DNA from: Palleronia sp. THAF1
GTDB lineage: Bacteria > Pseudomonadota > Alphaproteobacteria > Rhodobacterales > Rhodobacteraceae
Reading direction: 5' to 3'
Assembly: GCF_009363795.1 (NCBI RefSeq)
Contig: NZ_CP045420.1
Coordinates: 973,001-1,037,000 of the forward strand
Length of the DNA stretch: 64,000 nucleotides
Position numbers and translations under genes: made by a program. The notes under the pieces were generated by a model, which saw nothing but the letters and a program-made list of their open reading frames with translations, had not been told where the DNA came from and did no database searches. This document shows positions 1 through 64,000 of the stretch, piece after piece (position 1 is the first letter of the stretch; each line of letters begins with the position of its first letter).

Positions 1-1
1 C

Positions 2-673
2 ACATCGCAGGAAGACCTTCTGGCGCTGGTGCATCAACTGAACGCCGACCCGAAGGTTCACGGCATCCTCGTGCAGCTTCCACTGCCGGACCACGTGGAT
101 TCCAACACCGTCATCAACGCCATTGCGCCCGAAAAAGACGTGGACGGGTTCCATATCTCCAACGCGGGACTGCTCGCGACGGGGCAGAACGCGATGGTGC
201 CCTGCACGCCGCTGGGCTCTCTGATGATGCTGCGCGATCAGCTTGGGTCGCTGTCTGGCTTGGATGCCGTCGTGGTGGGCCGCTCGAACATCGTCGGCAA
301 GCCCATGGCGCAGCTGCTTCTGGGCGAAAGCTGTACAGTGACGATTGCCCATTCCCGAACGAAGAATCTGGCAGAGGTCGTACGCCGCGCCGACATCGTC
401 GTGGCCGCGGTGGGCCGCCGCAAGATGATCCCCGGCGATTGGATCAAGCCGGGCGCCACCGTCATCGACGTGGGCATCAACCGCATTCCGAACGGCGACA
501 AGACCCGCCTTGTCGGTGACGTCGATTTCGACAGCGCAGTTCAGGTCGCGGGGGCGATTACGCCCGTGCCCGGCGGTGTCGGCCCCATGACCATCGCCTG
601 CCTGCTGGCCAACACCGTGACGGCCTGCTGCCGCATCCATGGCCTGCGCCCGCCCGAAGGTCTGACCGCCTGA
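2..673 (+). CDS. folD: FolD, methylenetetrahydrofolate dehydrogenase / cyclohydrolase (5' truncated)
   Basis: Bifunctional cytosolic enzyme that converts 5,10-methylene-THF to 10-formyl-THF in the one-carbon pathway. The frame is open to the window edge, so the N-terminus lies outside; about 223 residues remain of the usual 280-300. The substrate-site motif [10 protein letters not shown], the DVDGFH motif, the nucleotide-binding [11 protein letters not shown] and the C-terminal [11 protein letters not shown] are all intact. It ends 15 bases before the formate dehydrogenase beta gene on the same strand. This fits a shared C1 theme, because formyl-THF and formate are interconvertible. Nothing looks broken apart from the window edge. 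Confidence 0.97.
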
Positions 674-688
674 TACCGGAGACGAGAC

Positions 689-2368
689 ATGAACGAGATG
701 CCCCCCTCTCTGACCGGCCCGCGCCGATCCGTCGCCAAGACAAAGGGCCGCCCGCTGAATGATAACGCGGTTGCCGAAGTGCAGGCCCTGATCGGCAGCG
801 ACCTGAAGCGCGACATGCTGATCGAGTATCTTCATGCGATTCAGGACTCGCACGGCCATATCTCCGCCGCGCATCTTCGGGCGCTCGCGCATCTGATGGG
901 CATCGGGCAGGCAGAGGTCTATGAGGTCGCGTCATTCTACGACCATTTCGATCTGGTGAAAGAGGGGGAGACACCGCCCCCCGCGCTGACCATCCGCATC
1001 TGTGACGGCATCGCCTGCATGATGGCCGGTGCCGAGAAGCTGATCGAAGAGATGCGCGCAGGCACCGACCCTTCCGATATCCGCATCGAACGCGCGCCCT
1101 GCATGGGTGGCTGCGACGTGGCCCCCGCAGCGCGGGTGGGCGACCGCGAGGTCGGGCTGGCCGATGCGCAAAAACTGCAGATGCTGGTCGCGACCGGCGA
1201 CACCAAGACCTTGATTCCAAATTATATCGATCTTCCGGCCTACCGCGAGAAAGATGGATATCTGCAAATCCAGCGTCTGCGCGATGGTGAGTTGACCATC
1301 GAACAGGTGATCGACGAGTTGCAGGACAGCTGCCTGAAAGGCCTTGGTGGCGCGGGCTTCGTGACAGGAAAGAAATGGGAGCTTGTCCGCAAGAACCCCG
1401 GTCCGCGCCTGATGACGATCAACGCCGACGAGGGCGAGCCCGGTACCTTCAAGGACCGCTACCACATGGAGCGGAACCCCCACGCGATGCTGGAAGGCGC
1501 GTTGATCGGGGCGCACTGCGTCGAAGCCGAACGCATCTACCTGTACATGCGCGCCGAATACCCCGCCGCGATCGAGATCATGCGCCGCGAGATCGCTGCC
1601 ATCGAAGAGGCGGGCATCGTCCAGAAAGGCTTCATCGAAATGCGTCGCGGGGCAGGCGCCTACATCTGCGGCGAGGAATCCGCGATGGTCGAAAGCATCG
1701 AAGGCAAGCGCGGCCTGCCGCGTCTGCGCCCTCCGGTCATCGGGCAGGTCGGCCTGTTCGGGAGACCGACGCTGAACAACAATGTCGAAACGCTATATTG
1801 GGTGCCGCAAATCCTGGGCAAAGGGATCGAGTGGTTCCGCGACAAGGGCAAGCCGGACCACCCCGGCCAGCGGTCCTGGTCCGTTTCCGGCCGCGTCAAA
1901 CGCCCCGGCATCGTGCAGGCCCCCGCCGGATCGACCGCGCACGAGCTGATCGAAGCTTGCGGTGGCATGGCCGAGGGGCACGAGTTCAAGGCCTATCTTC
2001 CCGGCGGCGCATCCGGCGGAATCCTGCCCGCATCGAAGGGCGATGTGCCGCTCGATTTCGGGGGTGAGCTAGCTGATCTTGGCGCTTTCGTCGGCAGCCA
2101 CGCCGTCGTCATCTTCAGCCAAACCGACAACATGAAGGACGTCGCTCTGAATCTGATCGACTTTTTCACCCACGAATCCTGCGGTCAGTGCACTCCCTGT
2201 CGCGGCGGGACCGAAAAGCTGGCGCAATTGCTGCGCCGCGACAGCTTGGACGAAGATGCGATCGGCGATCTGGAAGACGTCATGCGCGACGCCTCGATCT
2301 GCGGTCTGGGGCAGGCGGCCCCGAATCCGGTGCGCCACCTGCTGACCTATTTCCGGGAGGATCTGTGA
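689..2368 (+). CDS. fdsB: NAD-dependent formate dehydrogenase beta subunit (NuoE-NuoF fusion)
   Basis: Diaphorase subunit that passes electrons from the catalytic subunit through FMN to NAD. It is a fusion of 559 residues. Residues about 20-150 are a NuoE-like thioredoxin fold with a [2Fe-2S] set at C105, C110, C138 and C142. The rest is NuoF-like, with FMN/NAD motifs GLGGAGF and ICGEES and a [4Fe-4S] motif SCGQCTPC (C498, C501, C504, plus C538). Rhodobacter capsulatus carries the NuoE part as separate FdsG. The fused form resembles the beta subunit of the two-subunit FDH1 of Methylorubrum extorquens (family knowledge). The stop overlaps the alpha-subunit start as TGATG, so the two are translationally coupled. 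Confidence 0.93.
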   Translation: MNEMPPSLTGPRRSVAKTKGRPLNDNAVAEVQALIGSDLKRDMLIEYLHAIQDSHGHISAAHLRALAHLMGIGQAEVYEVASFYDHFDLVKEGETPPPALTIRICDGIACMMAGAEKLIEEMRAGTDPSDIRIERAPCMGGCDVAPAARVGDREVGLADAQKLQMLVATGDTKTLIPNYIDLPAYREKDGYLQIQRLRDGELTIEQVIDELQDSCLKGLGGAGFVTGKKWELVRKNPGPRLMTINADEGEPGTFKDRYHMERNPHAMLEGALIGAHCVEAERIYLYMRAEYPAAIEIMRREIAAIEEAGIVQKGFIEMRRGAGAYICGEESAMVESIEGKRGLPRLRPPVIGQVGLFGRPTLNNNVETLYWVPQILGKGIEWFRDKGKPDHPGQRSWSVSGRVKRPGIVQAPAGSTAHELIEACGGMAEGHEFKAYLPGGASGGILPASKGDVPLDFGGELADLGAFVGSHAVVIFSQTDNMKDVALNLIDFFTHESCGQCTPCRGGTEKLAQLLRRDSLDEDAIGDLEDVMRDASICGLGQAAPNPVRHLLTYFREDL

Positions 2369-5151
2369 TGAGTGATGACGTGAAGATCACCCTAGACGGC
2401 ATTGAAATCGAAGCGAAATCGGACGAGACGATCTGGCAGGTCGCCAAGCGGGCGGGCACCACGATCCCGCACCTGTGCTGGCGCGACGAGCCGGGCTACC
2501 GCGCCGATGGCAACTGCCGCTCTTGCATGGTCGAGGTAGACGGAGAGGGCAAACTCGCCGCCTCCTGCCATCGGAAAGTGACAGACGGCATGGTGGTGAA
2601 GACCGCGTCCGAGCGCGCCACCAAGGCCCGCGCCATGGTGTTCGAGATGCTCGGCGCAGACATGGCCGACCCGGCCTCCAGCGCCGACGGCGATGCGCCG
2701 TTCTGGGAATGGTCGCGCACGATGGGGATCGCAGACCGTGTATCCGGGGACCGTTTGCCTTCAAAGTTCGGGACGCATGAGCAGCCGGAGCACGACGCGA
2801 CGAACCCGGCCATCGCGGTGAACCTGTCAGCCTGCATCGCCTGCAACCTATGCGTTCGCGCCTGCCGCGAAGTGCAGGTGAACGACGTGATGGGCATGGC
2901 GGACCGCGGTCATCACACGATCCCGGTCTTCGACCAGCACGACCCCATGGGCCACTCCACCTGCGTGACCTGTGGCGAATGCGTCCAAGCCTGCCCCACG
3001 GGTGCGCTGATGGAAAAGACCCTGCTGGACGACGCCAACCGCACCCGCGCCGTGCCCGAACAGGCCATCGAGACCATCAACAGCGTCTGCCCCTACTGCG
3101 GTGTCGGTTGCCAGACAGAAGTTTCGGTCGCCGATGGTAAGATCGTGCGCGTCGACGGTGCCGATGGCCCCGCGAACGAGAACCGGCTCTGCGTGAAGGG
3201 TCGGTTCGGCTACGACTACGCAATGTCACCCAAGCGGCTGACCACACCGCTGATCCGCCGCGACGACGCGCCGAAGGTGGACGCGCCGGACTTCAGCGGC
3301 GACTGGCGAGAGGTGTTCCGAGAAGCCACGTGGGACGAGGCGATGGAGCGCGCCGCCACGGGCCTGACCACTGCGCGGGACACCCACGGCGGCGGGTCCA
3401 TCGCGGGGTTCGGGTCGGCCAAGGGATCGAACGAGGAAGCGTACCTGTTCCAGAAACTGATCCGCGCTGGTTTCGGCACGAACAACGTCGATCACTGCAC
3501 GCGACTGTGTCACGCGTCATCCGTCGCCGCCCTGTTGGAAGGCGTCGGATCGGGTGCTGTCAGCGCACCCTTCATGGATGCGCACAAGGCAAATTGCGTC
3601 ATCATCATCGGCGCGCGGCCCACTGTGAACCACCCCGTCGCCGCCACCTATTTCAAGCGCGCCGCCAAACGCGGCACGAAGATCGTCGTCATCGACCCGC
3701 GCGGTCAGGATATGATGACCCACGCGGAACATTCCTTGCGCTTCACCCCCGGCACGGATGTGGCGCTTCTGAACGCCATGCTGCATGTGATTGTTGAAGA
3801 AAACCTTTACGATCAGCAGTATATTCAGGCCCATGTGTCCGAGTTCGACGCGCTGAAGGCCAAGGTGGCTGACTTTTCGCCTGAAGCGATGGCCGAGACC
3901 TGCGGGATCGATGCGAAGACCATCCGCGACGTAGCCCGGCTGTATGCAAGCTCGGAACGGTCGATGATCTTCTGGGGCATGGGCATCAGCCAGCATGTCC
4001 ACGGCACCGACAACTCGCGCGGGCTAATCGCCTTGGCGCTGATCACCGGTCACATCGGGCGCGAGGGGACCGGCTTGCACCCGTTACGGGGACAGAATAA
4101 CGTGCAGGGCGCCTCTGACGCTGGCCTGATCCCCGCCAGCTATCCCGATTACGCGCAGGTCGATAATCCTGACGCCCGCGCGAAGTTCGAAGATGCCTGG
4201 GGCCGATCGCTCGATCCCGAAAAGGGCCTGACGGTGGTAGAGGTCGTGGACGCCATCCACGATGGTGACGTGCGCGCGATGTATGTGATGGGTGAAAATC
4301 CCGCCATGTCGGACCCTGACCAGAACCACGCCCGTGCAGCCTTCGCCAAGCTCGATCACCTTGTGGTGCAGGACATTTTCCTGACCGAAACCGCTTGGTT
4401 CGCCGATGTCATCCTGCCCGCCAGCGCGCACGCCGAAAAGCGCGGAACCTTCACCAATACCAACCGTCAGGTTCAGATGGGCCGCCCCGCGATCCAGCTG
4501 CCGGGACAGGCGCGACAGGATCTGGAGATCATCATCGATCTTGGCCAGCGCTGCGGAATGAACTGGGCTTACGATGGTCCGGCAGAGGTCTATGCCGAGA
4601 TGGCAGGTCTGATGCCCTCGCTCGATGGGATCAGCTGGGACATGATCGAGACGCAGAACAGCGTGACCTATCCGCTGAAGGGCGACAGCCAGGAATGGGT
4701 GATCTTCAAGGACGGTTTCCCGACCCAGGACGGCCGCGCCAAGCTGGTGCCTGTCGATCTGCTGCCGCCGGACGAGCGCCCGGATGCGGACTACCCGCTC
4801 GTTTTGACGACCGGCCGCCTGCTGGAGCATTGGCACACCGGCGCGATGACCCGGAACGCGGATGTTCTGGACGCGCTGGAGCCGGAAGGCATCGCCGCGA
4901 TGAACAAGCGAACAATGGAAGCGATGGGGCTGACAGCGGGACAGGTGGTCACGGTGGAAACCCGTCGTGGCACGGTTTCGGCAGTTCTGCGCATGGACCG
5001 AGAGGTCGCGGACGACATGGTGTTCATGCCGTTCTGCTTCGTGGAGTCGGCGGCGAACATGCTGACGAACCCGCAACTGGATCCCTACGGCAAGATCCCC
5101 GAGTTCAAGTTCTGCGCGGCGCGCGTTTCGGTGCCGGTCGCGGCAGAGTAG
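2368..5151 (+). CDS. fdsA: Formate dehydrogenase alpha (catalytic molybdopterin) subunit
   Basis: Catalytic subunit that oxidises formate to CO2 at a bis-molybdopterin guanine dinucleotide centre; 927 residues, cytosolic. The start at 2368 is fixed by the TGATG overlap with the beta gene; an open frame extending upstream is spurious. Domains in order: N-terminal [2Fe-2S] ferredoxin (CWRDEPGYRADGNCRSC), NuoG-like histidine-cysteine region, two ferredoxin clusters (CIACNLCVRAC and CVTCGECVQACP), the [4Fe-4S]-Mo domain entry CPYCGVGCQ, then the active site DHCTRLCHASS. The metal ligand is a cysteine, residue 381 (TGT codon), not selenocysteine. No fdhD, fdsC or fdsD follows; the next genes run on the opposite strand, so sulfuration factors must be elsewhere. 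Confidence 0.95.
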   Translation: MSDDVKITLDGIEIEAKSDETIWQVAKRAGTTIPHLCWRDEPGYRADGNCRSCMVEVDGEGKLAASCHRKVTDGMVVKTASERATKARAMVFEMLGADMADPASSADGDAPFWEWSRTMGIADRVSGDRLPSKFGTHEQPEHDATNPAIAVNLSACIACNLCVRACREVQVNDVMGMADRGHHTIPVFDQHDPMGHSTCVTCGECVQACPTGALMEKTLLDDANRTRAVPEQAIETINSVCPYCGVGCQTEVSVADGKIVRVDGADGPANENRLCVKGRFGYDYAMSPKRLTTPLIRRDDAPKVDAPDFSGDWREVFREATWDEAMERAATGLTTARDTHGGGSIAGFGSAKGSNEEAYLFQKLIRAGFGTNNVDHCTRLCHASSVAALLEGVGSGAVSAPFMDAHKANCVIIIGARPTVNHPVAATYFKRAAKRGTKIVVIDPRGQDMMTHAEHSLRFTPGTDVALLNAMLHVIVEENLYDQQYIQAHVSEFDALKAKVADFSPEAMAETCGIDAKTIRDVARLYASSERSMIFWGMGISQHVHGTDNSRGLIALALITGHIGREGTGLHPLRGQNNVQGASDAGLIPASYPDYAQVDNPDARAKFEDAWGRSLDPEKGLTVVEVVDAIHDGDVRAMYVMGENPAMSDPDQNHARAAFAKLDHLVVQDIFLTETAWFADVILPASAHAEKRGTFTNTNRQVQMGRPAIQLPGQARQDLEIIIDLGQRCGMNWAYDGPAEVYAEMAGLMPSLDGISWDMIETQNSVTYPLKGDSQEWVIFKDGFPTQDGRAKLVPVDLLPPDERPDADYPLVLTTGRLLEHWHTGAMTRNADVLDALEPEGIAAMNKRTMEAMGLTAGQVVTVETRRGTVSAVLRMDREVADDMVFMPFCFVESAANMLTNPQLDPYGKIPEFKFCAARVSVPVAAE

Positions 5152-5154
5152 GGG

Positions 5155-5868
5155 CTAGAACAACAGCGCGACGATCAGCGGGCACAGGATCGCGGTCGTC
5201 AGCGCGCCCAATCCCATGCCGATGCCAGCGAAGGTGCCCGCGGTCGAGTTGACGCGGAAGGCATGCGCCGTGCCGATCCCGTGCGCCGCCAGCCCGACCG
5301 CGAAGCCGCGCGCGCGCCAGTCGGTGAAACCCAAGGCGTTCAGCATCGGAGTCGCGATTACCGCGCCGGAAATACCGGTGAGGACCACCAGAACCGCCGT
5401 CAAAGATGGCAGCGCGCCGATCTGTTCGGCGACGCCCAGCGCCACGGGGGCCGTCGCGGATTTGGGTGCGACGGACAGAAGTGTCTCGCCTCTGACGCCC
5501 AAAGCCCAAGCGACCCCCAGTGCCGAAAGAATGGCCGTCGTGGTGCCAGCCAGGACCGCGAGCACCATCGGCAGCACCGCGCGGCGCAGCTTTTGCGCGT
5601 TCTCGAACAGGGGAAGGGCCAATGCTACGGTCGCGGGGCCAAGCATGAAGTGAACGAACTGCGCGCCCTCGAAATAGCGGGCGTAGGGAATATCAGTCGC
5701 GACCAGCACGGCACCGACTAAAATGACGGCGATCAGAACCGGGTTCGCCAACGGATGTTTCGCCCATCCTGCGATCCGATCCGCGATCAGATAGGCCACG
5801 AGCGTCAGAGTCAGCCACAGCAAAGGCTCTTGCGCGAGGTAGGACCAAAGCGATGCGGCGTCAGTCAT
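5155..5868 (-). CDS. lrgB: LrgB/CidB-family membrane protein
   Basis: Multi-pass inner-membrane protein of 237 residues with hydrophobic segments along most of its length and the family motif APKSATAPVALGVAEQIG. Homologues are described in murein hydrolase control (Staphylococcus), pyruvate uptake (Bacillus PftB) and glycolate/glycerate exchange (plant PLGG1). I chose the start at 5868 (MTDAASLW) rather than an upstream in-frame ATG because it overlaps the lrgA stop by only 8 bases. It is the last gene of a four-gene minus-strand operon with lrgA, an aldolase and matB, which makes carboxylate transport the more likely role. The substrate cannot be read from the sequence. Confidence 0.88.
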   Translation of the reverse strand: MTDAASLWSYLAQEPLLWLTLTLVAYLIADRIAGWAKHPLANPVLIAVILVGAVLVATDIPYARYFEGAQFVHFMLGPATVALALPLFENAQKLRRAVLPMVLAVLAGTTTAILSALGVAWALGVRGETLLSVAPKSATAPVALGVAEQIGALPSLTAVLVVLTGISGAVIATPMLNALGFTDWRARGFAVGLAAHGIGTAHAFRVNSTAGTFAGIGMGLGALTTAILCPLIVALLF

Positions 5869-6214
5869 CGTCGGCGCCCGTGAGTTTTGCGACGGCGCGG
5901 AACACGACGACCGCGACAAGGATCGACGCGGCAGTGCTGACGATTAGCGCGACCATCAAGGCGGGGCCTTGCCGACCGAACGTGTCCAGATGCGCGACGA
6001 CGCCGACGCCTGCGGGCACGAACAGTAGCGACAGATGGGACAGTAGCGCGTGCGCCGTGTCCTCGACCATCGCGCGCAGGGGCGACCAGACCATCAGGGC
6101 GACGAACAGGAACGTCAGACCTAGAACCGGGCCCGGCAACGGCAGGCCAGTGCCCCGAGCCAAGCTTTCCCCGGCCAGTTGGAACACCAACAGAATGGCG
6201 ATAGCGCGAATCAT
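5861..6214 (-). CDS. lrgA: LrgA/CidA-family membrane protein
   Basis: Small membrane protein of 117 residues with four hydrophobic helices. It has the family features LPLPGPVLGL near residues 24-33 and LFVPAGVGVV near residues 65-74. LrgA-type proteins act as the partner of LrgB in a holin-like or transport complex (family knowledge). The start overlaps the stop of the aldolase gene as ATGA (6211-6214), and its 3' end overlaps lrgB. Pairing with two carbon-metabolism enzymes suggests a transporter half rather than a lysis function; this is inference from gene order. Confidence 0.88.
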   Translation of the reverse strand: MIRAIAILLVFQLAGESLARGTGLPLPGPVLGLTFLFVALMVWSPLRAMVEDTAHALLSHLSLLFVPAGVGVVAHLDTFGRQGPALMVALIVSTAASILVAVVVFRAVAKLTGADDD

Positions 6215-6867
6215 GGCAGGCGCTTCAATCCGTAGTCCTCGAATGCAGCGAGCGTTTCGTCGATCTCCGCGCGGCTTAGGATATGCGCTGCGTCACCGAC
6301 CAACAGGTACGCCTTCGCCAAGGCCTCCAACTCCTCCATCCGCCATAGCGCGCGGGGCAGGCTCTCGCCCGTAACGACCGCGCCATGGTTCGCCATCAGG
6401 CAGCCTTGCCGGCCCTCCATCGCCGCGACGACCGCGTCCGAGAGCGCAGGCGTGCCAAACAAGGCATACTCCGCAACCCGCACATCATCCCCGCCGAAGG
6501 CCGCGATCATGTAGGTGCATGCCGGAATCGGCTTGCGGGTCATCGCCTGTGCGGTGGCATGCGTCGGGTGGGCATGAACGACCGCGTGAACGCCCGGTTT
6601 CGCGTGGTAGAGCGCACGGTGGAAATGCCACTCTGTCGATGGTTTATGCGGCCCCGAAGCGGTGCCGTCTTGTAGCTTGATCGTCGCGACCATTTCGGGG
6701 CGCATCTGGTCGTATGCGATCCCGGACGGCGTGATGAGCATCGTGTCGTCGACCCGAACCGAGACATTGCCCGAACTGCCGTGGTTCAAGCCCTTCATCG
6801 CCATCGAAAGACATGCGTCGATCACGGCCTGTCGAACGGCTGTCGTGTCCTTATATGGCGGCGTCAT
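6211..6867 (-). CDS. Class II aldolase/adducin family protein
   Basis: Zinc-dependent aldolase-fold enzyme of 218 residues, the usual length for L-fuculose-phosphate aldolase relatives. Motifs: the phosphate-loop-like SSGNVSVR and LITPSG, the catalytic-acid region PSTEWHFH, the metal-binding pair in VVHAHPTHA and a third histidine in ANHGAVV. The sugar or acid substrate is not predictable; fuculose, ribulose or 3-oxo-acid phosphates are possible. It is translationally coupled on both sides (ATGA overlaps with matB upstream and lrgA downstream), so it is likely part of one degradation and uptake pathway with them. Confidence 0.88.
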   Translation of the reverse strand: MTPPYKDTTAVRQAVIDACLSMAMKGLNHGSSGNVSVRVDDTMLITPSGIAYDQMRPEMVATIKLQDGTASGPHKPSTEWHFHRALYHAKPGVHAVVHAHPTHATAQAMTRKPIPACTYMIAAFGGDDVRVAEYALFGTPALSDAVVAAMEGRQGCLMANHGAVVTGESLPRALWRMEELEALAKAYLLVGDAAHILSRAEIDETLAAFEDYGLKRLP

Positions 6868-8357
6868 GCGAACACGTCAGCGTAGGTTGCCCGCAATGCG
6901 GCCTTCTGAACCTTCCCCATCGTGTTGCGCGGCAGTTCATCGATGACGATGTAGTGTTTCGGCCGCTTATAGTCCGCCAGCGACTCTGCCGCTGCTGCGC
7001 GCACAGCATCCAGATCCAACGCCTCCCGATAGGAAAGCACCGCCACGACGCCTTCCCCAAAGTCCGTATGCGGCACGCCGATCACAGCGCTTTCCACGAC
7101 GCCCGGCAGCCTATCCAGAACGTCTTCGACCTCCTTCGGATAAACATTGTACCCGCCAGAGATGACCAAATCCTTACCGCGCCCGACGATCGTGACATAT
7201 CCATCAGAGTCGATAGTCCCCAAGTCGCCGGTGATGAACCAGCCGTCCGGGCGCAGCTCTTCCGCGGTCTTCTCGGGCATCTGCCAATAGCCCTTGAAAA
7301 CATGCGGTCCACGCACTTCGATGGTGCCGATCTTGCCCTTTTCGACGGGGGCATCTCCATCCATCACGCGCAGCTCTGTACCGGGCAGCGGATGGCCTAC
7401 GGTGCCCGCCCGCCGCTCGCCTTCGTATGGGTTGGATGTGTTCATCCCGGTTTCCGTCATCCCGTATCGCTCAAGAATTCGGTGACCGGTGCGATCTTCG
7501 AACCGGACGTGCGTTTCCGCTAGAAGCGGCGCAGAGCCGGAGATGAAAAGGCGCATGTGCGCGGCGGTGTCTATTCCAAAGCGCTCGTCCGCCAGAAGGC
7601 GGGTGTAGAAGGTCGGCACGCCCATCATCGTCGTCGCGTCTGGAAGCGCGCCTAGAACAGCTTCCAGATCGAACTTCGGAAGGAAGATCAGGCTGTTGCC
7701 GGACAGAAGTGATGTGTTGATGGCAACGAACAGGCCATGGGCATGGAAGATGGGCAGCGCGTGCAACAGCACGTCGTCGGACGTGATCTGCCAAGTTTCG
7801 ACTAGCGCCTGCGCGTTAGACAGCAGATTGCCGTGCGTCAGCATCGCGCCCTTGGACCGTCCCGTCGTGCCGGACGTGTATAGAAAGGCTGCCAAATCAC
7901 CCGTTTCGCGCGGTCGTGGCGCCGGTATACCATTGGCAACGTGATCCGGCATTGCCTCTGTGAAGCTGCCTTTCCCAGCCGCGTCCAATGTCAAAAGCGG
8001 TGCGCCGAGTGCGTTGGTATCAGATGCGCGCGCGGGATCGACGATGACCATCGACGGCGCGGCGTCAGAGATGAAGTAGGCCATCTCCGGTGGGGTGTAG
8101 GCGGTGTTGAGGGGCACGAAGACAACGCCGCGCGCGATGCAGGCGGCGTAGATCGCCAAGGCGTCCAGCGATTTCTCGACCTGCAGGACCAGCCGGTCGC
8201 CCATCTTCAGCCCGTGCGAGTCCAGAACGGCGGCGGCGCGCGCAGAAAGTTGCAGGAAGTCCGCGTAGTTGAGTTTGCGTCCGTCGGGTTCGGACGCGAA
8301 CGGCGCAGTGCTGCCGCGATGCGGCGCGAAAAGGGCGTCGAAGAGCGGGTTGGTCAT
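6864..8357 (-). CDS. matB: Malonyl-CoA synthetase (MatB-type acyl-CoA ligase)
   Basis: ATP-dependent ligase forming malonyl-CoA (or methylmalonyl-CoA) from the free diacid; 497 residues from the ATG at 8357, which begins TNPLFDALFAPH as MatB proteins do. Motifs: P-loop YTSGTTGRSKGAML near residue 160, ERYGMTETGMNTSNPY (the extended motif typical of MatB), GDLGTIDSDGY, and the C-terminal catalytic lysine region LPRNTMGKVQK. An in-frame ATG at 8405 would add 16 unlikely residues. It is the first gene of the operon with the aldolase and lrgAB; a 126-base gap separates it from divergent ureD. Short-chain acyl-CoA ligase is the alternative call. Confidence 0.88.
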   Translation of the reverse strand: MTNPLFDALFAPHRGSTAPFASEPDGRKLNYADFLQLSARAAAVLDSHGLKMGDRLVLQVEKSLDALAIYAACIARGVVFVPLNTAYTPPEMAYFISDAAPSMVIVDPARASDTNALGAPLLTLDAAGKGSFTEAMPDHVANGIPAPRPRETGDLAAFLYTSGTTGRSKGAMLTHGNLLSNAQALVETWQITSDDVLLHALPIFHAHGLFVAINTSLLSGNSLIFLPKFDLEAVLGALPDATTMMGVPTFYTRLLADERFGIDTAAHMRLFISGSAPLLAETHVRFEDRTGHRILERYGMTETGMNTSNPYEGERRAGTVGHPLPGTELRVMDGDAPVEKGKIGTIEVRGPHVFKGYWQMPEKTAEELRPDGWFITGDLGTIDSDGYVTIVGRGKDLVISGGYNVYPKEVEDVLDRLPGVVESAVIGVPHTDFGEGVVAVLSYREALDLDAVRAAAAESLADYKRPKHYIVIDELPRNTMGKVQKAALRATYADVFA

Positions 8358-8483
8358 CAAGGCGGCTCTGGTTTGCTGAATATTTGGGCGAAGTGCCCGG
8401 CGCATGCTGGATCAGCTTAGGCCAGTCTGTCCCGAAGCGTAAGACGCCTTGCCCTTGATGGTAGGCGATGGCTTGATGCCTCC

Positions 8484-9281
8484 ATGCTGGACGCCCAACC
8501 TTCATCGTTGCAACCCCGCGCCTTTGGGTCCGTACGCGTTCACGTGGGCACGCGCGGTCTAGCTGGATTGCGTCAGTCTGGTGCGATGAAGCTGCTGTTC
8601 CCGCGTCGCGCCACGACCGAGGCTGTGATGGTCAACACCGCGGGCGGGATCACCGGGGGTGATCGCTTCGATATCGAGGCGCATGTCGATGCCGAGACCG
8701 CTCTGACGCTCACAACGCAGGCCTGTGAGCGAGCGTATGCGGCGCAGCCTGGCCCCGCTGGAGTATTATCGGTGCGGCTTCGCGTGGACGGAACGCTGAA
8801 CTGGCTGCCGCAGGAAACGTTATTGTTCGATAAGTGCAATTTTGCGCGTGTTATGACAGTTGATCTGGCTCCGAATGCACGGTTTCTGCTAGGCGAGTCG
8901 ATTTGCTTCGGACGGCTTGCGCGTGGCGAACGGCTGCTGGATGCCCGCTTTCGGGATCGGGTAGTGATCCGGCGCGCGGGGCATCTGATTTATCGGGACG
9001 GTGTCGATCTTTCTGGCAACGTGAATGCCATTCTCGACCGGCCTGCGGTGGCCAACGGGGCGCGGGCGATGGCGTCCGTGGTGCTGGCAGCACCGGGGGC
9101 GGGGGCAGTTGTCCAAAACCTGCGGGCTATGCTGCCCGATCGCGCTGGCGCCTCGACGCTTGGCCCCGATCTTCTGGTTCTGCGCCTTCTGGCCCCAGAT
9201 GGGTTCGACTTGCGCAAGACGCTGATTCCGGTTCTGAAATATCTGGCGGGACAGGATCTTCCCGCTGTCTGGAGGCTCTGA
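8484..9281 (+). CDS. ureD: Urease accessory protein UreD
   Basis: Chaperone that binds apo-urease and, with UreF and UreG, opens a path for nickel delivery; 265 residues, cytosolic. It shows the family motifs [14 protein letters not shown] and [10 protein letters not shown], and the usual RARVDLDGRF-type region replaced by [15 protein letters not shown]. It starts the urease operon and ends one base before the ureA start. No strong ribosome-binding site is visible before the ATG at 8484; a start a few codons downstream cannot be excluded. Confidence 0.94.
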
Positions 9282-9282
9282 C

Positions 9283-9585
9283 ATGCAACTGACACCCCGC
9301 GAAAAGGACAAGCTGCTGGTTGCACTGGCGGCCATCGTCGCGCGCAAACGGCTGGAGCGTGGCGTCAAGCTGAACCACCCCGAGGCCATCGCCCTCATAA
9401 CCGATGCGGTCGTCGAAGGTGCGCGCGACGGACGTTCCGTCGCCGACATGATGGAAGCCGGCGCAGAGGTTGTGACCCGCGAGATGTGCATGGAGGGCCT
9501 GCCCGAAATGATCCACGACGTTCAAGTCGAAGCGACCTTTCCCGATGGTACCAAGCTGGTGACCGTCCATAATCCGATCCGATAG
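9283..9585 (+). CDS. ureA: Urease gamma subunit
   Basis: Smallest structural subunit of the nickel urease that hydrolyses urea to ammonia and carbamate; 100 residues, full length. It begins [12 protein letters not shown] and contains [21 protein letters not shown], both diagnostic. A GGAGG ribosome-binding site lies 7 bases before the start, inside the end of ureD. Followed after 9 bases by a small unrecognised membrane-protein gene instead of directly by ureB. Confidence 0.97.
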
Positions 9586-9594
9586 GAGACACCC

Positions 9595-9750
9595 ATGCGC
9601 ACCATGTTCTTCCTGCTGCTCGCCAGTCCCGCCGCCGCCCATACCGGCGCGCACCTACATCCGCACGATGGCGGCTCCTGGGTTGCCGCCGTCATCGCCC
9701 TGTGCGCGACCGGGGTGGCCGCGATGCTGGCTTTTGGGCGCAACCGATGA
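9595..9750 (+). CDS. Small His-rich membrane/periplasmic protein inside the urease operon (51 aa)
   Basis: Unrecognised gene of 51 residues. It has an AGGAGA ribosome-binding site right after the ureA stop and overlaps the ureB start as ATGA (9747-9750), which is strong evidence that it is translated. The N-terminus ([15 protein letters not shown]) looks like a signal peptide with a possible cut after AAA. That would leave a mature end [12 protein letters not shown] with four histidines, followed by one transmembrane helix (about residues 29-47) and a basic tail FGRNR. The histidine pattern recalls the metal-contacting N-termini of HupE/UreJ nickel permeases, so a role in nickel capture near the membrane is a guess from context. 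It is too short for ordinary ORF cut-offs. Confidence 0.8.
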
Positions 9751-10052
9751 TCCCCGGAGAGTTGATGCCAGCGGCGGGCGAGATCACGTTGAATGCCGAC
9801 GCCGAGGCTGTGATTCTGATGGTGGCGAATACGGGCGACCGGCCGGTTCAAATTGGGAGCCACTATCACTTTGCCGAGGCCAATCCGGCGCTGGACTTCG
9901 ACCGGGATGCTGCGCGGGGCAAGCGGCTGGATATCGCTGCCGGCACGGCCGTTCGGTTCGAGCCAGGCCAGCGGCGAGAGGTCTCGCTTATCCCCTTTGG
10001 CGGGGCGCGGCGGGTCGTCGGCTTTCGCGGCGATGTCATGGGCGCGCTTTAA
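9747..10052 (+). CDS. ureB: Urease beta subunit
   Basis: Structural subunit of urease; 101 residues from the ATG at 9747, which starts [13 protein letters not shown], the normal UreB N-terminus. An upstream in-frame ATG at 9702 lies inside the preceding small gene and is rejected. Conserved motifs [15 protein letters not shown] and [12 protein letters not shown] are present. The start overlaps the 51-residue gene by 4 bases, indicating coupled translation. It is followed by about 70 bases and a small antifreeze/phasin-like gene before ureC. Confidence 0.97.
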
Positions 10053-10123
10053 CGGAACATTCACCCCGTTCGTCTATTGTGCATCTGCAGCAAGTTGATG
10101 CTGCGCCTGCAAGGATGCCTGCG

Positions 10124-10408
10124 ATGAACGGATACATGACGACCTCTTTCGCCTTTTGGCGCATGATGACAGAGGCGCAGACCGTGATCGCCTATCGGAC
10201 ATTCGGGATGATGGGCCTTTGGGCGGTTTCTCCGTCCGAAAACGATCGAATGGTTTCCGAAAAGATGCCTGCCTTCCTGGCGGCCTCTCAAGCGGCGACG
10301 ATGGCAGCTATGACGGGAAAGTCGCCGGACAAGATCGCGGCGGCTTGGCTGCGCCCCATCGGCGGCAAGACGCGCGCCAATCAAAAGCGTCTATCGAAGA
10401 TGCGCTAG
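10124..10408 (+). CDS. Antifreeze-protein-like / phasin-like small protein of Rhodobacterales
   Basis: About 94 residues, helical and alanine/methionine-rich. The pattern (MMTEAQTVIAYRTFGMMG, then PSENDRMVSEKMPAF, then a basic tail TRANQKRLSKMR) matches small Rhodobacteraceae proteins often labelled antifreeze protein. Those resemble short phasins; real function is unknown. The start could be 10115, 10124 or 10136; the AAGG at 10111-10114 sits best for 10124. It lies between ureB and ureC in the same direction, so it is probably cotranscribed with urease, although it has no known link to nickel enzymes. Confidence 0.7.
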   Translation: MNGYMTTSFAFWRMMTEAQTVIAYRTFGMMGLWAVSPSENDRMVSEKMPAFLAASQAATMAAMTGKSPDKIAAAWLRPIGGKTRANQKRLSKMR

Positions 10409-10511
10409 GCTTTTGCCTCAAATTTGGGCGCCACCCCGCAGGAAAGGCCTCAAACTCTTGTGACCTGCGGCCCCGCGCTCTTTCATGGCGACGAAGCACC
10501 CGAGGATCGCC

Positions 10512-12215
10512 ATGCCCGCCACCATCACACGCCGCGACTATGCCGAGATGTTCGGCCCCACCACCGGCGACCGCGTTCGTCTTGCCGACACCGATCTGGT
10601 GATAGAAGTCGAACGCGACTTCACCACCTACGGCGAAGAGGTGAAGTTCGGCGGCGGCAAGGTCATCCGCGATGGGATGGGGCAATCGCAAGCGACTCGA
10701 GCCGAGGGGGCGGTCGATACCGTCATCACCAACGCGCTGATCGTGGATCATTGGGGGATCGTGAAAGCTGACGTTGGCCTGCGCGATGGCCGGATCGCCA
10801 AGATCGGCAAGGCGGGCAACCCGGATACGCAGTCCGGCGTGGATATCATCGTCGGGCCGGGGACAGAAGTGATCGCCGCCGAGGGCCGCATCCTGACGGC
10901 GGGCGGTTTCGACAGCCACATTCACTGGATTTGCCCTCAGCAGATAGATGACGCGTTGCACTCCGGCGTGACCACGATGCTTGGCGGCGGCACGGGTCCG
11001 GCGCATGGGACGCTCGCCACGACCGCGACGCCGGGGCCGTGGCACATAGGGCGGATGCTGCTGGCGATGGATCAGGTGCCGATGAATGTTGCGCTATCCG
11101 GGAAGGGTAATGCGTCCATGCCCGGCCCGTTGCGCGAGCAGGTGAGTGCGGGAGCCGCCGCGTTGAAACTGCACGAAGACTGGGGCACGACGCCCGCCGC
11201 CATCGACTGCTGCCTGAGGGTCGCAGATGAAATGGACGTGCAGGTGATGATCCACACCGACACGCTGAACGAGAGCGGCTTTGTCGAGTCGACCATCGAC
11301 GCCATCGGTGACCGCACGATCCATGCGTTTCACACCGAAGGCGCGGGCGGCGGCCATGCGCCGGACATCATCCGCATGTGCGGGCTGCCAAACGTGATCC
11401 CATCGTCAACCAACCCCACGCGGCCTTTCACGGTGAACACGCTGGAAGAGCATCTGGATATGCTGATGGTCTGCCATCATCTATCGAAGTCGATCCCGGA
11501 GGACATCGCCTTCGCCGAATCCCGCATTCGTCGTGAGACCATCGCCGCCGAAGATATCCTGCACGACATGGGCGCGTTCTCGATCATTGCCTCCGACTCC
11601 CAAGCCATGGGTCGGGTGGGTGAGGTTCTGATCCGCACGTGGCAAACTGCCGACAAGATGAAGAAGCAGCGCGGGCGGTTGGCCGAGGAAACAGGCGACA
11701 ACGACAACCTGCGCGTTCGCCGCTACATCGCCAAATACACGATCAATCCCGCGATCGCGCATGGGATATCCAAACACATCGGGTCGATCGAGGAAGGCAA
11801 ACGCGCCGATCTGTGCCTGTGGAACCCGGCGTTTTTCGGCGTGAAGCCTGAAATGGTGCTGCTGGGCGGCATGATCGCAGTTGCGCAGATGGGTGATCCG
11901 AATGCCTCTATCCCCACGCCGCAACCAGTCTATTCGCGGCCGATGTTCGGCGCGATGGGACAAGCGGTCGAACGCTCTGCCGTCACATTCGTGTCGGGTG
12001 CCGGGGTCGAAAACGCGCAGGCGCTGGGTCTGCGCAAAGAGATCGCCGCGGTGCAGAACACCCGTGGGATCGGCAAGCACGATATGGTTCTGAACGACGC
12101 GCTGCCGGTGGTCGAGGTGAACCCCGAAACCTACGAAGTCAGGGCGGATGGGGAACTTCTGACCTGCGAACCGGCGGAGGTTTTGCCGATGGCCCAGCGT
12201 TATTTCCTGTTTTGA
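10512..12215 (+). CDS. ureC: Urease alpha (catalytic) subunit
   Basis: Nickel-containing catalytic subunit, 567 residues. The start at 10512 gives the standard N-terminus [16 protein letters not shown] and has a GAGGA site 6 bases upstream; a longer frame from 10485 is unlikely. Visible nickel ligands and active-site residues: H136 and H138 in DSHIHWI, the carbamylated lysine K219 in ALKLHEDWG, the [13 protein letters not shown] active-site motif, and [21 protein letters not shown]. All are intact, so the enzyme should be functional. It needs UreD, E, F and G, all encoded in this operon. Confidence 0.98.
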
Positions 12216-12326
12216 GAGGGTTGCAGATTATGCAAGGCGGGGTTCCGGTGATGTCTGTAGTGCTGCGATGCAGCGAAGCTTACCTTCCGTGTCAAGGGAA
12301 GAGACCAGACACCCAAAGGACACGAC

Positions 12327-12548
12327 ATGGCTTCGATTTCAGACTTCTTTCACACCCCGCAACGCGGCTCTGGCGTGCGTCGCTTTTTCACCGGCTTGGG
12401 CAATGGCATGGCCGCCTACATGGAGCGCAATGCCCGAACCGATCAAATTCGATTCTACCAACAGATGAGCGACGCGGATCTTGCCGCCCGTGGCATGCAG
12501 CGCGAAGATATCGTGCGCCACGTCTATCGCGACCGTTTCTTCCTGTAA
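12327..12548 (+). CDS. DUF1127-like small protein
   Basis: 73 residues, conserved style: a basic aromatic N-terminal half (RRFFTGLGNGMAAYMERNAR) and a C-terminal half LAARGMQREDIVRHVYRDRF that matches the end of DUF1127/YjiS-type small proteins of alphaproteobacteria. Members of that family affect RNA maturation and phosphate or carbon regulation in some species (family knowledge); nothing here points to a specific role. An AAAGGA ribosome-binding site precedes the ATG. It sits between ureC and ureE in the same direction, another non-urease gene within the operon. Confidence 0.72.
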   Translation: MASISDFFHTPQRGSGVRRFFTGLGNGMAAYMERNARTDQIRFYQQMSDADLAARGMQREDIVRHVYRDRFFL

Positions 12549-12564
12549 CGCAGGGATGCCCGGC

Positions 12565-13038
12565 ATGACCGGGCCGGTGCCGCGCGCGACGCGGATCGTT
12601 CAAGGGACCGGCGCAGACAGCGTAACGCTGGACTACGCCGGTCGCTTCTTGCGCCGCAAACGACTTGTGAGTGACGGCGGGCGGGCGTTCGTGGTGGACC
12701 TGCCGCACACGGTCTCGCTGGATGACGGTGACGCCTTTGCGCTCGAAAACGACACGCTAATCGCGGTGCGCTGCGCCGAAGAGGCGTTGCTTCGTATTTC
12801 GGGTGATCTGGCTCGCGCCGCGTGGCACATCGGCAATCGCCATGCGCCATGCCAGATGACCAGCGATCACCTGTTGATCCAACGCGATCCGATCATCGAA
12901 GATATGCTGACGCGGCTGGGCTTGACGGTCGCGCACGTCACCGCTCCGTTCCGACCAGAGCGCGGGGCCTACGGGCACGGTCGCACCCACGGTCACGACC
13001 ATTCCCACGCTCACAGCCACGACCATACCCATGGATGA
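12565..13038 (+). CDS. ureE: Urease accessory protein UreE (nickel metallochaperone)
   Basis: Delivers nickel to UreG and the urease complex; 157 residues from the ATG at 12565. An ATG at 12556 directly abuts the GCAGGG ribosome-binding site, so the second ATG is preferred. The middle contains the conserved nickel-site region AWHIGNRHAPCQM. The C-terminal tail is strongly His-rich (GHGRTHGHDHSHAHSHDH), typical of UreE forms that store several nickel ions. Its last 8 bases overlap ureF. Confidence 0.95.
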   Translation: MTGPVPRATRIVQGTGADSVTLDYAGRFLRRKRLVSDGGRAFVVDLPHTVSLDDGDAFALENDTLIAVRCAEEALLRISGDLARAAWHIGNRHAPCQMTSDHLLIQRDPIIEDMLTRLGLTVAHVTAPFRPERGAYGHGRTHGHDHSHAHSHDHTHG

Positions 13039-13654
13039 TGTCCTGACACTGGCGCAGTGGCTGTCGCCCGCCTATCCGGTCGGCGCGTTCGCCTACGCGC
13101 ACGGGTTGGAACAGGCGGTCGCGGATGGTTTTGTCTCCGACGCCGCGACTTTGGAAGCTTGGCTGCGCGACGTGCTCGAACACGGCGGTGGCTGGTCCGA
13201 TGCCGTTCTGTTGGCCGCCGCGTGGCGCGGGGATGCGCAGGCCTACGAAGTCGCACGCGCATTCGCATCCGGCGAGGGCCGCTTGATCGAAACGCTGGAG
13301 CAGGGCACCGCCTTCGCCCGCGTCACCGGCGCGGTCTGGGGCACGGATGATGCGCAGCTACCGATGCCGGTCGCCCTAGGCCAAGCGGCGGCAGCACGGG
13401 CGATCCCGCTCGATCTGACGCTGGCGATGTATCTGCAATCCATGCTGACGAACCTGGTCTCAGCTGCCCAGCGCCTTGCGCCCGTCGGCCAAACAGAGGC
13501 GCAGGGCATCGTGCGGCGACTTACATCGGTGGCCCGCGACGTGGCCGAACGCGCTGAGGACAGCACGCTAGAGGATCTGTCCTCTGTCGCGTGGCTTTCC
13601 GATATCGCCGCGATGCGCCATGAGATGAAATCGGTAAAGGTCTTTCGCACATGA
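13031..13654 (+). CDS. ureF: Urease accessory protein UreF
   Basis: Helical accessory protein, 207 residues, which with UreD forms the platform for UreG during nickel insertion. It begins with the diagnostic [21 protein letters not shown] and ends with the conserved [13 protein letters not shown]. The start is within the ureE tail and its stop overlaps ureG as ATGA (13651-13654). It appears complete. Confidence 0.95.
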
Positions 13655-14259
13655 GCACCAATGGCCCCCTGCGCATAGGCATCGGCGGACCCGTCGGTGC
13701 GGGCAAGACGACGCTGACCGCCGGATTGGCCCGCCACTGGCATCCCGCGCGCTCGATTGCCGTCATCACCAACGATATCTACACACAGGAAGACGCCGAG
13801 GCGCTGATGCGGATGCAGGTGTTGCCGGGCGATCGCGTAGAGGGCGTGCAGACGGGTGGCTGCCCGCACACCGCGATCCGTGAAGATGCCTCGATCAACC
13901 TGGCCGCTGTGGACCGGATGAGCCGCGCGCATCCGGATTTGGAGGCCGTGCTGATCGAATCCGGCGGCGACAACCTGTCGGCTACCTTCAGTCCTGAACT
14001 GGCGGATGTGACCGTCTATGTGATCGACGTGGCCGCCGGAGAGGAAATCCCGCGCAAGGGTGGCCCGGCGATCACCCGGTCGGACATTCTGGTCATCAAC
14101 AAGACCGACCTGGCGCCCCACGTCGGCGCCTCGCTAGAGGTCATGGCCCGCGACGCCGCCCGGATGCGCGGCGACCTGCCGGTGATCTTCGCGCAGCTCA
14201 AGCACCGTGAGGGTGTCGCACAGGTGGCCGCGCTGCTGGAGGAGCTGGGCGGCCTCTGA
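13651..14259 (+). CDS. ureG: Urease accessory GTPase UreG
   Basis: SIMIBI-class GTPase that powers nickel transfer into urease; 202 residues. Motifs: P-loop [13 protein letters not shown], nickel-site [13 protein letters not shown] (CPH motif), Walker B region [18 protein letters not shown], and base recognition [14 protein letters not shown]. It is the last urease gene; the next gene, deoC, starts 49 bases later and has another theme. No urea ABC transporter of clear identity is adjacent. Confidence 0.97.
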
Positions 14260-14308
14260 CCTTGCGTCGCTGGTGGACAGTCGCGCCGGGATAACGCAGC
14301 ATCGGCCC

Positions 14309-15277
14309 ATGTCAGACGCATCTCATTTCCACGTCCGCAATGCCGGGACTGCCTTCGATCCCGCCATGTGGGAGGGCGTGTCGGTCAATCGATCCGCCGC
14401 CGAACGCCGCGCCGCTGATTTCGGCACGCGCCGCTCGGTAAAGAAGCTGCACCAGGCCGCTTGGCTGGTGAACGCGATCCGGTTGACCGACCTGACGACA
14501 TTGGCGGGCGACGACACGGCGGCGCGGGTGCGAAGGCTGTGCGCCAAGGCGCGCCAACCGCTGTCGCCGCAGGTGATCGACGCGCTGGGCTTGGGCGATA
14601 TGGATCTGCGCACAGGGGCCGTTTGCGTCTACCCCACGATGGTGCCGCACGCGGTGGCGGCGCTCGACGGCTCCGGTATCCCGGTCGCGTCGGTCGCGAC
14701 GGGCTTCCCCGCAGGCCTTATGCCCTTGCATCTGCGACTGGCCGAAATCGAATGGGCCGTCGAGCAAGGTGCCACGGAAATCGACATCGTGATCACCCGC
14801 GAACACGCGCTGACCGGCAATTGGCAGGCCCTGTATGATGAGGTGAAGGCCATGCGCGCGGCCTGCGGTGACGCGCATCTGAAAGCGATCCTCGCGACCG
14901 GAGAGTTGGGGCGGCTAACGAATGTCTACGCCGCGTCGATGGTCGCGATGCAGGCAGGCGCGGACTTCATCAAGACCTCGACCGGCAAGGAATCGGTGAA
15001 TGCAACACTTCCGGTGTCGCTGACCATGGTGCGGGCGCTGCGCGACTATGGTGCGGCCACCGGCGCGCGGGTCGGTTTCAAACCAGCGGGTGGGATCAGC
15101 ACTGCGAAAGCCTGCATCCAGTGGCAGGTTCTGATGAAGGAAGAGCTTGGCCGCGACTGGCTGGAGCCGGATCTGTTCCGCTTTGGTGCCTCCTCGCTAT
15201 TGGGTGACATCGAACGCCAGCTCGACCACCACCTGACCGGGCGCTACGCCGCCGCCCACCGCCATGCCACGTCGTGA
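14309..15277 (+). CDS. deoC: Deoxyribose-phosphate aldolase
   Basis: Cleaves 2-deoxyribose-5-phosphate into glyceraldehyde-3-phosphate and acetaldehyde in deoxynucleoside catabolism; 322 residues, the long DeoC form with an N-terminal extension. The Schiff-base lysine is K222 in ADFIKTSTGK; other active-site elements are AVCVYP and VGFKPAGGI. The start at 14309 (MSDASHFHV) is chosen over an upstream frame inside ureG; no clear ribosome-binding site is visible. It is followed after 7 bases by an aldehyde dehydrogenase that could use the acetaldehyde product. Confidence 0.94.
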   Translation: MSDASHFHVRNAGTAFDPAMWEGVSVNRSAAERRAADFGTRRSVKKLHQAAWLVNAIRLTDLTTLAGDDTAARVRRLCAKARQPLSPQVIDALGLGDMDLRTGAVCVYPTMVPHAVAALDGSGIPVASVATGFPAGLMPLHLRLAEIEWAVEQGATEIDIVITREHALTGNWQALYDEVKAMRAACGDAHLKAILATGELGRLTNVYAASMVAMQAGADFIKTSTGKESVNATLPVSLTMVRALRDYGAATGARVGFKPAGGISTAKACIQWQVLMKEELGRDWLEPDLFRFGASSLLGDIERQLDHHLTGRYAAAHRHATS

Positions 15278-15284
15278 GGGGCAC

Positions 15285-17612
15285 ATGCAGATTTCGGATA
15301 TTCTAGCCACCATGGACTATGGAACCGCCCCCGAGGACAGCACGATCGCCGTGAACTGGCTGGCCGGTCATGCGGACGGGTTTGGCCATTTCATCGACGG
15401 TGCGTTCACCGCGCCGGATGCGCTGTTCGAGGTGTCGAACCCCGCAACGGGCAAGGTGATCGCGCAGGTCTCGCAGGGCACGCAGGCCGATGTGGACAAG
15501 GCCGTCGCTGCTGCGCGCAAGGCGCAGAAAGGCTGGGCCGCGCTGTCGGGGCACGAGCGCGCGCGTCACCTTTTTGCGCTGGCCCGCCACGTCCAGCAGC
15601 ACGCGCGACTGCTGGCGGTGCTGGAAACGATGGACAACGGCAAACCCATCCGCGAAAGCCGCGACATCGACGTGCCGCTGGTCGCGCGGCATTTCTATCA
15701 CCACGCGGGCTGGGCCGAACTGGCCGAGGATGAGTTGCCGGGCACCCAACCTTGGGGTGTCTGCGGGCAGGTCATCCCGTGGAATTTCCCGCTTTTGATG
15801 CTGGCCTGGAAGGTCGCGCCTGCCTTGGCAGCGGGGAACACGGTGGTGCTGAAGCCTGCCGAATACACCCCGCTGACCGCGCTGGCCTTCGCCGAAATCG
15901 CCGCCGAATGCGGGTTGCCGAAGGGCGTATTGAACATCGTCACCGGCGATGGCGACACCGGGGCCGCGCTGGTCGGGCATGAGAGCGTGGACAAGGTGGC
16001 CTTCACCGGCTCGACCGAGGTAGGAAAGACCATCCGTCGCCAGACCGCGGGGTCCGGCAAGGGGCTGACGCTGGAGCTGGGCGGCAAGTCGCCCTTCATG
16101 GTGTTCGAGGACGCCGATCTGGACGCCGCCGTCGAAGGCGTCGTCGATGCCATCTGGTTCAACCAGGGGCAGGTCTGCTGTGCAGGCGCGCGCGTGCTCG
16201 TGGCAGAGGCGGTGCATGACCGCTTCGTTGCGCTTTTGCAGGCGCGGATGGAAAAGCTGGTCGTCGGTGATCCACTGGACAAGAACACTGATATGGGCGC
16301 CATCGTGCATCCGTCGCAGCTGGATCGTATCCGCGCGTTGATGGCGCAGGGCGAGGCAGAGAATGTACGATATGTGCAAGGAACTGCGCCCGAGGGGTGC
16401 TTCTACCCCCCGACGATTGCCTTGGATGTGCAACCGGCGAGCGTTCTGTCCATAGAAGAGATCTTTGGCCCCGTCGTCACCATCACGCCGTTCCGCACAC
16501 CCGACGATGGCGTCGCGCTGGCGAACAACACCCGCTACGGGCTGGCGGCCTCTGTCTGGTCCGAAAACGTGAACCTGACGATGGATTTGGCGTCCCAGAT
16601 CAAGGCCGGGATCGTCTGGATCAACTGCACGAACGTGTTCGACGCGGGCGCGGGCTTCGGTGGCTACCGCGAAAGCGGGTTCGGTCGGGAAGGCGGGCGC
16701 GAGGGGATGATGGCCTATCGGCGCACGCCCGCGCGCAGCGGCAAAGCCAGCAACCTGCCGCAGATCGACGCGACACCGGGCGAGGCTTCGGGTGCCGCCA
16801 TCGACCGCACCGCCAAGTTGTATATCGGTGGCAAACAGGCGCGGCCCGACAGCGGCTACGTGTATCAAGTGCCCGGCGGGCTGGCCGGTTTGGGCAACCG
16901 CAAGGACATCCGCAACGCGGTGGAAGCGGCCTCGAAAGCCAGCGGATGGGGCGGTGCTACGGGCCATAACCGCGCGCAGGTGCTGTATTATCTGGGTGAG
17001 AACCTGTCGGCCCGCTCGGATGAGTTCGCCGCGCGCCTTCAGAAATCCGGCACGTCCAAGAAGGCCGCCGAGGCAGAGGTTCAGACCGCCATCCGGCGCT
17101 GCTTCTGGTATGCCGCTCAGGCCGACAAGTTCGACGGCGCGGTCCACGCCACCAAGCCGGCCCATGTGACGCTGGCCATGCATGAGCCGCTTGGCGTCAT
17201 GGGGCTGGTCTGCCCGACGGATGCGCCTTTGGCTGGCCTGATCTCGATGGTGTTGCCTGCCATTGCGATGGGCAATCGCGTTGTCGCGGTCGCGTCGCAG
17301 GTCGCACCCTTGGCCGCGACGGACTTCTATCAGGTGTTGGAAACCAGCGATGTGCCGGGCGGCGTGGTGAATATCGTGACAGGCCCGCGTGATGAATTGG
17401 CGAAGACGCTGGCGGGCCATGATGGGGTCGACGGCATGTGGTACGTCGGCGGCGCCAGCGCGATGGTAGAGTCTGAGAGCGCGGGCAACCTGAAACAGAC
17501 GTGGATCGAGGGTGACGGCGCGCGTGACTGGGCCGGGCCGGAGGGGCAGGGACGTGACTTCCTGCACCGCGCAACGCAGGTGAAGAACATCTGGGCGCCC
17601 TACGGCGCTTAG
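15285..17612 (+). CDS. ALDH16-type aldehyde dehydrogenase with C-terminal second ALDH-like domain
   Basis: 775 residues, against about 480-500 for ordinary aldehyde dehydrogenases. The N-terminal domain is a complete ALDH: PWNFPLLM, GSTEVGK, the general base in ELGGKSP, and the catalytic C298 in NQGQVCCAGAR. From about residue 505 a second ALDH-like region begins (AKLYIGGKQARPDSG, later MGLVCPTDAPLAGLIS). It lacks a recognisable catalytic cysteine motif, as in the ALDH16 family, whose bacterial structure is known from a Loktanella enzyme. The start at 15285 follows a GTGAGGGG site formed by the deoC end. The physiological substrate of ALDH16 is not established; the deoC neighbour suggests acetaldehyde. 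Confidence 0.9.
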   Translation: MQISDILATMDYGTAPEDSTIAVNWLAGHADGFGHFIDGAFTAPDALFEVSNPATGKVIAQVSQGTQADVDKAVAAARKAQKGWAALSGHERARHLFALARHVQQHARLLAVLETMDNGKPIRESRDIDVPLVARHFYHHAGWAELAEDELPGTQPWGVCGQVIPWNFPLLMLAWKVAPALAAGNTVVLKPAEYTPLTALAFAEIAAECGLPKGVLNIVTGDGDTGAALVGHESVDKVAFTGSTEVGKTIRRQTAGSGKGLTLELGGKSPFMVFEDADLDAAVEGVVDAIWFNQGQVCCAGARVLVAEAVHDRFVALLQARMEKLVVGDPLDKNTDMGAIVHPSQLDRIRALMAQGEAENVRYVQGTAPEGCFYPPTIALDVQPASVLSIEEIFGPVVTITPFRTPDDGVALANNTRYGLAASVWSENVNLTMDLASQIKAGIVWINCTNVFDAGAGFGGYRESGFGREGGREGMMAYRRTPARSGKASNLPQIDATPGEASGAAIDRTAKLYIGGKQARPDSGYVYQVPGGLAGLGNRKDIRNAVEAASKASGWGGATGHNRAQVLYYLGENLSARSDEFAARLQKSGTSKKAAEAEVQTAIRRCFWYAAQADKFDGAVHATKPAHVTLAMHEPLGVMGLVCPTDAPLAGLISMVLPAIAMGNRVVAVASQVAPLAATDFYQVLETSDVPGGVVNIVTGPRDELAKTLAGHDGVDGMWYVGGASAMVESESAGNLKQTWIEGDGARDWAGPEGQGRDFLHRATQVKNIWAPYGA

Positions 17613-17621
17613 CGGTCGCGG

Positions 17622-17924
17622 CTAGGCGCAGAACACGTCGTACAGCGCGCGCATCAGGGCCACGGTATCGGGGTCGTCGATGCGGTAGTGAATCGTCTGT
17701 CGCTCTCGTCTGGTTGCGACCATCCCGGCTGTGCGCAACTTGGCCAGATGCTGCGACAAAGCGGATTGCGATAGATCGAGTGCTGCGCACAAAGCACCGA
17801 CCGATTGTTCGCCCTCGGCCAGTTTACACAGGATCATCAGCCGGTTGGGGTTCGCCAACAGCGCCAGCCGCTGCGCGACGTTATCGGCCTTGTCCGCGAT
17901 CTCTGTGGCATCCATTGTATCCAT
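17622..17924 (-). CDS. ArsR-family repressor with SqrR/BigR-like cysteine spacing
   Basis: Winged-helix regulator of 100 residues with recognition helix QSALSQHLAKLRTAG. It contains C33 (in ILCKLAEGE), C46 and C99 (DVFCA). C33 and C99 are 66 residues apart, the same spacing as the two sensing cysteines of Rhodobacter SqrR (C41/C107) and BigR (C42/C108), which detect persulfides by forming a tetrasulfide link. A persulfide-sensing role is therefore likely, by analogy. It is divergently transcribed from two YeeE/YedE sulfur transporter genes, and an AT-rich dyad lies between them. A second ATG at 17915 is an alternative start. Confidence 0.88.
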   Translation of the reverse strand: MDTMDATEIADKADNVAQRLALLANPNRLMILCKLAEGEQSVGALCAALDLSQSALSQHLAKLRTAGMVATRRERQTIHYRIDDPDTVALMRALYDVFCA

Positions 17925-17937
17925 CGCCCATTGCTAA

Positions 17938-17953
17938 ATTAGAAATTACTAAT
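17938..17953. promoter_or_regulatory. Probable ArsR-family operator (ATTAG-N6-CTAAT)
   Basis: A perfect 5-base inverted repeat, ATTAG and CTAAT with a 6-base spacer AAATTA, in the 63-base gap between the ArsR gene and the YeeE gene. It lies in one of the most AT-rich patches of this GC-rich window. It starts 14 bases from the repressor start and 35 bases before the transporter start, so one bound dimer could control both directions. The match to a repressor site is by position and symmetry, not by a known consensus. Confidence 0.6.
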
Positions 17954-17987
17954 ATAGATACCGCACGCATCAGGCAAGGAGCGACCG

Positions 17988-18416
17988 ATGGATCTTGGAA
18001 CCGTAACACCCTTCACACCGTGGGCCTCGTTGTTCGGCGGCATCCTGATCGGACTGTCGGCGGTCATGGTCATGGCGCTGTTCGGCCGAATCGCGGGGAT
18101 CGTTGGGATCACCGGTGGCGTGATGGGGCGGGCTGACGACAGCGACTGGCGCTGGGCCTTTTTGGCCGGTCTGATCGTGGCCCCCTTGGTCTACGCGCTG
18201 GTGGCCGGCTGGCCGCCGCAGACAGTGCCATCATCGCTGCCGGCAATGGGTATCGCGGGGCTCTTGGTGGGCGTGGGTACCGCGCTGGGATCGGGCTGCA
18301 CCTCTGGCCACGGGGTCTGTGGATTGGCGCGCCTGTCAGGGCGGTCATTGGTGGCTGTCGTGACCTTCATGGCCTTCGCAGTCGCGACGGTCTTCGTTCT
18401 GCGGCATGTGGTCTAG
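17988..18416 (+). CDS. YeeE/YedE-family sulfur-compound transporter, first half (PmpA-like)
   Basis: Membrane protein of 142 residues with about four helices and the family motif GSGCTSGHGVCGLARLS near residues 102-118, whose cysteines pass thiosulfate or related sulfur species in YeeE proteins. The second half is the next gene, so the two 140-residue proteins together match one YeeE. An AAGGAG ribosome-binding site precedes the ATG. Its place opposite a thiol-type ArsR repressor suggests sulfide or persulfide induction, as in bigR-type operons, but no persulfide dioxygenase gene is adjacent. Confidence 0.88.
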   Translation: MDLGTVTPFTPWASLFGGILIGLSAVMVMALFGRIAGIVGITGGVMGRADDSDWRWAFLAGLIVAPLVYALVAGWPPQTVPSSLPAMGIAGLLVGVGTALGSGCTSGHGVCGLARLSGRSLVAVVTFMAFAVATVFVLRHVV

Positions 18417-18425
18417 GAGGTGAAG

Positions 18426-18857
18426 ATGCGCACATTCATGGGATTTCTATCAGGACTGGTGTTCGGAGTCGGTTTGTTGATGTCCGGCATGGCCAACCCG
18501 GCCAAGGTTCTGAACTTCCTCGATGTCTTCGGCACGTGGGATCCAAGTCTTGCCTTCGTGATGGGCGGTGCCAGCGTGGTGGCGTTCATTGGCTACCGGC
18601 TGGTCTGGCAACGCGCCACGCCACTTCTGGATGTGCGTTTTGAACTGCCGACCCGCACCGACATCGACCCCGCGCTACTGACCGGATCGGCGATCTTCGG
18701 GATCGGCTGGGGGATCGGTGGCTTCTGCCCTGGACCGGCCTTCACTGCCATCGCCTTCAGTGCGCCCGGCACGTTCGTCTTCGTGGCGGCGATGCTGGCG
18801 GGCATTCTTGCAGGGCAGCGCGCGAAGACGGGGATGAGCAAAGCGCCGACGGCTTAA
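18426..18857 (+). CDS. YeeE/YedE-family sulfur-compound transporter, second half (PmpB-like)
   Basis: Membrane protein of 143 residues with motifs LMSGMANPAKVLNFLD and GIGGFCPGPAF, typical of the second half of split YeeE transporters. The start is decided by an AGGAGG site at 18415-18420 that overlaps the stop of the first half. The ATG at 18426 has 5-base spacing, whereas a GTG at 18420 lies in the site itself and is rejected. It probably pairs with the preceding gene product to form the channel. Confidence 0.88.
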   Translation: MRTFMGFLSGLVFGVGLLMSGMANPAKVLNFLDVFGTWDPSLAFVMGGASVVAFIGYRLVWQRATPLLDVRFELPTRTDIDPALLTGSAIFGIGWGIGGFCPGPAFTAIAFSAPGTFVFVAAMLAGILAGQRAKTGMSKAPTA

Positions 18858-18964
18858 GGCTAAGGGGCTGACGCACGTATCTGCCCGAAGATTCCGCGCA
18901 ACACGTCTTACAGGGGGTTTCCGCCGCGCCGCGCGCCGTTAGGTGGCAGCGAAAGGAGACCCCT

Positions 18965-20584
18965 ATGACCGATCCATGGTGGAAACACGCCGTCGGCTAT
19001 CAGATCTGGCCCCGCTCGTTTCAGGACAGCGTCGGGGATGGGATAGGCGATATTCCCGGCATCATCTCACGCCTCGATCATTTGGCGGACCTCGGCATCG
19101 GCTTCATCTGGCTGTCGCCGGTCTACGCCTCGCCCCAGCGGGACATGGGTTACGACATTGCGGACTACCGCGCCATCGCACCCGAATACGGCACGATGGA
19201 CGATATGGACCGCCTGATCGCAGAGGCAGACGAGCGCGGCATCCGCATCGTCATGGATCTTGTCGTCAACCATACCTCGGACCAGCACCACTGGTTCCGC
19301 CGCGCGGTGAGCGATCCGAACAGCCCCGAACGCGACTACTATATCTGGCGGGACCAGCGGCCTTCCAACCTGCGCGCCTGCTTTGGCGGGCCTGCATGGG
19401 TCTGGAACGAGGCGGCTGGGCAACATTACCTTGGCTATTTCTCCGCCCATCAGCCCGACCTGAATTGGCAGAACCCGGCCCTTCGCGAAGAAATCTGGGA
19501 CATGATGCGCTGGTGGTTCGACCGCGGCATCGGTGGATTTCGGATGGATGTGATCAGTCTGATCGGCAAGGACGTGGACGCCGAAGTGTTCGAGGAAGGC
19601 CCCGACCTGCACCCCTTCCTGCAGGAAATGCACCGCGAGGTTCTGGCGGGCCGCGATGTGGTCTCCATCGGCGAAAGCTGGTCCGTCAGCCCCGAGACTG
19701 CGCCATTGTATTGCGGCAAGGGCAGAGACGAGCTGTCGATGGTCTTTCAATTCAACCACATCAAGGCAGGCTGGGACGACATTCACGGCAAATGGAAACC
19801 CAAGCCCCGTGACGTGGCCAGTTTGGTGTCAGAACTGTTCACTTGGCAGAAGGCACTGGCCGACGACGGCTGGAACTCGCTCTTCCTGTCGAACCACGAT
19901 TTGCCGCGACAGGTCTCCAAATACGGCGACGGCGGTGCGTATCGCGCGCGTTCAGCCAAGGCGCTGGCTACTGTGGTTCATCTGATGAAGGGCACGCCGT
20001 TCGTTTACCAGGGCGAAGAGATCGGCATGACCAACGTGCGATTCGACCGGCTGGAGCAGTTCCGCGATCTGGAAACGCTGGGGCACTGGGACGAAGAGCG
20101 CACGCGCGGTGTCGATTGGGCCGCCTTCCTGAGCGGCGCGAATGAGAACGGCCGTGATAACGCCCGCACGCCGGTGCAGTGGTCCGACGCGCCGGGGGCG
20201 GGTTTCACCGACGGGACGCCGTGGATCGAGATCAACCCCAATGCGCGCGATGTGAACGTCGCCGACGATAGCGCCGACCCAGACGGCGTGATGGCCACTT
20301 ACCGCAGCTTGATCGCACTGCGTCGTGACATGGCAGTGGTGCGGGAGGGTAGGTTCGATGGCATCACGCCCGGCAAAGATGGCGTGGTTGCCTACACCCG
20401 AACCCTTGGAGATCAGCGCCTGTCGGTTCTTGCGAATCTGTCGGGAGAGAGTGTCGGATACGATGTGCCCAGTGATCTGGCCGTGAACGGTCGCTGCGTG
20501 TTGCACAATGCTGGCGCGCGACGCACGCTGACGGATCACTTCACGTTGCTGCCGTGGGAGGCGGTGGCGATCATCGAGGAATGA
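18965..20584 (+). CDS. Alpha-glucosidase, GH13 family
   Basis: Cytosolic retaining glycosidase of 539 residues in the oligo-1,6-glucosidase/alpha-glucosidase group; hydrolyses small alpha-glucosides such as maltose, isomaltose or sucrose-like sugars. Catalytic residues visible: nucleophile D195 in GGFRMDVIS, acid/base E237 in SIGESWS, and D312 in LSNHDLPRQ; the entry motif DLVVNHTSDQH is intact. AAAGGAG lies 8 bases before the start. No sugar ABC transporter is adjacent. Its stop overlaps the next gene as ATGA, coupling it to a 2-hydroxyacid dehydrogenase. Confidence 0.94.
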   Translation: MTDPWWKHAVGYQIWPRSFQDSVGDGIGDIPGIISRLDHLADLGIGFIWLSPVYASPQRDMGYDIADYRAIAPEYGTMDDMDRLIAEADERGIRIVMDLVVNHTSDQHHWFRRAVSDPNSPERDYYIWRDQRPSNLRACFGGPAWVWNEAAGQHYLGYFSAHQPDLNWQNPALREEIWDMMRWWFDRGIGGFRMDVISLIGKDVDAEVFEEGPDLHPFLQEMHREVLAGRDVVSIGESWSVSPETAPLYCGKGRDELSMVFQFNHIKAGWDDIHGKWKPKPRDVASLVSELFTWQKALADDGWNSLFLSNHDLPRQVSKYGDGGAYRARSAKALATVVHLMKGTPFVYQGEEIGMTNVRFDRLEQFRDLETLGHWDEERTRGVDWAAFLSGANENGRDNARTPVQWSDAPGAGFTDGTPWIEINPNARDVNVADDSADPDGVMATYRSLIALRRDMAVVREGRFDGITPGKDGVVAYTRTLGDQRLSVLANLSGESVGYDVPSDLAVNGRCVLHNAGARRTLTDHFTLLPWEAVAIIEE

Positions 20585-21546
20585 CACCAATGAAGGTCGC
20601 GGTTCTGGACGACTGGTCGGGCACGGCCCGGCAGATGGCGGATTGGTCAAATGCGGGGGATGTCACCTTTTTCGGTGAGCCGATCCCAGCGGTCGCATTG
20701 CCTCAAAAGCTGGCGCCGTTCGATGCTATCTGCCTGATGCGCGAACGCACAGCCGTGACCGCCGACTTGATCGCGGCGCTTCCGAACCTGAAGCTGATCG
20801 TCACCACAGGGCCACGAAACGCGTCCATCGACATCAAAGCCGCACAGGCCCGCGGGATCACCGTCTGCGGAACGCAATCGCGCAAGACGACGACGTCGGA
20901 GCTGACCCTCGGGATGATCCTGACGCAATGCAGGGGTTTGGTGGCAGAATCGGCCCGCATCGAAGCGGGCGGTTTCCAAGGGCCACCGGGCCGCGATCTG
21001 GCGGACCTTCGCGTGGGCCTCGTCGGTCTGGGGAATGTCGGACAGCAGGTCGCCACACTGGCCAAGGCGTTCGGCTCGACCGTCAGCGCATGGTCTCCAA
21101 ACCTGACGCAAGATCGCGCGGCGGCCGCTGGGGTCGGATACGCACAGGCGCTGACCGAACTGGCGGCGCAATCGGACGTCCTGTCCATCCACATGGTAAT
21201 GGCAGAGGCGACTCGCGATCTGATCGGCCGCGCCGCGCTGGCCGCGCTTCCGAGGGGCGCAATCGTGGTGAACACCTCTCGCGCGGGTCTACTTGACCGC
21301 GCCGCACTGTTCGACTGGCTGGCGGACGATCCGACCGCCCAAGCGGCAATCGACGTGTTCGAGGCCGAACCCCTGGCGCCGGACGACCCGTGGCGCAAGG
21401 CGCGCACGCGTTTCGGCACGCGTCTCCTGCTGACGCCACACTTGGGCTACGCGACCGAAGCCACTTGGCGTCTGTTCTACACGCAGACGGTCGAAGCTAT
21501 CGGAGCCTACCGCGCAGGCAGCCCAATTCGGGTCATCGAGGGCTAA
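20581..21546 (+). CDS. D-isomer-specific 2-hydroxyacid dehydrogenase family protein
   Basis: NAD(P)-dependent oxidoreductase of 321 residues, interconverting a 2-hydroxy acid and a 2-oxo acid. Rossmann motif VGLVGLGNVGQQVA, catalytic arginine region VVNTSRAGLLD, glutamate in VFEAEP and histidine in LLTPHLGYAT are all in order. The start at 20581 overlaps the glucosidase stop by 4 bases; an ATG at 20590 (MKVAVLDDW) is an equally good alternative. The substrate is not predictable; glyoxylate or hydroxypyruvate, and phosphoglycerate, are possible. Confidence 0.9.
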   Translation: MTPMKVAVLDDWSGTARQMADWSNAGDVTFFGEPIPAVALPQKLAPFDAICLMRERTAVTADLIAALPNLKLIVTTGPRNASIDIKAAQARGITVCGTQSRKTTTSELTLGMILTQCRGLVAESARIEAGGFQGPPGRDLADLRVGLVGLGNVGQQVATLAKAFGSTVSAWSPNLTQDRAAAAGVGYAQALTELAAQSDVLSIHMVMAEATRDLIGRAALAALPRGAIVVNTSRAGLLDRAALFDWLADDPTAQAAIDVFEAEPLAPDDPWRKARTRFGTRLLLTPHLGYATEATWRLFYTQTVEAIGAYRAGSPIRVIEG

Positions 21547-21571
21547 AAGTGTTTGGAGACACGCGTAGAAG

Positions 21572-21646
21572 TGGCAGCCCGTAGGGGAATCGAACCCCTC
21601 TTTCCAGGTTGAAAACCTGGCGTCCTAACCGATAGACGAACGGGCC
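21572..21646 (-). tRNA. tRNA-Glu (anticodon TTC)
   Basis: On the minus strand a 75-base cloverleaf starts GGCCCGTTCGTCTA and ends with an encoded CCA. The acceptor stem pairs GGCCCGT with ACGGGCT (first pair G-T). The anticodon stem CAGGT/ACCTG-like arm frames the loop TTTTCAA with TTC as anticodon. The T-arm GGGGTTCGATTCCCC is perfect. TTC reads glutamate codons. It sits between a plus-strand dehydrogenase and recJ. Confidence 0.96.
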
Positions 21647-21742
21647 ACGTTTGGCGTGGGGTGTGATTAGGCAAAGCGGCGCGGGGGCGCAAGGGGATTT
21701 TCGACCGTTTTCGCAGGGAAAATTATGACGCTGAGTAAGGGC

Positions 21743-23509
21743 CTATCCTGAGGCTCTTGCCGCATCCTCCAGCCTGAGCTGCACACGCGCTCGGCCCTGC
21801 CAGTGATTGATCTCCAGCCGCCCGGCAAAGTGAAAGCGCGCGCCGCCGTGGCCTTCGAGCGCATCGCCCAGATCGGTGTCGAACGCGCCAAAGGCGATGG
21901 CATCCAGTCGCGGGCCCATCCCATCGGTGAAGGCGATCTTCAGGTGGCTTTCACCGACGCGCCGCGCGCTGGCGATGCGGCAATTGGCGAAAGCGAATCG
22001 CGGGGCAGGGGCGCCTTGCCCAAAGGGGCCGGCGCGGTCGATCTCTTCGATCAGCTCGGTCGTGGCGGCGCCGGGCATAAGAAGGCCGGTGATGTTCAGC
22101 GCGCGGGCCTCTCCAGCGGCGGCGCCCTGTCGCGCGAGCAGCTCGGATAAGCGCGCCATCGCGTCTTCGATCCGGTCTTCGGCCACCGTCAGACCGGCCG
22201 CCATGCGGTGCCCCCCACCCTTGATCAGCAGACCTTCGCCAGCAAGCCGTTGGATTGCCGCACCCAGATCGACGCCGTGTATCGAGCGGGCCGAGCCCTT
22301 GCCGATGCCGTCCTCGATTCCGATCACGATAGCCGGGCGGCGTGTCGCCTCTTTCAGTCGCGCGGCAACGATGCCGACGACTCCGGGATGCCAGCCGTCG
22401 CCCGCGGCCCAGACCAGCGGACCTTCGGTGTCGCGGGTCTGGGCCTGCAGTAAAGCGGCGTCGCGGACCTGGCCTTCGACTTCGCGCCGGTCGGTGTTGA
22501 ATTCGTCCAGGCGCTCTGCCAGCGATCGCGCTTCATGCGGATCTGTTGTGGACAGCAGGCGCGCGCCCAGATCGGCGCGGCCCACGCGTCCGCCCGCATT
22601 GATCCGGGGGCCAAGGACGTAGCCCAGATGATAGGCGGCGGGTGGCACATCCAGCCGTGCGACATCGGCCAAAGCGGCCAGGCCGGGACGGGCGCGCGTG
22701 CGCATCACCTCCAGCCCGCGCCGCACAAAGGCGCGGTTCACGCCGATCAAGGGGGCAACATCGGCGACCGTCGCCAGCGCCACCAGATCGAGCGGGCCCA
22801 TCAGGTCCGGCCCGCGCTGCCCACGCTCGCGCAGGCGGCGGTTGACCTCGACAAGCAGCAGGAAGACCACGGCGGCAGCGCATAGATGCGCAAGCGCGCC
22901 GTCCTCGTCCTGCCTATTTGGGTTCACGACGGCGACGGCATGCGGCAGCGTTTCACCACCCAAGTGATGGTCCAGCACGATGACGTCCGCACCCTGCGCG
23001 GCTGCGATAGGCCCATGCGAGAGCGTGCCGCAATCGACCGTGACGATCAGGTCGTGATCGCGGGCAAGGCCGGCCATGGCGGCGTCGTTCGGGCCGTAGC
23101 CTTCGTCGATCCGGTCGGGAATATACAGCGTCACGGCGTGGCCCATGTCGCGCAACCAGTTGATCAATAAAGCGGAAGAGCATGCGCCATCCACATCGTA
23201 ATCCCCGAAAACCGCGATGCGCTGGCCCGCGTCCATCGCTGCGATCAGGCGCACGGCGGCGGGGGCCATGTCCCGCAGGGACAGTGGATCGGGCAGCAGG
23301 TCCTTGATGGCGGGGGCAAGGTAGGCGTCGGCGTCCTCTGGCAAGACATTTGCGCGCGATAGCACGCGGGCGACCGGATCGGCCAAGCCGGTTTGCTGAG
23401 CGATGGCTTCGGACAGGCGGTCGTCTTCGACACTGGGTCCAAGCCAGTTCCGCCCCGTCAGCGAGTGCGTGACATCCAAGAATGCGCGGGGGGCGTCGTC
23501 ACGGGGCAT
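21743..23509 (-). CDS. recJ: Single-stranded-DNA-specific exonuclease RecJ
   Basis: 5'-3' exonuclease on single-stranded DNA for recombination and mismatch repair; 588 residues from the ATG at 23509. DHH-family metal motifs are in order: VFGDYDVDGA, VTVDCGT, VLDHHLGG, and the DHHA1-domain signature KGGGHRMAAGLTV near residue 450. A longer frame from 23569 adds 20 residues without support. It is a standalone housekeeping gene; pyrC lies 142 bases upstream in the same direction. Confidence 0.95.
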   Translation of the reverse strand: MPRDDAPRAFLDVTHSLTGRNWLGPSVEDDRLSEAIAQQTGLADPVARVLSRANVLPEDADAYLAPAIKDLLPDPLSLRDMAPAAVRLIAAMDAGQRIAVFGDYDVDGACSSALLINWLRDMGHAVTLYIPDRIDEGYGPNDAAMAGLARDHDLIVTVDCGTLSHGPIAAAQGADVIVLDHHLGGETLPHAVAVVNPNRQDEDGALAHLCAAAVVFLLLVEVNRRLRERGQRGPDLMGPLDLVALATVADVAPLIGVNRAFVRRGLEVMRTRARPGLAALADVARLDVPPAAYHLGYVLGPRINAGGRVGRADLGARLLSTTDPHEARSLAERLDEFNTDRREVEGQVRDAALLQAQTRDTEGPLVWAAGDGWHPGVVGIVAARLKEATRRPAIVIGIEDGIGKGSARSIHGVDLGAAIQRLAGEGLLIKGGGHRMAAGLTVAEDRIEDAMARLSELLARQGAAAGEARALNITGLLMPGAATTELIEEIDRAGPFGQGAPAPRFAFANCRIASARRVGESHLKIAFTDGMGPRLDAIAFGAFDTDLGDALEGHGGARFHFAGRLEINHWQGRARVQLRLEDAARASG

Positions 23510-23651
23510 GGCTATATATCGTTTGTTCGGGGCATGAGGCCACCATATCGCGGGGGTGCCGTGCTGCAATGGGGGCTGCGCACAAAGCTGGGGATAGCGC
23601 GGGAATTCGCCCGGCGCGCCATGGGTATTTCAGAAAAGCAAAGAGAGGCGG

Positions 23652-24692
23652 TCAGTCTTCGATCACGCGCCAGTGCAGGGGCATACCGGGGTCGAAGACT
23701 GTGACCGGACCGTCATCCGTATCGATCTTGGCCGGGTAGGAGACGGGTTCACCTTTTCTTAGGGTGATCGTGTCATCGTTGGCCGGCAGGCGGTAGAAAG
23801 CGGGGCCATTCAGTGATGTGAAGTTCTCAAGACGGTCCAGCGCGCCATGCTGTTCAAAGACTTCTGTCAGGATCGACAGGGTGTTCGGCGCGGTGAAGCA
23901 GCCCGCGCAGCCGCAGGGTTGCAGCTTGGCGGTATCGGTGTGGGGCGCGCTATCGGTGCCAAGGAAAAAGGCCGTGTCCGTGCCGGTGGCGGCGGCGACC
24001 AGCGCGCGGCGGTGGGTCTCGCGTTTGGCAACGGGCAGGCAATAGTAATGGGGACGAATGCCGCCCGCGAGGATGTGGTTGCGATTGATGACAAGGTGAT
24101 GCGTGGTGATCGTCGCGGCAAGATCGGGCCCGCCTGCGCGCACGTAGTCCACGGCGTCCGACGTGGTGACATGCTCCATCACGACGCGCAGGCCGGGGAT
24201 GTCGCGGCGGATCGGGTCCAGCACGCGGTCGATGAACACGGCCTCTCGGTCGAAGATGTCGATATCGGGGTCGGTCACTTCACCGTGGACCAAAAGCGGC
24301 AAACCGATCTGGGCCATGTTCTCCAGCACGCGCTTCACCTTGGTGAAGTCTTTCACGCCGCTGGCCGAGTTGGTCGTCGCCCCGGCGGGATAGAGTTTGA
24401 CGGCGGTGATCAGCCCGATCTCGGCTGCGGCGCGCAGGTCGCCAACCTGCGTTTCCTCGGTCAGATAGAGCGTCATCAGCGGCTGAAACTTCGATCCGCG
24501 CGGCTTCGCGGACAGGATGCGGTCGCGGTAGTCGGCGGCATCTGCGCCGGTGACGACGGGCGGCACCAAGTTCGGCATGATGATCGCGCGGGCGAAGTGG
24601 CGCGTGGTTTCGGGCAGGACGGCGCGCATCATGGCGCCGTCGCGCAGGTGCAGGTGCCAATCGTCGGGGCGGCGTATCGTCAGTGTGTCCAT
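23652..24692 (-). CDS. pyrC: Dihydroorotase
   Basis: Zinc enzyme of pyrimidine synthesis that closes carbamoyl-aspartate to dihydroorotate; 346 residues, class II (E. coli PyrC-like). Metal and active-site motifs: [10 protein letters not shown] at the N-terminus, the carbamylated lysine in [25 protein letters not shown] and GTDSAPHT. The ATG at 24692 gives the normal PyrC N-terminus [13 protein letters not shown]; a much longer open frame to 25232 runs antisense through the next gene and is rejected. It is divergent from the glycosyltransferase gene at 24805, so the 112 bases between hold both promoters. Confidence 0.95.
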
Positions 24693-24804
24693 AGGGTCAC
24701 GTCCTAAGCCTGTTCCCGCGCAGGGTCGAGAGCGGATGACCCCGAACTTGCCGCGATTCGGCCGTGATTCTAGGGTACGTCCAAGCTGGCAGTGGGAGAG
24801 TGAC

Positions 24805-27030
24805 GTGCAGGTTCTGACGCAACGCATCGACAGCGCGGATGTCGGCCGGGGCCGTTGCCTTGCGGTTGTCCCACGGGGCGGCGACCGCGTGGCCTGCTTC
24901 TTCCCGTCGAGCTTTCCCGAGAACGCGATCACCAACGTGCCGGGCTTCGCGGTGGACTCCATCACCTCGATCGGTGGGGGTCTGATGGTGCAGGGCGACG
25001 CGGCGCGAGACGCTGGCGGACGCAGGCTGCCGTTGGCGGGCGATCCGGTTGCGCTGCCGGAAACTGCGCCGCAACTGGAGCTCTTCGCCGGTTTGAACAG
25101 CGCACTCGCCTTGCGGCAGGTGGAATCGCCGGAGACGGTGCGCGACTGGCTGCAATGGCACGCGACCCACCACGGATTGCAGGCCGCGCTGATCATCGAC
25201 CGCGGCGCGCAGGCGGCTGAAGCGCTGGCCAAGGCTTTGATGCAAACCCCTGTCGAGGGGATCGAGCGGGTCGTGATCGTCAGCTTCGATGTCCCCCTTG
25301 GCCGCGCGGATCAGGGGCCCGAACAGCATCCGTTCAATGCCCCCGACGCCCCCGGCAAAGACCGGATGGAGCCTCCGGCGCCCGACCCGGAACGCTCTGC
25401 CTTCGGCGAGATGATCCTGTATGAGCTGTGCCGCGCGCTGTATCTGGACCGTGCGGCGGGTGTCATGAACGTCGATCTGTCTGACCTGATCACCGACGGC
25501 GCGCCCACCGTGTTTGAACAGACCGCGCTGTCACCCGGCGGCCTGCTGCCCCTTATGGCCAAGCGGATCTATCCCTGGGGCGTCGATAGCGTCGACGGCA
25601 CAGGCTTTGCCGATCACGTCTGCGAGCGTTTCGACGGCAGCATGGCGCATCCCCGTTGGTGCATGATCCCCGACCGGATGCCGGATGGGGCCGTATGGCG
25701 CATGGTGCGGATCGGTGGCGCGCAACCGGCCGCGAAGGGCCGCGTCTACTGGCGCGCGATGGCGCTGCGCCACCCAACAGAGAAGATCTCCGAGATCGTG
25801 CCCAAGACCGCGCTGATTGAGGATGCGCGCCTGATCCGCACCATGGCCGCCAACTTCGGGCGCGAAGGCCAGCGCCCGCCGGTTGAGGAACTGAACCCGC
25901 AAGCGCATTCCGGAACGAACCGCACTTGCATCGTCACCACGATGAAGAACGAGGGGCCGTTCATCCTGGAATGGATCGCCTATCACCGCGCGATCGGCGT
26001 GCAGGATTTCTTGGTCTATACGAACGATTGCACCGACGGCACCGACACGATGCTCGATCTGATGCAGGACAAGGGCCTGCTGCAGCACCGGGACAATCCG
26101 TTCAAGGATAGCGGCCTGAAGCCTCAGCACGCGGCCCTGCAGGCGGCCGAGAACGAGCCGATGATCCAGGATGCGGATTGGGTCATCTGCATGGATGTGG
26201 ACGAGTTCATCAACATCCACACCGGCGACGGCACGCTGGCCGATCTTTACGCCGCCGTGCCCGACGCCAACATGATCTCGCTAACATGGCGCCTGTTCGG
26301 CAACGCGGATGTGGAAGAGTTCCGCGACGATTTCTTGCTGGACACCTATACCCTGTGCGCGCCGCAGCTGGCGCGCAAACCGCATCAGGCGTGGGGCTTT
26401 AAGACGCTCACGCGCAACACGGGCATCTTCAAGAAACTGGGCGTTCACCGCCCCAAGGGGCTGAAGCCCCAATTGGTCGATCACATCAACTGGGTGAACG
26501 GATCCGGCAAACCCATGCCAGAGACCGATTATCGCAACGCCTGGCGCTCTACGGTCGAGACCTATGGCTACGATCTGGTCATGCTGAACCACTACGCCCT
26601 GCGCTCTGCCGAAAGCTTTCTTGTGAAGCGGGACCGGGGCCGAGTGAACCACGTGGATCGCGATCAGGGCCTGAACTACTGGTTCCGCATGAACCATAAT
26701 GCGGAAGAGGATCGCTCTATCCAGCGGATGATCCCCGCGTTGCGCGCGGAATACGACCGCCTGCTGTCGGACCCCGAGATTGCCGCTCAGCACGCGAAAT
26801 GCGTCGCCGCCCACCGCGCCAAGATCGACGAGCTGCGTGCCACCGAGAAATACAAGGCCTTCTACGCCGAGATCACCGGCGACCGCCTGCGCAAGCTCAG
26901 CCGGATGCTTGAGCACTTTGGGTCGAACGTCTTCATGGCCGGCCCCGACGTGATCCCCGACGAGGTGATGAACTACGCCGGTCGCCCCGACTATTTCTTT
27001 ACCGTTCCGGACGAAGAGGTTCCGGGTTAG
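24805..27030 (+). CDS. Two-domain family-2 glycosyltransferase (PF13704-like), first gene of glycan cluster
   Basis: 741 residues from a GTG start at 24805, chosen because GGGAGAG ends 4 bases upstream; the frame running further upstream overlaps pyrC antisense. The C-terminal half (from residue 374, [16 protein letters not shown]) is a clear glycosyltransferase of the Glyco_tranf_2_4 type, with [14 protein letters not shown] and the metal-binding MDVDEF at D464/D466. The N-terminal part (residues about 112-330) seems to be a second copy with eroded motifs: [14 protein letters not shown] resembles [13 protein letters not shown], and [10 protein letters not shown] takes the DxD place. Sugar donor and acceptor are unknown. 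It opens the plus-strand run of glycan genes. Confidence 0.85.
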
Positions 27031-27095
27031 TACAATAGCCACAATCTTGCCGGATTGTTGTGACATCAGGCCATAATCTGAACAGGACGAATGCC

Positions 27096-28664
27096 ATGCC
27101 CCTTCCTGAGATCGGCACGCTGTGGGTCGGCCCCGCGCTAAGCTGGCTGGAACAGCTTTGCCTGAAAAGTTTTGTGGACGCGGGGCATACCGTTCATCTG
27201 TTCGCCTATGACAAGATCGATGGCGTGCCCAATGGCGTGACCATGCGGGATGCGTCCGACATCATGTCCGCCGATCAGATCATGCGCCATGCACGCACCG
27301 GATCGCCCGCGTATCACGCCGATATCTTCCGGCTGAAGATGATGGCGCAGACCGATTTGATCTGGGCCGACACCGATGCGTATTGCGTGCAGCCGTGGGA
27401 TATCGATCCCGCCAAGCCGTTTTACGGTTGGATTTCCGACGACGTGGAGCAGGTCAACAATGGCGTTCTTCGGCTTCCCAAAGACAGCCGGACCTTGGAT
27501 TTGATGACCGAATTCGCCTCTGATCCCTATCCAATCCCGCCGTGGTTGAACGGAAAGCGCCAGGCCGACCTGCGCGCCGCGAAAGAGGCTGGGCAGGGCG
27601 TGCATGTGACTGAACTGCCGTGGGGCGTGCTGGGTCCGGATCTTCTGACCCATATGCTCACCGAAACCGGAGAGATCGAACACGCGCAGCCCGGCCATGT
27701 CATCTATCCGATCCCGTTCAAGGACACGGTGATGCTGTTCCAGCCGAAACGCCATGCTGCCGCAGAAAAACTGATCAAACCCGACACCCTGTCGATCCAC
27801 CTGTGGGGGCGGCGCTTCCGCAATTCCGCGGCCAAGCGGGGCGGCGTTCCCGATCCGGCAAGCTACGTCGGTACGTTGTGCGTGCGGCACGGGATCGACC
27901 CCGAGCAAACGAGGCACCTCATGAAGCTGAAACCGAATGCGTCCAGTTCCATTACCTCCCTGCCGTCCGACATCGACACATCGATGTTCAGCGATGTGGA
28001 TGTTGCGAACCTGATCCTGCAGCGTTCGGAAGTGGTCGCCTCGCGAGAAGCGATCCTAGCGTGGGAAGCGGGTGACGATGCACCTTTGCTGAACCTCGCG
28101 CAGACTGCGCGTGATGCCGTTCTGACCGGTGCGCTTGAGCGGTTGCGGTCGCGGTGTGATGTGTTCGCGCCCAGCGTCGATGCGCAGAAGCCCAAACGCA
28201 TCGCGGATATCGGGTGTGGCTACGCCATGGCGTCGCTGGTTCTGTATCACCGCTATCAGTGCGACGTGGTACTGATCGATATCGAGCAAGCGCCGAACCG
28301 CCATTTCGGCTTTCAAGACACCGGGGCGGCTTACGCCGATCTCTCCACGGCCCGCGCCTTCCTAGAGGCCAACGGAGTGCCATCGGACAAGATCAAGACC
28401 GTCAATCCGCTTAAGCAACCCATCGCAGACGCGGGCACCGTTGATCTGGCGTTTTCGTTGATTTCTTGTGGCTTCCACTATCCGGCTGAGACTTACGCCG
28501 ATTTCTATCGTGAGCAAGTGACGCCTGAAGGGCAGATCGTGCTGGACATCCGCAAGGGCTCTGGCGGCATTCCGGCCATGAAGAAATTCGGGGCATTGAC
28601 CGTTCTTGATCAGGAAAAGGGCCTATCGACGATCCTTGTTCAAAAGCAGCCAGAAAACGCATGA
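27096..28664 (+). CDS. Glycosyltransferase-methyltransferase fusion protein
   Basis: 522 residues. The N-terminal half (1 to about 280) resembles sugar-nucleotide transferases of the GT32/capsular type: TLWVGPALSWLEQLCL, then DIFRLKMMAQTDLIWADTDAYC with the DxD pair D92/D94. The C-terminal half (about 365-522) is a class I methyltransferase with an intact SAM loop ADIGCGYA (residues 370-377) and acidic VVLIDIE. One protein could thus add and methylate a sugar; this is inference. Start at 27096, with AGGA upstream; an ATG at 27091 is out of frame. Its stop overlaps the next gene as ATGA. Confidence 0.82.
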   Translation: MPLPEIGTLWVGPALSWLEQLCLKSFVDAGHTVHLFAYDKIDGVPNGVTMRDASDIMSADQIMRHARTGSPAYHADIFRLKMMAQTDLIWADTDAYCVQPWDIDPAKPFYGWISDDVEQVNNGVLRLPKDSRTLDLMTEFASDPYPIPPWLNGKRQADLRAAKEAGQGVHVTELPWGVLGPDLLTHMLTETGEIEHAQPGHVIYPIPFKDTVMLFQPKRHAAAEKLIKPDTLSIHLWGRRFRNSAAKRGGVPDPASYVGTLCVRHGIDPEQTRHLMKLKPNASSSITSLPSDIDTSMFSDVDVANLILQRSEVVASREAILAWEAGDDAPLLNLAQTARDAVLTGALERLRSRCDVFAPSVDAQKPKRIADIGCGYAMASLVLYHRYQCDVVLIDIEQAPNRHFGFQDTGAAYADLSTARAFLEANGVPSDKIKTVNPLKQPIADAGTVDLAFSLISCGFHYPAETYADFYREQVTPEGQIVLDIRKGSGGIPAMKKFGALTVLDQEKGLSTILVQKQPENA

Positions 28665-30040
28665 CACTCGATCCCGCCGATATCCGCGCCATCATGGACG
28701 CCTTGGACCGCGACGATGTGGGCAAGGTCGCCGACATCAACGGCCAGGCGCCGGGGCTGATCGCGGCGCTGCAGAAGCGGTACGATTGCAAGGTCGACGT
28801 CTTCGGCCTTTGTGCCGACGGAGAGCGGGTCGTCGTGTCGGACGACGAGTTGGACGCTTACTGCATTGCCGTGGGGGCCGCCGGGGGCAACCCGGACCGC
28901 ATCAAGTCCGCGACGCCTGGCAAGGCGATCCGGCCTTACGACGTGATCGCCAACATCAATGGGTTCGGGTCGCGCCATAAGGTGAAGCACCTGAAACCGT
29001 TGATCGAAAACGGCTTCAACGGTCAGACGCGGCTGGTCACGGATATCAAGCAGGGCTCTGGCAGCTATCCCTTCTTCAAGGACTACGGCACAGCGAACAC
29101 GCTGATCGAGCCGACGAAGGCCGCGCCGGGTCGGGCCGTTGTATCGGCGATCCCGCCGAAGACAAGTGCGGGTGCATGGTCCGAGATCGCGAAGGGACTG
29201 GCGGGCGATAGCGGCTGGTTCCGTGATCTGGGCGAGCATTCCATGCTGTTCGAGGATCGCTCGGACACGCTGGTCGTCACCTTCGACAACCTTGATATCG
29301 CCATGGATAAGCGAGAGGATCGTCGCCCCTGGGGCTATGCGTTCATCGAAGCCCAGGGGTGGTCGATGCTGGGCGTCATGGCGTCCGGCTGGACGTGGTT
29401 TCGCGACCCTGCGGTGGACGCAGAATTTATCCGTCTGCGCGACGAAGGCTTCTTCGAGCGGTTCAGCCGCGTTGTCTTCTACGGCGCATCCATGGGCGGC
29501 TACGCGGCGGCAGCGTTCTCTGCCGCTTGTCCAGGGGCGACGGTCTTCGTGACCTCGCCGCAATCGACGCTCGACAAGTCCATCGTGCCTTGGGAAATGC
29601 GCTACAAAACCGCGTGGGACCGGGATTTTTCAGGACCCTTCGGCGACGCGTCACTGGCATCACAGTCAGCCTCGGCCGTTCACATCCTGTATGATCCCTA
29701 CGTCGCCCCCGACGCTGCCCACGCCGCGCGGTTCACGGGCGATAACGTCACGCATTGGCGCTGCCCATTGTTGGGGCATCGGCTGGGGTCCTCTTTGCAG
29801 CAGATGGGCGCTTTGAAAGAGATCACCGTCGCTGCCATCGAAGGGCGGCTGGACCGCGATCTGTTCTACACGACGCTTCGCAAGCGACGCGAGTTGCCGC
29901 GCTACCAGCGAGAGCTCGTGCACCACGCGCTTGACCGTGGTCACGATGCGCTGGCGCTGAAGGTCTGCAATTTTGTGCTGGCACGGCGCAAGGACAAGGC
30001 TCTGGCGGGTATCGTGAAGCAGCTGACCTCTGCAGCTTAG
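28661..30040 (+). CDS. Degenerate methyltransferase domain fused to alpha/beta-hydrolase-like domain
   Basis: 459 residues. Residues about 20-160 align by eye with the methyltransferase half of the preceding protein: RYDCKVDVFGL against RYQCDVVLIDI, and LVTDIKQGSGSYPFFKDYGT against LDIRKGSGGIPAMKKFGA. However, the SAM loop reads VADINGQA instead of ADIGCG, so cofactor binding is doubtful. The second half carries FYGASMGGYAAAAF, a nucleophile-elbow pattern with S277, as in alpha/beta hydrolases. A paralogue of this half is the next gene on the opposite strand. Similar Rhodobacterales proteins are often mislabelled as phosphosulfate reductases. Substrate unknown. Confidence 0.78.
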   Translation: MTLDPADIRAIMDALDRDDVGKVADINGQAPGLIAALQKRYDCKVDVFGLCADGERVVVSDDELDAYCIAVGAAGGNPDRIKSATPGKAIRPYDVIANINGFGSRHKVKHLKPLIENGFNGQTRLVTDIKQGSGSYPFFKDYGTANTLIEPTKAAPGRAVVSAIPPKTSAGAWSEIAKGLAGDSGWFRDLGEHSMLFEDRSDTLVVTFDNLDIAMDKREDRRPWGYAFIEAQGWSMLGVMASGWTWFRDPAVDAEFIRLRDEGFFERFSRVVFYGASMGGYAAAAFSAACPGATVFVTSPQSTLDKSIVPWEMRYKTAWDRDFSGPFGDASLASQSASAVHILYDPYVAPDAAHAARFTGDNVTHWRCPLLGHRLGSSLQQMGALKEITVAAIEGRLDRDLFYTTLRKRRELPRYQRELVHHALDRGHDALALKVCNFVLARRKDKALAGIVKQLTSAA

Positions 30041-30080
30041 CGTGGTGCTGAAACCTAAGCTGGACGACACGCTGACCGGG

Positions 30081-31061
30081 TCAGTCGTCCAGCCAATCTG
30101 GATACTCACCGCGCGCGTCCATCGCTTGAATGGCAGCGTTCAGGCGCTTGCGGAACATCGGCCCACCGCCGCGCTTCAAGCTGGCCTTGCAAGCCAAGGC
30201 AATCAGGCGCTGTCGATCCTGGGCGACAAGGCGGACAATCAGACGCCGCAGCCAGACCAGATCGCCGTGGCGTTTGCGCAGGGCCTTATGGGCGTCGGCG
30301 CGGCTCATTTCGCCGCTTCCAAGGCCGTCGATCAGCGGATGCAGCAGGTCCATCCGCTCTAGCACCAGCGCTAGCGATCCGCCCTCTGGATCCGCCATGT
30401 AAGGCATAGGGATCAAGGTGACGTTGGCGTTGCGGAATAAGGTGGCATGCATCGCGTCCATCGGCTGTTGGGGATCGAACAACACCATGACTTCTTCCGC
30501 GGCTTCGATCATCTCGGGCGCATAAGCGTAGCGTCCGCCGAACGCGATCCGGCGCGCGGACGGAAACCGCGTGTCCCAACCGGCGATGCGGGTTTCCATG
30601 GTGGCCTGTGGGGCCAGCGCCACCACACGCGCGCCCGGCGCTGTTACGGAATAGGCGGCCGCCGCGTATCCACCGGCTTCGGCGCCGTAGAATATCACGC
30701 GGTCGTATTCGTCGAAGAAGACGTCATCGGCCAGATCGTCGAAGAAGGCGAACACGGCGTTGCTGCGAAACCAGGTGGGGCGGGCGGCAGTGATGTGGAG
30801 GACGGACCAGTTCTTGTCTTCGGCAAGGTCCAGCGCCACCGGCAGACCGGATTCGCGTTTCAGCGTCACCTCGACCTCTTCAAAGGACACCATCAATGTC
30901 GCTCCGCGGGACACGAGCGTCGCGGTATGATCGGCGTCCAGCACCCGGTGGTAGCCACGATCGCCCGCTGCGGCCTGCAACTGCTCCAGCACGCCTGCGG
31001 CATCCACCGGACGAGCTTCTTCGATGTTTGCCACGTCATCTGCTGCCATGGTCTCGGTCAT
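30081..31061 (-). CDS. Alpha/beta-hydrolase-like protein lacking the serine nucleophile
   Basis: 326 residues, paralogous to the C-terminal half of the plus-strand protein that ends 40 bases away. FYGAEAGGYAAAAYSVTAPGA aligns with the neighbour's FYGASMGGYAAAAFSAACPGA. The nucleophile position is E128 here instead of serine, so normal hydrolase chemistry should be absent. The N-terminal 60 residues are acidic, and the C-terminus is basic and helical. The start at 31061 (MTETMAADD) is preferred over 31142, whose extension is Arg-rich noise. It is convergent with the preceding gene; role unknown, possibly a non-catalytic partner. Confidence 0.75.
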   Translation of the reverse strand: MTETMAADDVANIEEARPVDAAGVLEQLQAAAGDRGYHRVLDADHTATLVSRGATLMVSFEEVEVTLKRESGLPVALDLAEDKNWSVLHITAARPTWFRSNAVFAFFDDLADDVFFDEYDRVIFYGAEAGGYAAAAYSVTAPGARVVALAPQATMETRIAGWDTRFPSARRIAFGGRYAYAPEMIEAAEEVMVLFDPQQPMDAMHATLFRNANVTLIPMPYMADPEGGSLALVLERMDLLHPLIDGLGSGEMSRADAHKALRKRHGDLVWLRRLIVRLVAQDRQRLIALACKASLKRGGGPMFRKRLNAAIQAMDARGEYPDWLDD

Positions 31062-31247
31062 GTCTGCCCCTCTTGGCCGGAACCGGTATTCGGCCCCACA
31101 CGAAGACCGTCTTCGGTGATACCTAATGCCAACCCAAGGCAATTTTAAGGAAGGAAGGGGACGGTTGCTGGCCCGTGATGGGCATTCGCGCTTGCCGTGC
31201 GGGTCAGCGATGGCCTATGTCTGCTGCCGATCAATGATGGGACTGCC

Positions 31248-32183
31248 GTGCCGACTTCCGCCGACCCCCATGCCAATCAGCGCGTCTACAGCGACCCGGA
31301 AACGCATGTCGTCTTTCATCTGGGCGCGCATTGCACCGGCGAAGACAGCCTGATCTTCTCTCTCAAGCGCGACAAATCGTTGTTAGAGAAATACAACCTG
31401 GGCGTGCTGCGCCAGAAGTTCTTTACCGATATCCTTAGAGAATACACAACGGAATTGCTGCGCGGTCGCGCGGCGGACCTGTCCGAACAAGAGCATCTCT
31501 TCCAGTCCCTGATCGGCACGAACCTCGTCGACCGTCTGGTGCTGTCATACGACAGTTTTCTGTCCGGGCCACAGAGGGTTCTGGCCGCCGGCGGTCTGTA
31601 TGTGAACGCGGATCAAAAGGCGCGAGAGCTACGCAACTGCGTCCCGGACAATCCGGTGTCTTTCATGTTGGCGATCCGCAATCCGGCGACATTCCTGCCC
31701 GCCATGTTCGCGAAGGTCAGCGAAGCGCAGGACATCGAAGATTTCCTAGGCGCGATCGATCCGTTTTCGATCCGGTGGAGCCAGGTCATCGCGCAGATCC
31801 GCGAAGGCGCGCCGGATGCGCCGATCACCGTTTGGTGCAACGAGGACACGCCTTTCGTTTGGGGCAAGGTCCTGCGCAGCGGCTTCGGGATCGCCGGTGA
31901 AGAGATGCTCGACGGCCAATTCGATATCGCGAAAGACATCATGACGGAACAGGGTCGGGCGGCGTTCGAATCCTACGTCGCTGTAAAACCGCCCCGCTCG
32001 GACGCGCAAGCGGCGTCGATCATCGAACTGTTCTTGGAGCGGTTCGCCGATCCCGAGCAGCTGATCGAGGACGATAGCCTGCCCGGCTATGCGCCCGAAG
32101 ACCTGACCGCCATGACCCGTCTGTATGAAGAGGATATCGCGCGCATCGCCGCCATGCCGGGCGTCACACTGCTGTCGCCATGA
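31248..32183 (+). CDS. Sulfotransferase-like protein of the glycan cluster
   Basis: About 311 residues. Near the N-terminus VVFHLGAHCTGED (residues 21-33) resembles the phosphosulfate-binding strand-loop of sulfotransferases (HxGxxxTG), and FMLAIRNPATFLPAMF resembles the second conserved region (RNP...). The match is by eye and moderate. The GTG at 31248 is the likeliest start; an earlier one at 31197 is possible, and no strong ribosome-binding site supports either. The stop overlaps the following glycosyltransferase as ATGA (32180-32183), so they are coupled. Sulfation of a surface sugar is the inferred role. Confidence 0.68.
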   Translation: MPTSADPHANQRVYSDPETHVVFHLGAHCTGEDSLIFSLKRDKSLLEKYNLGVLRQKFFTDILREYTTELLRGRAADLSEQEHLFQSLIGTNLVDRLVLSYDSFLSGPQRVLAAGGLYVNADQKARELRNCVPDNPVSFMLAIRNPATFLPAMFAKVSEAQDIEDFLGAIDPFSIRWSQVIAQIREGAPDAPITVWCNEDTPFVWGKVLRSGFGIAGEEMLDGQFDIAKDIMTEQGRAAFESYVAVKPPRSDAQAASIIELFLERFADPEQLIEDDSLPGYAPEDLTAMTRLYEEDIARIAAMPGVTLLSP

Positions 32184-33202
32184 GGGTACTGGCGATCTCC
32201 AGCTTGCGGGACGAGGGGCTGAACCTGCTGCACTGGATCGCCCACCACCGGGCGGCGGGGGTGACGGACTGGCTGCTCTTCACCAACGACTGCGCGGATG
32301 GCACTGATACGATGCTCGATTTGTTGCAGGCGGCCGGGATCGTCACGCATGTGCGCAACGCCGTGCCGGAAGGGCGCACGCCGCAATGGTCCGCCTTGCG
32401 ACAGGCGCGCGATCAGCCAGCCTATGGCCGCGCGGATTGGGCGATGGTCATCGATTGCGACGAATACGTGAACCTGCGCCCATCGGTGCCGACGATCCCG
32501 GCGCTGATCGACCGCGCGGGCGCCGATGCCATCGTTCTTCCGTGGCGACTGTTCGGTCACAACGGCCACGCGCGCCGCCCCGAAACCCCGCCGACCGAGG
32601 CTTATACCCGTGCGATCCCGCCCGATGCGCTTTACCCGGCACTGTCGCGGTTCTTCAAGACGCTCTACCGGCAAGAGGCGTTCCGCGCCCCCGGCGTGCA
32701 CCGCCCAAAGGCGCGCAAGGACGCGGCGCCATCATGGGTTGACGGATCTGGCCAGCCGCTGGGAGAGGACTTCGCCCGCGCCAATCAGATCATGCTGTGG
32801 GGCCAGCCGCTGGCCACCGATCTGGTGCAACTCAACCACTACTCCGTCCGCTCGGCAGAGGACTTCGTGGCGAAGGTAGCGCGGGGGTTGCCCAACCACA
32901 CCGACAAGCCGATCGACTTGACATACTGGGTCGAACGCAACTTCAACGCCGTGCCCGACGACACCATCGCCCCCATGGCCGCCGCCACCGCGCGCGAGTT
33001 GGAGCACCTACGCAGCCTGCCCGGCGTGGCCGAGGCGGAAGCCGCCAGCCGCGGTTGGCACAGCGCGGGCTTCGATGCCGCGCTGCACGATCCCGCCATG
33101 GTCAAGCTGTTCGGGCGCCTGTTGCTGTCGGCGGGCAGCACCGCCCCCGACGCGCAGACCGCGATGACGCTGGTGCGCCTGTTCCAGCGCGCGGGCGTCT
33201 AG
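32180..33202 (+). CDS. Family-2 glycosyltransferase (PF13704-like)
   Basis: 340 residues, single domain, a clear paralogue of the C-terminal half of the 741-residue transferase: [35 protein letters not shown], and metal-binding VIDCDEY with D92/D94. Later shared blocks are LPWRLFGHNG, GVHRPKAR, WVDGSGQPL and QLNHYSVRSAEDF. Probably cytosolic and acting on a lipid- or protein-linked glycan; donor and acceptor unknown. It overlaps the sulfotransferase-like gene by 4 bases and closes the cluster, 68 bases before the MoxR gene. Confidence 0.85.
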   Translation: MRVLAISSLRDEGLNLLHWIAHHRAAGVTDWLLFTNDCADGTDTMLDLLQAAGIVTHVRNAVPEGRTPQWSALRQARDQPAYGRADWAMVIDCDEYVNLRPSVPTIPALIDRAGADAIVLPWRLFGHNGHARRPETPPTEAYTRAIPPDALYPALSRFFKTLYRQEAFRAPGVHRPKARKDAAPSWVDGSGQPLGEDFARANQIMLWGQPLATDLVQLNHYSVRSAEDFVAKVARGLPNHTDKPIDLTYWVERNFNAVPDDTIAPMAAATARELEHLRSLPGVAEAEAASRGWHSAGFDAALHDPAMVKLFGRLLLSAGSTAPDAQTAMTLVRLFQRAGV

Positions 33203-33270
33203 GACTTTTGCGCCATTGACCCTATGCCGGTCGGGTGCAGGTATCGCCAGGCAACCAGCAAGGACAGACC

Positions 33271-34182
33271 ATGGCCGACATGCCCGCTTCCATCGACGAT
33301 GTGCAGACCATGCTGCGCGATCAGGACTACGTTTGCGGGCGTCCGCTTGCGACCGTGGCCTATCTTGCGCTGACCCTGGGCCGCCCGTTGTTCCTTGAAG
33401 GCGAGGCGGGAACGGGAAAGACCGAAATCGCGAAGGCCATCGCCGCCGCGCTGGGCCGTAAGCTGATCCGCCTGCAATGCTACGAAGGGCTGGACGCCGC
33501 ATCCGCCGTCTACGAATGGAACTTCGCCGAGCAGATGATCGCGATTCGCTCGGCCGAAGCGACCGGCGGGGCCGACCGCGCGGCCCTGAAGACGGAGCTC
33601 TTCACCGAGGACTACCTGATCTCACGACCGCTTCTGGAAGCGATGCGTCCCCAGACCGGCGGCGCGCCCGTCCTCTTGATCGATGAGATCGACCGCACCG
33701 ACGCCCCGTTCGAGGCCTTCTTGCTGGAAGCCCTGTCGGACTTCGCCGTCACCATCCCGGAACTCGGCACGATCAAGGCGCCAGAGCCGCCCATCGTAAT
33801 CCTGACGTCGAACCGCACGCGCGAAGTCCACGACGCGCTCAAGCGCCGCTGCCTTTACCACTGGGTCGATTACCCGGCCTTCGAGCGTGAGATCGACATC
33901 CTGCAAGCCCGCGCGCCCGAAGCCTCTGCCGATCTGTCGCGGCAGGTGGTTGCTTTCGTTCAGAAACTGCGCGGGAAAGACCTTTTCAAGAAGCCCGGCG
34001 TGGCCGAGACCATCGACTGGGCGAAGTGCTTGCTGGCGCTCGACATGATGGAGCTTAGCCCGCAGGTGATCGCCGACACCCTCGGCGCGATCCTTAAATA
34101 CCAGGACGACATTCAACGCATGGAAGGCTCTGAAGCCAAGCGCCTGTTGGACGAGGTCAACGCGGAACTCAGCCCAGCATGA
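33271..34182 (+). CDS. MoxR-family AAA+ ATPase (CoxD-like)
   Basis: 303 residues. AAA+ ATPase with Walker A GEAGTGKTEIAKA near residue 52 and Walker B VLLIDEIDR near residue 132, then a sensor region ILTSNRTREVHDALKRRC. Paired with a VWA protein downstream, the MoxR/VWA pattern of cofactor-insertion chaperones; CoxD performs this for the copper-molybdenum site of CO dehydrogenase (family knowledge). The start at 33271 has AAGGA upstream; an earlier frame from 33235 is rejected. A repeat hairpin separates it from the VWA gene. Confidence 0.92.
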   Translation: MADMPASIDDVQTMLRDQDYVCGRPLATVAYLALTLGRPLFLEGEAGTGKTEIAKAIAAALGRKLIRLQCYEGLDAASAVYEWNFAEQMIAIRSAEATGGADRAALKTELFTEDYLISRPLLEAMRPQTGGAPVLLIDEIDRTDAPFEAFLLEALSDFAVTIPELGTIKAPEPPIVILTSNRTREVHDALKRRCLYHWVDYPAFEREIDILQARAPEASADLSRQVVAFVQKLRGKDLFKKPGVAETIDWAKCLLALDMMELSPQVIADTLGAILKYQDDIQRMEGSEAKRLLDEVNAELSPA

Positions 34183-34187
34183 TGCTG

Positions 34188-34235
34188 CTTCATCGTTCCT
34201 TAAATACCTCGGGGGTCCGGGGGTAGGACCCCCGG
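34188..34235 (-). repeat. Intergenic repeat, copy A (GC hairpin plus GAGGTATTT..GATGAAG tail)
   Basis: Read on the minus strand it is a GC hairpin (CCGGGGGTCC / ACCCCCGG) followed by ACCCCCGAGGTATTTAAGG and AACGATGAAG. The same tail is found at 39691-39752 and 47418-47469. It occupies almost the whole 62-base gap between the MoxR and VWA genes. The hairpin may act as an RNA processing or attenuation element in this transcript, but there is no T-run. Confidence 0.75.
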
Positions 34236-34244
34236 CTTGGACCG

Positions 34245-35510
34245 ATGGCGAAATACACCGATCTCGACCTGCCGGAGCACCCGAAGCTCGCGCACAACAT
34301 CACGTGGTTCGCCCGTGCGTTGCGCACCGCTGGCCTGCCCATAGGTCCGGGCCGCGTGATCGATGCGATCCGCGCCGTGGAGACTGCAGGCTTCACCGAC
34401 AAGCGCGACTTCTACTGGGTTCTGCACGCCTGCTTCGTCACCAAACGCGACCAGCGCGAGACCTTCGATCAGGTGTTCCGCCTGTACTGGCGCGACCCGC
34501 GATACATGGAACAGATGATTTCCTTCATGTCGCCGATGGTGCGCGGCGTTGCCGAGGAACGGACCGCCAAGGCCGCCGAAAAACGCGCGGCAGAGGCGTT
34601 GCTGGAGGGTGCGCAGGAACCCGACCTGCCGCCCCCGCTGGAAGAAGAGCCGCAAGAGGACACCCTGATAGAGGTCGACGCCAGCCGCACCATGTCCGAC
34701 GAGGAACGCCTGCGGACACTGGATTTCGAGCAGATGTCGAACGCGGAAATGGCGCGCGCGAAGAAGATGATCGCGCGGCTGACCCTGCCGGTGCAGCCGT
34801 TGAAGTCCCGCCGCACCATCGCCGCGCCGCAGGGTCTGTCGCCCGATTGGCGGCGCACGATGCGCACGGCGATGCGGTCTGGGGGCGAACTCACCCGGTT
34901 TGAGCGTCGCACGCCCCGCATCCGCTGGCCCGCTCTGGTGGCGATCTGCGACATCTCTGGATCGATGTCGCATTACTCCCGCGCGGTGCTGCACTTCCTG
35001 CATGCAGTCTCGAACCAGAAGGGCGCGGGCTGGGCGGATGTGCACGCCTTCACCTTCGGAACGCGGCTGACCAATATCACCCGCCACCTACGCCAGCGCG
35101 ATGTGGATGCGGCCCTCGCCGCCGCCGGTGCGCAGGCGCAGGACTGGGAGGGCGGCACCCGGATCGGCCAGTGCCTGACAGAGTTCAACCGCGACTGGTC
35201 GCGTCGGGTCATGGGGCAGGGGGCCATCGTTCTTCTGATCACCGATGGCCTTGATCGGGGTGACCCGGATGAGCTGGAGCGCGCGATCACCCGCCTGCAG
35301 CTTACCGCGCGCCGCGTGATCTGGCTCAATCCGCTGTTGCGCTTCGATGGCTTCGCTCCAAAGGCCAAGGGCATCGCCACGATCCTGCGCCACGTGGACA
35401 GCTTTCGCGCCGGTCACGACATCGCATCGCTGGAAGGATTGGCCGCTGCGATCGCCAAACCCGACGACGTCGGCGAGAAAGCGCGCATGATGCGCCTTTT
35501 GGGCGTGTGA
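34245..35510 (+). CDS. VWA-domain protein, CoxE family
   Basis: 421 residues. Helical N-terminal half, charged linker near residues 120-150, and a C-terminal von Willebrand A domain. Its metal-dependent adhesion site reads CDISGSMSHYS (DxSxS), with VLLITDGLDRGDPDEL as the partner motif and the CoxE-type ending WLNPLLRFDGFAPKAKGI. CoxE works with the CoxD MoxR ATPase in maturing molybdenum hydroxylases. Because the structural coxSML genes are absent from the window, the client could also be xanthine dehydrogenase-like. An OmpA gene follows after 91 bases. Confidence 0.9.
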   Translation: MAKYTDLDLPEHPKLAHNITWFARALRTAGLPIGPGRVIDAIRAVETAGFTDKRDFYWVLHACFVTKRDQRETFDQVFRLYWRDPRYMEQMISFMSPMVRGVAEERTAKAAEKRAAEALLEGAQEPDLPPPLEEEPQEDTLIEVDASRTMSDEERLRTLDFEQMSNAEMARAKKMIARLTLPVQPLKSRRTIAAPQGLSPDWRRTMRTAMRSGGELTRFERRTPRIRWPALVAICDISGSMSHYSRAVLHFLHAVSNQKGAGWADVHAFTFGTRLTNITRHLRQRDVDAALAAAGAQAQDWEGGTRIGQCLTEFNRDWSRRVMGQGAIVLLITDGLDRGDPDELERAITRLQLTARRVIWLNPLLRFDGFAPKAKGIATILRHVDSFRAGHDIASLEGLAAAIAKPDDVGEKARMMRLLGV

Positions 35511-35601
35511 TATGCGATAACCACGCCGAAAAACGCCCTTGAAGGAACGTCCGCCGCGCTCAGCTGTTAGCAGGCAACCCAACTCCTCAAGGATGTTTTC
35601 C

Positions 35602-37596
35602 ATGTTGAAGTCTCTTAAGACAACCACCGCGCTCGTCGCTTCGTTGAACCTGATCGTGCCCTTCCCGGCGCTCGCTCAGGCGACCGACGCACAGTCCCGC
35701 GCCGTCGAGGCCTGCTCGGCCGATATCACCTCTGCCGAATGTCTGACCGCGACGCAGGATGCAGTATCCCAAGGCGTTGATCCGGAACAGCTGCAGGCGC
35801 AAATTCAGAACGGTCCCGAAGCGGAAGCGGAAGCCGAGGCTGGCTTAGAAGCCGAACCCTCCGAGGCACCTGCCGCGCCGGAAGCCCCCGAAGCCGCTGC
35901 CGAACCCGAAGCGCCCGCTGATGTCGGCACGGTGAATGAGGAAGCGCCTGCCGCCGAAGCGCCAGTGGAAGAGGCTCCCGCGGAAGAAGCACCCGCTATC
36001 GAAGCCCCTGCCGCTGAAGCCCCGGCTGAAGAGGCCGCGCCAGAGTCGACAACCGCCCCCGAGGCCGCGCCGGAAAGCACCGAACAGATGCCGTCCGAGG
36101 CTGACCTGCAGGAGCAGCTTGGTGCGGATACAGACGTGAACGCCGAAGCGGATGCAGCTGTCGAAGCGGAAACTGAAGTCGAAGCACAGACGGAGGCCGG
36201 CTCCGAAGCGGAAATGGAGACCGAGGCTCAAACCGAGACCGAAGCACCCTTGGAAGCAGAAGCTGAGGCCGAAGCTGAGACTGACGCCGAAACCGCGACG
36301 GACGACACCATGCCGTCTACGGACGATCTGGAGCAGCAACTCGGAGCCGCCGAAGCCGAGGCCGAAGGTCAGGCAAACGCCGACGTCGAAGCCGAAGGTG
36401 ACGCAACCGCCGATAGCGAGACGGTGACGGACATCGAGTCCGAGACGACTGCCGAAACCTCGACCGTCGCGCCCGAAGAGCAGACCATGACGGAAAGCGA
36501 GCAAGCCGCCGTTGAAGGCGCGGCCCCCGCCGCCGCTGCTGCGTCCGAAGATGCGGAGGCCGTCGAAAGCGAGACAACGACCATCACCGACACGCGCTCC
36601 AGCTCGGAAGATTTCGAGGAGTCGATCAACGCCCAGCCGGCCGATGCGACCGCTCAGGCCAACAACGATGACGATGACGATAACGACAACGAAGACGGCA
36701 TTTCCGGTCTGACCGATCTGGAAAAAGCGCTTGTCCTTGGTGCCGGTGCTCTCGGTGTTGGCATGCTGTTGCGCGGCAATCAGCAGGTCGTCGCATCCTC
36801 GAACGACCGTGTTGTCGTTTCGGGCAGCGACGGTGGGTATGAGTTGATCAAGGACGACAACTCGCTGCTGGCCCAACCCGGTGCGCAGGTTCAGAACCAG
36901 ACGTTCGACGACGGCTCCAGCCGTTCCACCGTGACGTATGAGGATGGCACCCAGATCGTCACCATCCGTGACAATCAACTGCGTGTCGTGCGCCGCGTGC
37001 GGATCTCGCCCAACGGTGAGCAAGTCGTGCTGATCGACGACCTGAACGAGAACATCCAGCCGGTGAACGTCCAGCAACTGCAGCAGACCACGCAGCAGTC
37101 GCAAACGGTCAACTTGGCCGATGAAGCCGCTTTGCGTCAGGCCTTGGCAACCGATCGGTCCTTTGATCGCGCCTACAGCTTGAGCCAAGTGCGCAACATC
37201 GCCGAGGTCCGCCAGCAGGTGCCCGCCGTCGATCTTGAATCGATCACCTTCGAAACAGGCTCTGCCGCCATCCGTCCCGAGCAGGCCGATGAGTTGCGCG
37301 GTCTGGGTCAGTACATTCGCGACAGCATCGCGGAAAACCCGCGTGCGATCTTCCTCGTGGAAGGTCACACCGATACCGTCGGCAACGGGGCCTACAACCT
37401 TGCGCTGTCCGACCGCCGCGCGGAGTCAGTGGCGCTGGCGCTGACGGAGTATTTCGACGTGCCAGCCTCGAACCTTGTGGTCCAAGGCTACGGCGAGCGC
37501 TTCCTGAAGGTCGCGCAGGAAGGCGACATCCGCGAGAACCGTCGCGCCACCGTGCGCAACGTGACCCCGCTTCTGCAGATTGCCGCTGCGAACTGA
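35602..37596 (+). CDS. Large acidic OmpA-family outer-membrane protein
   Basis: 664 residues. A signal peptide (MLKSLKTTTALVASLNLIVP, cut likely after ALA) is followed by a long Glu/Ala-rich low-complexity region (about 70-370). That region contains two similar blocks, MPSEADLQEQLGAD at residue 163 and MPSTDDLEQQLGAA at 237, then an aspartate/asparagine run and a short hydrophobic segment KALVLGAGALGVGMLL near 374-390. The C-terminal 115 residues are an OmpA domain with FETGSAAIRPEQ, VEGHTDTVGNG and LSDRRAESV, expected to bind peptidoglycan. AAGGA lies 8 bases upstream of the chosen start. It has its own terminator, so it is a separate transcription unit amid the maturation genes. Confidence 0.93.
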   Translation: MLKSLKTTTALVASLNLIVPFPALAQATDAQSRAVEACSADITSAECLTATQDAVSQGVDPEQLQAQIQNGPEAEAEAEAGLEAEPSEAPAAPEAPEAAAEPEAPADVGTVNEEAPAAEAPVEEAPAEEAPAIEAPAAEAPAEEAAPESTTAPEAAPESTEQMPSEADLQEQLGADTDVNAEADAAVEAETEVEAQTEAGSEAEMETEAQTETEAPLEAEAEAEAETDAETATDDTMPSTDDLEQQLGAAEAEAEGQANADVEAEGDATADSETVTDIESETTAETSTVAPEEQTMTESEQAAVEGAAPAAAAASEDAEAVESETTTITDTRSSSEDFEESINAQPADATAQANNDDDDDNDNEDGISGLTDLEKALVLGAGALGVGMLLRGNQQVVASSNDRVVVSGSDGGYELIKDDNSLLAQPGAQVQNQTFDDGSSRSTVTYEDGTQIVTIRDNQLRVVRRVRISPNGEQVVLIDDLNENIQPVNVQQLQQTTQQSQTVNLADEAALRQALATDRSFDRAYSLSQVRNIAEVRQQVPAVDLESITFETGSAAIRPEQADELRGLGQYIRDSIAENPRAIFLVEGHTDTVGNGAYNLALSDRRAESVALALTEYFDVPASNLVVQGYGERFLKVAQEGDIRENRRATVRNVTPLLQIAAAN

Positions 37597-37619
37597 TCCG
37601 AAGCTTCGGGTAGAGACAG

Positions 37620-37646
37620 GGCCGGTCCTTCGGGGCCGGCCTTTTT
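37620..37646 (+). terminator. Rho-independent terminator after the OmpA gene
   Basis: A 9-pair stem (GGCCGGTCC with GGGCCGGCC, one G-T pair) closes a TTCG tetraloop and runs into TTTTT. It lies 23 bases after the OmpA stop, and its position separates the OmpA unit from xdhC. Confidence 0.9.
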
Positions 37647-37725
37647 CCGTCGCCTGGCCCCCATTCGAAAGTGGCCTTCCGCAACGCACATCGCGGCCCT
37701 ATCTCTGACCCAACCGGAGGACTCC

Positions 37726-38703
37726 ATGAGCGACACCCACTACGACGACATCCCCGCCATCGCGTTGGACTGGCATCGCGAAGGCAAGGGCGCGGCCTTG
37801 GCCACCGTGGTCGAGACATGGGGATCCGCCCCGCGTCCCGTCGGCAGTCAGCTTGCGATCTCTGGCGAGGGGCAGATCGCGGGGTCCGTCTCTGGCGGTT
37901 GCGTCGAAGGCGCCGTGGTGGTCGAAGCGCTGGAAGCGGTCGAGCAGGGCGGCGCGCGCATACTGGAGTTCGGCGTCAGCGATGACGAGGCCTTTGCCGT
38001 AGGCCTTGCCTGCGGTGGCCGCATCCGGGTCATGGTCGAGCCGGTGCGCGATGGCGACTTGTCACCCGATCTCTTGGAACGTCTGGTGACAGCGCGAGCC
38101 GCACGTCAGCAGGTGGCCTACGTTGTCGATACCGAGAACTGGACGCGTGATCTGTCCGGTCCGCCCGAGCACGCTGACCGGTTCCGGCTGGACCGGTCCG
38201 GCTTTCAGGATGATGCGCATACTTTCATCGCGATCCACAACCCGCCGCTGCGCATGGTCGTCGTCGGCGGCGTTCATATCGCGCAGCCGCTGATGCAGAT
38301 GGCGCGCATGACAGGCTATGACGCGGTGCTGATCGACCCGCGCGAAAGCTTTGCCTCGCCCGAGCGCTTCCCTGGAGAGACGTTGCTGCATGACTGGCCT
38401 GACGAGGCGATGGCGCAGCACGAGCTGGATGCGCGCACGGCCGTCGTGACGCTGACCCACGATCCGAAGATCGACGACCCGGCAATCGAGACGGCGCTGG
38501 GCGCGGATGTGTTCTACCTTGGCTGCCTGGGATCGACCCGCACACATGCCAAACGTGTCGCGCGGCTGGAAGAAAAGGGCTTTGACGCCAACCAGATCGC
38601 ACGCATCCATGCACCCGTTGGCCTGAACATTGGCTCGCGCAGCCCGGCGGAGATCGCGATTTCGGTTATGGCCGAGATCACCCAACGCCTGCGACGCGGC
38701 TGA
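37726..38703 (+). CDS. XdhC/CoxF-family molybdenum-cofactor maturation protein
   Basis: 325 residues. The N-terminal XdhC/CoxI domain contains VVETWGSAPRPVGSQLAIS and GSVSGGCVEGAVV. The C-terminal Rossmann domain contains MVVVGGVHIAQPLMQMA and FYLGCLGSTRTHAKR, followed by IHAPVGLNIGSRSPAEIA. XdhC binds the molybdenum cofactor, promotes its sulfuration and inserts it into xanthine dehydrogenase-type enzymes (family knowledge). GGAGG lies 6 bases before the ATG. Its stop overlaps the molybdopterin-binding gene as TGATG, so the two are coupled. The client enzyme is not in the window. Confidence 0.92.
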   Translation: MSDTHYDDIPAIALDWHREGKGAALATVVETWGSAPRPVGSQLAISGEGQIAGSVSGGCVEGAVVVEALEAVEQGGARILEFGVSDDEAFAVGLACGGRIRVMVEPVRDGDLSPDLLERLVTARAARQQVAYVVDTENWTRDLSGPPEHADRFRLDRSGFQDDAHTFIAIHNPPLRMVVVGGVHIAQPLMQMARMTGYDAVLIDPRESFASPERFPGETLLHDWPDEAMAQHELDARTAVVTLTHDPKIDDPAIETALGADVFYLGCLGSTRTHAKRVARLEEKGFDANQIARIHAPVGLNIGSRSPAEIAISVMAEITQRLRRG

Positions 38704-39689
38704 TGGACTTCGGAGAGGTCCCGCTGGATCGAGCAGAGGGCGCAATCCTCGCTCATTCGCTTCGCCTCGAAGGCGGGCGCATCCGGAAGGGGCGGGTCTT
38801 GAGCGCAGAGGATATCGTGGTGCTTCGCTCGGCCGGCGTGGGTTCTGTCGTCGCGGCGTCGTTGGCCGCCGGGGATCTGACCGAAGACGCTGCCGCCGCG
38901 CGCATCGCCGCAGCGCTCGTCCCCGATCCCAAGGCCGCTGGGCTGCGTGTGACAGAGGCCAGCACGGGACGCGTGAACTTCTACGCCACTGGGCCGGGCA
39001 TTCTGGGATTGGACACCGATGCGTTGCATGCGCTGAACCTATTAGACCCGACGGTCACGGTGGCCACGTTGGCGCCCTTTGCACGGGTAGAGGCAGGCAC
39101 CATGGTCGCGACGGTCAAGATCATCTCTTATGCGGTTGACGGCGCAGTGATCGATCAGGCGGCTGCGCTATGCGCCAACGCCCTGACGCGCATCCCGGTG
39201 AAGCTGCGCGATGCCACACTGATCATCACCGATCTGGGGCAGGGGCCGGGCAAAGGCGAGGCCGCCATCGCGACCCGGCTCGACCGGCTGGGGATGGCGT
39301 TGGCGGGGGTAGAGGTCGTGCCCCACGATGCGCCGTCCATCGCCACCGCACTTGCCGGGGTGGACAGCGATCTGGCCTTGCTGCTGACGGCCTCGGCCAC
39401 CTCTGACATTCGCGATGTGGGGCCAGAGGGGCTGGTGCGAGCCGGTGGTCGCATGACCCGCTTCGGGATGCCCGTCGATCCCGGCAACCTGCTGTTCTAC
39501 GGCGATCTTGGCGGGCGTCCGGTCATCGGTCTGCCCGGCTGCGCGCGCTCGCCTGCGCTGAACGGTGCCGATTGGGTGTTGGAACGACTGTGCTGCGGGT
39601 TGGTGCCGACAGGCGCAGAGATCGCGGCCATGGGCGTGGGCGGGCTACTGAAGGAAAGCCCGGCGCGTCCGCATCCACGGGCCGGATAG
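38703..39689 (+). CDS. Molybdopterin-binding protein (MoeA/MogA-like fold), stand-alone
   Basis: 328 residues. It begins FGEVPLDRAEGAILAHSLRL and ends with FGMPVDPGNLLFYGDLGGRPVIGLPGCARSPALNGADWVLERL, the core of a family usually found next to, or fused with, a MobA-like cytidylyl/guanylyltransferase. Here the protein ends at RPHPRAG, where fused relatives continue into the transferase domain. It probably handles molybdenum cofactor for the XdhC partner it overlaps. The final codon is one base from an intergenic repeat, so loss of a downstream domain is possible but not shown. Confidence 0.85.
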   Translation: MDFGEVPLDRAEGAILAHSLRLEGGRIRKGRVLSAEDIVVLRSAGVGSVVAASLAAGDLTEDAAAARIAAALVPDPKAAGLRVTEASTGRVNFYATGPGILGLDTDALHALNLLDPTVTVATLAPFARVEAGTMVATVKIISYAVDGAVIDQAAALCANALTRIPVKLRDATLIITDLGQGPGKGEAAIATRLDRLGMALAGVEVVPHDAPSIATALAGVDSDLALLLTASATSDIRDVGPEGLVRAGGRMTRFGMPVDPGNLLFYGDLGGRPVIGLPGCARSPALNGADWVLERLCCGLVPTGAEIAAMGVGGLLKESPARPHPRAG

Positions 39690-39690
39690 G

Positions 39691-39752
39691 TGGGGGCGCT
39701 GCCCCCGTCGCCCTGCGGTCGCCTCCCCCGAGGTACTTTCGGAACAATGAAG
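39691..39752 (+). repeat. Intergenic repeat, copy C
   Basis: A hairpin GGGGGC-GCT-GCCCCC, a GC-rich spacer, then CCTCCCCCGAGGTACTTTC and GGAACAATGAAG. The tail matches copies A and B with few changes. It fills the gap between the convergent molybdopterin-binding gene and infC. Confidence 0.72.
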
Positions 39753-39767
39753 CAGGACCAGGATACG

Positions 39768-39795
39768 AAAAAGCCCGACCACCGGGGCCGGGCTT
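39768..39795 (-). terminator. Rho-independent terminator of infC
   Basis: On the minus strand a 9-pair hairpin (AGCCCGGCC with GGTCGGGCT, one G-T pair) is followed by TTTTT-like tract, 25 bases after the infC stop. Orientation and distance fit termination of infC. Confidence 0.82.
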
Positions 39796-39819
39796 ATGCG
39801 CTTGTAAGACGTGGCGGCC

Positions 39820-40365
39820 TTATTTCGTCGACGGTCCGATCATCATGACCATCTGGCGGCCTTCCATCTTCGGGAAGTTCTCGACCTTGCCGATTTCCTT
39901 GGTATCTTCCGCGACCCGCTCCAGCAGCTCACGGCCCAGGTTCTGGTGCGCCATTTCGCGGCCACGGAACCGCAGGGTGACCTTCACCTTGTCGCCGTTT
40001 TCCAAAAATTTGAAGACGTTCCGCATTTTGACTTCATAGTCGTGCGTATCGGTGTTGGGGCGGAACTTCACCTCCTTCACCTCAATGATCTTCTGCTTCT
40101 TGCGGGCCTCGGCCTCTTTCTTCTGGGTCTCGTACTTGAATTTGCCGAAATCCATGATCTTGCAGACCGGCGGCGTCGCATTGGGCGAGATCTCGACCAG
40201 GTCGAGACCGACATCCTCTGCCATCTGCATGGCGCGCTCGGGCGTTACGACGCCGACGTTCTCGCCTTCTGCGCCGATCAGCCGGATCTCGGAGGCCCGG
40301 ATGCGTCCGTTGACGCGGGGGCCGGTATCGCGCTGTGGCGGCGCGTTGTGTGGTCTGCGGGCGAT
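39820..40365 (-). CDS. infC: Translation initiation factor IF-3 (apparent ATC start)
   Basis: IF-3 binds the 30S subunit and proofreads start codons. From an ATC codon at 40365 the protein has 181 residues, the normal length, starting [18 protein letters not shown] site lies 7 bases upstream of that ATC. Typical IF-3 blocks follow: [55 protein letters not shown] and [17 protein letters not shown]. coli infC also uses a rare start (ATT) that lets IF-3 limit its own synthesis (family knowledge). The nearest in-frame ATG, at 40479, would give 219 residues with an atypical N-terminus; an ATT at 40386 has no ribosome-binding site. Confidence 0.88.
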
Positions 40366-40518
40366 GGGTGTATCCTCACGGGTAATGGCTATCAGGTCGC
40401 TTAGATAGCCGTCCGACGACGCCCGTTCAAGCACTGACGGAACCTGAAGGGTCTGCCGGTGCGTTGTTACGTGAATCATGTTGCAGGAATTATCCTGCCG
40501 ACGAGAAGGAGATGACCC

Positions 40519-41304
40519 ATGTTCACACGTATGACATCCATTGCCGCCCTGCTGGCCGCCGGAATGGTGCTCGCCGCCTGTCAGGAAGAAGAGGCCGATG
40601 CGACCGAGACCAGTTCGGAGGTTGAAACGGTAGAGACGACGGCTGACGAGGCTGGCGAGAACGTCACCGCCGAGAGCGAAGATATGGCCGGGGGCGATGC
40701 CGAGATGACATCGGTGGACGATGAAGTCGCGCCTGAGACCGATGCGATGGCCGAGTCGGACAGTGACACCGAGAACACACAGATGACCTCGGTCGATGAC
40801 GAGCCCGCACCCGAGACCGACAGCGCCGCGATGGACGATGCTGCTGCGATGGACGACAGCGACGCGACTGTAGCGGGCGAAGACACGGCGGAGGCCAGCC
40901 CGGCGGATGAGAATGACAACGTCGCCGAGCAGACCGAAGTTGAGACCAGCGACACGGGTGCTGCCTCTGCCGAGGCAACCGAAGAGGCGCTGGCCACCGC
41001 CCGCGATGGAGAGTCCCCGGCGGCCGCCGCTCAGGACGATGCCGTCGATGCCGCTCAGGAGGAAGGCACAGTCGGTGCAGAAGCCGCAGAGACCAGCCAA
41101 TCTGAAGGTCGCGCTATTCTGGAGCAGGCACTGACGGTCGACGGGTTCGACCCTGACGCGCTGACGACCGCTTTGGAAAATGCCGAGATGAACGACATGG
41201 TCCGCACCGCACTGACCAATGCCGTGACCAACGTCGATCCCGAAAACGACGTGGCGGTTGAAGCGCTGACCAACCGACTGCGCAGCGCCTTTGGCATGCA
41301 ATAG
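40519..41304 (+). CDS. Acidic low-complexity lipoprotein
   Basis: 261 residues. N-terminal lipoprotein signal with lipobox LAAC (cysteine at residue 21), so the mature protein is lipid-anchored in the envelope. Residues about 22-190 are rich in Glu, Asp, Ala and Thr and contain a duplicated block, [13 protein letters not shown] and [13 protein letters not shown]. The last 65 residues ([20 protein letters not shown] to the end) look like a small folded helical domain. No family recognised. GAAGGAG lies upstream of the ATG. It diverges from infC across a 153-base gap and ends at a terminator. Confidence 0.85.
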
Positions 41305-41313
41305 AAACTAAAG

Positions 41314-41383
41314 CGGCCCGTGACGGACGCGGGCCGTTTTTGCATTATCGAAACGCTCGCGCCAAATCGGCGCGGGCGTTTTG
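41314..41383. terminator. Two terminator hairpins between convergent lipoprotein and fpr genes
   Basis: The first hairpin (41314-41341) is CGGCCCG with CGGGCCG followed by TTTTT, which terminates the plus-strand lipoprotein gene. The second (about 41353-41383) pairs CGCTCGCGCC with GGCGCGGGCG around AAATC. It has TTTT on the plus side and a weaker GTTT on the minus side, so it could serve both directions and end the fpr transcript. Confidence 0.8.
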
Positions 41384-42202
41384 CTATCCGACGAAGGCCT
41401 TTTCCACGACGTACTCTGCCGGATCGCTGTTGGCGCCTTCGCGAAGACCGAACCCTTCCAGGATCTCCTTCAGATCGGTGTTCAGCCCCATGGAGCCACA
41501 GACCATCGCGCGGTCCGTTTCTGCAGTGATGCCGTCAATTCCCAGATCGCGGAAGATCTCGCCCGACTTCAGCAGATCGGTAACGCGGCCCATCTTCGGG
41601 CTCTCTTCGCGGGTCGTGGTTGGATAATAGACCAGCTTGTTCACGCCACCTTCCGTCAATTCGCACATCATCTCGTCCGATTTTACCTGCTCGACCAGTT
41701 GCCGCCCGTATTCCAGTTCGGCCACGTCGCGGCAGGTGTGGGTCAGGATAACCTGATCGTAGTCCTCGTAGGTCTGCGGCTCACGGATAAGCGACGCGAA
41801 GGGCGCGATGCCGGTGCCGGTCGAGAAAAACCACAGCCGGTTGCCAGGCAGCAAAGCGTCGTGGACCAGCGTGCCCACAGGTTTTGGCCGCATGATGATC
41901 TGATCGCCCGGCTGGATATGTTGCAGGCGGCTGGTCAGCGGGCCGTCCTGCACCTTGATCGAATAGAACTCCAACTCGTCGTCCCACGCAGGCGAGGCGA
42001 TGGAATATGCGCGCAGCAGCGGTTTGCCGTCATCCTTCAACAGTCCGATCATCACGAACTCGCCCGAACGGAAACGAAGAGATGCGGGGCGGGCCACGCG
42101 GAACGAGAACAGACGGTCGGTCCAGTGGGTCACGCTAAGGACGGTCTGCGCGTCGGGCAGGGCCTTGGGCTTGGCTTGGGTCGAAAGGGTCATGTCGTTC
42201 AT
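41384..42202 (-). CDS. fpr: Ferredoxin/flavodoxin-NADP+ reductase
   Basis: FAD enzyme of 272 residues moving electrons between NADPH and ferredoxin or flavodoxin. FAD motif LLRAYSIASP near residue 63, pyrophosphate-binding FSTGTGIAPFASLIRE near residue 126, CGSMGLNTDL and the bacterial C-terminus VEKAFVG. The start at 42202 (MNDMTLS) or 42193 are both plausible. It lies 64 bases after the sulfur-assimilation operon in the same direction and may supply reduced ferredoxin to CysI; that link is inferred from position. Confidence 0.93.
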   Translation of the reverse strand: MNDMTLSTQAKPKALPDAQTVLSVTHWTDRLFSFRVARPASLRFRSGEFVMIGLLKDDGKPLLRAYSIASPAWDDELEFYSIKVQDGPLTSRLQHIQPGDQIIMRPKPVGTLVHDALLPGNRLWFFSTGTGIAPFASLIREPQTYEDYDQVILTHTCRDVAELEYGRQLVEQVKSDEMMCELTEGGVNKLVYYPTTTREESPKMGRVTDLLKSGEIFRDLGIDGITAETDRAMVCGSMGLNTDLKEILEGFGLREGANSDPAEYVVEKAFVG

Positions 42203-42266
42203 ATGCTCTGCCGAATAGAAATCCGGCCCTCTGTAGTGTCATTCGGAATAATGCGAAAGACGGCGG

Positions 42267-42686
42267 TCAGCCGCGCAGACGGTTCTGATAGCTGTGCGCC
42301 TGCCAGTCGGCGCGCGCGCGCCACTGGGCTTCGGGCTGGCGCGCGGCCAGATCGTCGTCGATCTCGACCTCGTCGAAGCCGGAGCGGCGCGCCATGGCAT
42401 ATTGGTCAGCGATCACGTGCCCCTTGGCGCGCAGCCGTCCGTCGTATCCCAGCCGCCGCAAGTGACGCGCGATGGTAAAGCCACGTCCGTCTGCGAAACT
42501 GGGGAAATCGACGCGGATCATCGCGACGCCGTCCAGCTTGTCGGCCAGTTGCGTGGGGTCGGTGTCCGATGGTAAATCCAACGCCAGACCGCGACCGGCC
42601 TCGTCACTGGGGTGGTTCTGGATCAGGGTATAGCCCGCATCCCAGTCGTCGGCCGCAAAGCCCGTATCGGTGACGATTACGCTCAT
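42267..42686 (-). CDS. DUF934 family protein (sulfite reduction operon)
   Basis: 139 residues from the ATG at 42686, which overlaps the cysH stop by 4 bases; longer frames run through cysH antisense or out of frame and are rejected. Conserved DUF934 blocks: AIRVDFPSFADGRGFT-like stretch (here MIRVDFPSFADGRGFTIARH), LRAKGHVIADQYAMARRSGFD. This family almost always accompanies cysI and cysH in proteobacteria; its molecular role is not established. Reduction or electron delivery support for sulfite reductase is a common guess. Confidence 0.88.
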   Translation of the reverse strand: MSVIVTDTGFAADDWDAGYTLIQNHPSDEAGRGLALDLPSDTDPTQLADKLDGVAMIRVDFPSFADGRGFTIARHLRRLGYDGRLRAKGHVIADQYAMARRSGFDEVEIDDDLAARQPEAQWRARADWQAHSYQNRLRG

Positions 42687-43435
42687 GCCTGTTCTCCTGC
42701 GCCGATGCGGACCATCTTGCCGTTCACGAAGTGGATACCGCATTCTTCCTTGTCGGTGTCGCGCCAGCGTCCGGCGCGTTCGTCCTCTCCCGGAGCGACC
42801 TTGGACGTGCAGGGCTTGCAACCGATGGACGGATAGCCCTGTGCCACTAGCGGGTGCCGGGGCAGGCGGTTGTTCACCATGTACTCGCGAACCCCGTCGC
42901 GCTCCCAATGGACGAGCGGGTTGATCTTGATACGACCGGTGCCCGGTTCTTCCTCGAAGAACTCCAGATCGGCGCGCTTGCCGCCTTGGAACCGCTTGCG
43001 GCCCGTAATCCAGGCGTCAAACCCGTTCAGGGCATTGGCCAGCGGCACGGTCTTTCGGAAGTTGCAGCAGGCGTCGGGGTCGGTCCGGTGCAGCAGTCCG
43101 TCCGGGTCCATGCGCGCCTTGTCATCCTCATCCGGGTGGATCAGGCGCACGTCTTCCAGCCCCAGCCGCTTTGCCACCGTTTGCTGATACTCCAGCGTTT
43201 CGGGGAACAGCATTTCGGTTTGCAGAAACAGCACAGGCGTCTTGGGATCGACGAGAGCCACAAGGTGCAGCAGTGCGACGGATTCGGCGCCGAAGGACGA
43301 CACCATCGCCACGCGACCGACTTGCGCGTCCTTCAGCGCATGGCGCAGCACGTCGATGGCGGCGTGGTGCGCGTAGCTCTTGTTCAGAGCTACGACACGG
43401 TCGCTTACCGATTGGTCGAAGGCTTCATGCCGCAT
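42683..43435 (-). CDS. cysH: CysH, adenylylsulfate (APS) reductase type with [4Fe-4S] motif
   Basis: 250 residues; thioredoxin-dependent reductase in sulfate assimilation yielding sulfite. PP-loop region VSSFGAESVALLHL at the N-terminus. Two cysteine pairs, DACCNFRK and IGCKPCTSK, mark the iron-sulfur form that uses APS directly, rather than the cluster-free PAPS reductase of E. coli. The catalytic ECGIH motif is near the C-terminus. The start at 43435 overlaps the cysI end by 11 bases. No cysC kinase is seen nearby, which fits the APS route. Confidence 0.92.
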   Translation of the reverse strand: MRHEAFDQSVSDRVVALNKSYAHHAAIDVLRHALKDAQVGRVAMVSSFGAESVALLHLVALVDPKTPVLFLQTEMLFPETLEYQQTVAKRLGLEDVRLIHPDEDDKARMDPDGLLHRTDPDACCNFRKTVPLANALNGFDAWITGRKRFQGGKRADLEFFEEEPGTGRIKINPLVHWERDGVREYMVNNRLPRHPLVAQGYPSIGCKPCTSKVAPGEDERAGRWRDTDKEECGIHFVNGKMVRIGAGEQA

Positions 43436-45092
43436 CGACTTTTTCCTTTTCCGGGTAGAGCGCTGCCTTGAATGGCTCCATCCCGACGCGGCGATAGGCT
43501 TGCAGGAACGTCTCATCCTCGCCTTCGCGCAGGTCCAGATAGGCCAGTAACAGGCGCTCGATGGCGGGCACGATCTCGTCGTAGGCGAAACCTGGGCCGG
43601 TCCGGGTGCCGATGGCGGCGTCTTCCGTGCCGTCACCGCCCAGCGTGATCTGGTAGTTCTCGACGCCCGCACGGTCGAGGCCAAGAATTCCGATGTGGCC
43701 CACATGGTGATGACCGCAGGCATTGATGCAGCCGGATATCTTGATCTTCAGCGGGCCGATATCGTGGGCCAGCTTCAATTCCTCGAACCGCAGCGCGATG
43801 TCCTGCGCGACGGGGATCGAGCGGGCGGTCGCCAGCGCACAGTAATCCATACCGGGGCAGGCGATGATGTCCGAAATCAGGCCGATGTTTGCCGCCGCCA
43901 GACCCACGTCGCGCAGGGCGGCGTGGACTTCCGGCAGGTCGGCGCGGGCGACATGGGGCAGGATGACATTCTGCTCGTGGCTGATGCGCAGCTCGTCGTA
44001 GCCGAAGCTTTCGGCAAGTTCTGCCATGGCGACCATCTGCTCGGCGGTCGCGTCACCCGGAGTCTGGCCCGGCGTCTTGATCGAGATCGAGACGATGGCG
44101 TGGTCGTCGCGCACGTGGTCGGTGACATTGGTGTCGACCCAAGCCCGGAACAGCGGGTCATTGTCGTAGGCGATCTGGAACGCGTCGTCGTCTTTGGCAA
44201 CGTAATCGGGCGCAGAGAACGCGTCCTTGATCTGACCCAGAAGCTGTTGGTCCACGCCGGTGAAGGCGGGACGGATCTGGGAGAACCGTTCCTCTATCAT
44301 CCGCGAAATCTCTTCCAGACCAGTCTCGTGCACGGTGATCTTGATGCGCGCCTTGTACTTGTTGTCGCGCCGGCCCAGCAGATTGTAGACGCTGACGATC
44401 GCCTCGCAGTAAGGCAGCAGATCGGCTTCGGGCAGGAACTCGCGGGCGACCTTGCCGATTATGGGCGTGCGACCAAGGCCGCCGCCGATAAGCACGCGGA
44501 AGCCGCGCTCGCCGTCCTTCTCGACGATCTCGAGCCCGATGTCGTGGGCACGCACAACGGCACGGTCGTGGGTCGAACCGGACACCGCGATCTTGAACTT
44601 GCGGGGCAGGAACTGGAATTCCGGGTGGTCGGTGGACCACTGGCGCAGCAATTCCGCATAGGGACGCGGGTCGGCGATTTCGTCCTTCGCGGCACCGGCG
44701 AAATGGTCGGCGGTGACGTTTCGGATCGTGTTGCCAGAGGTCTGGATGGCGTGCATCTCGACGTCCGCCAGATCGGACAGGATCTGCGGAACGTCCTTCA
44801 GTTTCGGCCAGTTGAACTGAATGTTCTGGCGCGTGGTGAAGTGGCCATAGCCTTTATCGTAGGTGCGCGCGATATGAGCGAGCTGCCGCATCTGGCGACC
44901 ATTGAGCGTCCCGTAGGGCACCGCCACGCGCAGCATGTAGGCGTGCAACTGCAGGTAGAGCCCGTTCATCAGGCGCAGTGGTTTGAACTCGTCCTCGGTC
45001 AGCGAGCCGTCGATGCGGCGCTGCACCTGGGCAGAGAATTGGGCCACGCGCTCGCGCACGAACGCCTCGTCGAAGTCGTTGTACTGATACAT
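43425..45092 (-). CDS. cysI: Sulfite (or nitrite/sulfite) reductase hemoprotein
   Basis: 555 residues, siroheme and [4Fe-4S] enzyme reducing sulfite to sulfide. The cluster and siroheme ligands appear as IACPGMDYCALATAR and KISGCINACGHHHVG; substrate-binding residues lie in HFTTRQNIQFNW and IGGGLGRTP. The start at 45092 (MYQYNDFDEAF) fits the family; the upstream in-frame extension is Arg/Pro-rich noise. It lies in the operon cysG - DUF2849 - cysI - cysH - DUF934. Ferredoxin-dependent use is suggested by the nearby fpr and the absence of a CysJ flavoprotein. Confidence 0.93.
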   Translation of the reverse strand: MYQYNDFDEAFVRERVAQFSAQVQRRIDGSLTEDEFKPLRLMNGLYLQLHAYMLRVAVPYGTLNGRQMRQLAHIARTYDKGYGHFTTRQNIQFNWPKLKDVPQILSDLADVEMHAIQTSGNTIRNVTADHFAGAAKDEIADPRPYAELLRQWSTDHPEFQFLPRKFKIAVSGSTHDRAVVRAHDIGLEIVEKDGERGFRVLIGGGLGRTPIIGKVAREFLPEADLLPYCEAIVSVYNLLGRRDNKYKARIKITVHETGLEEISRMIEERFSQIRPAFTGVDQQLLGQIKDAFSAPDYVAKDDDAFQIAYDNDPLFRAWVDTNVTDHVRDDHAIVSISIKTPGQTPGDATAEQMVAMAELAESFGYDELRISHEQNVILPHVARADLPEVHAALRDVGLAAANIGLISDIIACPGMDYCALATARSIPVAQDIALRFEELKLAHDIGPLKIKISGCINACGHHHVGHIGILGLDRAGVENYQITLGGDGTEDAAIGTRTGPGFAYDEIVPAIERLLLAYLDLREGEDETFLQAYRRVGMEPFKAALYPEKEKVDAA

Positions 45093-45096
45093 GATT

Positions 45097-45396
45097 TCAG
45101 GCCTCCGCCTGTTTGCCGTGGGCGTAGTTGGACGGGCCGCGGGTGCGGAACGCCTCTCGGAAGTGGGTCGGTTCGGGGCCGTCTTCGCCCGCTTTCGCAT
45201 CCGCCAGATAAGCGCCGACGACGACGTCGGCCTGACCCATGGCGAAGAGCAGACGGTCTTGGGAAACGGCCTCGTCCTCGATCAATTCGGCCTCGGACAT
45301 ATCGGTGGTCCAACGGTCGTCGGCGGTCAGCCAGACGGCATCGCCTTCCAGCAGGCGATTTGCGGTGACGACCTTTGGGGTGAAAGCGCGGGGCAT
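45097..45396 (-). CDS. DUF2849 family protein
   Basis: 99 residues (PRAFTPKVVTANRLLEGDAVWL at the start), matching the small DUF2849 proteins regularly found between cysG and cysI in alphaproteobacteria. Function not established; the constant context implies a part in sulfite reduction. Its start overlaps the cysG stop as TGATG, and cysI begins 4 bases after its end. Confidence 0.88.
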   Translation of the reverse strand: MPRAFTPKVVTANRLLEGDAVWLTADDRWTTDMSEAELIEDEAVSQDRLLFAMGQADVVVGAYLADAKAGEDGPEPTHFREAFRTRGPSNYAHGKQAEA

Positions 45397-46814
45397 CAGA
45401 GAGCCTCCTCAATAGAAATATCAACCGTCTGCAACGTCTCAGACGTATGTCGGCTCTCCGCCTGGCGCGGTGCCAAGCCCAGAAGGACCATGGCGGGGCC
45501 ATCGAAAGCGGCATTGGTCAGCGCGGGCTCCAGCTCGGCCAGCGTCGTGGCGAGCGTGCGCTCGTTGGGGCGAGAGGCGTTTTCGATGACCGTGACGGGC
45601 GTTTCCGGATCGGCGCCATGCATCAGCAGACGGCCCTGAATGAATCGCGCGGCGCGCTTGCCCATATAGATCGCGGCGACCTGGCCGGGGGTGGCAAGGT
45701 CGGCCCAGTCGTGGTCGGCAAAGCCTTTCATGTCGTGGCCGGTCAGGAACCGAACATTGGCGTTGCGGCCGCGGCGCGTAAGCGACTGCCCGATCGAAGC
45801 AACAGCGGCAGAAGCCGACGTGATGCCGGGTACGATGGACCAAGATTGACCGGCGGCGGTGACGGCTTCGATTTCCTCGTCGAGCCGACCGAAAACGGTA
45901 GGGTCGCCGGATTTGAGACGCACGACCTGATGGCCATCGGCGACGTGGCGCACGATGTGGGCGTTGATCTCATCCTGCGGCGTGTGGCGGCCGAAGCCTT
46001 CCTTGCCCACGTCGATCATCAGAGCCTCGCGGCGGGCGAGTTCGAGTATTTCGGGCGTTACCAGACGGTCGAAGATCACGACATCCGCTTCGTCCAGCGC
46101 GCGGCGGGCTTTCATGGTCAGCAAATCGGGATCGCCGGGGCCACTGCCGACGAAGGCCACGTGACCTTCCCGCGCCGTGCGGGTCAGGTGCTTGGTCAGC
46201 AGAGTGTCGAGCGTTTCGCGCACGGCAGTCTCGCCGCCTGCGGCATGGGCGCGGGGCCCGGCCTGATCGTAGTAGTCGGCCCAGAAGTCACGGCGTGCCC
46301 GCCCCATGGGCAGGGCGTCGGCCATCTTGCGGAAAGTCTTGCCGATGCGGGCGAGGGGGCCCAGCACCGGGGACAGACGCTCTTCCAGCTCGCGCTTGAT
46401 CTGGCGGGCCAGAACGGGGGCCGCGCCTTCGGTGCCGATGGCTATGGTCACGGGATCACGGTCCACGATGGCGGGGGTAATGAACTGGCTGCCGTGCAGG
46501 TTGTCGACCATGTTCACCAGCGCGCCATCGGCACGGGCGAGGGCGGCGACGCGCGCATCTTCCGCGTCATCGTCATTGGCAGCGTAGAACAGCGCGGCAC
46601 AAAGGGCATCACCGTGATCCAGCGCACGGCGGACGAGGCGCAGCTTGCCCTGCGCGGCCCAGTCGCGGATCTCAGACGCAGGGGCGGCTGCGAACACTGT
46701 GACATGCGCTTCGGATTTCAGGATCAGCCGCAGCTTGGCCAGTGCGGCTTCCCCACCACCTGACAGCACCACACGCCGACCGGCGAGGTTCAGAAAAATC
46801 GGAAAATGCTGCAT
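45396..46814 (-). CDS. cysG: Siroheme synthase CysG (trifunctional)
   Basis: 472 residues. The N-terminal part (1 to about 210) is the precorrin-2 dehydrogenase/ferrochelatase: HFPIFLNLAGRRVVLSGGGEAALAK. The C-terminal part is uroporphyrinogen-III methyltransferase: FVGSGPGDPDLLTMKARRAL, VRLKSGDPTVFGRLDEE and VPGITSASAA. It makes siroheme for the CysI encoded two genes downstream. The start at 46814 gives the standard MQHFPIFLNL; the longer frame covers the regulatory gap. First gene of the sulfur operon, divergent from an Lrp regulator. Confidence 0.94.
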   Translation of the reverse strand: MQHFPIFLNLAGRRVVLSGGGEAALAKLRLILKSEAHVTVFAAAPASEIRDWAAQGKLRLVRRALDHGDALCAALFYAANDDDAEDARVAALARADGALVNMVDNLHGSQFITPAIVDRDPVTIAIGTEGAAPVLARQIKRELEERLSPVLGPLARIGKTFRKMADALPMGRARRDFWADYYDQAGPRAHAAGGETAVRETLDTLLTKHLTRTAREGHVAFVGSGPGDPDLLTMKARRALDEADVVIFDRLVTPEILELARREALMIDVGKEGFGRHTPQDEINAHIVRHVADGHQVVRLKSGDPTVFGRLDEEIEAVTAAGQSWSIVPGITSASAAVASIGQSLTRRGRNANVRFLTGHDMKGFADHDWADLATPGQVAAIYMGKRAARFIQGRLLMHGADPETPVTVIENASRPNERTLATTLAELEPALTNAAFDGPAMVLLGLAPRQAESRHTSETLQTVDISIEEAL

Positions 46815-46952
46815 CGGGACGGCTCCTGCGTTCGTAGGCTTGAGATAGAACATTATCCCGCTGTATTGCAGGGGACGGGGCTGTATAAGGAACGTGTGTC
46901 CTGAGTTGCGCAGGATTTGGACCGAGTGTCCGCGACGTGGGAGAAGATCGGA
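46815..46952. promoter_or_regulatory. Divergent control region between cysG operon and Lrp regulator
   Basis: 138 bases. Two short dyads are visible: TCCTG-N7-CAGGA at 46899-46915 and GGAC-N5-GTCC at 46919-46931, with GTGTCC repeated about 30 bases apart (46896 and 46926). They lie close to the Lrp gene start, as expected for an Lrp-type regulator controlling itself and the divergent operon. No consensus is matched, so the assignment is tentative. Confidence 0.4.
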
Positions 46953-47414
46953 ATGGATGTTCGCGTGGACGACCTTGATCGGAAAATTCTTCGGGAATTG
47001 CAGCGCGATGCGGGGCAATCTTTGGACGACATAGCCAAGGTCGTCGGGTCATCCAAGACGCCTGTGTGGAATCGTATCCGCAAGATGCGCGAGGCGGGTC
47101 TGATCGGCGCGCAGACGGTCATTCTGGATGCCGAGGCACTGGGGTTCGACGCGTGTTTCTTCGTCTTGATCCGCACCTCGGCCCACGAGAAAGATTGGCA
47201 AGAGCGCTTTCTAGCGGCCCTGAAAGCGCGACCGGAGGTGCAAGAGGCGCACCGGCTGGCGGGCGATATCGACTATATCCTGAAGGTACGGGTCGCGAAT
47301 GCGCGGGCCTATGACGTGTTCTACCAAGCGCTGATCGCTGAGGTGAACATCCACAACGTGACGGCGCTTCTGTCCATGGAAGAGCTGAAATACACGACCG
47401 CGCTGCCGTTATGA
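46953..47414 (+). CDS. Lrp/AsnC-family transcriptional regulator
   Basis: 153 residues. N-terminal helix-turn-helix (LDRKILRELQRDAGQSLDDIAKVVGSS, KTPVWNRIRKM) and a C-terminal RAM ligand-binding domain with VQEAHRLAGDIDYILKV and LLSMEELKYTTALPL. The start at 46953 has GAGAAG upstream. Divergent from the cysG-cysI-cysH operon, so it is probably its regulator; an effector such as cysteine is inferred. A hairpin repeat follows directly after the stop. Confidence 0.9.
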   Translation: MDVRVDDLDRKILRELQRDAGQSLDDIAKVVGSSKTPVWNRIRKMREAGLIGAQTVILDAEALGFDACFFVLIRTSAHEKDWQERFLAALKARPEVQEAHRLAGDIDYILKVRVANARAYDVFYQALIAEVNIHNVTALLSMEELKYTTALPL

Positions 47415-47417
47415 TCG

Positions 47418-47469
47418 CCGGGGGTTTCACACCCCCGGACCCCCGTGAGGTATTTGCGGAACGATGAAG
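47418..47469 (+). repeat. Intergenic repeat, copy B
   Basis: Hairpin CCGGGGGT-TTCAC-ACCCCCGG, then ACCCCCGTGAGGTATTTGCG and GAACGATGAAG. It starts 3 bases after the Lrp stop and reaches to the end of the convergent small gene. It has the clearest hairpin of the three copies and could work as a bidirectional terminator without a T-run. Confidence 0.78.
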
Positions 47470-47470
47470 A

Positions 47471-47809
47471 TCAGGTGCCGCGCTCTTTCTCCGCGTCTGA
47501 CAGATCGGCCCACCAGTCGGCGTAGGTCGAGTTCTTCGGGGCTTTTTGCGTCTGGTCCGGCGCGTCGTCATTCCACCAGACGGGGCCACGTTCGCCCAAG
47601 TCGCGTTTCGCTTCATCAACGCGTGCGCGGGCGGCTGTCGTCTCAGCTTCCGTTTCCGCCTGTCCCACGGCCCGCCGCGCCTGCATCAAGCGTTTGACGG
47701 CGGCGCGGCGGGTCGAATCGTCTAAACGAGGATCGGTCTTGCGCCATAAACGCCCTTTGGAGACGAAGTAACGGCCATCAGGCGTTTCGGGATAGTCCGT
47801 GCGGCTCAT
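47471..47809 (-). CDS. Conserved hypothetical protein
   Basis: 112 residues, charged, no signal or membrane segment. N-terminus TDYPETPDGRYFVSKGRLWRKTDPRLDDSTR, a helical Ala/Glu/Arg-rich centre (coiled-coil-like, about 38-72) and Trp-containing VWWNDDAPD and YADWWADLSDAEKE. It resembles small Rhodobacterales proteins sometimes labelled Tol biopolymer transporter without evidence. The start overlaps the stop of the exported PRC-barrel-like gene by 4 bases, so they are cotranscribed. Confidence 0.75.
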   Translation of the reverse strand: MSRTDYPETPDGRYFVSKGRLWRKTDPRLDDSTRRAAVKRLMQARRAVGQAETEAETTAARARVDEAKRDLGERGPVWWNDDAPDQTQKAPKNSTYADWWADLSDAEKERGT

Positions 47810-48246
47810 TCTGCCAGCGGCGGGCCTTCGTAGCGGTCCATGTTCTGCAATTCCGCGGCGGTGATATCCAAGATGATGCGGATCGCGCCGGTCGCAGATT
47901 GGCCGATGTCGGCATCGATAAGCGGCACGGCAACCGGGCGCTCGAACACGCCGAAGACGCCGCCGACTTCAAAGACCAGCGCGACTGGCACGTCACGTTC
48001 GATCAGCACGCCGCGCGCGCTGCCGATGCGGTTTCCGGCGACGTCGAGCACCTCGGCTTGGGTGACGAGTTCGGTTGTGATCGCCTCTGGTGGCACCGGA
48101 GAGAAGGGGCCAGCCATGTCGGCCGTACCTTCGAGACGGGAGGCAAGGTTGCCCGCTTCTTTGAAAGGTGCGTCTTCGACCGGCACGGAATCTTGGGCTA
48201 ATGCGGGAAGCGGTAGGGCGAGTAGGGTGGCGAGCACGAGGCGCAT
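47806..48246 (-). CDS. Exported PRC-barrel-like protein
   Basis: 146 residues with a signal peptide ending PLPALAQ. The centre reads as a PRC-barrel fold: AEVLDVAGNRIGSARGVLIERD, then VALVFEVGGVFG and VAVPLIDADI. The last part, IILDITAAELQNMDRYEGPPL, resembles the neighbouring gene's end. PRC-barrel proteins often sense or store small ligands or serve as structural modules; role unknown. It follows another exported PRC-barrel-like gene on the same strand. Confidence 0.78.
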   Translation of the reverse strand: MRLVLATLLALPLPALAQDSVPVEDAPFKEAGNLASRLEGTADMAGPFSPVPPEAITTELVTQAEVLDVAGNRIGSARGVLIERDVPVALVFEVGGVFGVFERPVAVPLIDADIGQSATGAIRIILDITAAELQNMDRYEGPPLAE

Positions 48247-48319
48247 GAAGTTCTCCTGTTTGCCACGGCCAATGCGTCAGACCCACGCCCGTTCCCTGCC
48301 TGCGGCAATGGGTGCAACC

Positions 48320-48733
48320 TCAATCCTCAGTGGGAAGCGCGTCGAAATCTGCGGCAGTGACGACGCGTAGCGATCCCGCTGCCGTCTCCATGACTTGCGC
48401 CTGCGACAGTGGCAAGACGACGTCCCGCGAGCCCATTTCGAAGATGCCACCACGGTCGATAACGAGCTTATCCTCGGCGTCTTCATCGATCAGCACATCC
48501 TGAACGGCGCCGAGACTCTCTTCCGTCGTGGATACCACGGGTGCGCCACGCAGGCTTTCGACGGAGAGGCCGTCGATGGCGATATCTTCAAACTCTTCGG
48601 GTCCGGGATCGACGCCCAGAATTTCTGCCAATGGGCTGATGGTCTCGGAAGCCGGCGCGTCTTGCTCTTGCGCAAAGGCGGGCGCGGCAGCCAGAACGGT
48701 GGCGAGGGTAAGGCTTTGATAACGATAGAACAT
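48320..48733 (-). CDS. Exported PRC-barrel-like protein
   Basis: 137 residues from the ATG at 48733. Signal peptide MFYRYQSLTLATVLAAAPAFA, then an acidic stretch, then LRGAPVVSTTEESLGAVQDVLIDEDAEDKLVIDRGGIFEMGSRDV-like PRC-barrel pattern (residues about 58-105), ending LRVVTAADFDALP. It is related in layout to the gene 73 bases downstream. Likely periplasmic. Function unknown. The longer frame to 48841 has no signal and is rejected. Confidence 0.78.
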   Translation of the reverse strand: MFYRYQSLTLATVLAAAPAFAQEQDAPASETISPLAEILGVDPGPEEFEDIAIDGLSVESLRGAPVVSTTEESLGAVQDVLIDEDAEDKLVIDRGGIFEMGSRDVVLPLSQAQVMETAAGSLRVVTAADFDALPTED

Positions 48734-48805
48734 TTTTAGATCCTCCAAATACACGGGGCATAAAGTCAACGCGGTGTTCGGACGGGCGTTCCGTTTTGTC
48801 GCAGG

Positions 48806-48837
48806 AAAAGGCCCCGCCGGAGCGGGTCCGACGGGGC
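48806..48837 (-). terminator. Rho-independent terminator of acs
   Basis: On the minus strand an 11-pair stem (GCCCCGTCGGA with TCCGGCGGGGC, one G-T pair) around CCCGC is followed by CTTTT. It lies 23 bases after the acetyl-CoA synthetase stop. Confidence 0.88.
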
Positions 48838-48860
48838 ACATTTGTCTTCGTAGGAAGCGC

Positions 48861-50819
48861 CTACTTGTTCAGGCGGTTCGCGATCAAATCGTCCACGACT
48901 TCGGGTTCTGCCAGGGTCGAAGTGTCGCCCAGGCTGTCATGCTCGTTCGCGGCGACCTTTCGCAAAATGCGGCGCATGATCTTGCCCGACCGGGTCTTGG
49001 GCAGGCCGGGGGCCCACTGGATGAAGTCGGGCTTGGCGATGGGGCCGATTTCCGCGCGGACGTGATCCTGAAGCTCTTTCTTCAGCTCGTCCGACGGCTC
49101 ATTCCCGTCCATGAGCGAGACGTAGCAGTAGATCGCCTGACCCTTCACATCGTGCGGGACACCGACGACGGCGGCCTCGTTCACGGCCTTGTGGCTGACC
49201 AGCGCGGATTCGACTTCCGCCGTGCCCATACGGTGGCCCGAGACGTTGATGACGTCATCGACGCGGCCCGTGATCCAGTAATAGCCATCCTCGTCGCGGA
49301 CGCAGCCGTCCTCGGTGAAGTAGTAGCCTTTGTACTGCTGGAAGTAGGTGTTCATGAAGCGGTCGTGGTCGCCGTAGACCGTGCGCATCTGGCTGGGCCA
49401 GCTGTCGGCAATGGCCAGTACGCCATCGACGCCGTTGCCGTCCTGCACTTCACCCGATTCAGCATTCAGCACGACGGGCTGGATGCCGAAGAAGGGTTTG
49501 GTGGCCGATCCGGGCTTGGTGGGCGTGGCGCCGGGCAGGGGGGTCAGCATGTGGCCGCCGGTTTCGGTCTGCCACCACGTGTCGACAATGGGACAGTTCC
49601 CCTTGCCGACGACGTCGTTGTACCAGTGCCACGCCTCTGGGTTGATCGGCTCGCCCACAGTGCCCAGCAGTTTCAGCGACGACAGGTCGTGCTTTTCGAC
49701 CGGCTCGTTCCCCTTGCCCATCAGCGCGCGGATGGCGGTAGGGGCAGTGTAGAACTGGTTGACCTTGTGGTCGGCGCAGATCTTCCAGAAGCGGCCCGCG
49801 TCGGGGTAGGTGGGCACGCCTTCGAACATCAGCGTCGTGGCGCCGTTCGCGAGCGGGCCGTAGACGATATAGCTGTGGCCGGTGACCCAGCCCACGTCTG
49901 CGGTGCACCAATAGACGTCGCCGTCGTGGTAATCGAAGGTGTATTCGTGAGTCATCGACGTGTAGACGATATAGCCGCCGGTGGAATGCACCACGCCCTT
50001 GGGCTGGCCGGTGGAGCCAGAGGTGTAGAGGATGAACAGCGGGTCTTCGGCGTTCATCTCCTCTGCCGGGCAGGAGTCGGACACGCCGTCTTCCATCTCG
50101 TGCAGCCAGTGGTCGCGACCGTCTTCCCAGTTGATGTCATTGCCCGCACGCTTGACGACCAGCATCTTGGCGTCGTGTTCGACCTTCTCGAACGCCTTGT
50201 CGGCGTTCTGCTTCAGGGGCGTCACGCGACCGCCACGGGGGCTGCCGTCAGAGGTGATGACAACCTTGGCCTTGGAGCCGTTGATGCGGCTGGATAGCGC
50301 TTCGGGCGAGAAGCCCGCGAAGACGACTGAGTGGATGGCGCCGATGCGTGCGCAGGCTAGCATGGCGTAGGCGGCTTGCGGGATCATGGGCAGGTAGATG
50401 ACGACCCGATCGCCCTTTTCGACGCCCATCTCCTTCAGGACGTTGGCGAACTTGCCGACATGAGAGGCGAGCTGGTTGTAGCTGATGTGCTGGTCGCTGC
50501 CGTCGTCCTCATCCGGAACCCAGATAATCGCGGTCTGGTCGCCACGGTCCTTCAGGTGACGGTCGATGCAGTTGGCGGCGACGTTCAGGGTGCCGTCCTC
50601 GAACCATTTGATGTCCACCTGACCATAGGTGAAATCGGTGTTCTTGACCTTTGTGTAGGGCTTGATCCAGTCGATCCGCTTGCCGTGTTCCCCCCAGAAG
50701 CCTTCGGGGTCCTTGATCGAGCGGTCGTACATCTCGTCGTACGTGGCGCCGTCGATATGGGCCTTTCGTACGAAATCTTCGGATGGCGCATACGTCTTCG
50801 CGGCGGTTTCGTCTTTCAT
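48861..50819 (-). CDS. acs: Acetyl-CoA synthetase (AMP-forming)
   Basis: 652 residues, full length; activates acetate (and propionate more slowly) to acyl-CoA in the cytosol. Motifs: [20 protein letters not shown] (P-loop), [41 protein letters not shown], and the C-terminal lysine in [12 protein letters not shown], the usual site of control by acetylation. The start at 50819 is fixed by a GGAGGA site 7 bases before; a GTG at 50834 overlaps that site. It lies just beyond the end of an amide/branched-chain-type ABC operon on the same strand, with a 77-base gap. Confidence 0.97.
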
Positions 50820-50896
50820 CTCTGTCTCCTCCACAGATCTTGCGATCCGGCCCCTTGGCGGGTCGGGCTATCATGCAGAACTCTAGGCCGGGTCGC

Positions 50897-51661
50897 CTAG
50901 ATGGCGAGGTATTCCTGCCGCAGCTTCTCGTCTTCCAAGACTTCCTTGGCCGAGCCGTCGAATACGACAGAGCCGGTGTCCAGGATCACCGCGCGGTCGG
51001 CCAGCTTCAAAGCGGCGATGGCGTTTTGTTCCACCAGGATCGTGGTGATCCCCTGATCGCGGATGATCTGCAACGTCTTTGCAATTTCCTGCACGATAAC
51101 AGGAGCCAGACCTTCGTAGGGTTCATCCAGCAGCAACACCTTGATGTCGCGGCACAGGGCGCGGCCGATGGCCAGCATCTGCTGTTCGCCGCCAGACAAG
51201 GTTACGCCTTCCTGCTTGCGGCGTTCGCCAAGGCGGGGGAACAGTTCGAACACACGGTCGATGGACCAGCCTTTGGGCGGCGCGATCTGCGCCAGTTCAA
51301 GGTTCTCCTGCACTGTCAGGCCGGGGATAATCCGGCGGTCTTCGGGCACCAACTGGATGCCGTTGGCGGCGGCCTCATGGGCTTTCATGTCATGCAGGGG
51401 CTTATGGTCCAGCCAGATTTCGCCGTGGCGGACTTCAGGCGTGCCGACCCGCGCGATGGCGCGCAAGGTGGACGTTTTGCCCGCGCCGTTGCGGCCCAGA
51501 AGGGCGAGGATCTCGCCCTCATGGACGTTGAAGCTGACGTTCTGGACGATGTAGCTTTCGCCGTAATACGCCTCCAGGTTCCAGACGGACAGGAACGCAG
51601 GGGCGGTGGCCGCGTGGTTGGCGTTGCGGTCGAAGCCTTCGGTTGTGGCGGGTTTGTTCAT
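50897..51661 (-). CDS. LivF-type ABC transporter ATP-binding protein
   Basis: 254 residues. Walker A LLGRNGAGKTS, signature TLSGGEQQMLAI, Walker B VLLLDEPYEGLAP and a switch histidine position replaced by the LivF-typical VEQNAIAALKLADRA. One of two ATPases of a branched-chain amino-acid/amide-type importer encoded by five consecutive genes. It starts 11 bases after the LivG-type gene. A frame to 51949 would overlap livG and is rejected. Confidence 0.93.
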   Translation of the reverse strand: MNKPATTEGFDRNANHAATAPAFLSVWNLEAYYGESYIVQNVSFNVHEGEILALLGRNGAGKTSTLRAIARVGTPEVRHGEIWLDHKPLHDMKAHEAAANGIQLVPEDRRIIPGLTVQENLELAQIAPPKGWSIDRVFELFPRLGERRKQEGVTLSGGEQQMLAIGRALCRDIKVLLLDEPYEGLAPVIVQEIAKTLQIIRDQGITTILVEQNAIAALKLADRAVILDTGSVVFDGSAKEVLEDEKLRQEYLAI

Positions 51662-51672
51662 CGCGGCTGCTC

Positions 51673-52431
51673 CTAGACTTCGGCTTCGCCAAGGTACGCT
51701 TCGCGCACCTTGGGGTTGCCCTTGATGTTCTCTGGCTCGTCCTCGACCAGAGGGGTGCCCTGCGCGAGAACGGTGATCCGGTCGGCAAGGGAGAAGACGA
51801 CGTGCATGTCGTGTTCGATGATGCACATGGTCAAGTTGCCCTTGGCCTTGATGGTCTTGAGCAGGTCGATGGTGTTGTTGGTATCGGCCCGCGCCATGCC
51901 GGCGGTCGGTTCGTCCAGCAGCAAAAGCTTGGGCTTCTGGGACAGGCACATCGCCATTTCCAAGCGCCGCTTGTCACCGCGGGACAGGCTGGAGGCGACG
52001 ATGTCGCGTTTCCCCAGCATGTTCACCTCGTCCAGCATCTGCTCGGCCTGGGCGGTGATATCGGTTTCATGCTCCGTGCGCTCGATGGCGTGCATGCGGA
52101 ACGAGCCGTCACGCTTGGCGAAGCAGGGGATCATCACGTTCTCGAACACGGTCAGATCGGCGAAGATTTCCGGCGTCTGGAACACGCGAGAAATACCCAT
52201 CTGATTGATCTCATAGGGCTTGCGGCCCAGCACGGAGGTGCCGTCGAACGTGACAGAGCCTGAGTCCGGTATCAGCTTGCCCACAAGGCAGTTCAGCAGC
52301 GTGGACTTGCCGGCCCCGTTCGGGCCGATGATGGCGTGGCAGGTGTTTTCCTTGACGGACAGGTTCACGTCACCCAACGCCTGCAGACCACCGAAGCGCT
52401 TGTTGACGCCTTTGACTTCCAGAATACCCAT
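51673..52431 (-). CDS. LivG-type ABC transporter ATP-binding protein
   Basis: 252 residues. Walker A IIGPNGAGKSTLLN, Walker B LLLLDEPTAGMARADT, switch region CIIEHDMHVVF. The ABC signature is SLSRGDKRRLEMAM, a variant of the canonical LSGGQ also seen in LivG/UrtD relatives. It partners the LivF-type ATPase downstream and the two permeases upstream; 11 bases separate it from each neighbour. Confidence 0.93.
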   Translation of the reverse strand: MGILEVKGVNKRFGGLQALGDVNLSVKENTCHAIIGPNGAGKSTLLNCLVGKLIPDSGSVTFDGTSVLGRKPYEINQMGISRVFQTPEIFADLTVFENVMIPCFAKRDGSFRMHAIERTEHETDITAQAEQMLDEVNMLGKRDIVASSLSRGDKRRLEMAMCLSQKPKLLLLDEPTAGMARADTNNTIDLLKTIKAKGNLTMCIIEHDMHVVFSLADRITVLAQGTPLVEDEPENIKGNPKVREAYLGEAEV

Positions 52432-52442
52432 GGTGTCTCTCC

Positions 52443-53726
52443 TTATTCCGAGGCGTCGCGCTTGGCGGCGGCTGTGTCTTCCACGTGGGCGCTTTTGCGG
52501 TCGCGGCGGAAGATGGTGGCGAAGCGGGTGCCGCCCTCGACCAGACCACCGGGCAGGAAGATGACCACCAGCATGAACATCAGGCCAAGCGTCAGGTGCC
52601 AGCCCTTGCCGACGAAGGGGTAGATGATGGTGACGAAGACGTCGGACAGGCCGTCCGGGAAGATCGCGAACCAGGTCTCCAGCGTGGTCTTGTTGATGGT
52701 CGACACGATGTTCTCGAAGTACTTGATGAAGCCCGCGCCCAGCACCGGCCCGATCAGGGTGCCAGCGCCGCCGAGGATGGTCATCAGGACTACCTCGCCC
52801 GATGCAGTCCAGAACATGCGTTCCGCGCCCACCTGCGTGTCCATCGCCACCAGCAGGCCACCGGCCAGACCGGCATACATGCCAGAGATCACGAAGGCCG
52901 CCAGCGTGTAGGGTTTGGGGCTGATTCCGGTGTAATTCAGGCGGTTCTGGTTCGACTTCACCGCCCGCAGCATCATGCCGAAGGGCGAGCGGAAAAGGCG
53001 GATCGACAGGTAGAACGCCAGCAGCATCATCGCACCGGCAATGTAATAGCCCGCGTTCAGCGTGAAGGCCCAGCCGCCGACGGTCAGCTCGTAGCTGGCT
53101 TTCATATCAAGCCCGAAGAGGTTGGCAGAGGGGCGCGCACCTTCGCCTGCACCGAAGAGACCATCCAGAATGCGCGGGTCGGCCAGCTTCAGTTGCATGC
53201 CGGTCTCGCCACCCGTGATGGGCGTCAGGACCGAATAGGCCAGCGCGTAGGACATCATGGCGAAGGCCAGCGTCAGGATCGAGAAGTAGATGCCCGACCG
53301 CCGCAGGCTGATGTAGCCCACGAGCAGGCTGAACAGGCCCGCCACGACGACCGACGCGATGATCGCCGGGATGACGTTGGTGGTCAGCAGCTTCATCATC
53401 CAGATGCCCGCGTAGGAACCGACACCCAGGAAGGCTGCGTGGCCGAACGAGAGGTAGCCGGTTAGCCCGAACAGGATGTTGAAGCCGATGGCGAAGGTGC
53501 CGAAGATCACGAACCGCTGCATCAGGTCGGGATAGCCGGCGTTGAACAAGGCCATGCCGCTGTCCACCGGGAAGGGGTTCAGGATGAACGGCGCAAGCAC
53601 GGTCAACCCGACCACCAGTAGGAATAGGCCGAAGTCCTTTTTGCGCAGGCCCAGGATAGAGGCCGACTTGGCGCGTGTCGTGGATCGGCCAGCGGCGACG
53701 GGGGCGGATGTTGTTTGATCGGTCAT
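52443..53726 (-). CDS. LivM-type ABC transporter permease
   Basis: 427 residues, about ten membrane helices; longer than usual LivM because of a 25-residue polar N-terminus and a periplasmic insertion near 175-215 ([21 protein letters not shown]). Motifs [18 protein letters not shown] and the EAA-like [19 protein letters not shown] identify the family. The start lies 3 bases after the LivH-type stop. Confidence 0.92.
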
Positions 53727-53729
53727 GGC

Positions 53730-54761
53730 TTATTCCTCCATCACGCCTTTGCGGCCCATCAGGCCACGGGGGCGGGTCAGCAGCACGATGATGGCCACCA
53801 GGTAGATGATGATCTGATTGATGCCGGGCACCAGGTCGAGCACTTGGGACATGGACGCGAAAGCCTCGATGATGCCCAGAAGGAAGCCCGCCAGCACGGC
53901 GCCCGGAAGGCTGCCCATGCCACCCACGACGACCACGACGAAGGACAGCACAAGGAAATCCATGCCCATGTGGTAGTTCGGACTGTTGATCGGCGTGTAC
54001 ATCACCCCAGCAAGTCCTGCGACAGCGGCCGCGATGCCGAACATGATGGTGAAGCGCTTGTCGATGTCGATGCCAAGGATGGTTACCGTTTCACGGTCGG
54101 CCATACCGGCGCGAACGACCATGCCGAAGGTGGTGAACTGCAGGAAGCCGAAGACTGCGGCGATCACGACCATGGCGAACAGGAAGTAGATCAGGCGCCA
54201 GTAGGGGTACACGATCGAGCCTGCGTCAAAGCCCAGCAGCATCCCGAAGTCGAAGCTGCCGACGAAGGCGTCCGGCGCGGGTGTCGGGATCGGGTTGGCG
54301 CCGTAGAAATACTTGATGACCTCTTGCAGCACGATGGCCAGGCCGAAGGTCACAAGGATCTGGTCGGCGTGGGGGCGCTTGTAGAAGTGGCGGATCAGGC
54401 CGCGCTCCATCGCGACCCCGATGCCGATCATCACGGGAATGGCGAAGAGGATGGAAATCGGAACCGCCCAGTCGATGATGCCAGCGCCTAGGTTCTCACC
54501 GAAGATGCTGTAGATGTAGGGCACATCCATGGTCATCGGGTTGCCAAGGAAGTCGGTGCGCCCTTCGACGACGACCTCGTGGCTGAGTTGCAGCAGGTTC
54601 GACATGGTGACGGCGCAGAAGGCCCCCAGCATGAACAGCGCGCCGTGGGCGAAATTGACGACCCCAAGGGTGCCGAAAATGAGGGTAAGGCCCAAGGCGA
54701 TCAGCGCATAGGCGCTGCCCTTGTCCAGACCGTTCAGGACTTGAAGGATGATGGCTTCCAT
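53730..54761 (-). CDS. LivH-type ABC transporter permease
   Basis: 343 residues, multi-pass. Begins QVLNGLDKGSAYALIALGLTLIFG and contains VVNFAHGALFMLGAF, typical of LivH/UrtB permeases; the EAA loop region is RAGMADRETVTILGID. A loop of about 45 residues after the second helix (EVVVEGRTDFLGNPMTMDVP and onward) is longer than in E. coli LivH. It follows the solute-binding gene across 139 bases holding a hairpin. Confidence 0.93.
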   Translation of the reverse strand: MEAIILQVLNGLDKGSAYALIALGLTLIFGTLGVVNFAHGALFMLGAFCAVTMSNLLQLSHEVVVEGRTDFLGNPMTMDVPYIYSIFGENLGAGIIDWAVPISILFAIPVMIGIGVAMERGLIRHFYKRPHADQILVTFGLAIVLQEVIKYFYGANPIPTPAPDAFVGSFDFGMLLGFDAGSIVYPYWRLIYFLFAMVVIAAVFGFLQFTTFGMVVRAGMADRETVTILGIDIDKRFTIMFGIAAAVAGLAGVMYTPINSPNYHMGMDFLVLSFVVVVVGGMGSLPGAVLAGFLLGIIEAFASMSQVLDLVPGINQIIIYLVAIIVLLTRPRGLMGRKGVMEE

Positions 54762-54870
54762 TGCGGCGGACTCCGGCTTGCACGTTTCCTGTGCCGCCGC
54801 CCCGAAAGGGCAGCGGTGATACTCTTGTGTCTGTGTATTTGGTCAGACGATGCGCCGCTGATGGCGCGAT

Positions 54871-54892
54871 GCCCCGGACCGAAGCCCGGGGC
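54871..54892 (-). promoter_or_regulatory. Hairpin between solute-binding protein gene and permease genes
   Basis: GCCCCGG and CCGGGGC pair around a TTCG-containing loop, 8 bases after the solute-binding protein stop on the minus strand, with no T-run after it. Such hairpins often protect the upstream mRNA end and give the binding protein higher expression than its permeases. That role is inferred. Confidence 0.55.
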
Positions 54893-54900
54893 GGGGCGCA

Positions 54901-56277
54901 TTACGCGCCGGGGTTGCACTCACCCAAGGAGCCACCGGCGAACTGGGCGTTGTCCGGCTCGTAGGTGACTTGCTCGGCAGGCGTGACCTCGACGATTTCG
55001 ACCAGGTCGAATTCGTTCTCGGGGTTCTCCTTGCCGCGCACCACGACCACGTCCTTGAAGCACTGGTGATCGTCGGCACGGTAGGTGGTCGGACCATTGC
55101 CCAGGCCGTCGAACTCGAAGCCTTCGAGAGCTTCGACCACGGCGCAGGGGTTGAACGAGCCTGCACGGGTGACGGCATCGGCGTAGAGCATCGTCTGCAC
55201 GTAGCAGGTGTGCGCGGCCTGCGACGGCGGGAAGCCGTACTTTTCGCCGAAGGACTGAACGAAGGCGTTGGTGCCGGAGTAGCGGTCGCCCAGCTGGTTC
55301 TCCAGCTTCCAGTCCCAGTTCTGCGAACCAAGGATGCCGGCGATGTTCTGACCCGCACCGCGCGCCATCAGCTCGGAGTACAGCGGCACGACGATTTCGA
55401 ACTGCTTGTCGCCGACCATGCGCTCACGCAGGCCGAACTGGACGGCGTTGGTCAGCGAGTTGACCATGTTGCCGCCGTAGTGGTTCAGCACGAGGACATC
55501 GGCGTCGGACTGCAGGACCGGCGCGATGTAGGACGAGAAGTCCGTCTGCGTCAGCGGCGTCTTGACCGAGTTCACGGTGGACCAGCCAAGGGCTTCGGTC
55601 GACTCGCGCATGGCCTGCTCGGTCGTGTAGCCCCAGTTGTAGTCGGCGGTCAGGTGATAGGCCTTACGGTCGTTGCCGTACTGGTCGACCAGGATCGGCG
55701 CGAGAGCGGCACCCGACATGTAGGAGTTGAAGAAGTGGCGGAAGCCGTTGGCCTTCTTGTCCTTGCCGGTCGTGTCGTTGGAGTGCGTGAGGCCCGCCAT
55801 GAAGATGACGCCAGCGGTCTGGCACAGGTCCTGCACGGCCACGGCCACACCGGACGAAGAACCGCCCGAGATCATGATCGCGCCGTCTTTCTGGATCATC
55901 GACTGCGCGGATGCGCGTGCGGCGTCAGACTTGGTCTGCGTGTCGCCGGTGACGAACTGAACCCGCTTGCCGTTGATGCCGTTGCCTTCCAGCACCTGGC
56001 TGGAGAACGTCCGCATCATGCCGCCGTCGCCTTCGCCGTTCAGGTGCTCGACCGCCAGCTCGAATGCGCGCAGCTCGTCGGCGCCTTCATCGGCGTAGGG
56101 GCCGGACTGGGGCACGTTGAAGCCCAGCGTGACGGTGTCGCCTTCTGGCGCGTTGGTGAAGCCGGTGTGGGCGGCGGCCCAGACCGATCCGGTGAAGATC
56201 GTGGGCGTCGCAAGCGCGATGCCGGTCGCGGCACCGGTCTTCATCAGACCGCGGCGCGTCAGGTTCGATTTCGTCAT
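54901..56277 (-). CDS. Solute-binding protein of the Liv-type ABC importer (Tat-exported)
   Basis: 458 residues. The N-terminus NLTRRGLMKTGAATGIALATP has a twin-arginine motif, so it is probably exported folded through Tat. The mature part is a type I periplasmic binding protein: VTLGFNVPQSGPYADEGADELRAFELAVEHLN, then MISGGSSSGVAVAVQDLC and LTADYNWGYTTEQAM. Substrate unknown: amides, urea, short-chain acids and branched-chain amino acids are all possible for this family. The start at 56277 has GGGAGGAT upstream. Four cysteines are present, two near the C-terminal end region (FNPCAVVE and LGECNPGA). Confidence 0.92.
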   Translation of the reverse strand: MTKSNLTRRGLMKTGAATGIALATPTIFTGSVWAAAHTGFTNAPEGDTVTLGFNVPQSGPYADEGADELRAFELAVEHLNGEGDGGMMRTFSSQVLEGNGINGKRVQFVTGDTQTKSDAARASAQSMIQKDGAIMISGGSSSGVAVAVQDLCQTAGVIFMAGLTHSNDTTGKDKKANGFRHFFNSYMSGAALAPILVDQYGNDRKAYHLTADYNWGYTTEQAMRESTEALGWSTVNSVKTPLTQTDFSSYIAPVLQSDADVLVLNHYGGNMVNSLTNAVQFGLRERMVGDKQFEIVVPLYSELMARGAGQNIAGILGSQNWDWKLENQLGDRYSGTNAFVQSFGEKYGFPPSQAAHTCYVQTMLYADAVTRAGSFNPCAVVEALEGFEFDGLGNGPTTYRADDHQCFKDVVVVRGKENPENEFDLVEIVEVTPAEQVTYEPDNAQFAGGSLGECNPGA

Positions 56278-56503
56278 GAGTATCCTCCCGATTTCATGTC
56301 GAAGCGCCGATCGTTTCCTCCCACGGCGCTTCATGTCCCTTTACAGGACTGGGGCGATAATGTGGCGTGGCGTCATTCCGCGCAACAAATCATTGTGACG
56401 CTTGGTTATTTCTGTAAATAATTGTCATGCCTTGGCGAGCAATTTGTAAACTTCTTTGTGTTGCGTCGCAGAAAGCCATTGGGGACACGTAAGGAATCGC
56501 GGA
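56278..56503. promoter_or_regulatory. AT-rich divergent control region (ABC operon / ScfR-type regulator)
   Basis: 226 bases between the binding-protein gene and the divergent regulator. The middle (about 56380-56460) is unusually AT-rich for this genome and contains AATTTGTAAACTTC and TCTGTAAATAATTG, similar T/A-rich half-sites about 35 bases apart. RamB/ScfR regulators in other bacteria bind TTTGCAAA-like elements, so these are candidate operators; no exact consensus match is claimed. Confidence 0.45.
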
Positions 56504-57745
56504 ATGGAGGCAGGCGGCGCAGGTGCGCGGATACGGTCCAAAAGGATCGAGCGGGGGCTCAGTCAGACCGAACTCGCCCAGCGGGCGCAGATCTCGGCCT
56601 CATACCTCAGTCTGATTGAGCATGACCGTCGTCCGGTGAGCGGGAAAGCCTTGGCGCGCATCGCGTCGGCCTTGGGAAGCGATCCGGCCACCTTGTCGGG
56701 CGGAGCGGATGCGCAGGTGGTGAAGGCGCTGAGCCGGGCGGCCAGCCGCCATGCCGACGCGGGTGAGGCTGGGCAGGCGGTGCGCTTCGCGGCGGAGTTT
56801 CCGGATTGGGCGCAGCTGGTCGTCGATCAATCCGCGCGGATCGCGGCGCTGGAAGCGCAGGTCGCCGCCATGGGGGATCGAATGGCGCATGATCCCGCGC
56901 TGTCGGCCTCTGTCCACGATGTATTGTCGGTCGCAACGGCAATCCGGTCCACCGCCGCCATCCTTGCGGCGGGCGAGCCGTTGGAGCGTGAGTGGCAGGA
57001 TCGTTTTCACCGTAACATCCACGAAGACAGCCGCCGTTTGGCGTCATCGGCGCAGGGTCTCGCCGCCTATCTGACGGATGGACGGCGCGAAGACGAATTG
57101 GCGACGCCAGAGGAAGAGGTGACCGCTTGGTTGGCCGAACGCGACCACGTGGTGCGCGGGACGGAAGCGGTGGACGATGGGCTAAGCGCGGCGGGGCGTG
57201 CTGCGTTGGGGCGGTATCTGCAAGAGGTTCGTGCGGATGTGGCAATGCTCGATCCGGTCGTACTGCTCGATGCGTTTCAGGACTGCGGTCGCGATCCTTT
57301 CGCCACCGTGGATGCGCTGGAAGTGGCGCCAGAGGTGGTGCTGCGGTCCATCGCGCGATTGCCGGAGGCGGCGGCGGGGCCGGTGGGATTGGTGGAATGC
57401 GACGGGGCAGGAGCGGTGCTGCATCGCCGCGCGGTTCCCGGTTTCGACATTCCGCGAGCAGGTGCGGCCTGCGCGCTTTGGCCGATCTTTCAGGTGCTGC
57501 TGTCGTCCGAACACCCCCGCCGCGATCTGGTGCGGCAGGCAGGGCCAGACGCGCGCCCCATGCTGGCCTACAGCGTCGCGCGGATCGGTCGGGCAGGGGG
57601 GCTCTCGGCTCCGCTGACCGCGCGGGCGACGATGCTGCTGATGCCCGCGCCGCTTGGTCAGGATGTGGCTCCGTCGGTTGGATCAAGTTGCCGGATGTGC
57701 CCCTTGACCGACTGCCCGGCACGGCGCGCGGCGTCCATCCTTTGA
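56504..57745 (+). CDS. XRE-family regulator of the short-chain fatty acyl (ScfR/RamB) type
   Basis: 413 residues. N-terminal helix-turn-helix (residues about 10-65: RIERGLSQTELAQRAQISAS, YLSLIEHDRRPVSG). A long helical middle and a C-terminal domain ending CRMCPLTDCPARRA, the Cys-containing tail typical of ScfR regulators, which control acetate, propionate or glyoxylate-cycle genes and are thought to sense acyl-CoAs. AAGGA precedes the ATG. It is divergent from the ABC importer and close to acs, so control of short-chain acid use is likely. The mid-region is Ala-rich with few other landmarks. Confidence 0.87.
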   Translation: MEAGGAGARIRSKRIERGLSQTELAQRAQISASYLSLIEHDRRPVSGKALARIASALGSDPATLSGGADAQVVKALSRAASRHADAGEAGQAVRFAAEFPDWAQLVVDQSARIAALEAQVAAMGDRMAHDPALSASVHDVLSVATAIRSTAAILAAGEPLEREWQDRFHRNIHEDSRRLASSAQGLAAYLTDGRREDELATPEEEVTAWLAERDHVVRGTEAVDDGLSAAGRAALGRYLQEVRADVAMLDPVVLLDAFQDCGRDPFATVDALEVAPEVVLRSIARLPEAAAGPVGLVECDGAGAVLHRRAVPGFDIPRAGAACALWPIFQVLLSSEHPRRDLVRQAGPDARPMLAYSVARIGRAGGLSAPLTARATMLLMPAPLGQDVAPSVGSSCRMCPLTDCPARRAASIL

Positions 57746-57814
57746 CATTGGTCTGCGCTACACAGCATAGTCGCCGGATATAGCTGAACGGACCTTTTGG
57801 GAGGAGGGTCGGTC

Positions 57815-58207
57815 TTGGCCGATGAGCGACGCCGCGTCCTTCTGATCGAGGACGAACCCAACATCATCGAAGCGATCCGCTTCATCCTAAGCCGGGATGG
57901 CTGGCATGTTGCGACCCATAGCACGGGGCGCGACGCGGTAGAGGCTGTGCGCACTCGCTCGCCCGACGTGGTGATCCTGGACGTGATGCTGCCCGAACGA
58001 TCCGGCTACGACATTCTGGCGGATCTGCGCGCGGCGGAAGCCACCGCGCGGCTGCCGGTTCTGATGCTGACCGCACGCGGGCAGGAGAAAGAGCGCGACA
58101 TGGCGCTGCGCATCGGCGCGGACAAGTTCATGACCAAGCCCTTCAGCAACGCAGAGATGCTGGAGGCCGTGCGCGCGCTGGGTCCCGCGCAGAAGAAGCG
58201 GGCGTGA
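57815..58207 (+). CDS. Receiver-only response regulator (TTG start)
   Basis: 130 residues, a single receiver domain without output domain: acidic pair in LLIEDEPN (E12, D13), phosphorylated D56 in VVILDVMLPE, and the conserved lysine in FMTKPF. The TTG at 57815 is preferred because GGAGGAGG ends 7 bases upstream; an earlier TTG at 57797 lies before that site. It is 19 bases from the next gene and in one operon with a histidine kinase, its likely partner. Output must come through protein interaction or phosphorelay. Confidence 0.88.
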   Translation: MADERRRVLLIEDEPNIIEAIRFILSRDGWHVATHSTGRDAVEAVRTRSPDVVILDVMLPERSGYDILADLRAAEATARLPVLMLTARGQEKERDMALRIGADKFMTKPFSNAEMLEAVRALGPAQKKRA

Positions 58208-58226
58208 CCGTCGGCGCGGCCCCGGC

Positions 58227-58508
58227 ATGAGGCAGCCCGCCGATCTGCCGTTTCTCGAACGCGCCGTCTACCGGGCGCGCCGGGTGCAGGATGCCGGACG
58301 GCTCCTGCCGGTTCTGGGCGCGGTCCTGTTCCTGCTGCCGATCCTGTGGGCTGCTGGGCAGACCGGATCCACGGTGCGCAGCGGGATCTACCTGTTCACG
58401 GCATGGGCGGCGCTTGTTGCCTGTTCTGCGGTCCTGTCGCGGATTCTGATCCGTACCGACGGGATTGAAAGCGAAAAGGCACAGCCCGACCGGAAGGCAG
58501 ACGACTGA
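58227..58508 (+). CDS. Small two-helix membrane protein upstream of the transporter-kinase
   Basis: 93 residues with two hydrophobic helices (about 27-43 and 54-72) and charged ends, FLERAVYRARRVQDAGRLLP at the start. Its stop overlaps the next start as TGATG. Small two-helix proteins (YjcH/DUF485 or DUF4212) precede genuine sodium-solute symporters such as ActP, so this may be the accessory subunit of the SSS domain that follows. No sequence match is claimed. Confidence 0.78.
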   Translation: MRQPADLPFLERAVYRARRVQDAGRLLPVLGAVLFLLPILWAAGQTGSTVRSGIYLFTAWAALVACSAVLSRILIRTDGIESEKAQPDRKADD

Positions 58509-61180
58509 TGCCCGTGGTCAACCTGCTGATCCTGTGCTGTGCGCTTTACGCTGTGGCCTTGTTCGGCATCGCGTTCCTTGCCGAGCGTCTGTCGCAGCGT
58601 GGGCGTGCGCGGTGGCTGCGGGGGCCGGCGATCTATACGCTGTCACTGTCAATCTACTGCACCGCCTGGACCTTCTATGGGGCCGTCGGCTACGCGGCGC
58701 GGTCGGGGTTGGAGTTCGTGACGATCTACCTTGGTCCCACGCTGGTGCTGATCGGCTGGTGGGCGCTTCTGCGCAAGCTGGTGCGTGTGGGACGGGCGCA
58801 GCGGATCACCTCCATTGCCGACCTGATCTCGTCCCGGTTCGGGAAGTCGAACTATCTGGGCGGTCTGGTCACGCTGCTCGCCGTTATCGCCACCACACCG
58901 TATATCGCGCTGCAATTGCAGTCGGTGACTCTCAGCTTCGCGGTTGCTTCCGGCGGGCCGGACGCGGCGGATGACACGAATGCCATCGCGATCTGGGTCG
59001 CGATCGGGTTGGCAGTCTTCGCCATCGTCTTCGGCACCCGACGATTAGATGCAAACGAACGCCATGACGGCATCGTCGCCGCCATCGCGGTTGAGGCTGT
59101 GGTCAAGCTGGTGGCGCTGCTGTCGGTGGGGCTGTTCGTAGTCTTTGCTCTGGCAGGCGGCGTGAATGAAACACTGTCGATCATCGACGCGTCCCCCATC
59201 GCTGCGTGGGAGATGCAGCCCGCCCGCTGGGTCGGGCTGACCTTCTTGGCGGCGGCGGCGTTTCTGTGCTTGCCGCGCATGTTCCAAGTGCTGGTGGTCG
59301 AGAATTCGGATGAGCGGCATCTGGCGACCGCAAGCTGGGCCTTCCCGGCTTACCTGTTGCTGATGTCCCTGTTCGTGGTGCCCATCGCGGCGGTGGGCTT
59401 GGCGCGCATGCCAGCAGGGGCAAACCCGGATTTGTTCGTGCTGACCTTGCCATTGGTCGAGGGGCAGACGGCGCTGGCGACCCTGTCGTTCCTTGGGGGA
59501 TTTTCGTCCGCAACCTCGATGGTGATCGTCGCGGCGATCGCGCTGGCGACGATGATCTCGAACCACATCGTCATGCCCCTATGGCTACGGGCCAGCCCTG
59601 CACAGGCGACCATGTCGGGCGACGTGCGCCGGTTGGTGATCCGGGCGCGGAGGTTTTCCATTCTTGGCATCTTGGCGCTGGGCTACCTGTATTATCGCCT
59701 GTCGGGGGGCGGCACGGCGCTGGCGGCAATCGGTCTAATCTCTTTCGTCGGGATCGCTCAGACTTTTCCCGCTCTGCTGGGCGGCATCCTGTGGCGCGGG
59801 GCCACCCGCGTCGGCGCGGCGCTGGGCCTGTCGCTGGGGCTGGCGCTGTGGGTCTGGACACTGTTCCTGCCGTCGGTGGCCGGGGGCTTGCCCGAAAGTG
59901 TGATGGCCGCAGGGCCGTGGGGCTTTGGCTGGCTGCGCCCTCAGGCGCTGTTCGGGATAGAGGGCGTGGATCCGCTGGTGCATGCCGTCTTCTGGTCGAT
60001 GGCGTTCAACGCGGGCGGGCTGGTGCTGGGGTCGCTGCTGACGTTCCCCAGCCCGATGGAGCGGTTGCAGGGTGCCGCCATGGTCAACGTCTTCCGCGCG
60101 AACCCCAGCGCGCGGGGCTGGCAGCCGGCCCAGATCGACGCAGAGGATCTGCTGGTCATGGCGCAGCGCATCCTTGGTGCGACAGAGGCGCAGGCGTTGT
60201 TTCGCGGGGCGGCGCTGGCGCAGGGGCGCGAGGGGTATCTGCCCGAGGTGGATCAAGACTTCCTGGAGGCGTTGGAACGTGAGTTGGCCGGGTCGGTAGG
60301 CGGTGCCACGGCCCATGCGATGCTGATCCAGATTACCGGCGGCGGCGCGGTGTCGGTCGCAGAGTTGATGCGCGTGGCCGACGAGACAGCGCAGATCATG
60401 GAAAGCTCGGCCCGCGCCGAGGCGCAAAGCCGCGAACTGAGCCGCACCGCTGCGCAGCTGCGCGAGGCGAACGACAAGCTGACCCGCCTATCGGTGCAGA
60501 AGGACGCGTTTCTCAGTCAGGTAAGCCACGAGTTGCGCACGCCCATGACCTCTATCCGCTCATTCTCCGAGATATTGCGTGATGGCGCGGACGACATGGA
60601 TCGGGCCGACCGCACACGGTTTGCAGACGTGATCCACGGTGAGACCCTGCGCCTGACCCGCCTGCTCGATGATCTTCTGGACTTGTCCGTTCTGGAGTCG
60701 GGTCAGGTCAGCCTGCGAATGGATACGATTCGGCTGAGCGAGGTGATCGACCGTGCGCTGACCAGTCTCGACGGTGGCGGCGTGCGGATCACGCGGGATA
60801 TCGCGGTCGATCCGCTGCTGACGACCGACTCGGACCGGCTGACGCAGGTGTTCATCAATCTTGTGATGAATTGTCGAAAGTACTGCACCGTTGGCGACCC
60901 GCATCTGCGGATCGTCTCGCGGCTCGTCGGGGACGGCTTGGTGGTGGACCTGATCGACAACGGGCCGGGCATCCCCAAGGGCCAGCAGAAGATGATTTTC
61001 GAGAAGTTCGCGCGTGGTGGCGACAGTCGCGCGGCGGGCGGTGCGGGGCTTGGACTGGCGATTTGCCGAGAGATCATGGATCGGTTGGGTGGCGCGATCA
61101 CCTACCTGCCGGGGCAGGGTGGTGCGGCGTTCCGATTGCAGTTGCCGCTTCGGGACATTGCCGTTCGGGCCGCGGAATAA
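58508..61180 (+). CDS. Sodium:solute symporter-histidine kinase fusion
   Basis: 890 residues. The first 500 or so form a sodium:solute symporter-like membrane domain with about 13 helices (SIYCTAWTFYGAVGYAARSG, ITSIADLISSRFGKS, GGFSSATSMVIVAAIALATM). A linker with a coiled coil follows (about 620-665). Then comes a HisKA domain with H674 in SHELRTPMTSIRS, and an ATPase domain with VFINLVMNCRKYC, DNGPGIPKGQQ and GAGLGLAICREI. The layout is like CbrA and CrbS, which sense or respond to carbon sources; CrbS controls acs in Vibrio and Pseudomonas. The nearby acs and short-chain regulator fit that view. Confidence 0.92.
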   Translation: MPVVNLLILCCALYAVALFGIAFLAERLSQRGRARWLRGPAIYTLSLSIYCTAWTFYGAVGYAARSGLEFVTIYLGPTLVLIGWWALLRKLVRVGRAQRITSIADLISSRFGKSNYLGGLVTLLAVIATTPYIALQLQSVTLSFAVASGGPDAADDTNAIAIWVAIGLAVFAIVFGTRRLDANERHDGIVAAIAVEAVVKLVALLSVGLFVVFALAGGVNETLSIIDASPIAAWEMQPARWVGLTFLAAAAFLCLPRMFQVLVVENSDERHLATASWAFPAYLLLMSLFVVPIAAVGLARMPAGANPDLFVLTLPLVEGQTALATLSFLGGFSSATSMVIVAAIALATMISNHIVMPLWLRASPAQATMSGDVRRLVIRARRFSILGILALGYLYYRLSGGGTALAAIGLISFVGIAQTFPALLGGILWRGATRVGAALGLSLGLALWVWTLFLPSVAGGLPESVMAAGPWGFGWLRPQALFGIEGVDPLVHAVFWSMAFNAGGLVLGSLLTFPSPMERLQGAAMVNVFRANPSARGWQPAQIDAEDLLVMAQRILGATEAQALFRGAALAQGREGYLPEVDQDFLEALERELAGSVGGATAHAMLIQITGGGAVSVAELMRVADETAQIMESSARAEAQSRELSRTAAQLREANDKLTRLSVQKDAFLSQVSHELRTPMTSIRSFSEILRDGADDMDRADRTRFADVIHGETLRLTRLLDDLLDLSVLESGQVSLRMDTIRLSEVIDRALTSLDGGGVRITRDIAVDPLLTTDSDRLTQVFINLVMNCRKYCTVGDPHLRIVSRLVGDGLVVDLIDNGPGIPKGQQKMIFEKFARGGDSRAAGGAGLGLAICREIMDRLGGAITYLPGQGGAAFRLQLPLRDIAVRAAE

Positions 61181-61246
61181 TTCCGCTAAACTTCTTAACC
61201 TTCGCGATTTGTTAAGACACCGCCGTCACGATGACCGCACCTAGAT

Positions 61247-62164
61247 ATGAGTGCCGCTGTTCCGATGACCGACGGATCGCCCTTGCGCCGAAAGATCGGT
61301 GCATCGAAAACCGAGGCTCCGCCGCCCCTTGGCCCCGAGCGGGTCTGGCGGCGTGCGGTGACGCATGCGATCGGGCGTGGACTTGGCCTGTCGATTGAGG
61401 TGACGAGCGTCACCCGCGCCGCCGTCACCCCGGATGGGGCGACGAAACTGATGGCCGACGGCACGCTCGTGCTCTTGCTGGACGGGCCGGGGACCGGCGG
61501 TATCGCCTATCTGGATCCCGGTCCCCTTGCGGCGATCATCGAACGGCAAACGCGCGGATCATTGGGCAAGCGCTCGGTCGCCGTAAGGCGACCCACCGAA
61601 ACTGACGCTGCGCTGGCTGCCGACAGTATCGACCGTATCCTCGGCACGTTCGACCTGATGAACGCCGAACTTGGCCTGACCGGGATCACCACAGGCTACC
61701 GCTTCGGCACGCGCATCGCGCAATCCCGCGAAATTGCTCTGGCACTGCCGGATGCGCCGCACGATCACTGGCGGATCGACATCGCGTTCCCCGAATCAGA
61801 GACGCGTGCCGGGTCGTTGCACATCGTCCTGCCGCAGGTGCAGCTTCCCGAATTGACCGACCAGACCCCGGCCAAAGGGTGGAGCGACAAGATCGAGCGT
61901 CGTGTCATGGGAAGCGAGATCGTTCTGCATGCTGAACTTGGGGCACTGACCCTGACAGCGGATGCACTGCGTGGGCTGACCGTCGGGCACGCGCTGACCC
62001 TGCCGCGCAGCCAGATCGGGCAGGTGGCTTTGAAAGCGCCAACGGGTACCGTCGTGGCGCGGGGCCGTTTGGGCCAGTCAGCGGGGCGCAAGGCGCTGCG
62101 GATCGAGGCCGCGACGCCAGAGCCATTTCATGAGCGTCAGACTGCGACTGAGGAAACTTTATGA
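61247..62164 (+). CDS. FliM/FliN-like SpoA-domain protein, orphan
   Basis: 305 residues. N-terminal half resembles FliM: VTHAIGRGLGLSIEV, later IAYLDPGPLAAIIERQTRG and a DSIDRILGTFD stretch. The C-terminal 80 residues (MGSEIVLHAELGALTLTADALRGLTVGHALTLP) are a SpoA-type domain as in FliM and FliN. There are no other flagellar genes in the window, so it is either a flagellar switch protein away from its cluster or a type III secretion-related relative. It follows the kinase gene by 66 bases that contain TTAACC and GTTAAG. A second ATG at 61265 is a possible start. Confidence 0.82.
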   Translation: MSAAVPMTDGSPLRRKIGASKTEAPPPLGPERVWRRAVTHAIGRGLGLSIEVTSVTRAAVTPDGATKLMADGTLVLLLDGPGTGGIAYLDPGPLAAIIERQTRGSLGKRSVAVRRPTETDAALAADSIDRILGTFDLMNAELGLTGITTGYRFGTRIAQSREIALALPDAPHDHWRIDIAFPESETRAGSLHIVLPQVQLPELTDQTPAKGWSDKIERRVMGSEIVLHAELGALTLTADALRGLTVGHALTLPRSQIGQVALKAPTGTVVARGRLGQSAGRKALRIEAATPEPFHERQTATEETL

Positions 62165-62187
62165 CGTCCGGGCCGACGCGTCGCGGT

Positions 62188-62619
62188 CTAGTCAGCCGCC
62201 TTGGCCAGAGCGTCGATCGTCGGGGCCAGAGGGGACAGGTCGTAGCCACCGCGCGCGCCAGATGCGATGATTTCGGACGCGGGCATCCGGCCCGCCTGTC
62301 CCAACGCCCAGATATGCGTCGACCGGGTGCCAGAGCGGCAATAGGCGAAGGCTTTGCCCTCTGCCGTTTCGACAGCACTGCGGTGTGCTGCCAACATTTC
62401 CGGCGTCAGGCCGCTGTGATCCACCGGGATCCGCACAAAGTCGAGGCCCGCATCCTTGCAGGCGGCAGCGATGGCGGCGCTGGCTTCGTCCCCCGACACT
62501 TCCGAGTCGGGACGGTTACAGATCACGAGGGTGAAGCCCTGCTGCGCAAGTTCAGACACGTCGGCGGGCTGGATCTGCGGGCTGACGGCGTAATCTTCGG
62601 TGATGTAGCGGATATCCAT
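62188..62619 (-). CDS. TIGR01244/DUF442-family phosphatase-like sulfur transferase
   Basis: 143 residues from the ATG at 62619. A small tyrosine-phosphatase-like fold with the active loop YCRSGTRSTH (Cys-x5-Arg) and GFTLVICNRPDSE, IPVDHSGLTPE. This family occurs alone or fused to persulfide dioxygenase as in Blh of the bigR operon; a sulfurtransferase role is proposed for it. Here it is separate from the ArsR-YeeE locus at 17.6-18.9 kb. The frame to 62751 is rejected because it would cover the next gene's end. Confidence 0.88.
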   Translation of the reverse strand: MDIRYITEDYAVSPQIQPADVSELAQQGFTLVICNRPDSEVSGDEASAAIAAACKDAGLDFVRIPVDHSGLTPEMLAAHRSAVETAEGKAFAYCRSGTRSTHIWALGQAGRMPASEIIASGARGGYDLSPLAPTIDALAKAAD

Positions 62620-62678
62620 CGTTATGCTCCCATGGGCCTGCGCGACGTCTTGCCGCCCGGATCGCGCCTGCGCAACCC

Positions 62679-62894
62679 TCAGCCCAGCAGAAGGCCCACG
62701 GCAACCATGATCAAGCCAAGCGAGGACAGCAGCAGCGCGCCAAGGTTCCAAGCCACCAGACCGCGTAGCCGGTCGCGCATCTCCTCATCCGACAGACCTG
62801 CACGCTTTGCGCGCATTGCGGTGACGATGCAGTAGATCAGTCCGCACAGGCCCAGCAGAGACAGGATAACTCCGATCCAGATCAGCAATTGCAT
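62679..62894 (-). CDS. Small conserved two-helix membrane protein
   Basis: 71 residues with two membrane helices (MQLLIWIGVILSLLGLCGLI and WNLGALLLSSLGLIMVAVGL) joined by a charged loop, AMRAKRAGLSDEEMRDRLR. The pattern is common in Rhodobacterales; no function is known. It lies 59 bases upstream of the TIGR01244 gene on the same strand, probably cotranscribed. The longer frame to 63467 runs antisense through the DUF2312 gene and is rejected. Confidence 0.8.
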   Translation of the reverse strand: MQLLIWIGVILSLLGLCGLIYCIVTAMRAKRAGLSDEEMRDRLRGLVAWNLGALLLSSLGLIMVAVGLLLG

Positions 62895-63020
62895 GGTGCA
62901 GCCCCTTGTTTCGCGCGGCTCTCGTGTAGGACGGGCAGGCGCCCCCCGCAACCGCCCTTGCCACCGCCGCGCGGCGGCGTATAGACGAGGCCCCGTTCCC
63001 CTTTTGAAAGGCCCCGTCCG

Positions 63021-63284
63021 ATGTCTGACTCCAGCGTGATCGACAGCACCTACAAGGTCACCGCAGACGAGTTGCGCCAGATCATCGAACGCTATGAGCG
63101 GTTGGAGCAGGAAAAGAAGGACATCGCCGAAGCGCAGAAGGAAGTCATGGCCGAGGCGAAAGGCCGCGGCTACGACACCAAGGTGCTGCGCAAGGTGATC
63201 GCGCTGCGCAAGCGTGACAAGGACGACATTGCCGAGGAAGAGGCGGTGTTGGAGATGTATAAAGAAGCGCTGGGCATGAGCTAA
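63021..63284 (+). CDS. DUF2312 family protein
   Basis: 87 residues, almost entirely helical and charged: TADELRQIIERYERLEQEKKD, then EAKGRGYDTKVLRKVIALRK and a final EEAVLEMYKEALGM. This matches the DUF2312 (GapR-like) family; GapR in Caulobacter binds AT-rich, overtwisted DNA ahead of polymerases and helps chromosome replication. AAAGG is near the start. Divergent from the small membrane protein. Confidence 0.93.
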   Translation: MSDSSVIDSTYKVTADELRQIIERYERLEQEKKDIAEAQKEVMAEAKGRGYDTKVLRKVIALRKRDKDDIAEEEAVLEMYKEALGMS

Positions 63285-63341
63285 GGCACCCGCGCGCATG
63301 CCCCGCTGGACGAGCACCGCGCCGTAGCCTAGATCGGGGTC

Positions 63342-64000
63342 ATGGCCGATCAAATCAGTCAGGTACCCATTCGCGCGCCCCGGCTGGACCGCTGGTCCTT
63401 CGGCGCTGCGATCATCGCGGCGCTGGTCTTGTTGCCGGTGGCTACGGTCGTATGGTTGGCCTTCCATCCGTCAGAGCCGATATGGGGCCACCTGATCTCG
63501 ACCACGCTGCCGCGCTACATGGGCAATTCGGTCGTGCTGATGCTGGCCGTCGGAACGATCTCGGGCGTCGTCGGCACATTATCCGCGTGGCTGGTCGTCA
63601 TGTACCGCTTTCCGGGCCGCGGCTGGTTGCAGTGGGCGCTGCTGACACCGCTCGCGATCCCGGCTTATGTGGGCGCCTACGCCTTGGTCGATTTCCTTGA
63701 ATATGCCGGTCCCGTGCAGACGGCCCTGCGCGGTGCGATGGGCTGGGAAAGCGCGCGAGACTACTGGTTCCCCGACATCCGTTCTCGCGGGGGGGCGATC
63801 GTCGTGATCTCTGCCGCGCTATTTCCGTATGTTTATCTGCTCGCGCGGGCCGCGTTCCGAGAGCTGTCGGCGCAAAGTTTCGATGTCGCACGCGCGCTCG
63901 GCGCAGGTCCGGTCGCGCGGTTCCGGCGCGTGGGGCTGCCTTTGGCGCGCCCGGCCATCGCGGCGGGCATGGCCGTCGTGATGATGGAAACGGTCAACGA
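63342..64000 (+). CDS. ABC transporter permease, iron(III)-type (3' truncated)
   Basis: The reading frame from the ATG at 63342 is open to the window edge, giving 219 residues of an expected 520-560. It begins DQISQVPIRAPRLDRWSFG; helices follow at about 20-42, 63-88, 98-118 and 154-170. The permease loop FRELSAQSFDVARALGAGPV, then FRRVGLPLARPAIAAGMAVV, is the EAA motif of FbpB/SfuB/ThiP-type permeases with two such units. The ending MMETVN is typical for iron(III) permeases of this group. Substrate-binding and ATPase genes lie outside. Confidence 0.9.
   Translation, partial: MADQISQVPIRAPRLDRWSFGAAIIAALVLLPVATVVWLAFHPSEPIWGHLISTTLPRYMGNSVVLMLAVGTISGVVGTLSAWLVVMYRFPGRGWLQWALLTPLAIPAYVGAYALVDFLEYAGPVQTALRGAMGWESARDYWFPDIRSRGGAIVVISAALFPYVYLLARAAFRELSAQSFDVARALGAGPVARFRRVGLPLARPAIAAGMAVVMMETVN

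Follow-up and report, generated by a model that had tools for sequence, protein, structure and literature searches.

Intact and eroded enzyme domains in a variable, very likely glycan-related locus of Palleronia sp. THAF1

What is built by a gene set in which intact enzyme domains stand beside copies whose catalytic residues are gone, and why are such copies kept? The question is raised by six genes, here A to F, that occupy the interval from pyrC to moxR-coxE in Palleronia sp. THAF1 (contig NZ_CP045420.1), within a 64,000-nucleotide stretch that we analysed as a whole (the window). The original prediction placed them between pyrC and a MoxR ATPase, correctly as to positions and flanks, and read them as enzyme/pseudoenzyme pairs. 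Our preferred reading, to which we assign a probability of about 0.5, is that they form a variable cytosolic glycan-assembly locus in which dead domains serve as binding or scaffold parts. The features of the site are the following:

23652..24683, minus strand: Amidohydro_1 protein by Pfam, which we take to be pyrC (dihydroorotase); left border of the site, present in 14 of 14 genus genomes
24805..25899, plus strand: N-terminal half of A (residues 1-365), a beta-rich start and then a GT-A-like domain whose DxD pair is lost
25474-25482, plus strand: place of the lost DxD in A (residues 224-226), from alignment rows and predicted fold
25921..27030, plus strand: C-terminal half of A, GT92/Glyco_tranf_2_4 glycosyltransferase by Pfam, DVD intact at 464-466
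27096..27980, plus strand: N-terminal half of B, sugar transferase with DTD, presumably GT32-like (Pfam Gb3_synth below cut-off)
27993..28664, plus strand: C-terminal half of B, SAM methyltransferase (Pfam below cut-offs), motif I DIGCGY at 28206-28223
28661..29134, plus strand: N-terminal part of C, eroded methyltransferase-like domain that no longer has motif I but retains the shared C-terminal DIxKGSG motif
29135..30040, plus strand: C-terminal part of C, alpha/beta-hydrolase-type domain (PF00756 below cut-off), triad read
29489, 29693 and 29777, plus strand: putative triad S277, D345 and H373 of C, from alignment
30081..31061, minus strand: D, pseudohydrolase with Glu in place of Ser, no His and a retained Asp; one of a single clade of pseudohydrolases
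31197..32183, plus strand: E, possible sulfotransferase fold with the P-loop lost (alignment and fold matches; Pfam and profile negative)
31317-31352, plus strand: place of the lost P-loop in E, HLGAHCTGEDSL, from alignment
32180..33202, plus strand: F, stand-alone GT92/Glyco_tranf_2_4 glycosyltransferase by Pfam, DCD intact
33235..34182, plus strand: MoxR-type AAA ATPase by Pfam, right border, found in 10 of 14 genus genomes
34245..35510, plus strand: CoxE-like (CoxE-type) VWA protein by Pfam, adjoining MoxR in relatives

The interval from pyrC to moxR-coxE is a site used across Rhodobacteraceae, and the window holds its Palleronia variant. Three of 14 Palleronia genomes carry the window's set (G000, G102 and G113, as judged by the presence of C); in four (G101, G104, G105, G112) pyrC and moxR lie side by side, 100-312 bases apart; and another four have a different insert, which in G066, G103 and G107 consists of other sugar genes, while G114 is counted among them by coordinates only. 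Leisingera, Aliiroseovarius and Marinosulfonomonas also have genes in the order A-B-C-E. By the tblastn-based gene calls that underlie the locus counts, 20 of 23 named loci have A-B-C on a common strand and 22 of 23 have E following C; the genes travel together, as the expectation of a shared gene order in other genomes had it. Family-wide, the arrangement between pyrC and MoxR-CoxE is D-GTa-A'-sulfotransferase-GTb. Among 20 loci chosen for having D, picked from the D matches of a family genome draw, 17 have D within 1.1 kb of pyrC, 16 have GTa, 12 have A', 12 have GTb and 10 have the sulfotransferase. The C profile matched six genomes at E 1e-8 in a class draw of 289 whose own-family share is not listed; four belong to the window's own family and two, with weak matches (E about 1e-10), come from outside it. 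We consider it very likely that this is a variable glycan locus.

A-F contain no membrane-like stretch, the mean hydropathy over 19 residues never exceeding 1.24, and the proteins therefore look cytosolic. A Pfam scan of 35 window proteins, comprising the six of the cluster and 29 others and leaving out small frames among the 56 open frames, revealed no flippase, polymerase or polysaccharide exporter, so that the cluster does not have the make-up of a Wzx/Wzy- or ABC-dependent polysaccharide locus. A literature search found nothing on a pyrC-moxR glycan locus, and no relative of the cluster was found on viral contigs. The ABC-transporter gene of the window adjoins branched-chain amino-acid permease genes.

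The hydrolase-type part of C (residues 159-459) and D are paralogues, with 33% identity by blastp (E 7e-35), and a C-type relative in locus L163 passes Abhydrolase_6; a PDB sequence search with C or D gave nothing useful. Among 83 distinct sequences, Ser-Asp-His is kept by 44 of 44 of the C type, and Ser and His are lost with the Asp kept in 39 of 39 of the D type. This set was drawn from a subset of loci, short of all matches in the genome draws, after removal of identical or contained sequences, of translated matches shorter than 200 residues and of the lower-scoring ones where matches overlapped. The C domain is thus predicted to have the nucleophile of GxSxG type, Asp and His of an alpha/beta hydrolase, which D lacks as a complete set. 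A hydrolase with its Ser followed by a copy with Glu had been foreseen, and this is what we see: S277-D345-H373 in C, Glu and no His in D. Across the D type, the nucleophile position is occupied by Gly (34), Glu (4) or Asn (1). On a tree from which the active-site columns were left out, the 39 D-type sequences form one clade (SH-aLRT 99), and one change suffices to explain it. D has 72 columns at 85% conservation or more, 43 of them common with the C type; R170, R171, R177 and D183 are conserved in the D clade and differ from the C type, as does D108 (39% in the C type). D appears, from its sequence, to belong to a widespread family of dead hydrolases. In a draw of 100 genomes of the family, 50 had one single match to C (E 1e-10 or better), 46 of which score higher with D than with C by bit score; in most cases, a genome with D was found to have no other such hydrolase. 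D adjoins C in two of 23 named loci, both Palleronia; the two genes are neighbours in each of the three Palleronia carriers seen.

A second eroded domain forms the N-terminal part of C, and its intact relative is the methyltransferase of B. The two were matched by blastp (B residues 300-522 against C residues 1-158, E 1e-4) and by profile-profile comparison (probability 99.35, E 6e-21, 149 columns), and a genome search with a profile of C recovers the B domain (E 3.8e-14). Motif I, DIGCGY, is carried by all 21 B domains and by a free copy in L059, but by none of 32 C-type domains (24 C and eight fused). The B domain thus carries the motif I, DxGxGx, of class I SAM methyltransferases, and the C domain, though homologous, does not, in agreement with the prediction of an intact copy in B and an eroded one in C. 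Profile sets left out B proteins of up to 400 residues (1/22) and C proteins of up to 440 (1/25). The N-terminal half of B keeps D92 and D94 of its DTD invariant across 15 rows, and its PDB profile match, to Subversion of eukaryotic traffic protein A, is weak (E 0.006). In 10 loci, a C-type protein is fused to the glycosyltransferase domain of B or lies beside a B without methyltransferase; the eroded methyltransferase occurs without an intact B-type one in nine of these, L059 being the exception in the stretch examined. In eight loci, the B glycosyltransferase domain, the eroded methyltransferase and the hydrolase make up one open frame, which suggests joint action.

The C-terminal half of A and F both match the GT92 profile (76.8 and 63.6 bits, cut-off 27.5) and keep a DxD, and residues 373-741 of A are 39% identical to F. 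The N-terminal half of A has no DxD and no Pfam match above cut-off. In an alignment of 20 of 35 A sequences, the second Asp of the DxD is gone in 20 of 20 N-terminal halves and kept in 20 of 20 C-terminal halves; D227 of the N-terminal half is retained in all 20. The profile set left out A proteins of up to 700 residues (6/35) and F proteins of up to 250 (1/11). The N-terminal half is predicted with pLDDT mostly 80-97; the C-terminal half of the model is poor, with block pLDDT of 31-69 over 461-600. The best PDB match of the whole A model is the GT92 enzyme GalS1, followed by enzymes with two glycosyltransferase domains, all at low TM-scores (for GalS1, 0.28-0.29 by query and 0.46-0.50 by target; Foldseek omits the matched residues), and a PDB sequence search with A gave nothing useful. 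Predicted fold and a collinear alignment of the two halves support a glycosyltransferase origin of the N-terminal half, weakly so by sequence. Of the predicted tandem with an eroded first half, the predicted fold and the loss of the DxD give support, but the profile link is weak (E 0.01, probability 4); of the paralogies expected to survive profile-profile alignment, those of the hydrolase and methyltransferase pairs do. We also considered the N-terminal half of A as a degenerate sulfotransferase and rejected this, with profile P of 0.1-0.6 and glycosyltransferases as the fold matches of the model.

A fourth eroded domain may be present in E, whose predicted fold resembles that of sulfotransferases, without the P-loop. 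The 5'-phosphosulfate-binding P-loop motif of sulfotransferases has Lys and Ser/Thr; K[TS]G[TS] is absent at the loop of E in all 19 aligned rows. The top seven PDB fold matches of the E model are all sulfotransferases, at low TM-scores (0.25-0.41) and with unrelated folds at ranks 8, 10 and 12. Pfam gave no sulfotransferase match for 17 E members, and hhalign returned P 0.3 for E against the intact sulfotransferase set STi and P 5, over a non-collinear stretch, against 18 Sulfotransfer_3-type proteins; as a control, STi against the same 18 gave P 96. The alignments held 19 and 17 of 25 E-type sequences, and the profile set left out E proteins of up to 250 residues (1/25). Because these profile tests were negative, the sulfotransferase reading rests on the fold and the place of the loop, and the sulfation-like domain of the original prediction stands in that reduced form. 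Profile comparison of E with the N-terminal half of A' was suggestive (P 17, E 0.0015); that half, read from its first residues as a P-loop-less sulfotransferase, found no profile confirmation.

Are the eroded copies, then, functionless duplicates in decay? Their sequences do evolve more quickly than those of the intact domains, and among Palleronia loci conservation is lowest in D, E and the N-terminal half of A (0.49-0.53 amino-acid identity). Decay is nonetheless largely refuted, and we regard it as highly improbable. Median dN/dS over 45 Leisingera pairs is 0.16 for the N-terminal and 0.05 for the C-terminal half of A, 0.21 for the N-terminal part of C, 0.12 for the B methyltransferase, 0.06 for the C hydrolase and 0.11 for E; these values show purifying selection in Leisingera for E as well as for the eroded parts of A and C. 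In three Palleronia pairs, where synonymous sites are nearly saturated, dN/dS is 0.14-0.40 across all domains, with D at 0.32. Since D is absent from the Leisingera loci, its constraint rests on conservation, as one clade across many genomes with conserved residues of its own. The eroded methyltransferase, moreover, persists where the intact one is missing.

Loss of the ancestral residues leaves new chemistry possible: D could act through its kept Asp and new Arg and Asp residues, and the N-terminal half of A as a metal-independent transferase. The residues conserved specifically in the D clade, the triad Asp kept in every D and the D227 kept in every aligned N-terminal half of A would fit such enzymes, but the mixture of Gly, Glu and Asn at the D nucleophile position is unlike the pattern of one new nucleophile, and we consider changed chemistry unlikely. 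The reading of the original prediction, in its strict form, would have each intact enzyme depend for its activation on its own dead paralogue (C on D, B on C, the C-terminal half of A on the N-terminal half). All three pairs lie within 9 kb in this genome, each of the 20 aligned A proteins has both halves, and D and C are neighbours in the Palleronia carriers. Against this, D occurs without C in many genomes (the 46 of 50 above), C lacks an adjoining D in 21 of 23 named loci, the eroded methyltransferase lacks its intact partner in nine of the 10 loci above, and the site often holds GT92 proteins that have no N-terminal half (F, GTa, GTb). Of that prediction, we retain real, conserved eroded copies and give up the strict pairing, which we judge improbable.

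We are left with the reading of a variable glycan-assembly locus with dead binding or scaffold domains, in which A-F would be the Palleronia version of the set at the site. The C-terminal half of A and F, of GT92 type, and the GT32-like half of B could assemble a short chain of sugars on the inner side of the membrane, with a lipid carrier, the LPS core or a later-exported protein as its acceptor. The chain would be methylated by the B methyltransferase, and an acyl group on it removed or transferred by the Ser-Asp-His hydrolase of C. In the N-terminal half of A, the N-terminal part of C, D and perhaps E, the ancestral chemistry would be gone and the fold retained, still binding sugar, acceptor or partner enzyme and holding the enzymes together. 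It is likely that the eroded domains are non-catalytic in their ancestral chemistry; a short, non-polymerised glycan made in the cytosol has about even odds, and a scaffold or binding role falls slightly short of that. Substrates, order of steps, acceptor and binding or scaffold role are what we infer here. We further speculate, tentatively and against the odds, that four folds (GT-A, SAM methyltransferase, alpha/beta hydrolase and sulfotransferase) each gave a dead docking copy in a Rhodobacteraceae glycan machine, of which D, kept beside pyrC family-wide, would be the oldest constant component.

The locus unites in one gene set up to four eroded domains, of which two are firmly shown, a third is well supported and the fourth is possible; most have an intact relative close by, and relatives of the host bacteria exist in culture collections. 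D offers a clean case, a clade of 39 sequences in which both Ser and His were lost throughout and which was then retained, and the role of a dead hydrolase in glycan building is thereby directly testable. In this common marine family, the site is also a marker of variation that probably concerns the cell surface and may bear on phage-host interactions.

Several known systems invite comparison. GT92/Glyco_tranf_2_4 enzymes such as plant GalS1 (PDB 8d3t) resemble A and F in that the C-terminal half of A and F pass the Pfam cut-offs and GalS1 is the best fold match of A; in contrast, A is bacterial, without membrane stretch, and seems to have two GT-A-like domains, the first without DxD. Sulfotransferases (3rnl; tyrosylprotein sulfotransferases) share with E the predicted fold of its top matches, but E differs in lacking the P-loop Lys and Thr/Ser and any Pfam or profile match, at low TM-scores. 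According to PMC3391682, the glycosyltransferase EryCIII has an activating P450 homologue, EryCII. The likeness is that of a glycosyltransferase working with a partner of another enzyme fold; folds and pathway differ, and we draw an analogy only. METTL3/METTL14 and GtfA/GtfB-type systems are obligate pairs of an active and an inactive protein and, like the A-F set, bring intact and catalytically silent homologues together, whereas the eroded copies of the A-F set often occur without an intact one. Variable surface-glycan islands, such as O-antigen or capsule loci, sit at fixed chromosomal sites; although the pyrC-moxR set has no polymerase, flippase or exporter, it shares with these islands fixed borders, differing content, and presence or absence within a genus.

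The six genes A–F sit between pyrC and a MoxR-type AAA gene, and comprise the following:
pyrC, 23652-24683, minus strand: left border of the set
A, 741 residues: C-terminal GT92/Glyco_tranf_2_4 transferase (Pfam)
B, 522 residues: GT32-like transferase joined to a SAM methyltransferase
C, 459 residues: methyltransferase-like part joined to an alpha/beta-hydrolase-type domain
D, 326 residues, minus strand: relative of the hydrolase domain of C
E, 328 residues: no Pfam match
F, 340 residues: single GT92-type transferase
MoxR-type AAA gene, 33235-34182: right border of the set

The GT32-like transferase part of B matches Pfam Gb3_synth under the cut-off. After CoxE in the window, as also in loci L047 and L121, comes an OmpA-domain protein (35539-37596) in which a long Ala/Glu-rich stretch precedes the C-terminal OmpA domain.

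By sequence comparison, C and D share 33% identity over 296 columns (E 7e-35). Of 83 distinct relatives from fetched loci, the 44 with C as their better match all keep Ser, Asp and His, and the 39 with D as their better match have all lost Ser and His and kept Asp. The Ser position of the latter holds Gly (34), Glu (4) or Asn (1). In a tree built without the active-site columns (short search, no bootstrap, root not known), the 39 D-type proteins form one side of a single branch with SH-aLRT 99, and one change suffices on this tree. In the D type, 72 columns are conserved at ≥85%, 43 of them common to C-type proteins, and there are also conserved residues specific to the clade. On these grounds D is a member of a stable pseudohydrolase family. 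Two D relatives from the window's genus that have diverged further, L156 and L157, also lack the Ser as judged by eye. A third hydrolase paralogue of the window's own genome, outside the window (G000:C1:791029-791802, locus L002), has an intact Ser-Asp-His triad.

The N-terminal part of C and the methyltransferase of B are, by profile comparison, homologous (probability 99.35, E 6e-21), and a profile built from C picks up the B methyltransferase domain in a genome search. The motif DIGCGY occurs in 21/21 B-type domains versus 0/32 C-type and fused domains. The two halves of A match only weakly as profiles (E 0.01, P 4) and align collinearly, NVDLSD of the N-terminal half standing under MDVDEF of the C-terminal half; the second Asp of the DxD is gone in 20/20 N-terminal halves. 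The structure prediction for that half is of high confidence, with block pLDDT mostly at 80-97. The best PDB matches of the whole A model by Foldseek are four chains of the GT92 enzyme GalS1 (E 2e-8 to 7e-8; TM-score 0.28-0.29 by query, 0.46-0.50 by target), followed by enzymes with two glycosyltransferase domains, chondroitin polymerase and LARGE1 among them. The GalS1 match, reported by Foldseek without residue ranges, probably falls on the N-terminal half, because the confident part of the model lies there.

The site itself is used across the family. In a draw of 100 family genomes that includes the window's own, C-family matches with E no higher than 1e-10 occur in 74, and matches to the D query at E 1e-5 likewise in 74, C-type and D-type being mixed in both counts; in 10 of the 74 C-family genomes the match extends into the methyltransferase-like part (in one, split over two matches). 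We had proposed originally that eroded domain copies stand beside intact ones as pairs. The theme survives, and the need of each dead copy for its own intact twin does not: 46 of 50 genomes with a single C match (E 1e-10) have the D type, as classed by bit scores, residues themselves being read in fetched loci only. In three of the 46 (G007, G032 and G085) the D query gives one further match, a very weak one. The usual neighbours of D are transferases, not an intact hydrolase. Of 20 family loci chosen for carrying D, 17 have the gene no more than 1.1 kb from pyrC and two have it 6-8 kb away, while one has no pyrC match; MoxR is also present in 12 of the stretches. Between the borders are the glycosyltransferase genes GTa (16/20), A' (12/20; a GT92 protein whose N-terminal half differs from that of A) and GTb (12/20), and a small sulfotransferase gene (10/20), the sole scanned copy of which barely meets its Pfam cut-off. 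The window cluster is therefore one variant of a family-wide site.

Within the window's genus (14 genomes) the site is fixed and its content varies by presence and absence. All 14 have pyrC and ten the window-type MoxR; pyrC adjoins MoxR directly in four, and full-length C occurs in three. One of these three, G113, has no MoxR match and the OmpA-like gene after E; in two genus genomes pyrC adjoins the OmpA-like gene, again with no MoxR match. Fetched loci of three genomes have a different sugar set: all three contain a relative of F, a GT32-like gene and another GT92 protein, two have a D relative adjoining pyrC, and the one scanned has a Pfam FkbM methyltransferase. A further genome has a pyrC-MoxR gap of similar size, from coordinates only. 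In G100, of the same genus, a related cluster (L163:4371-14946) lies on a separate contig from pyrC and combines an A-type glycosyltransferase, an intact-Ser hydrolase, a GT32-like gene, other hydrolase-like proteins and a sulfatase (PF00884), the last a hint at possible sulfation of the glycan.

E is possibly a fourth eroded domain. The top seven PDB matches of its model (pLDDT 83) are sulfotransferases (best E 7e-4, TM-scores 0.25-0.41), with unrelated folds from rank 8. Where sulfotransferases carry a loop with Lys and Thr/Ser, E has HLGAHCTGEDSL in the window, and 14 of the 19 rows aligned have GAPxTD. Profile comparison of E with intact sulfotransferases gave nothing significant; two intact sets matched each other at P 96. 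Separately, the N-terminal half of A' (L119:4751-7159 and relatives in L102-L118), some 430-520 residues fused to GT92 and starting HIGxxxxxxRLQ, reads like a P-loop-less sulfotransferase, with no confirmation from profile tests; the small sulfotransferase gene adjoins A' in 10/20 loci.

The eroded parts are clearly under constraint and not decaying. In 45 pairwise comparisons of Leisingera loci, the median dN/dS was 0.16 for the N-terminal versus 0.05 for the C-terminal half of A, 0.21 for the N-terminal part of C versus 0.12 for the B methyltransferase, 0.06 for the C hydrolase and 0.11 for E, the eroded parts thus evolving at ~1.7 to 3 times the rate of the corresponding intact domains. The Leisingera loci used lack D, so its constraint is read from the conserved columns of the D-type alignment. 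Every domain was higher in three Palleronia pairs, with synonymous sites near saturation (0.14-0.40; D 0.32).

Gene order was compared in 23 named loci, from Palleronia, Leisingera, Aliiroseovarius, Marinosulfonomonas, Amylibacter, other Rhodobacteraceae and one Nocardioides-labelled record. In 20 of them A lies ahead of B and C and on their strand; it is inverted and downstream in L049 and L051, and was not found within the stretch examined of L050. E follows C in all but L034 (22/23), F-like transferases occur in nine loci and D in two. The Nocardioides marinus record (L041, JAHVJD010000004.1) carries an A-B-C-E locus resembling those of Leisingera, and its label or assembly looks wrong. Eight loci, of which two are named, have the B glycosyltransferase domain fused in one open frame to the eroded methyltransferase and the hydrolase, and in two more, L060 and L062, B is without its methyltransferase; among these ten, an intact B-type methyltransferase was found only in L059 within the stretch examined. 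A 1746-residue open frame in L071 (2526-7763, genome G064) combines three B-type glycosyltransferase matches, a GT92 match and a C-type hydrolase match.

Beyond these locus-level observations, we infer substrates, acceptor and a docking role. Because A–F have no membrane-like stretch, and the 35 window proteins scanned by Pfam include no flippase, polymerase or polysaccharide exporter, we propose a cytosolic set that would assemble a short glycan, methylated and perhaps acylated. Its carrier would be a lipid, LPS core or exported protein, and the dead domains would act in binding and docking. In searches of open-licence literature we found no single dead-hydrolase clade tied to glycosyltransferases and combined with further eroded folds in one set. 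The component families are already known, and the pyrC-MoxR site acts like surface-glycan islands, a known kind of locus.
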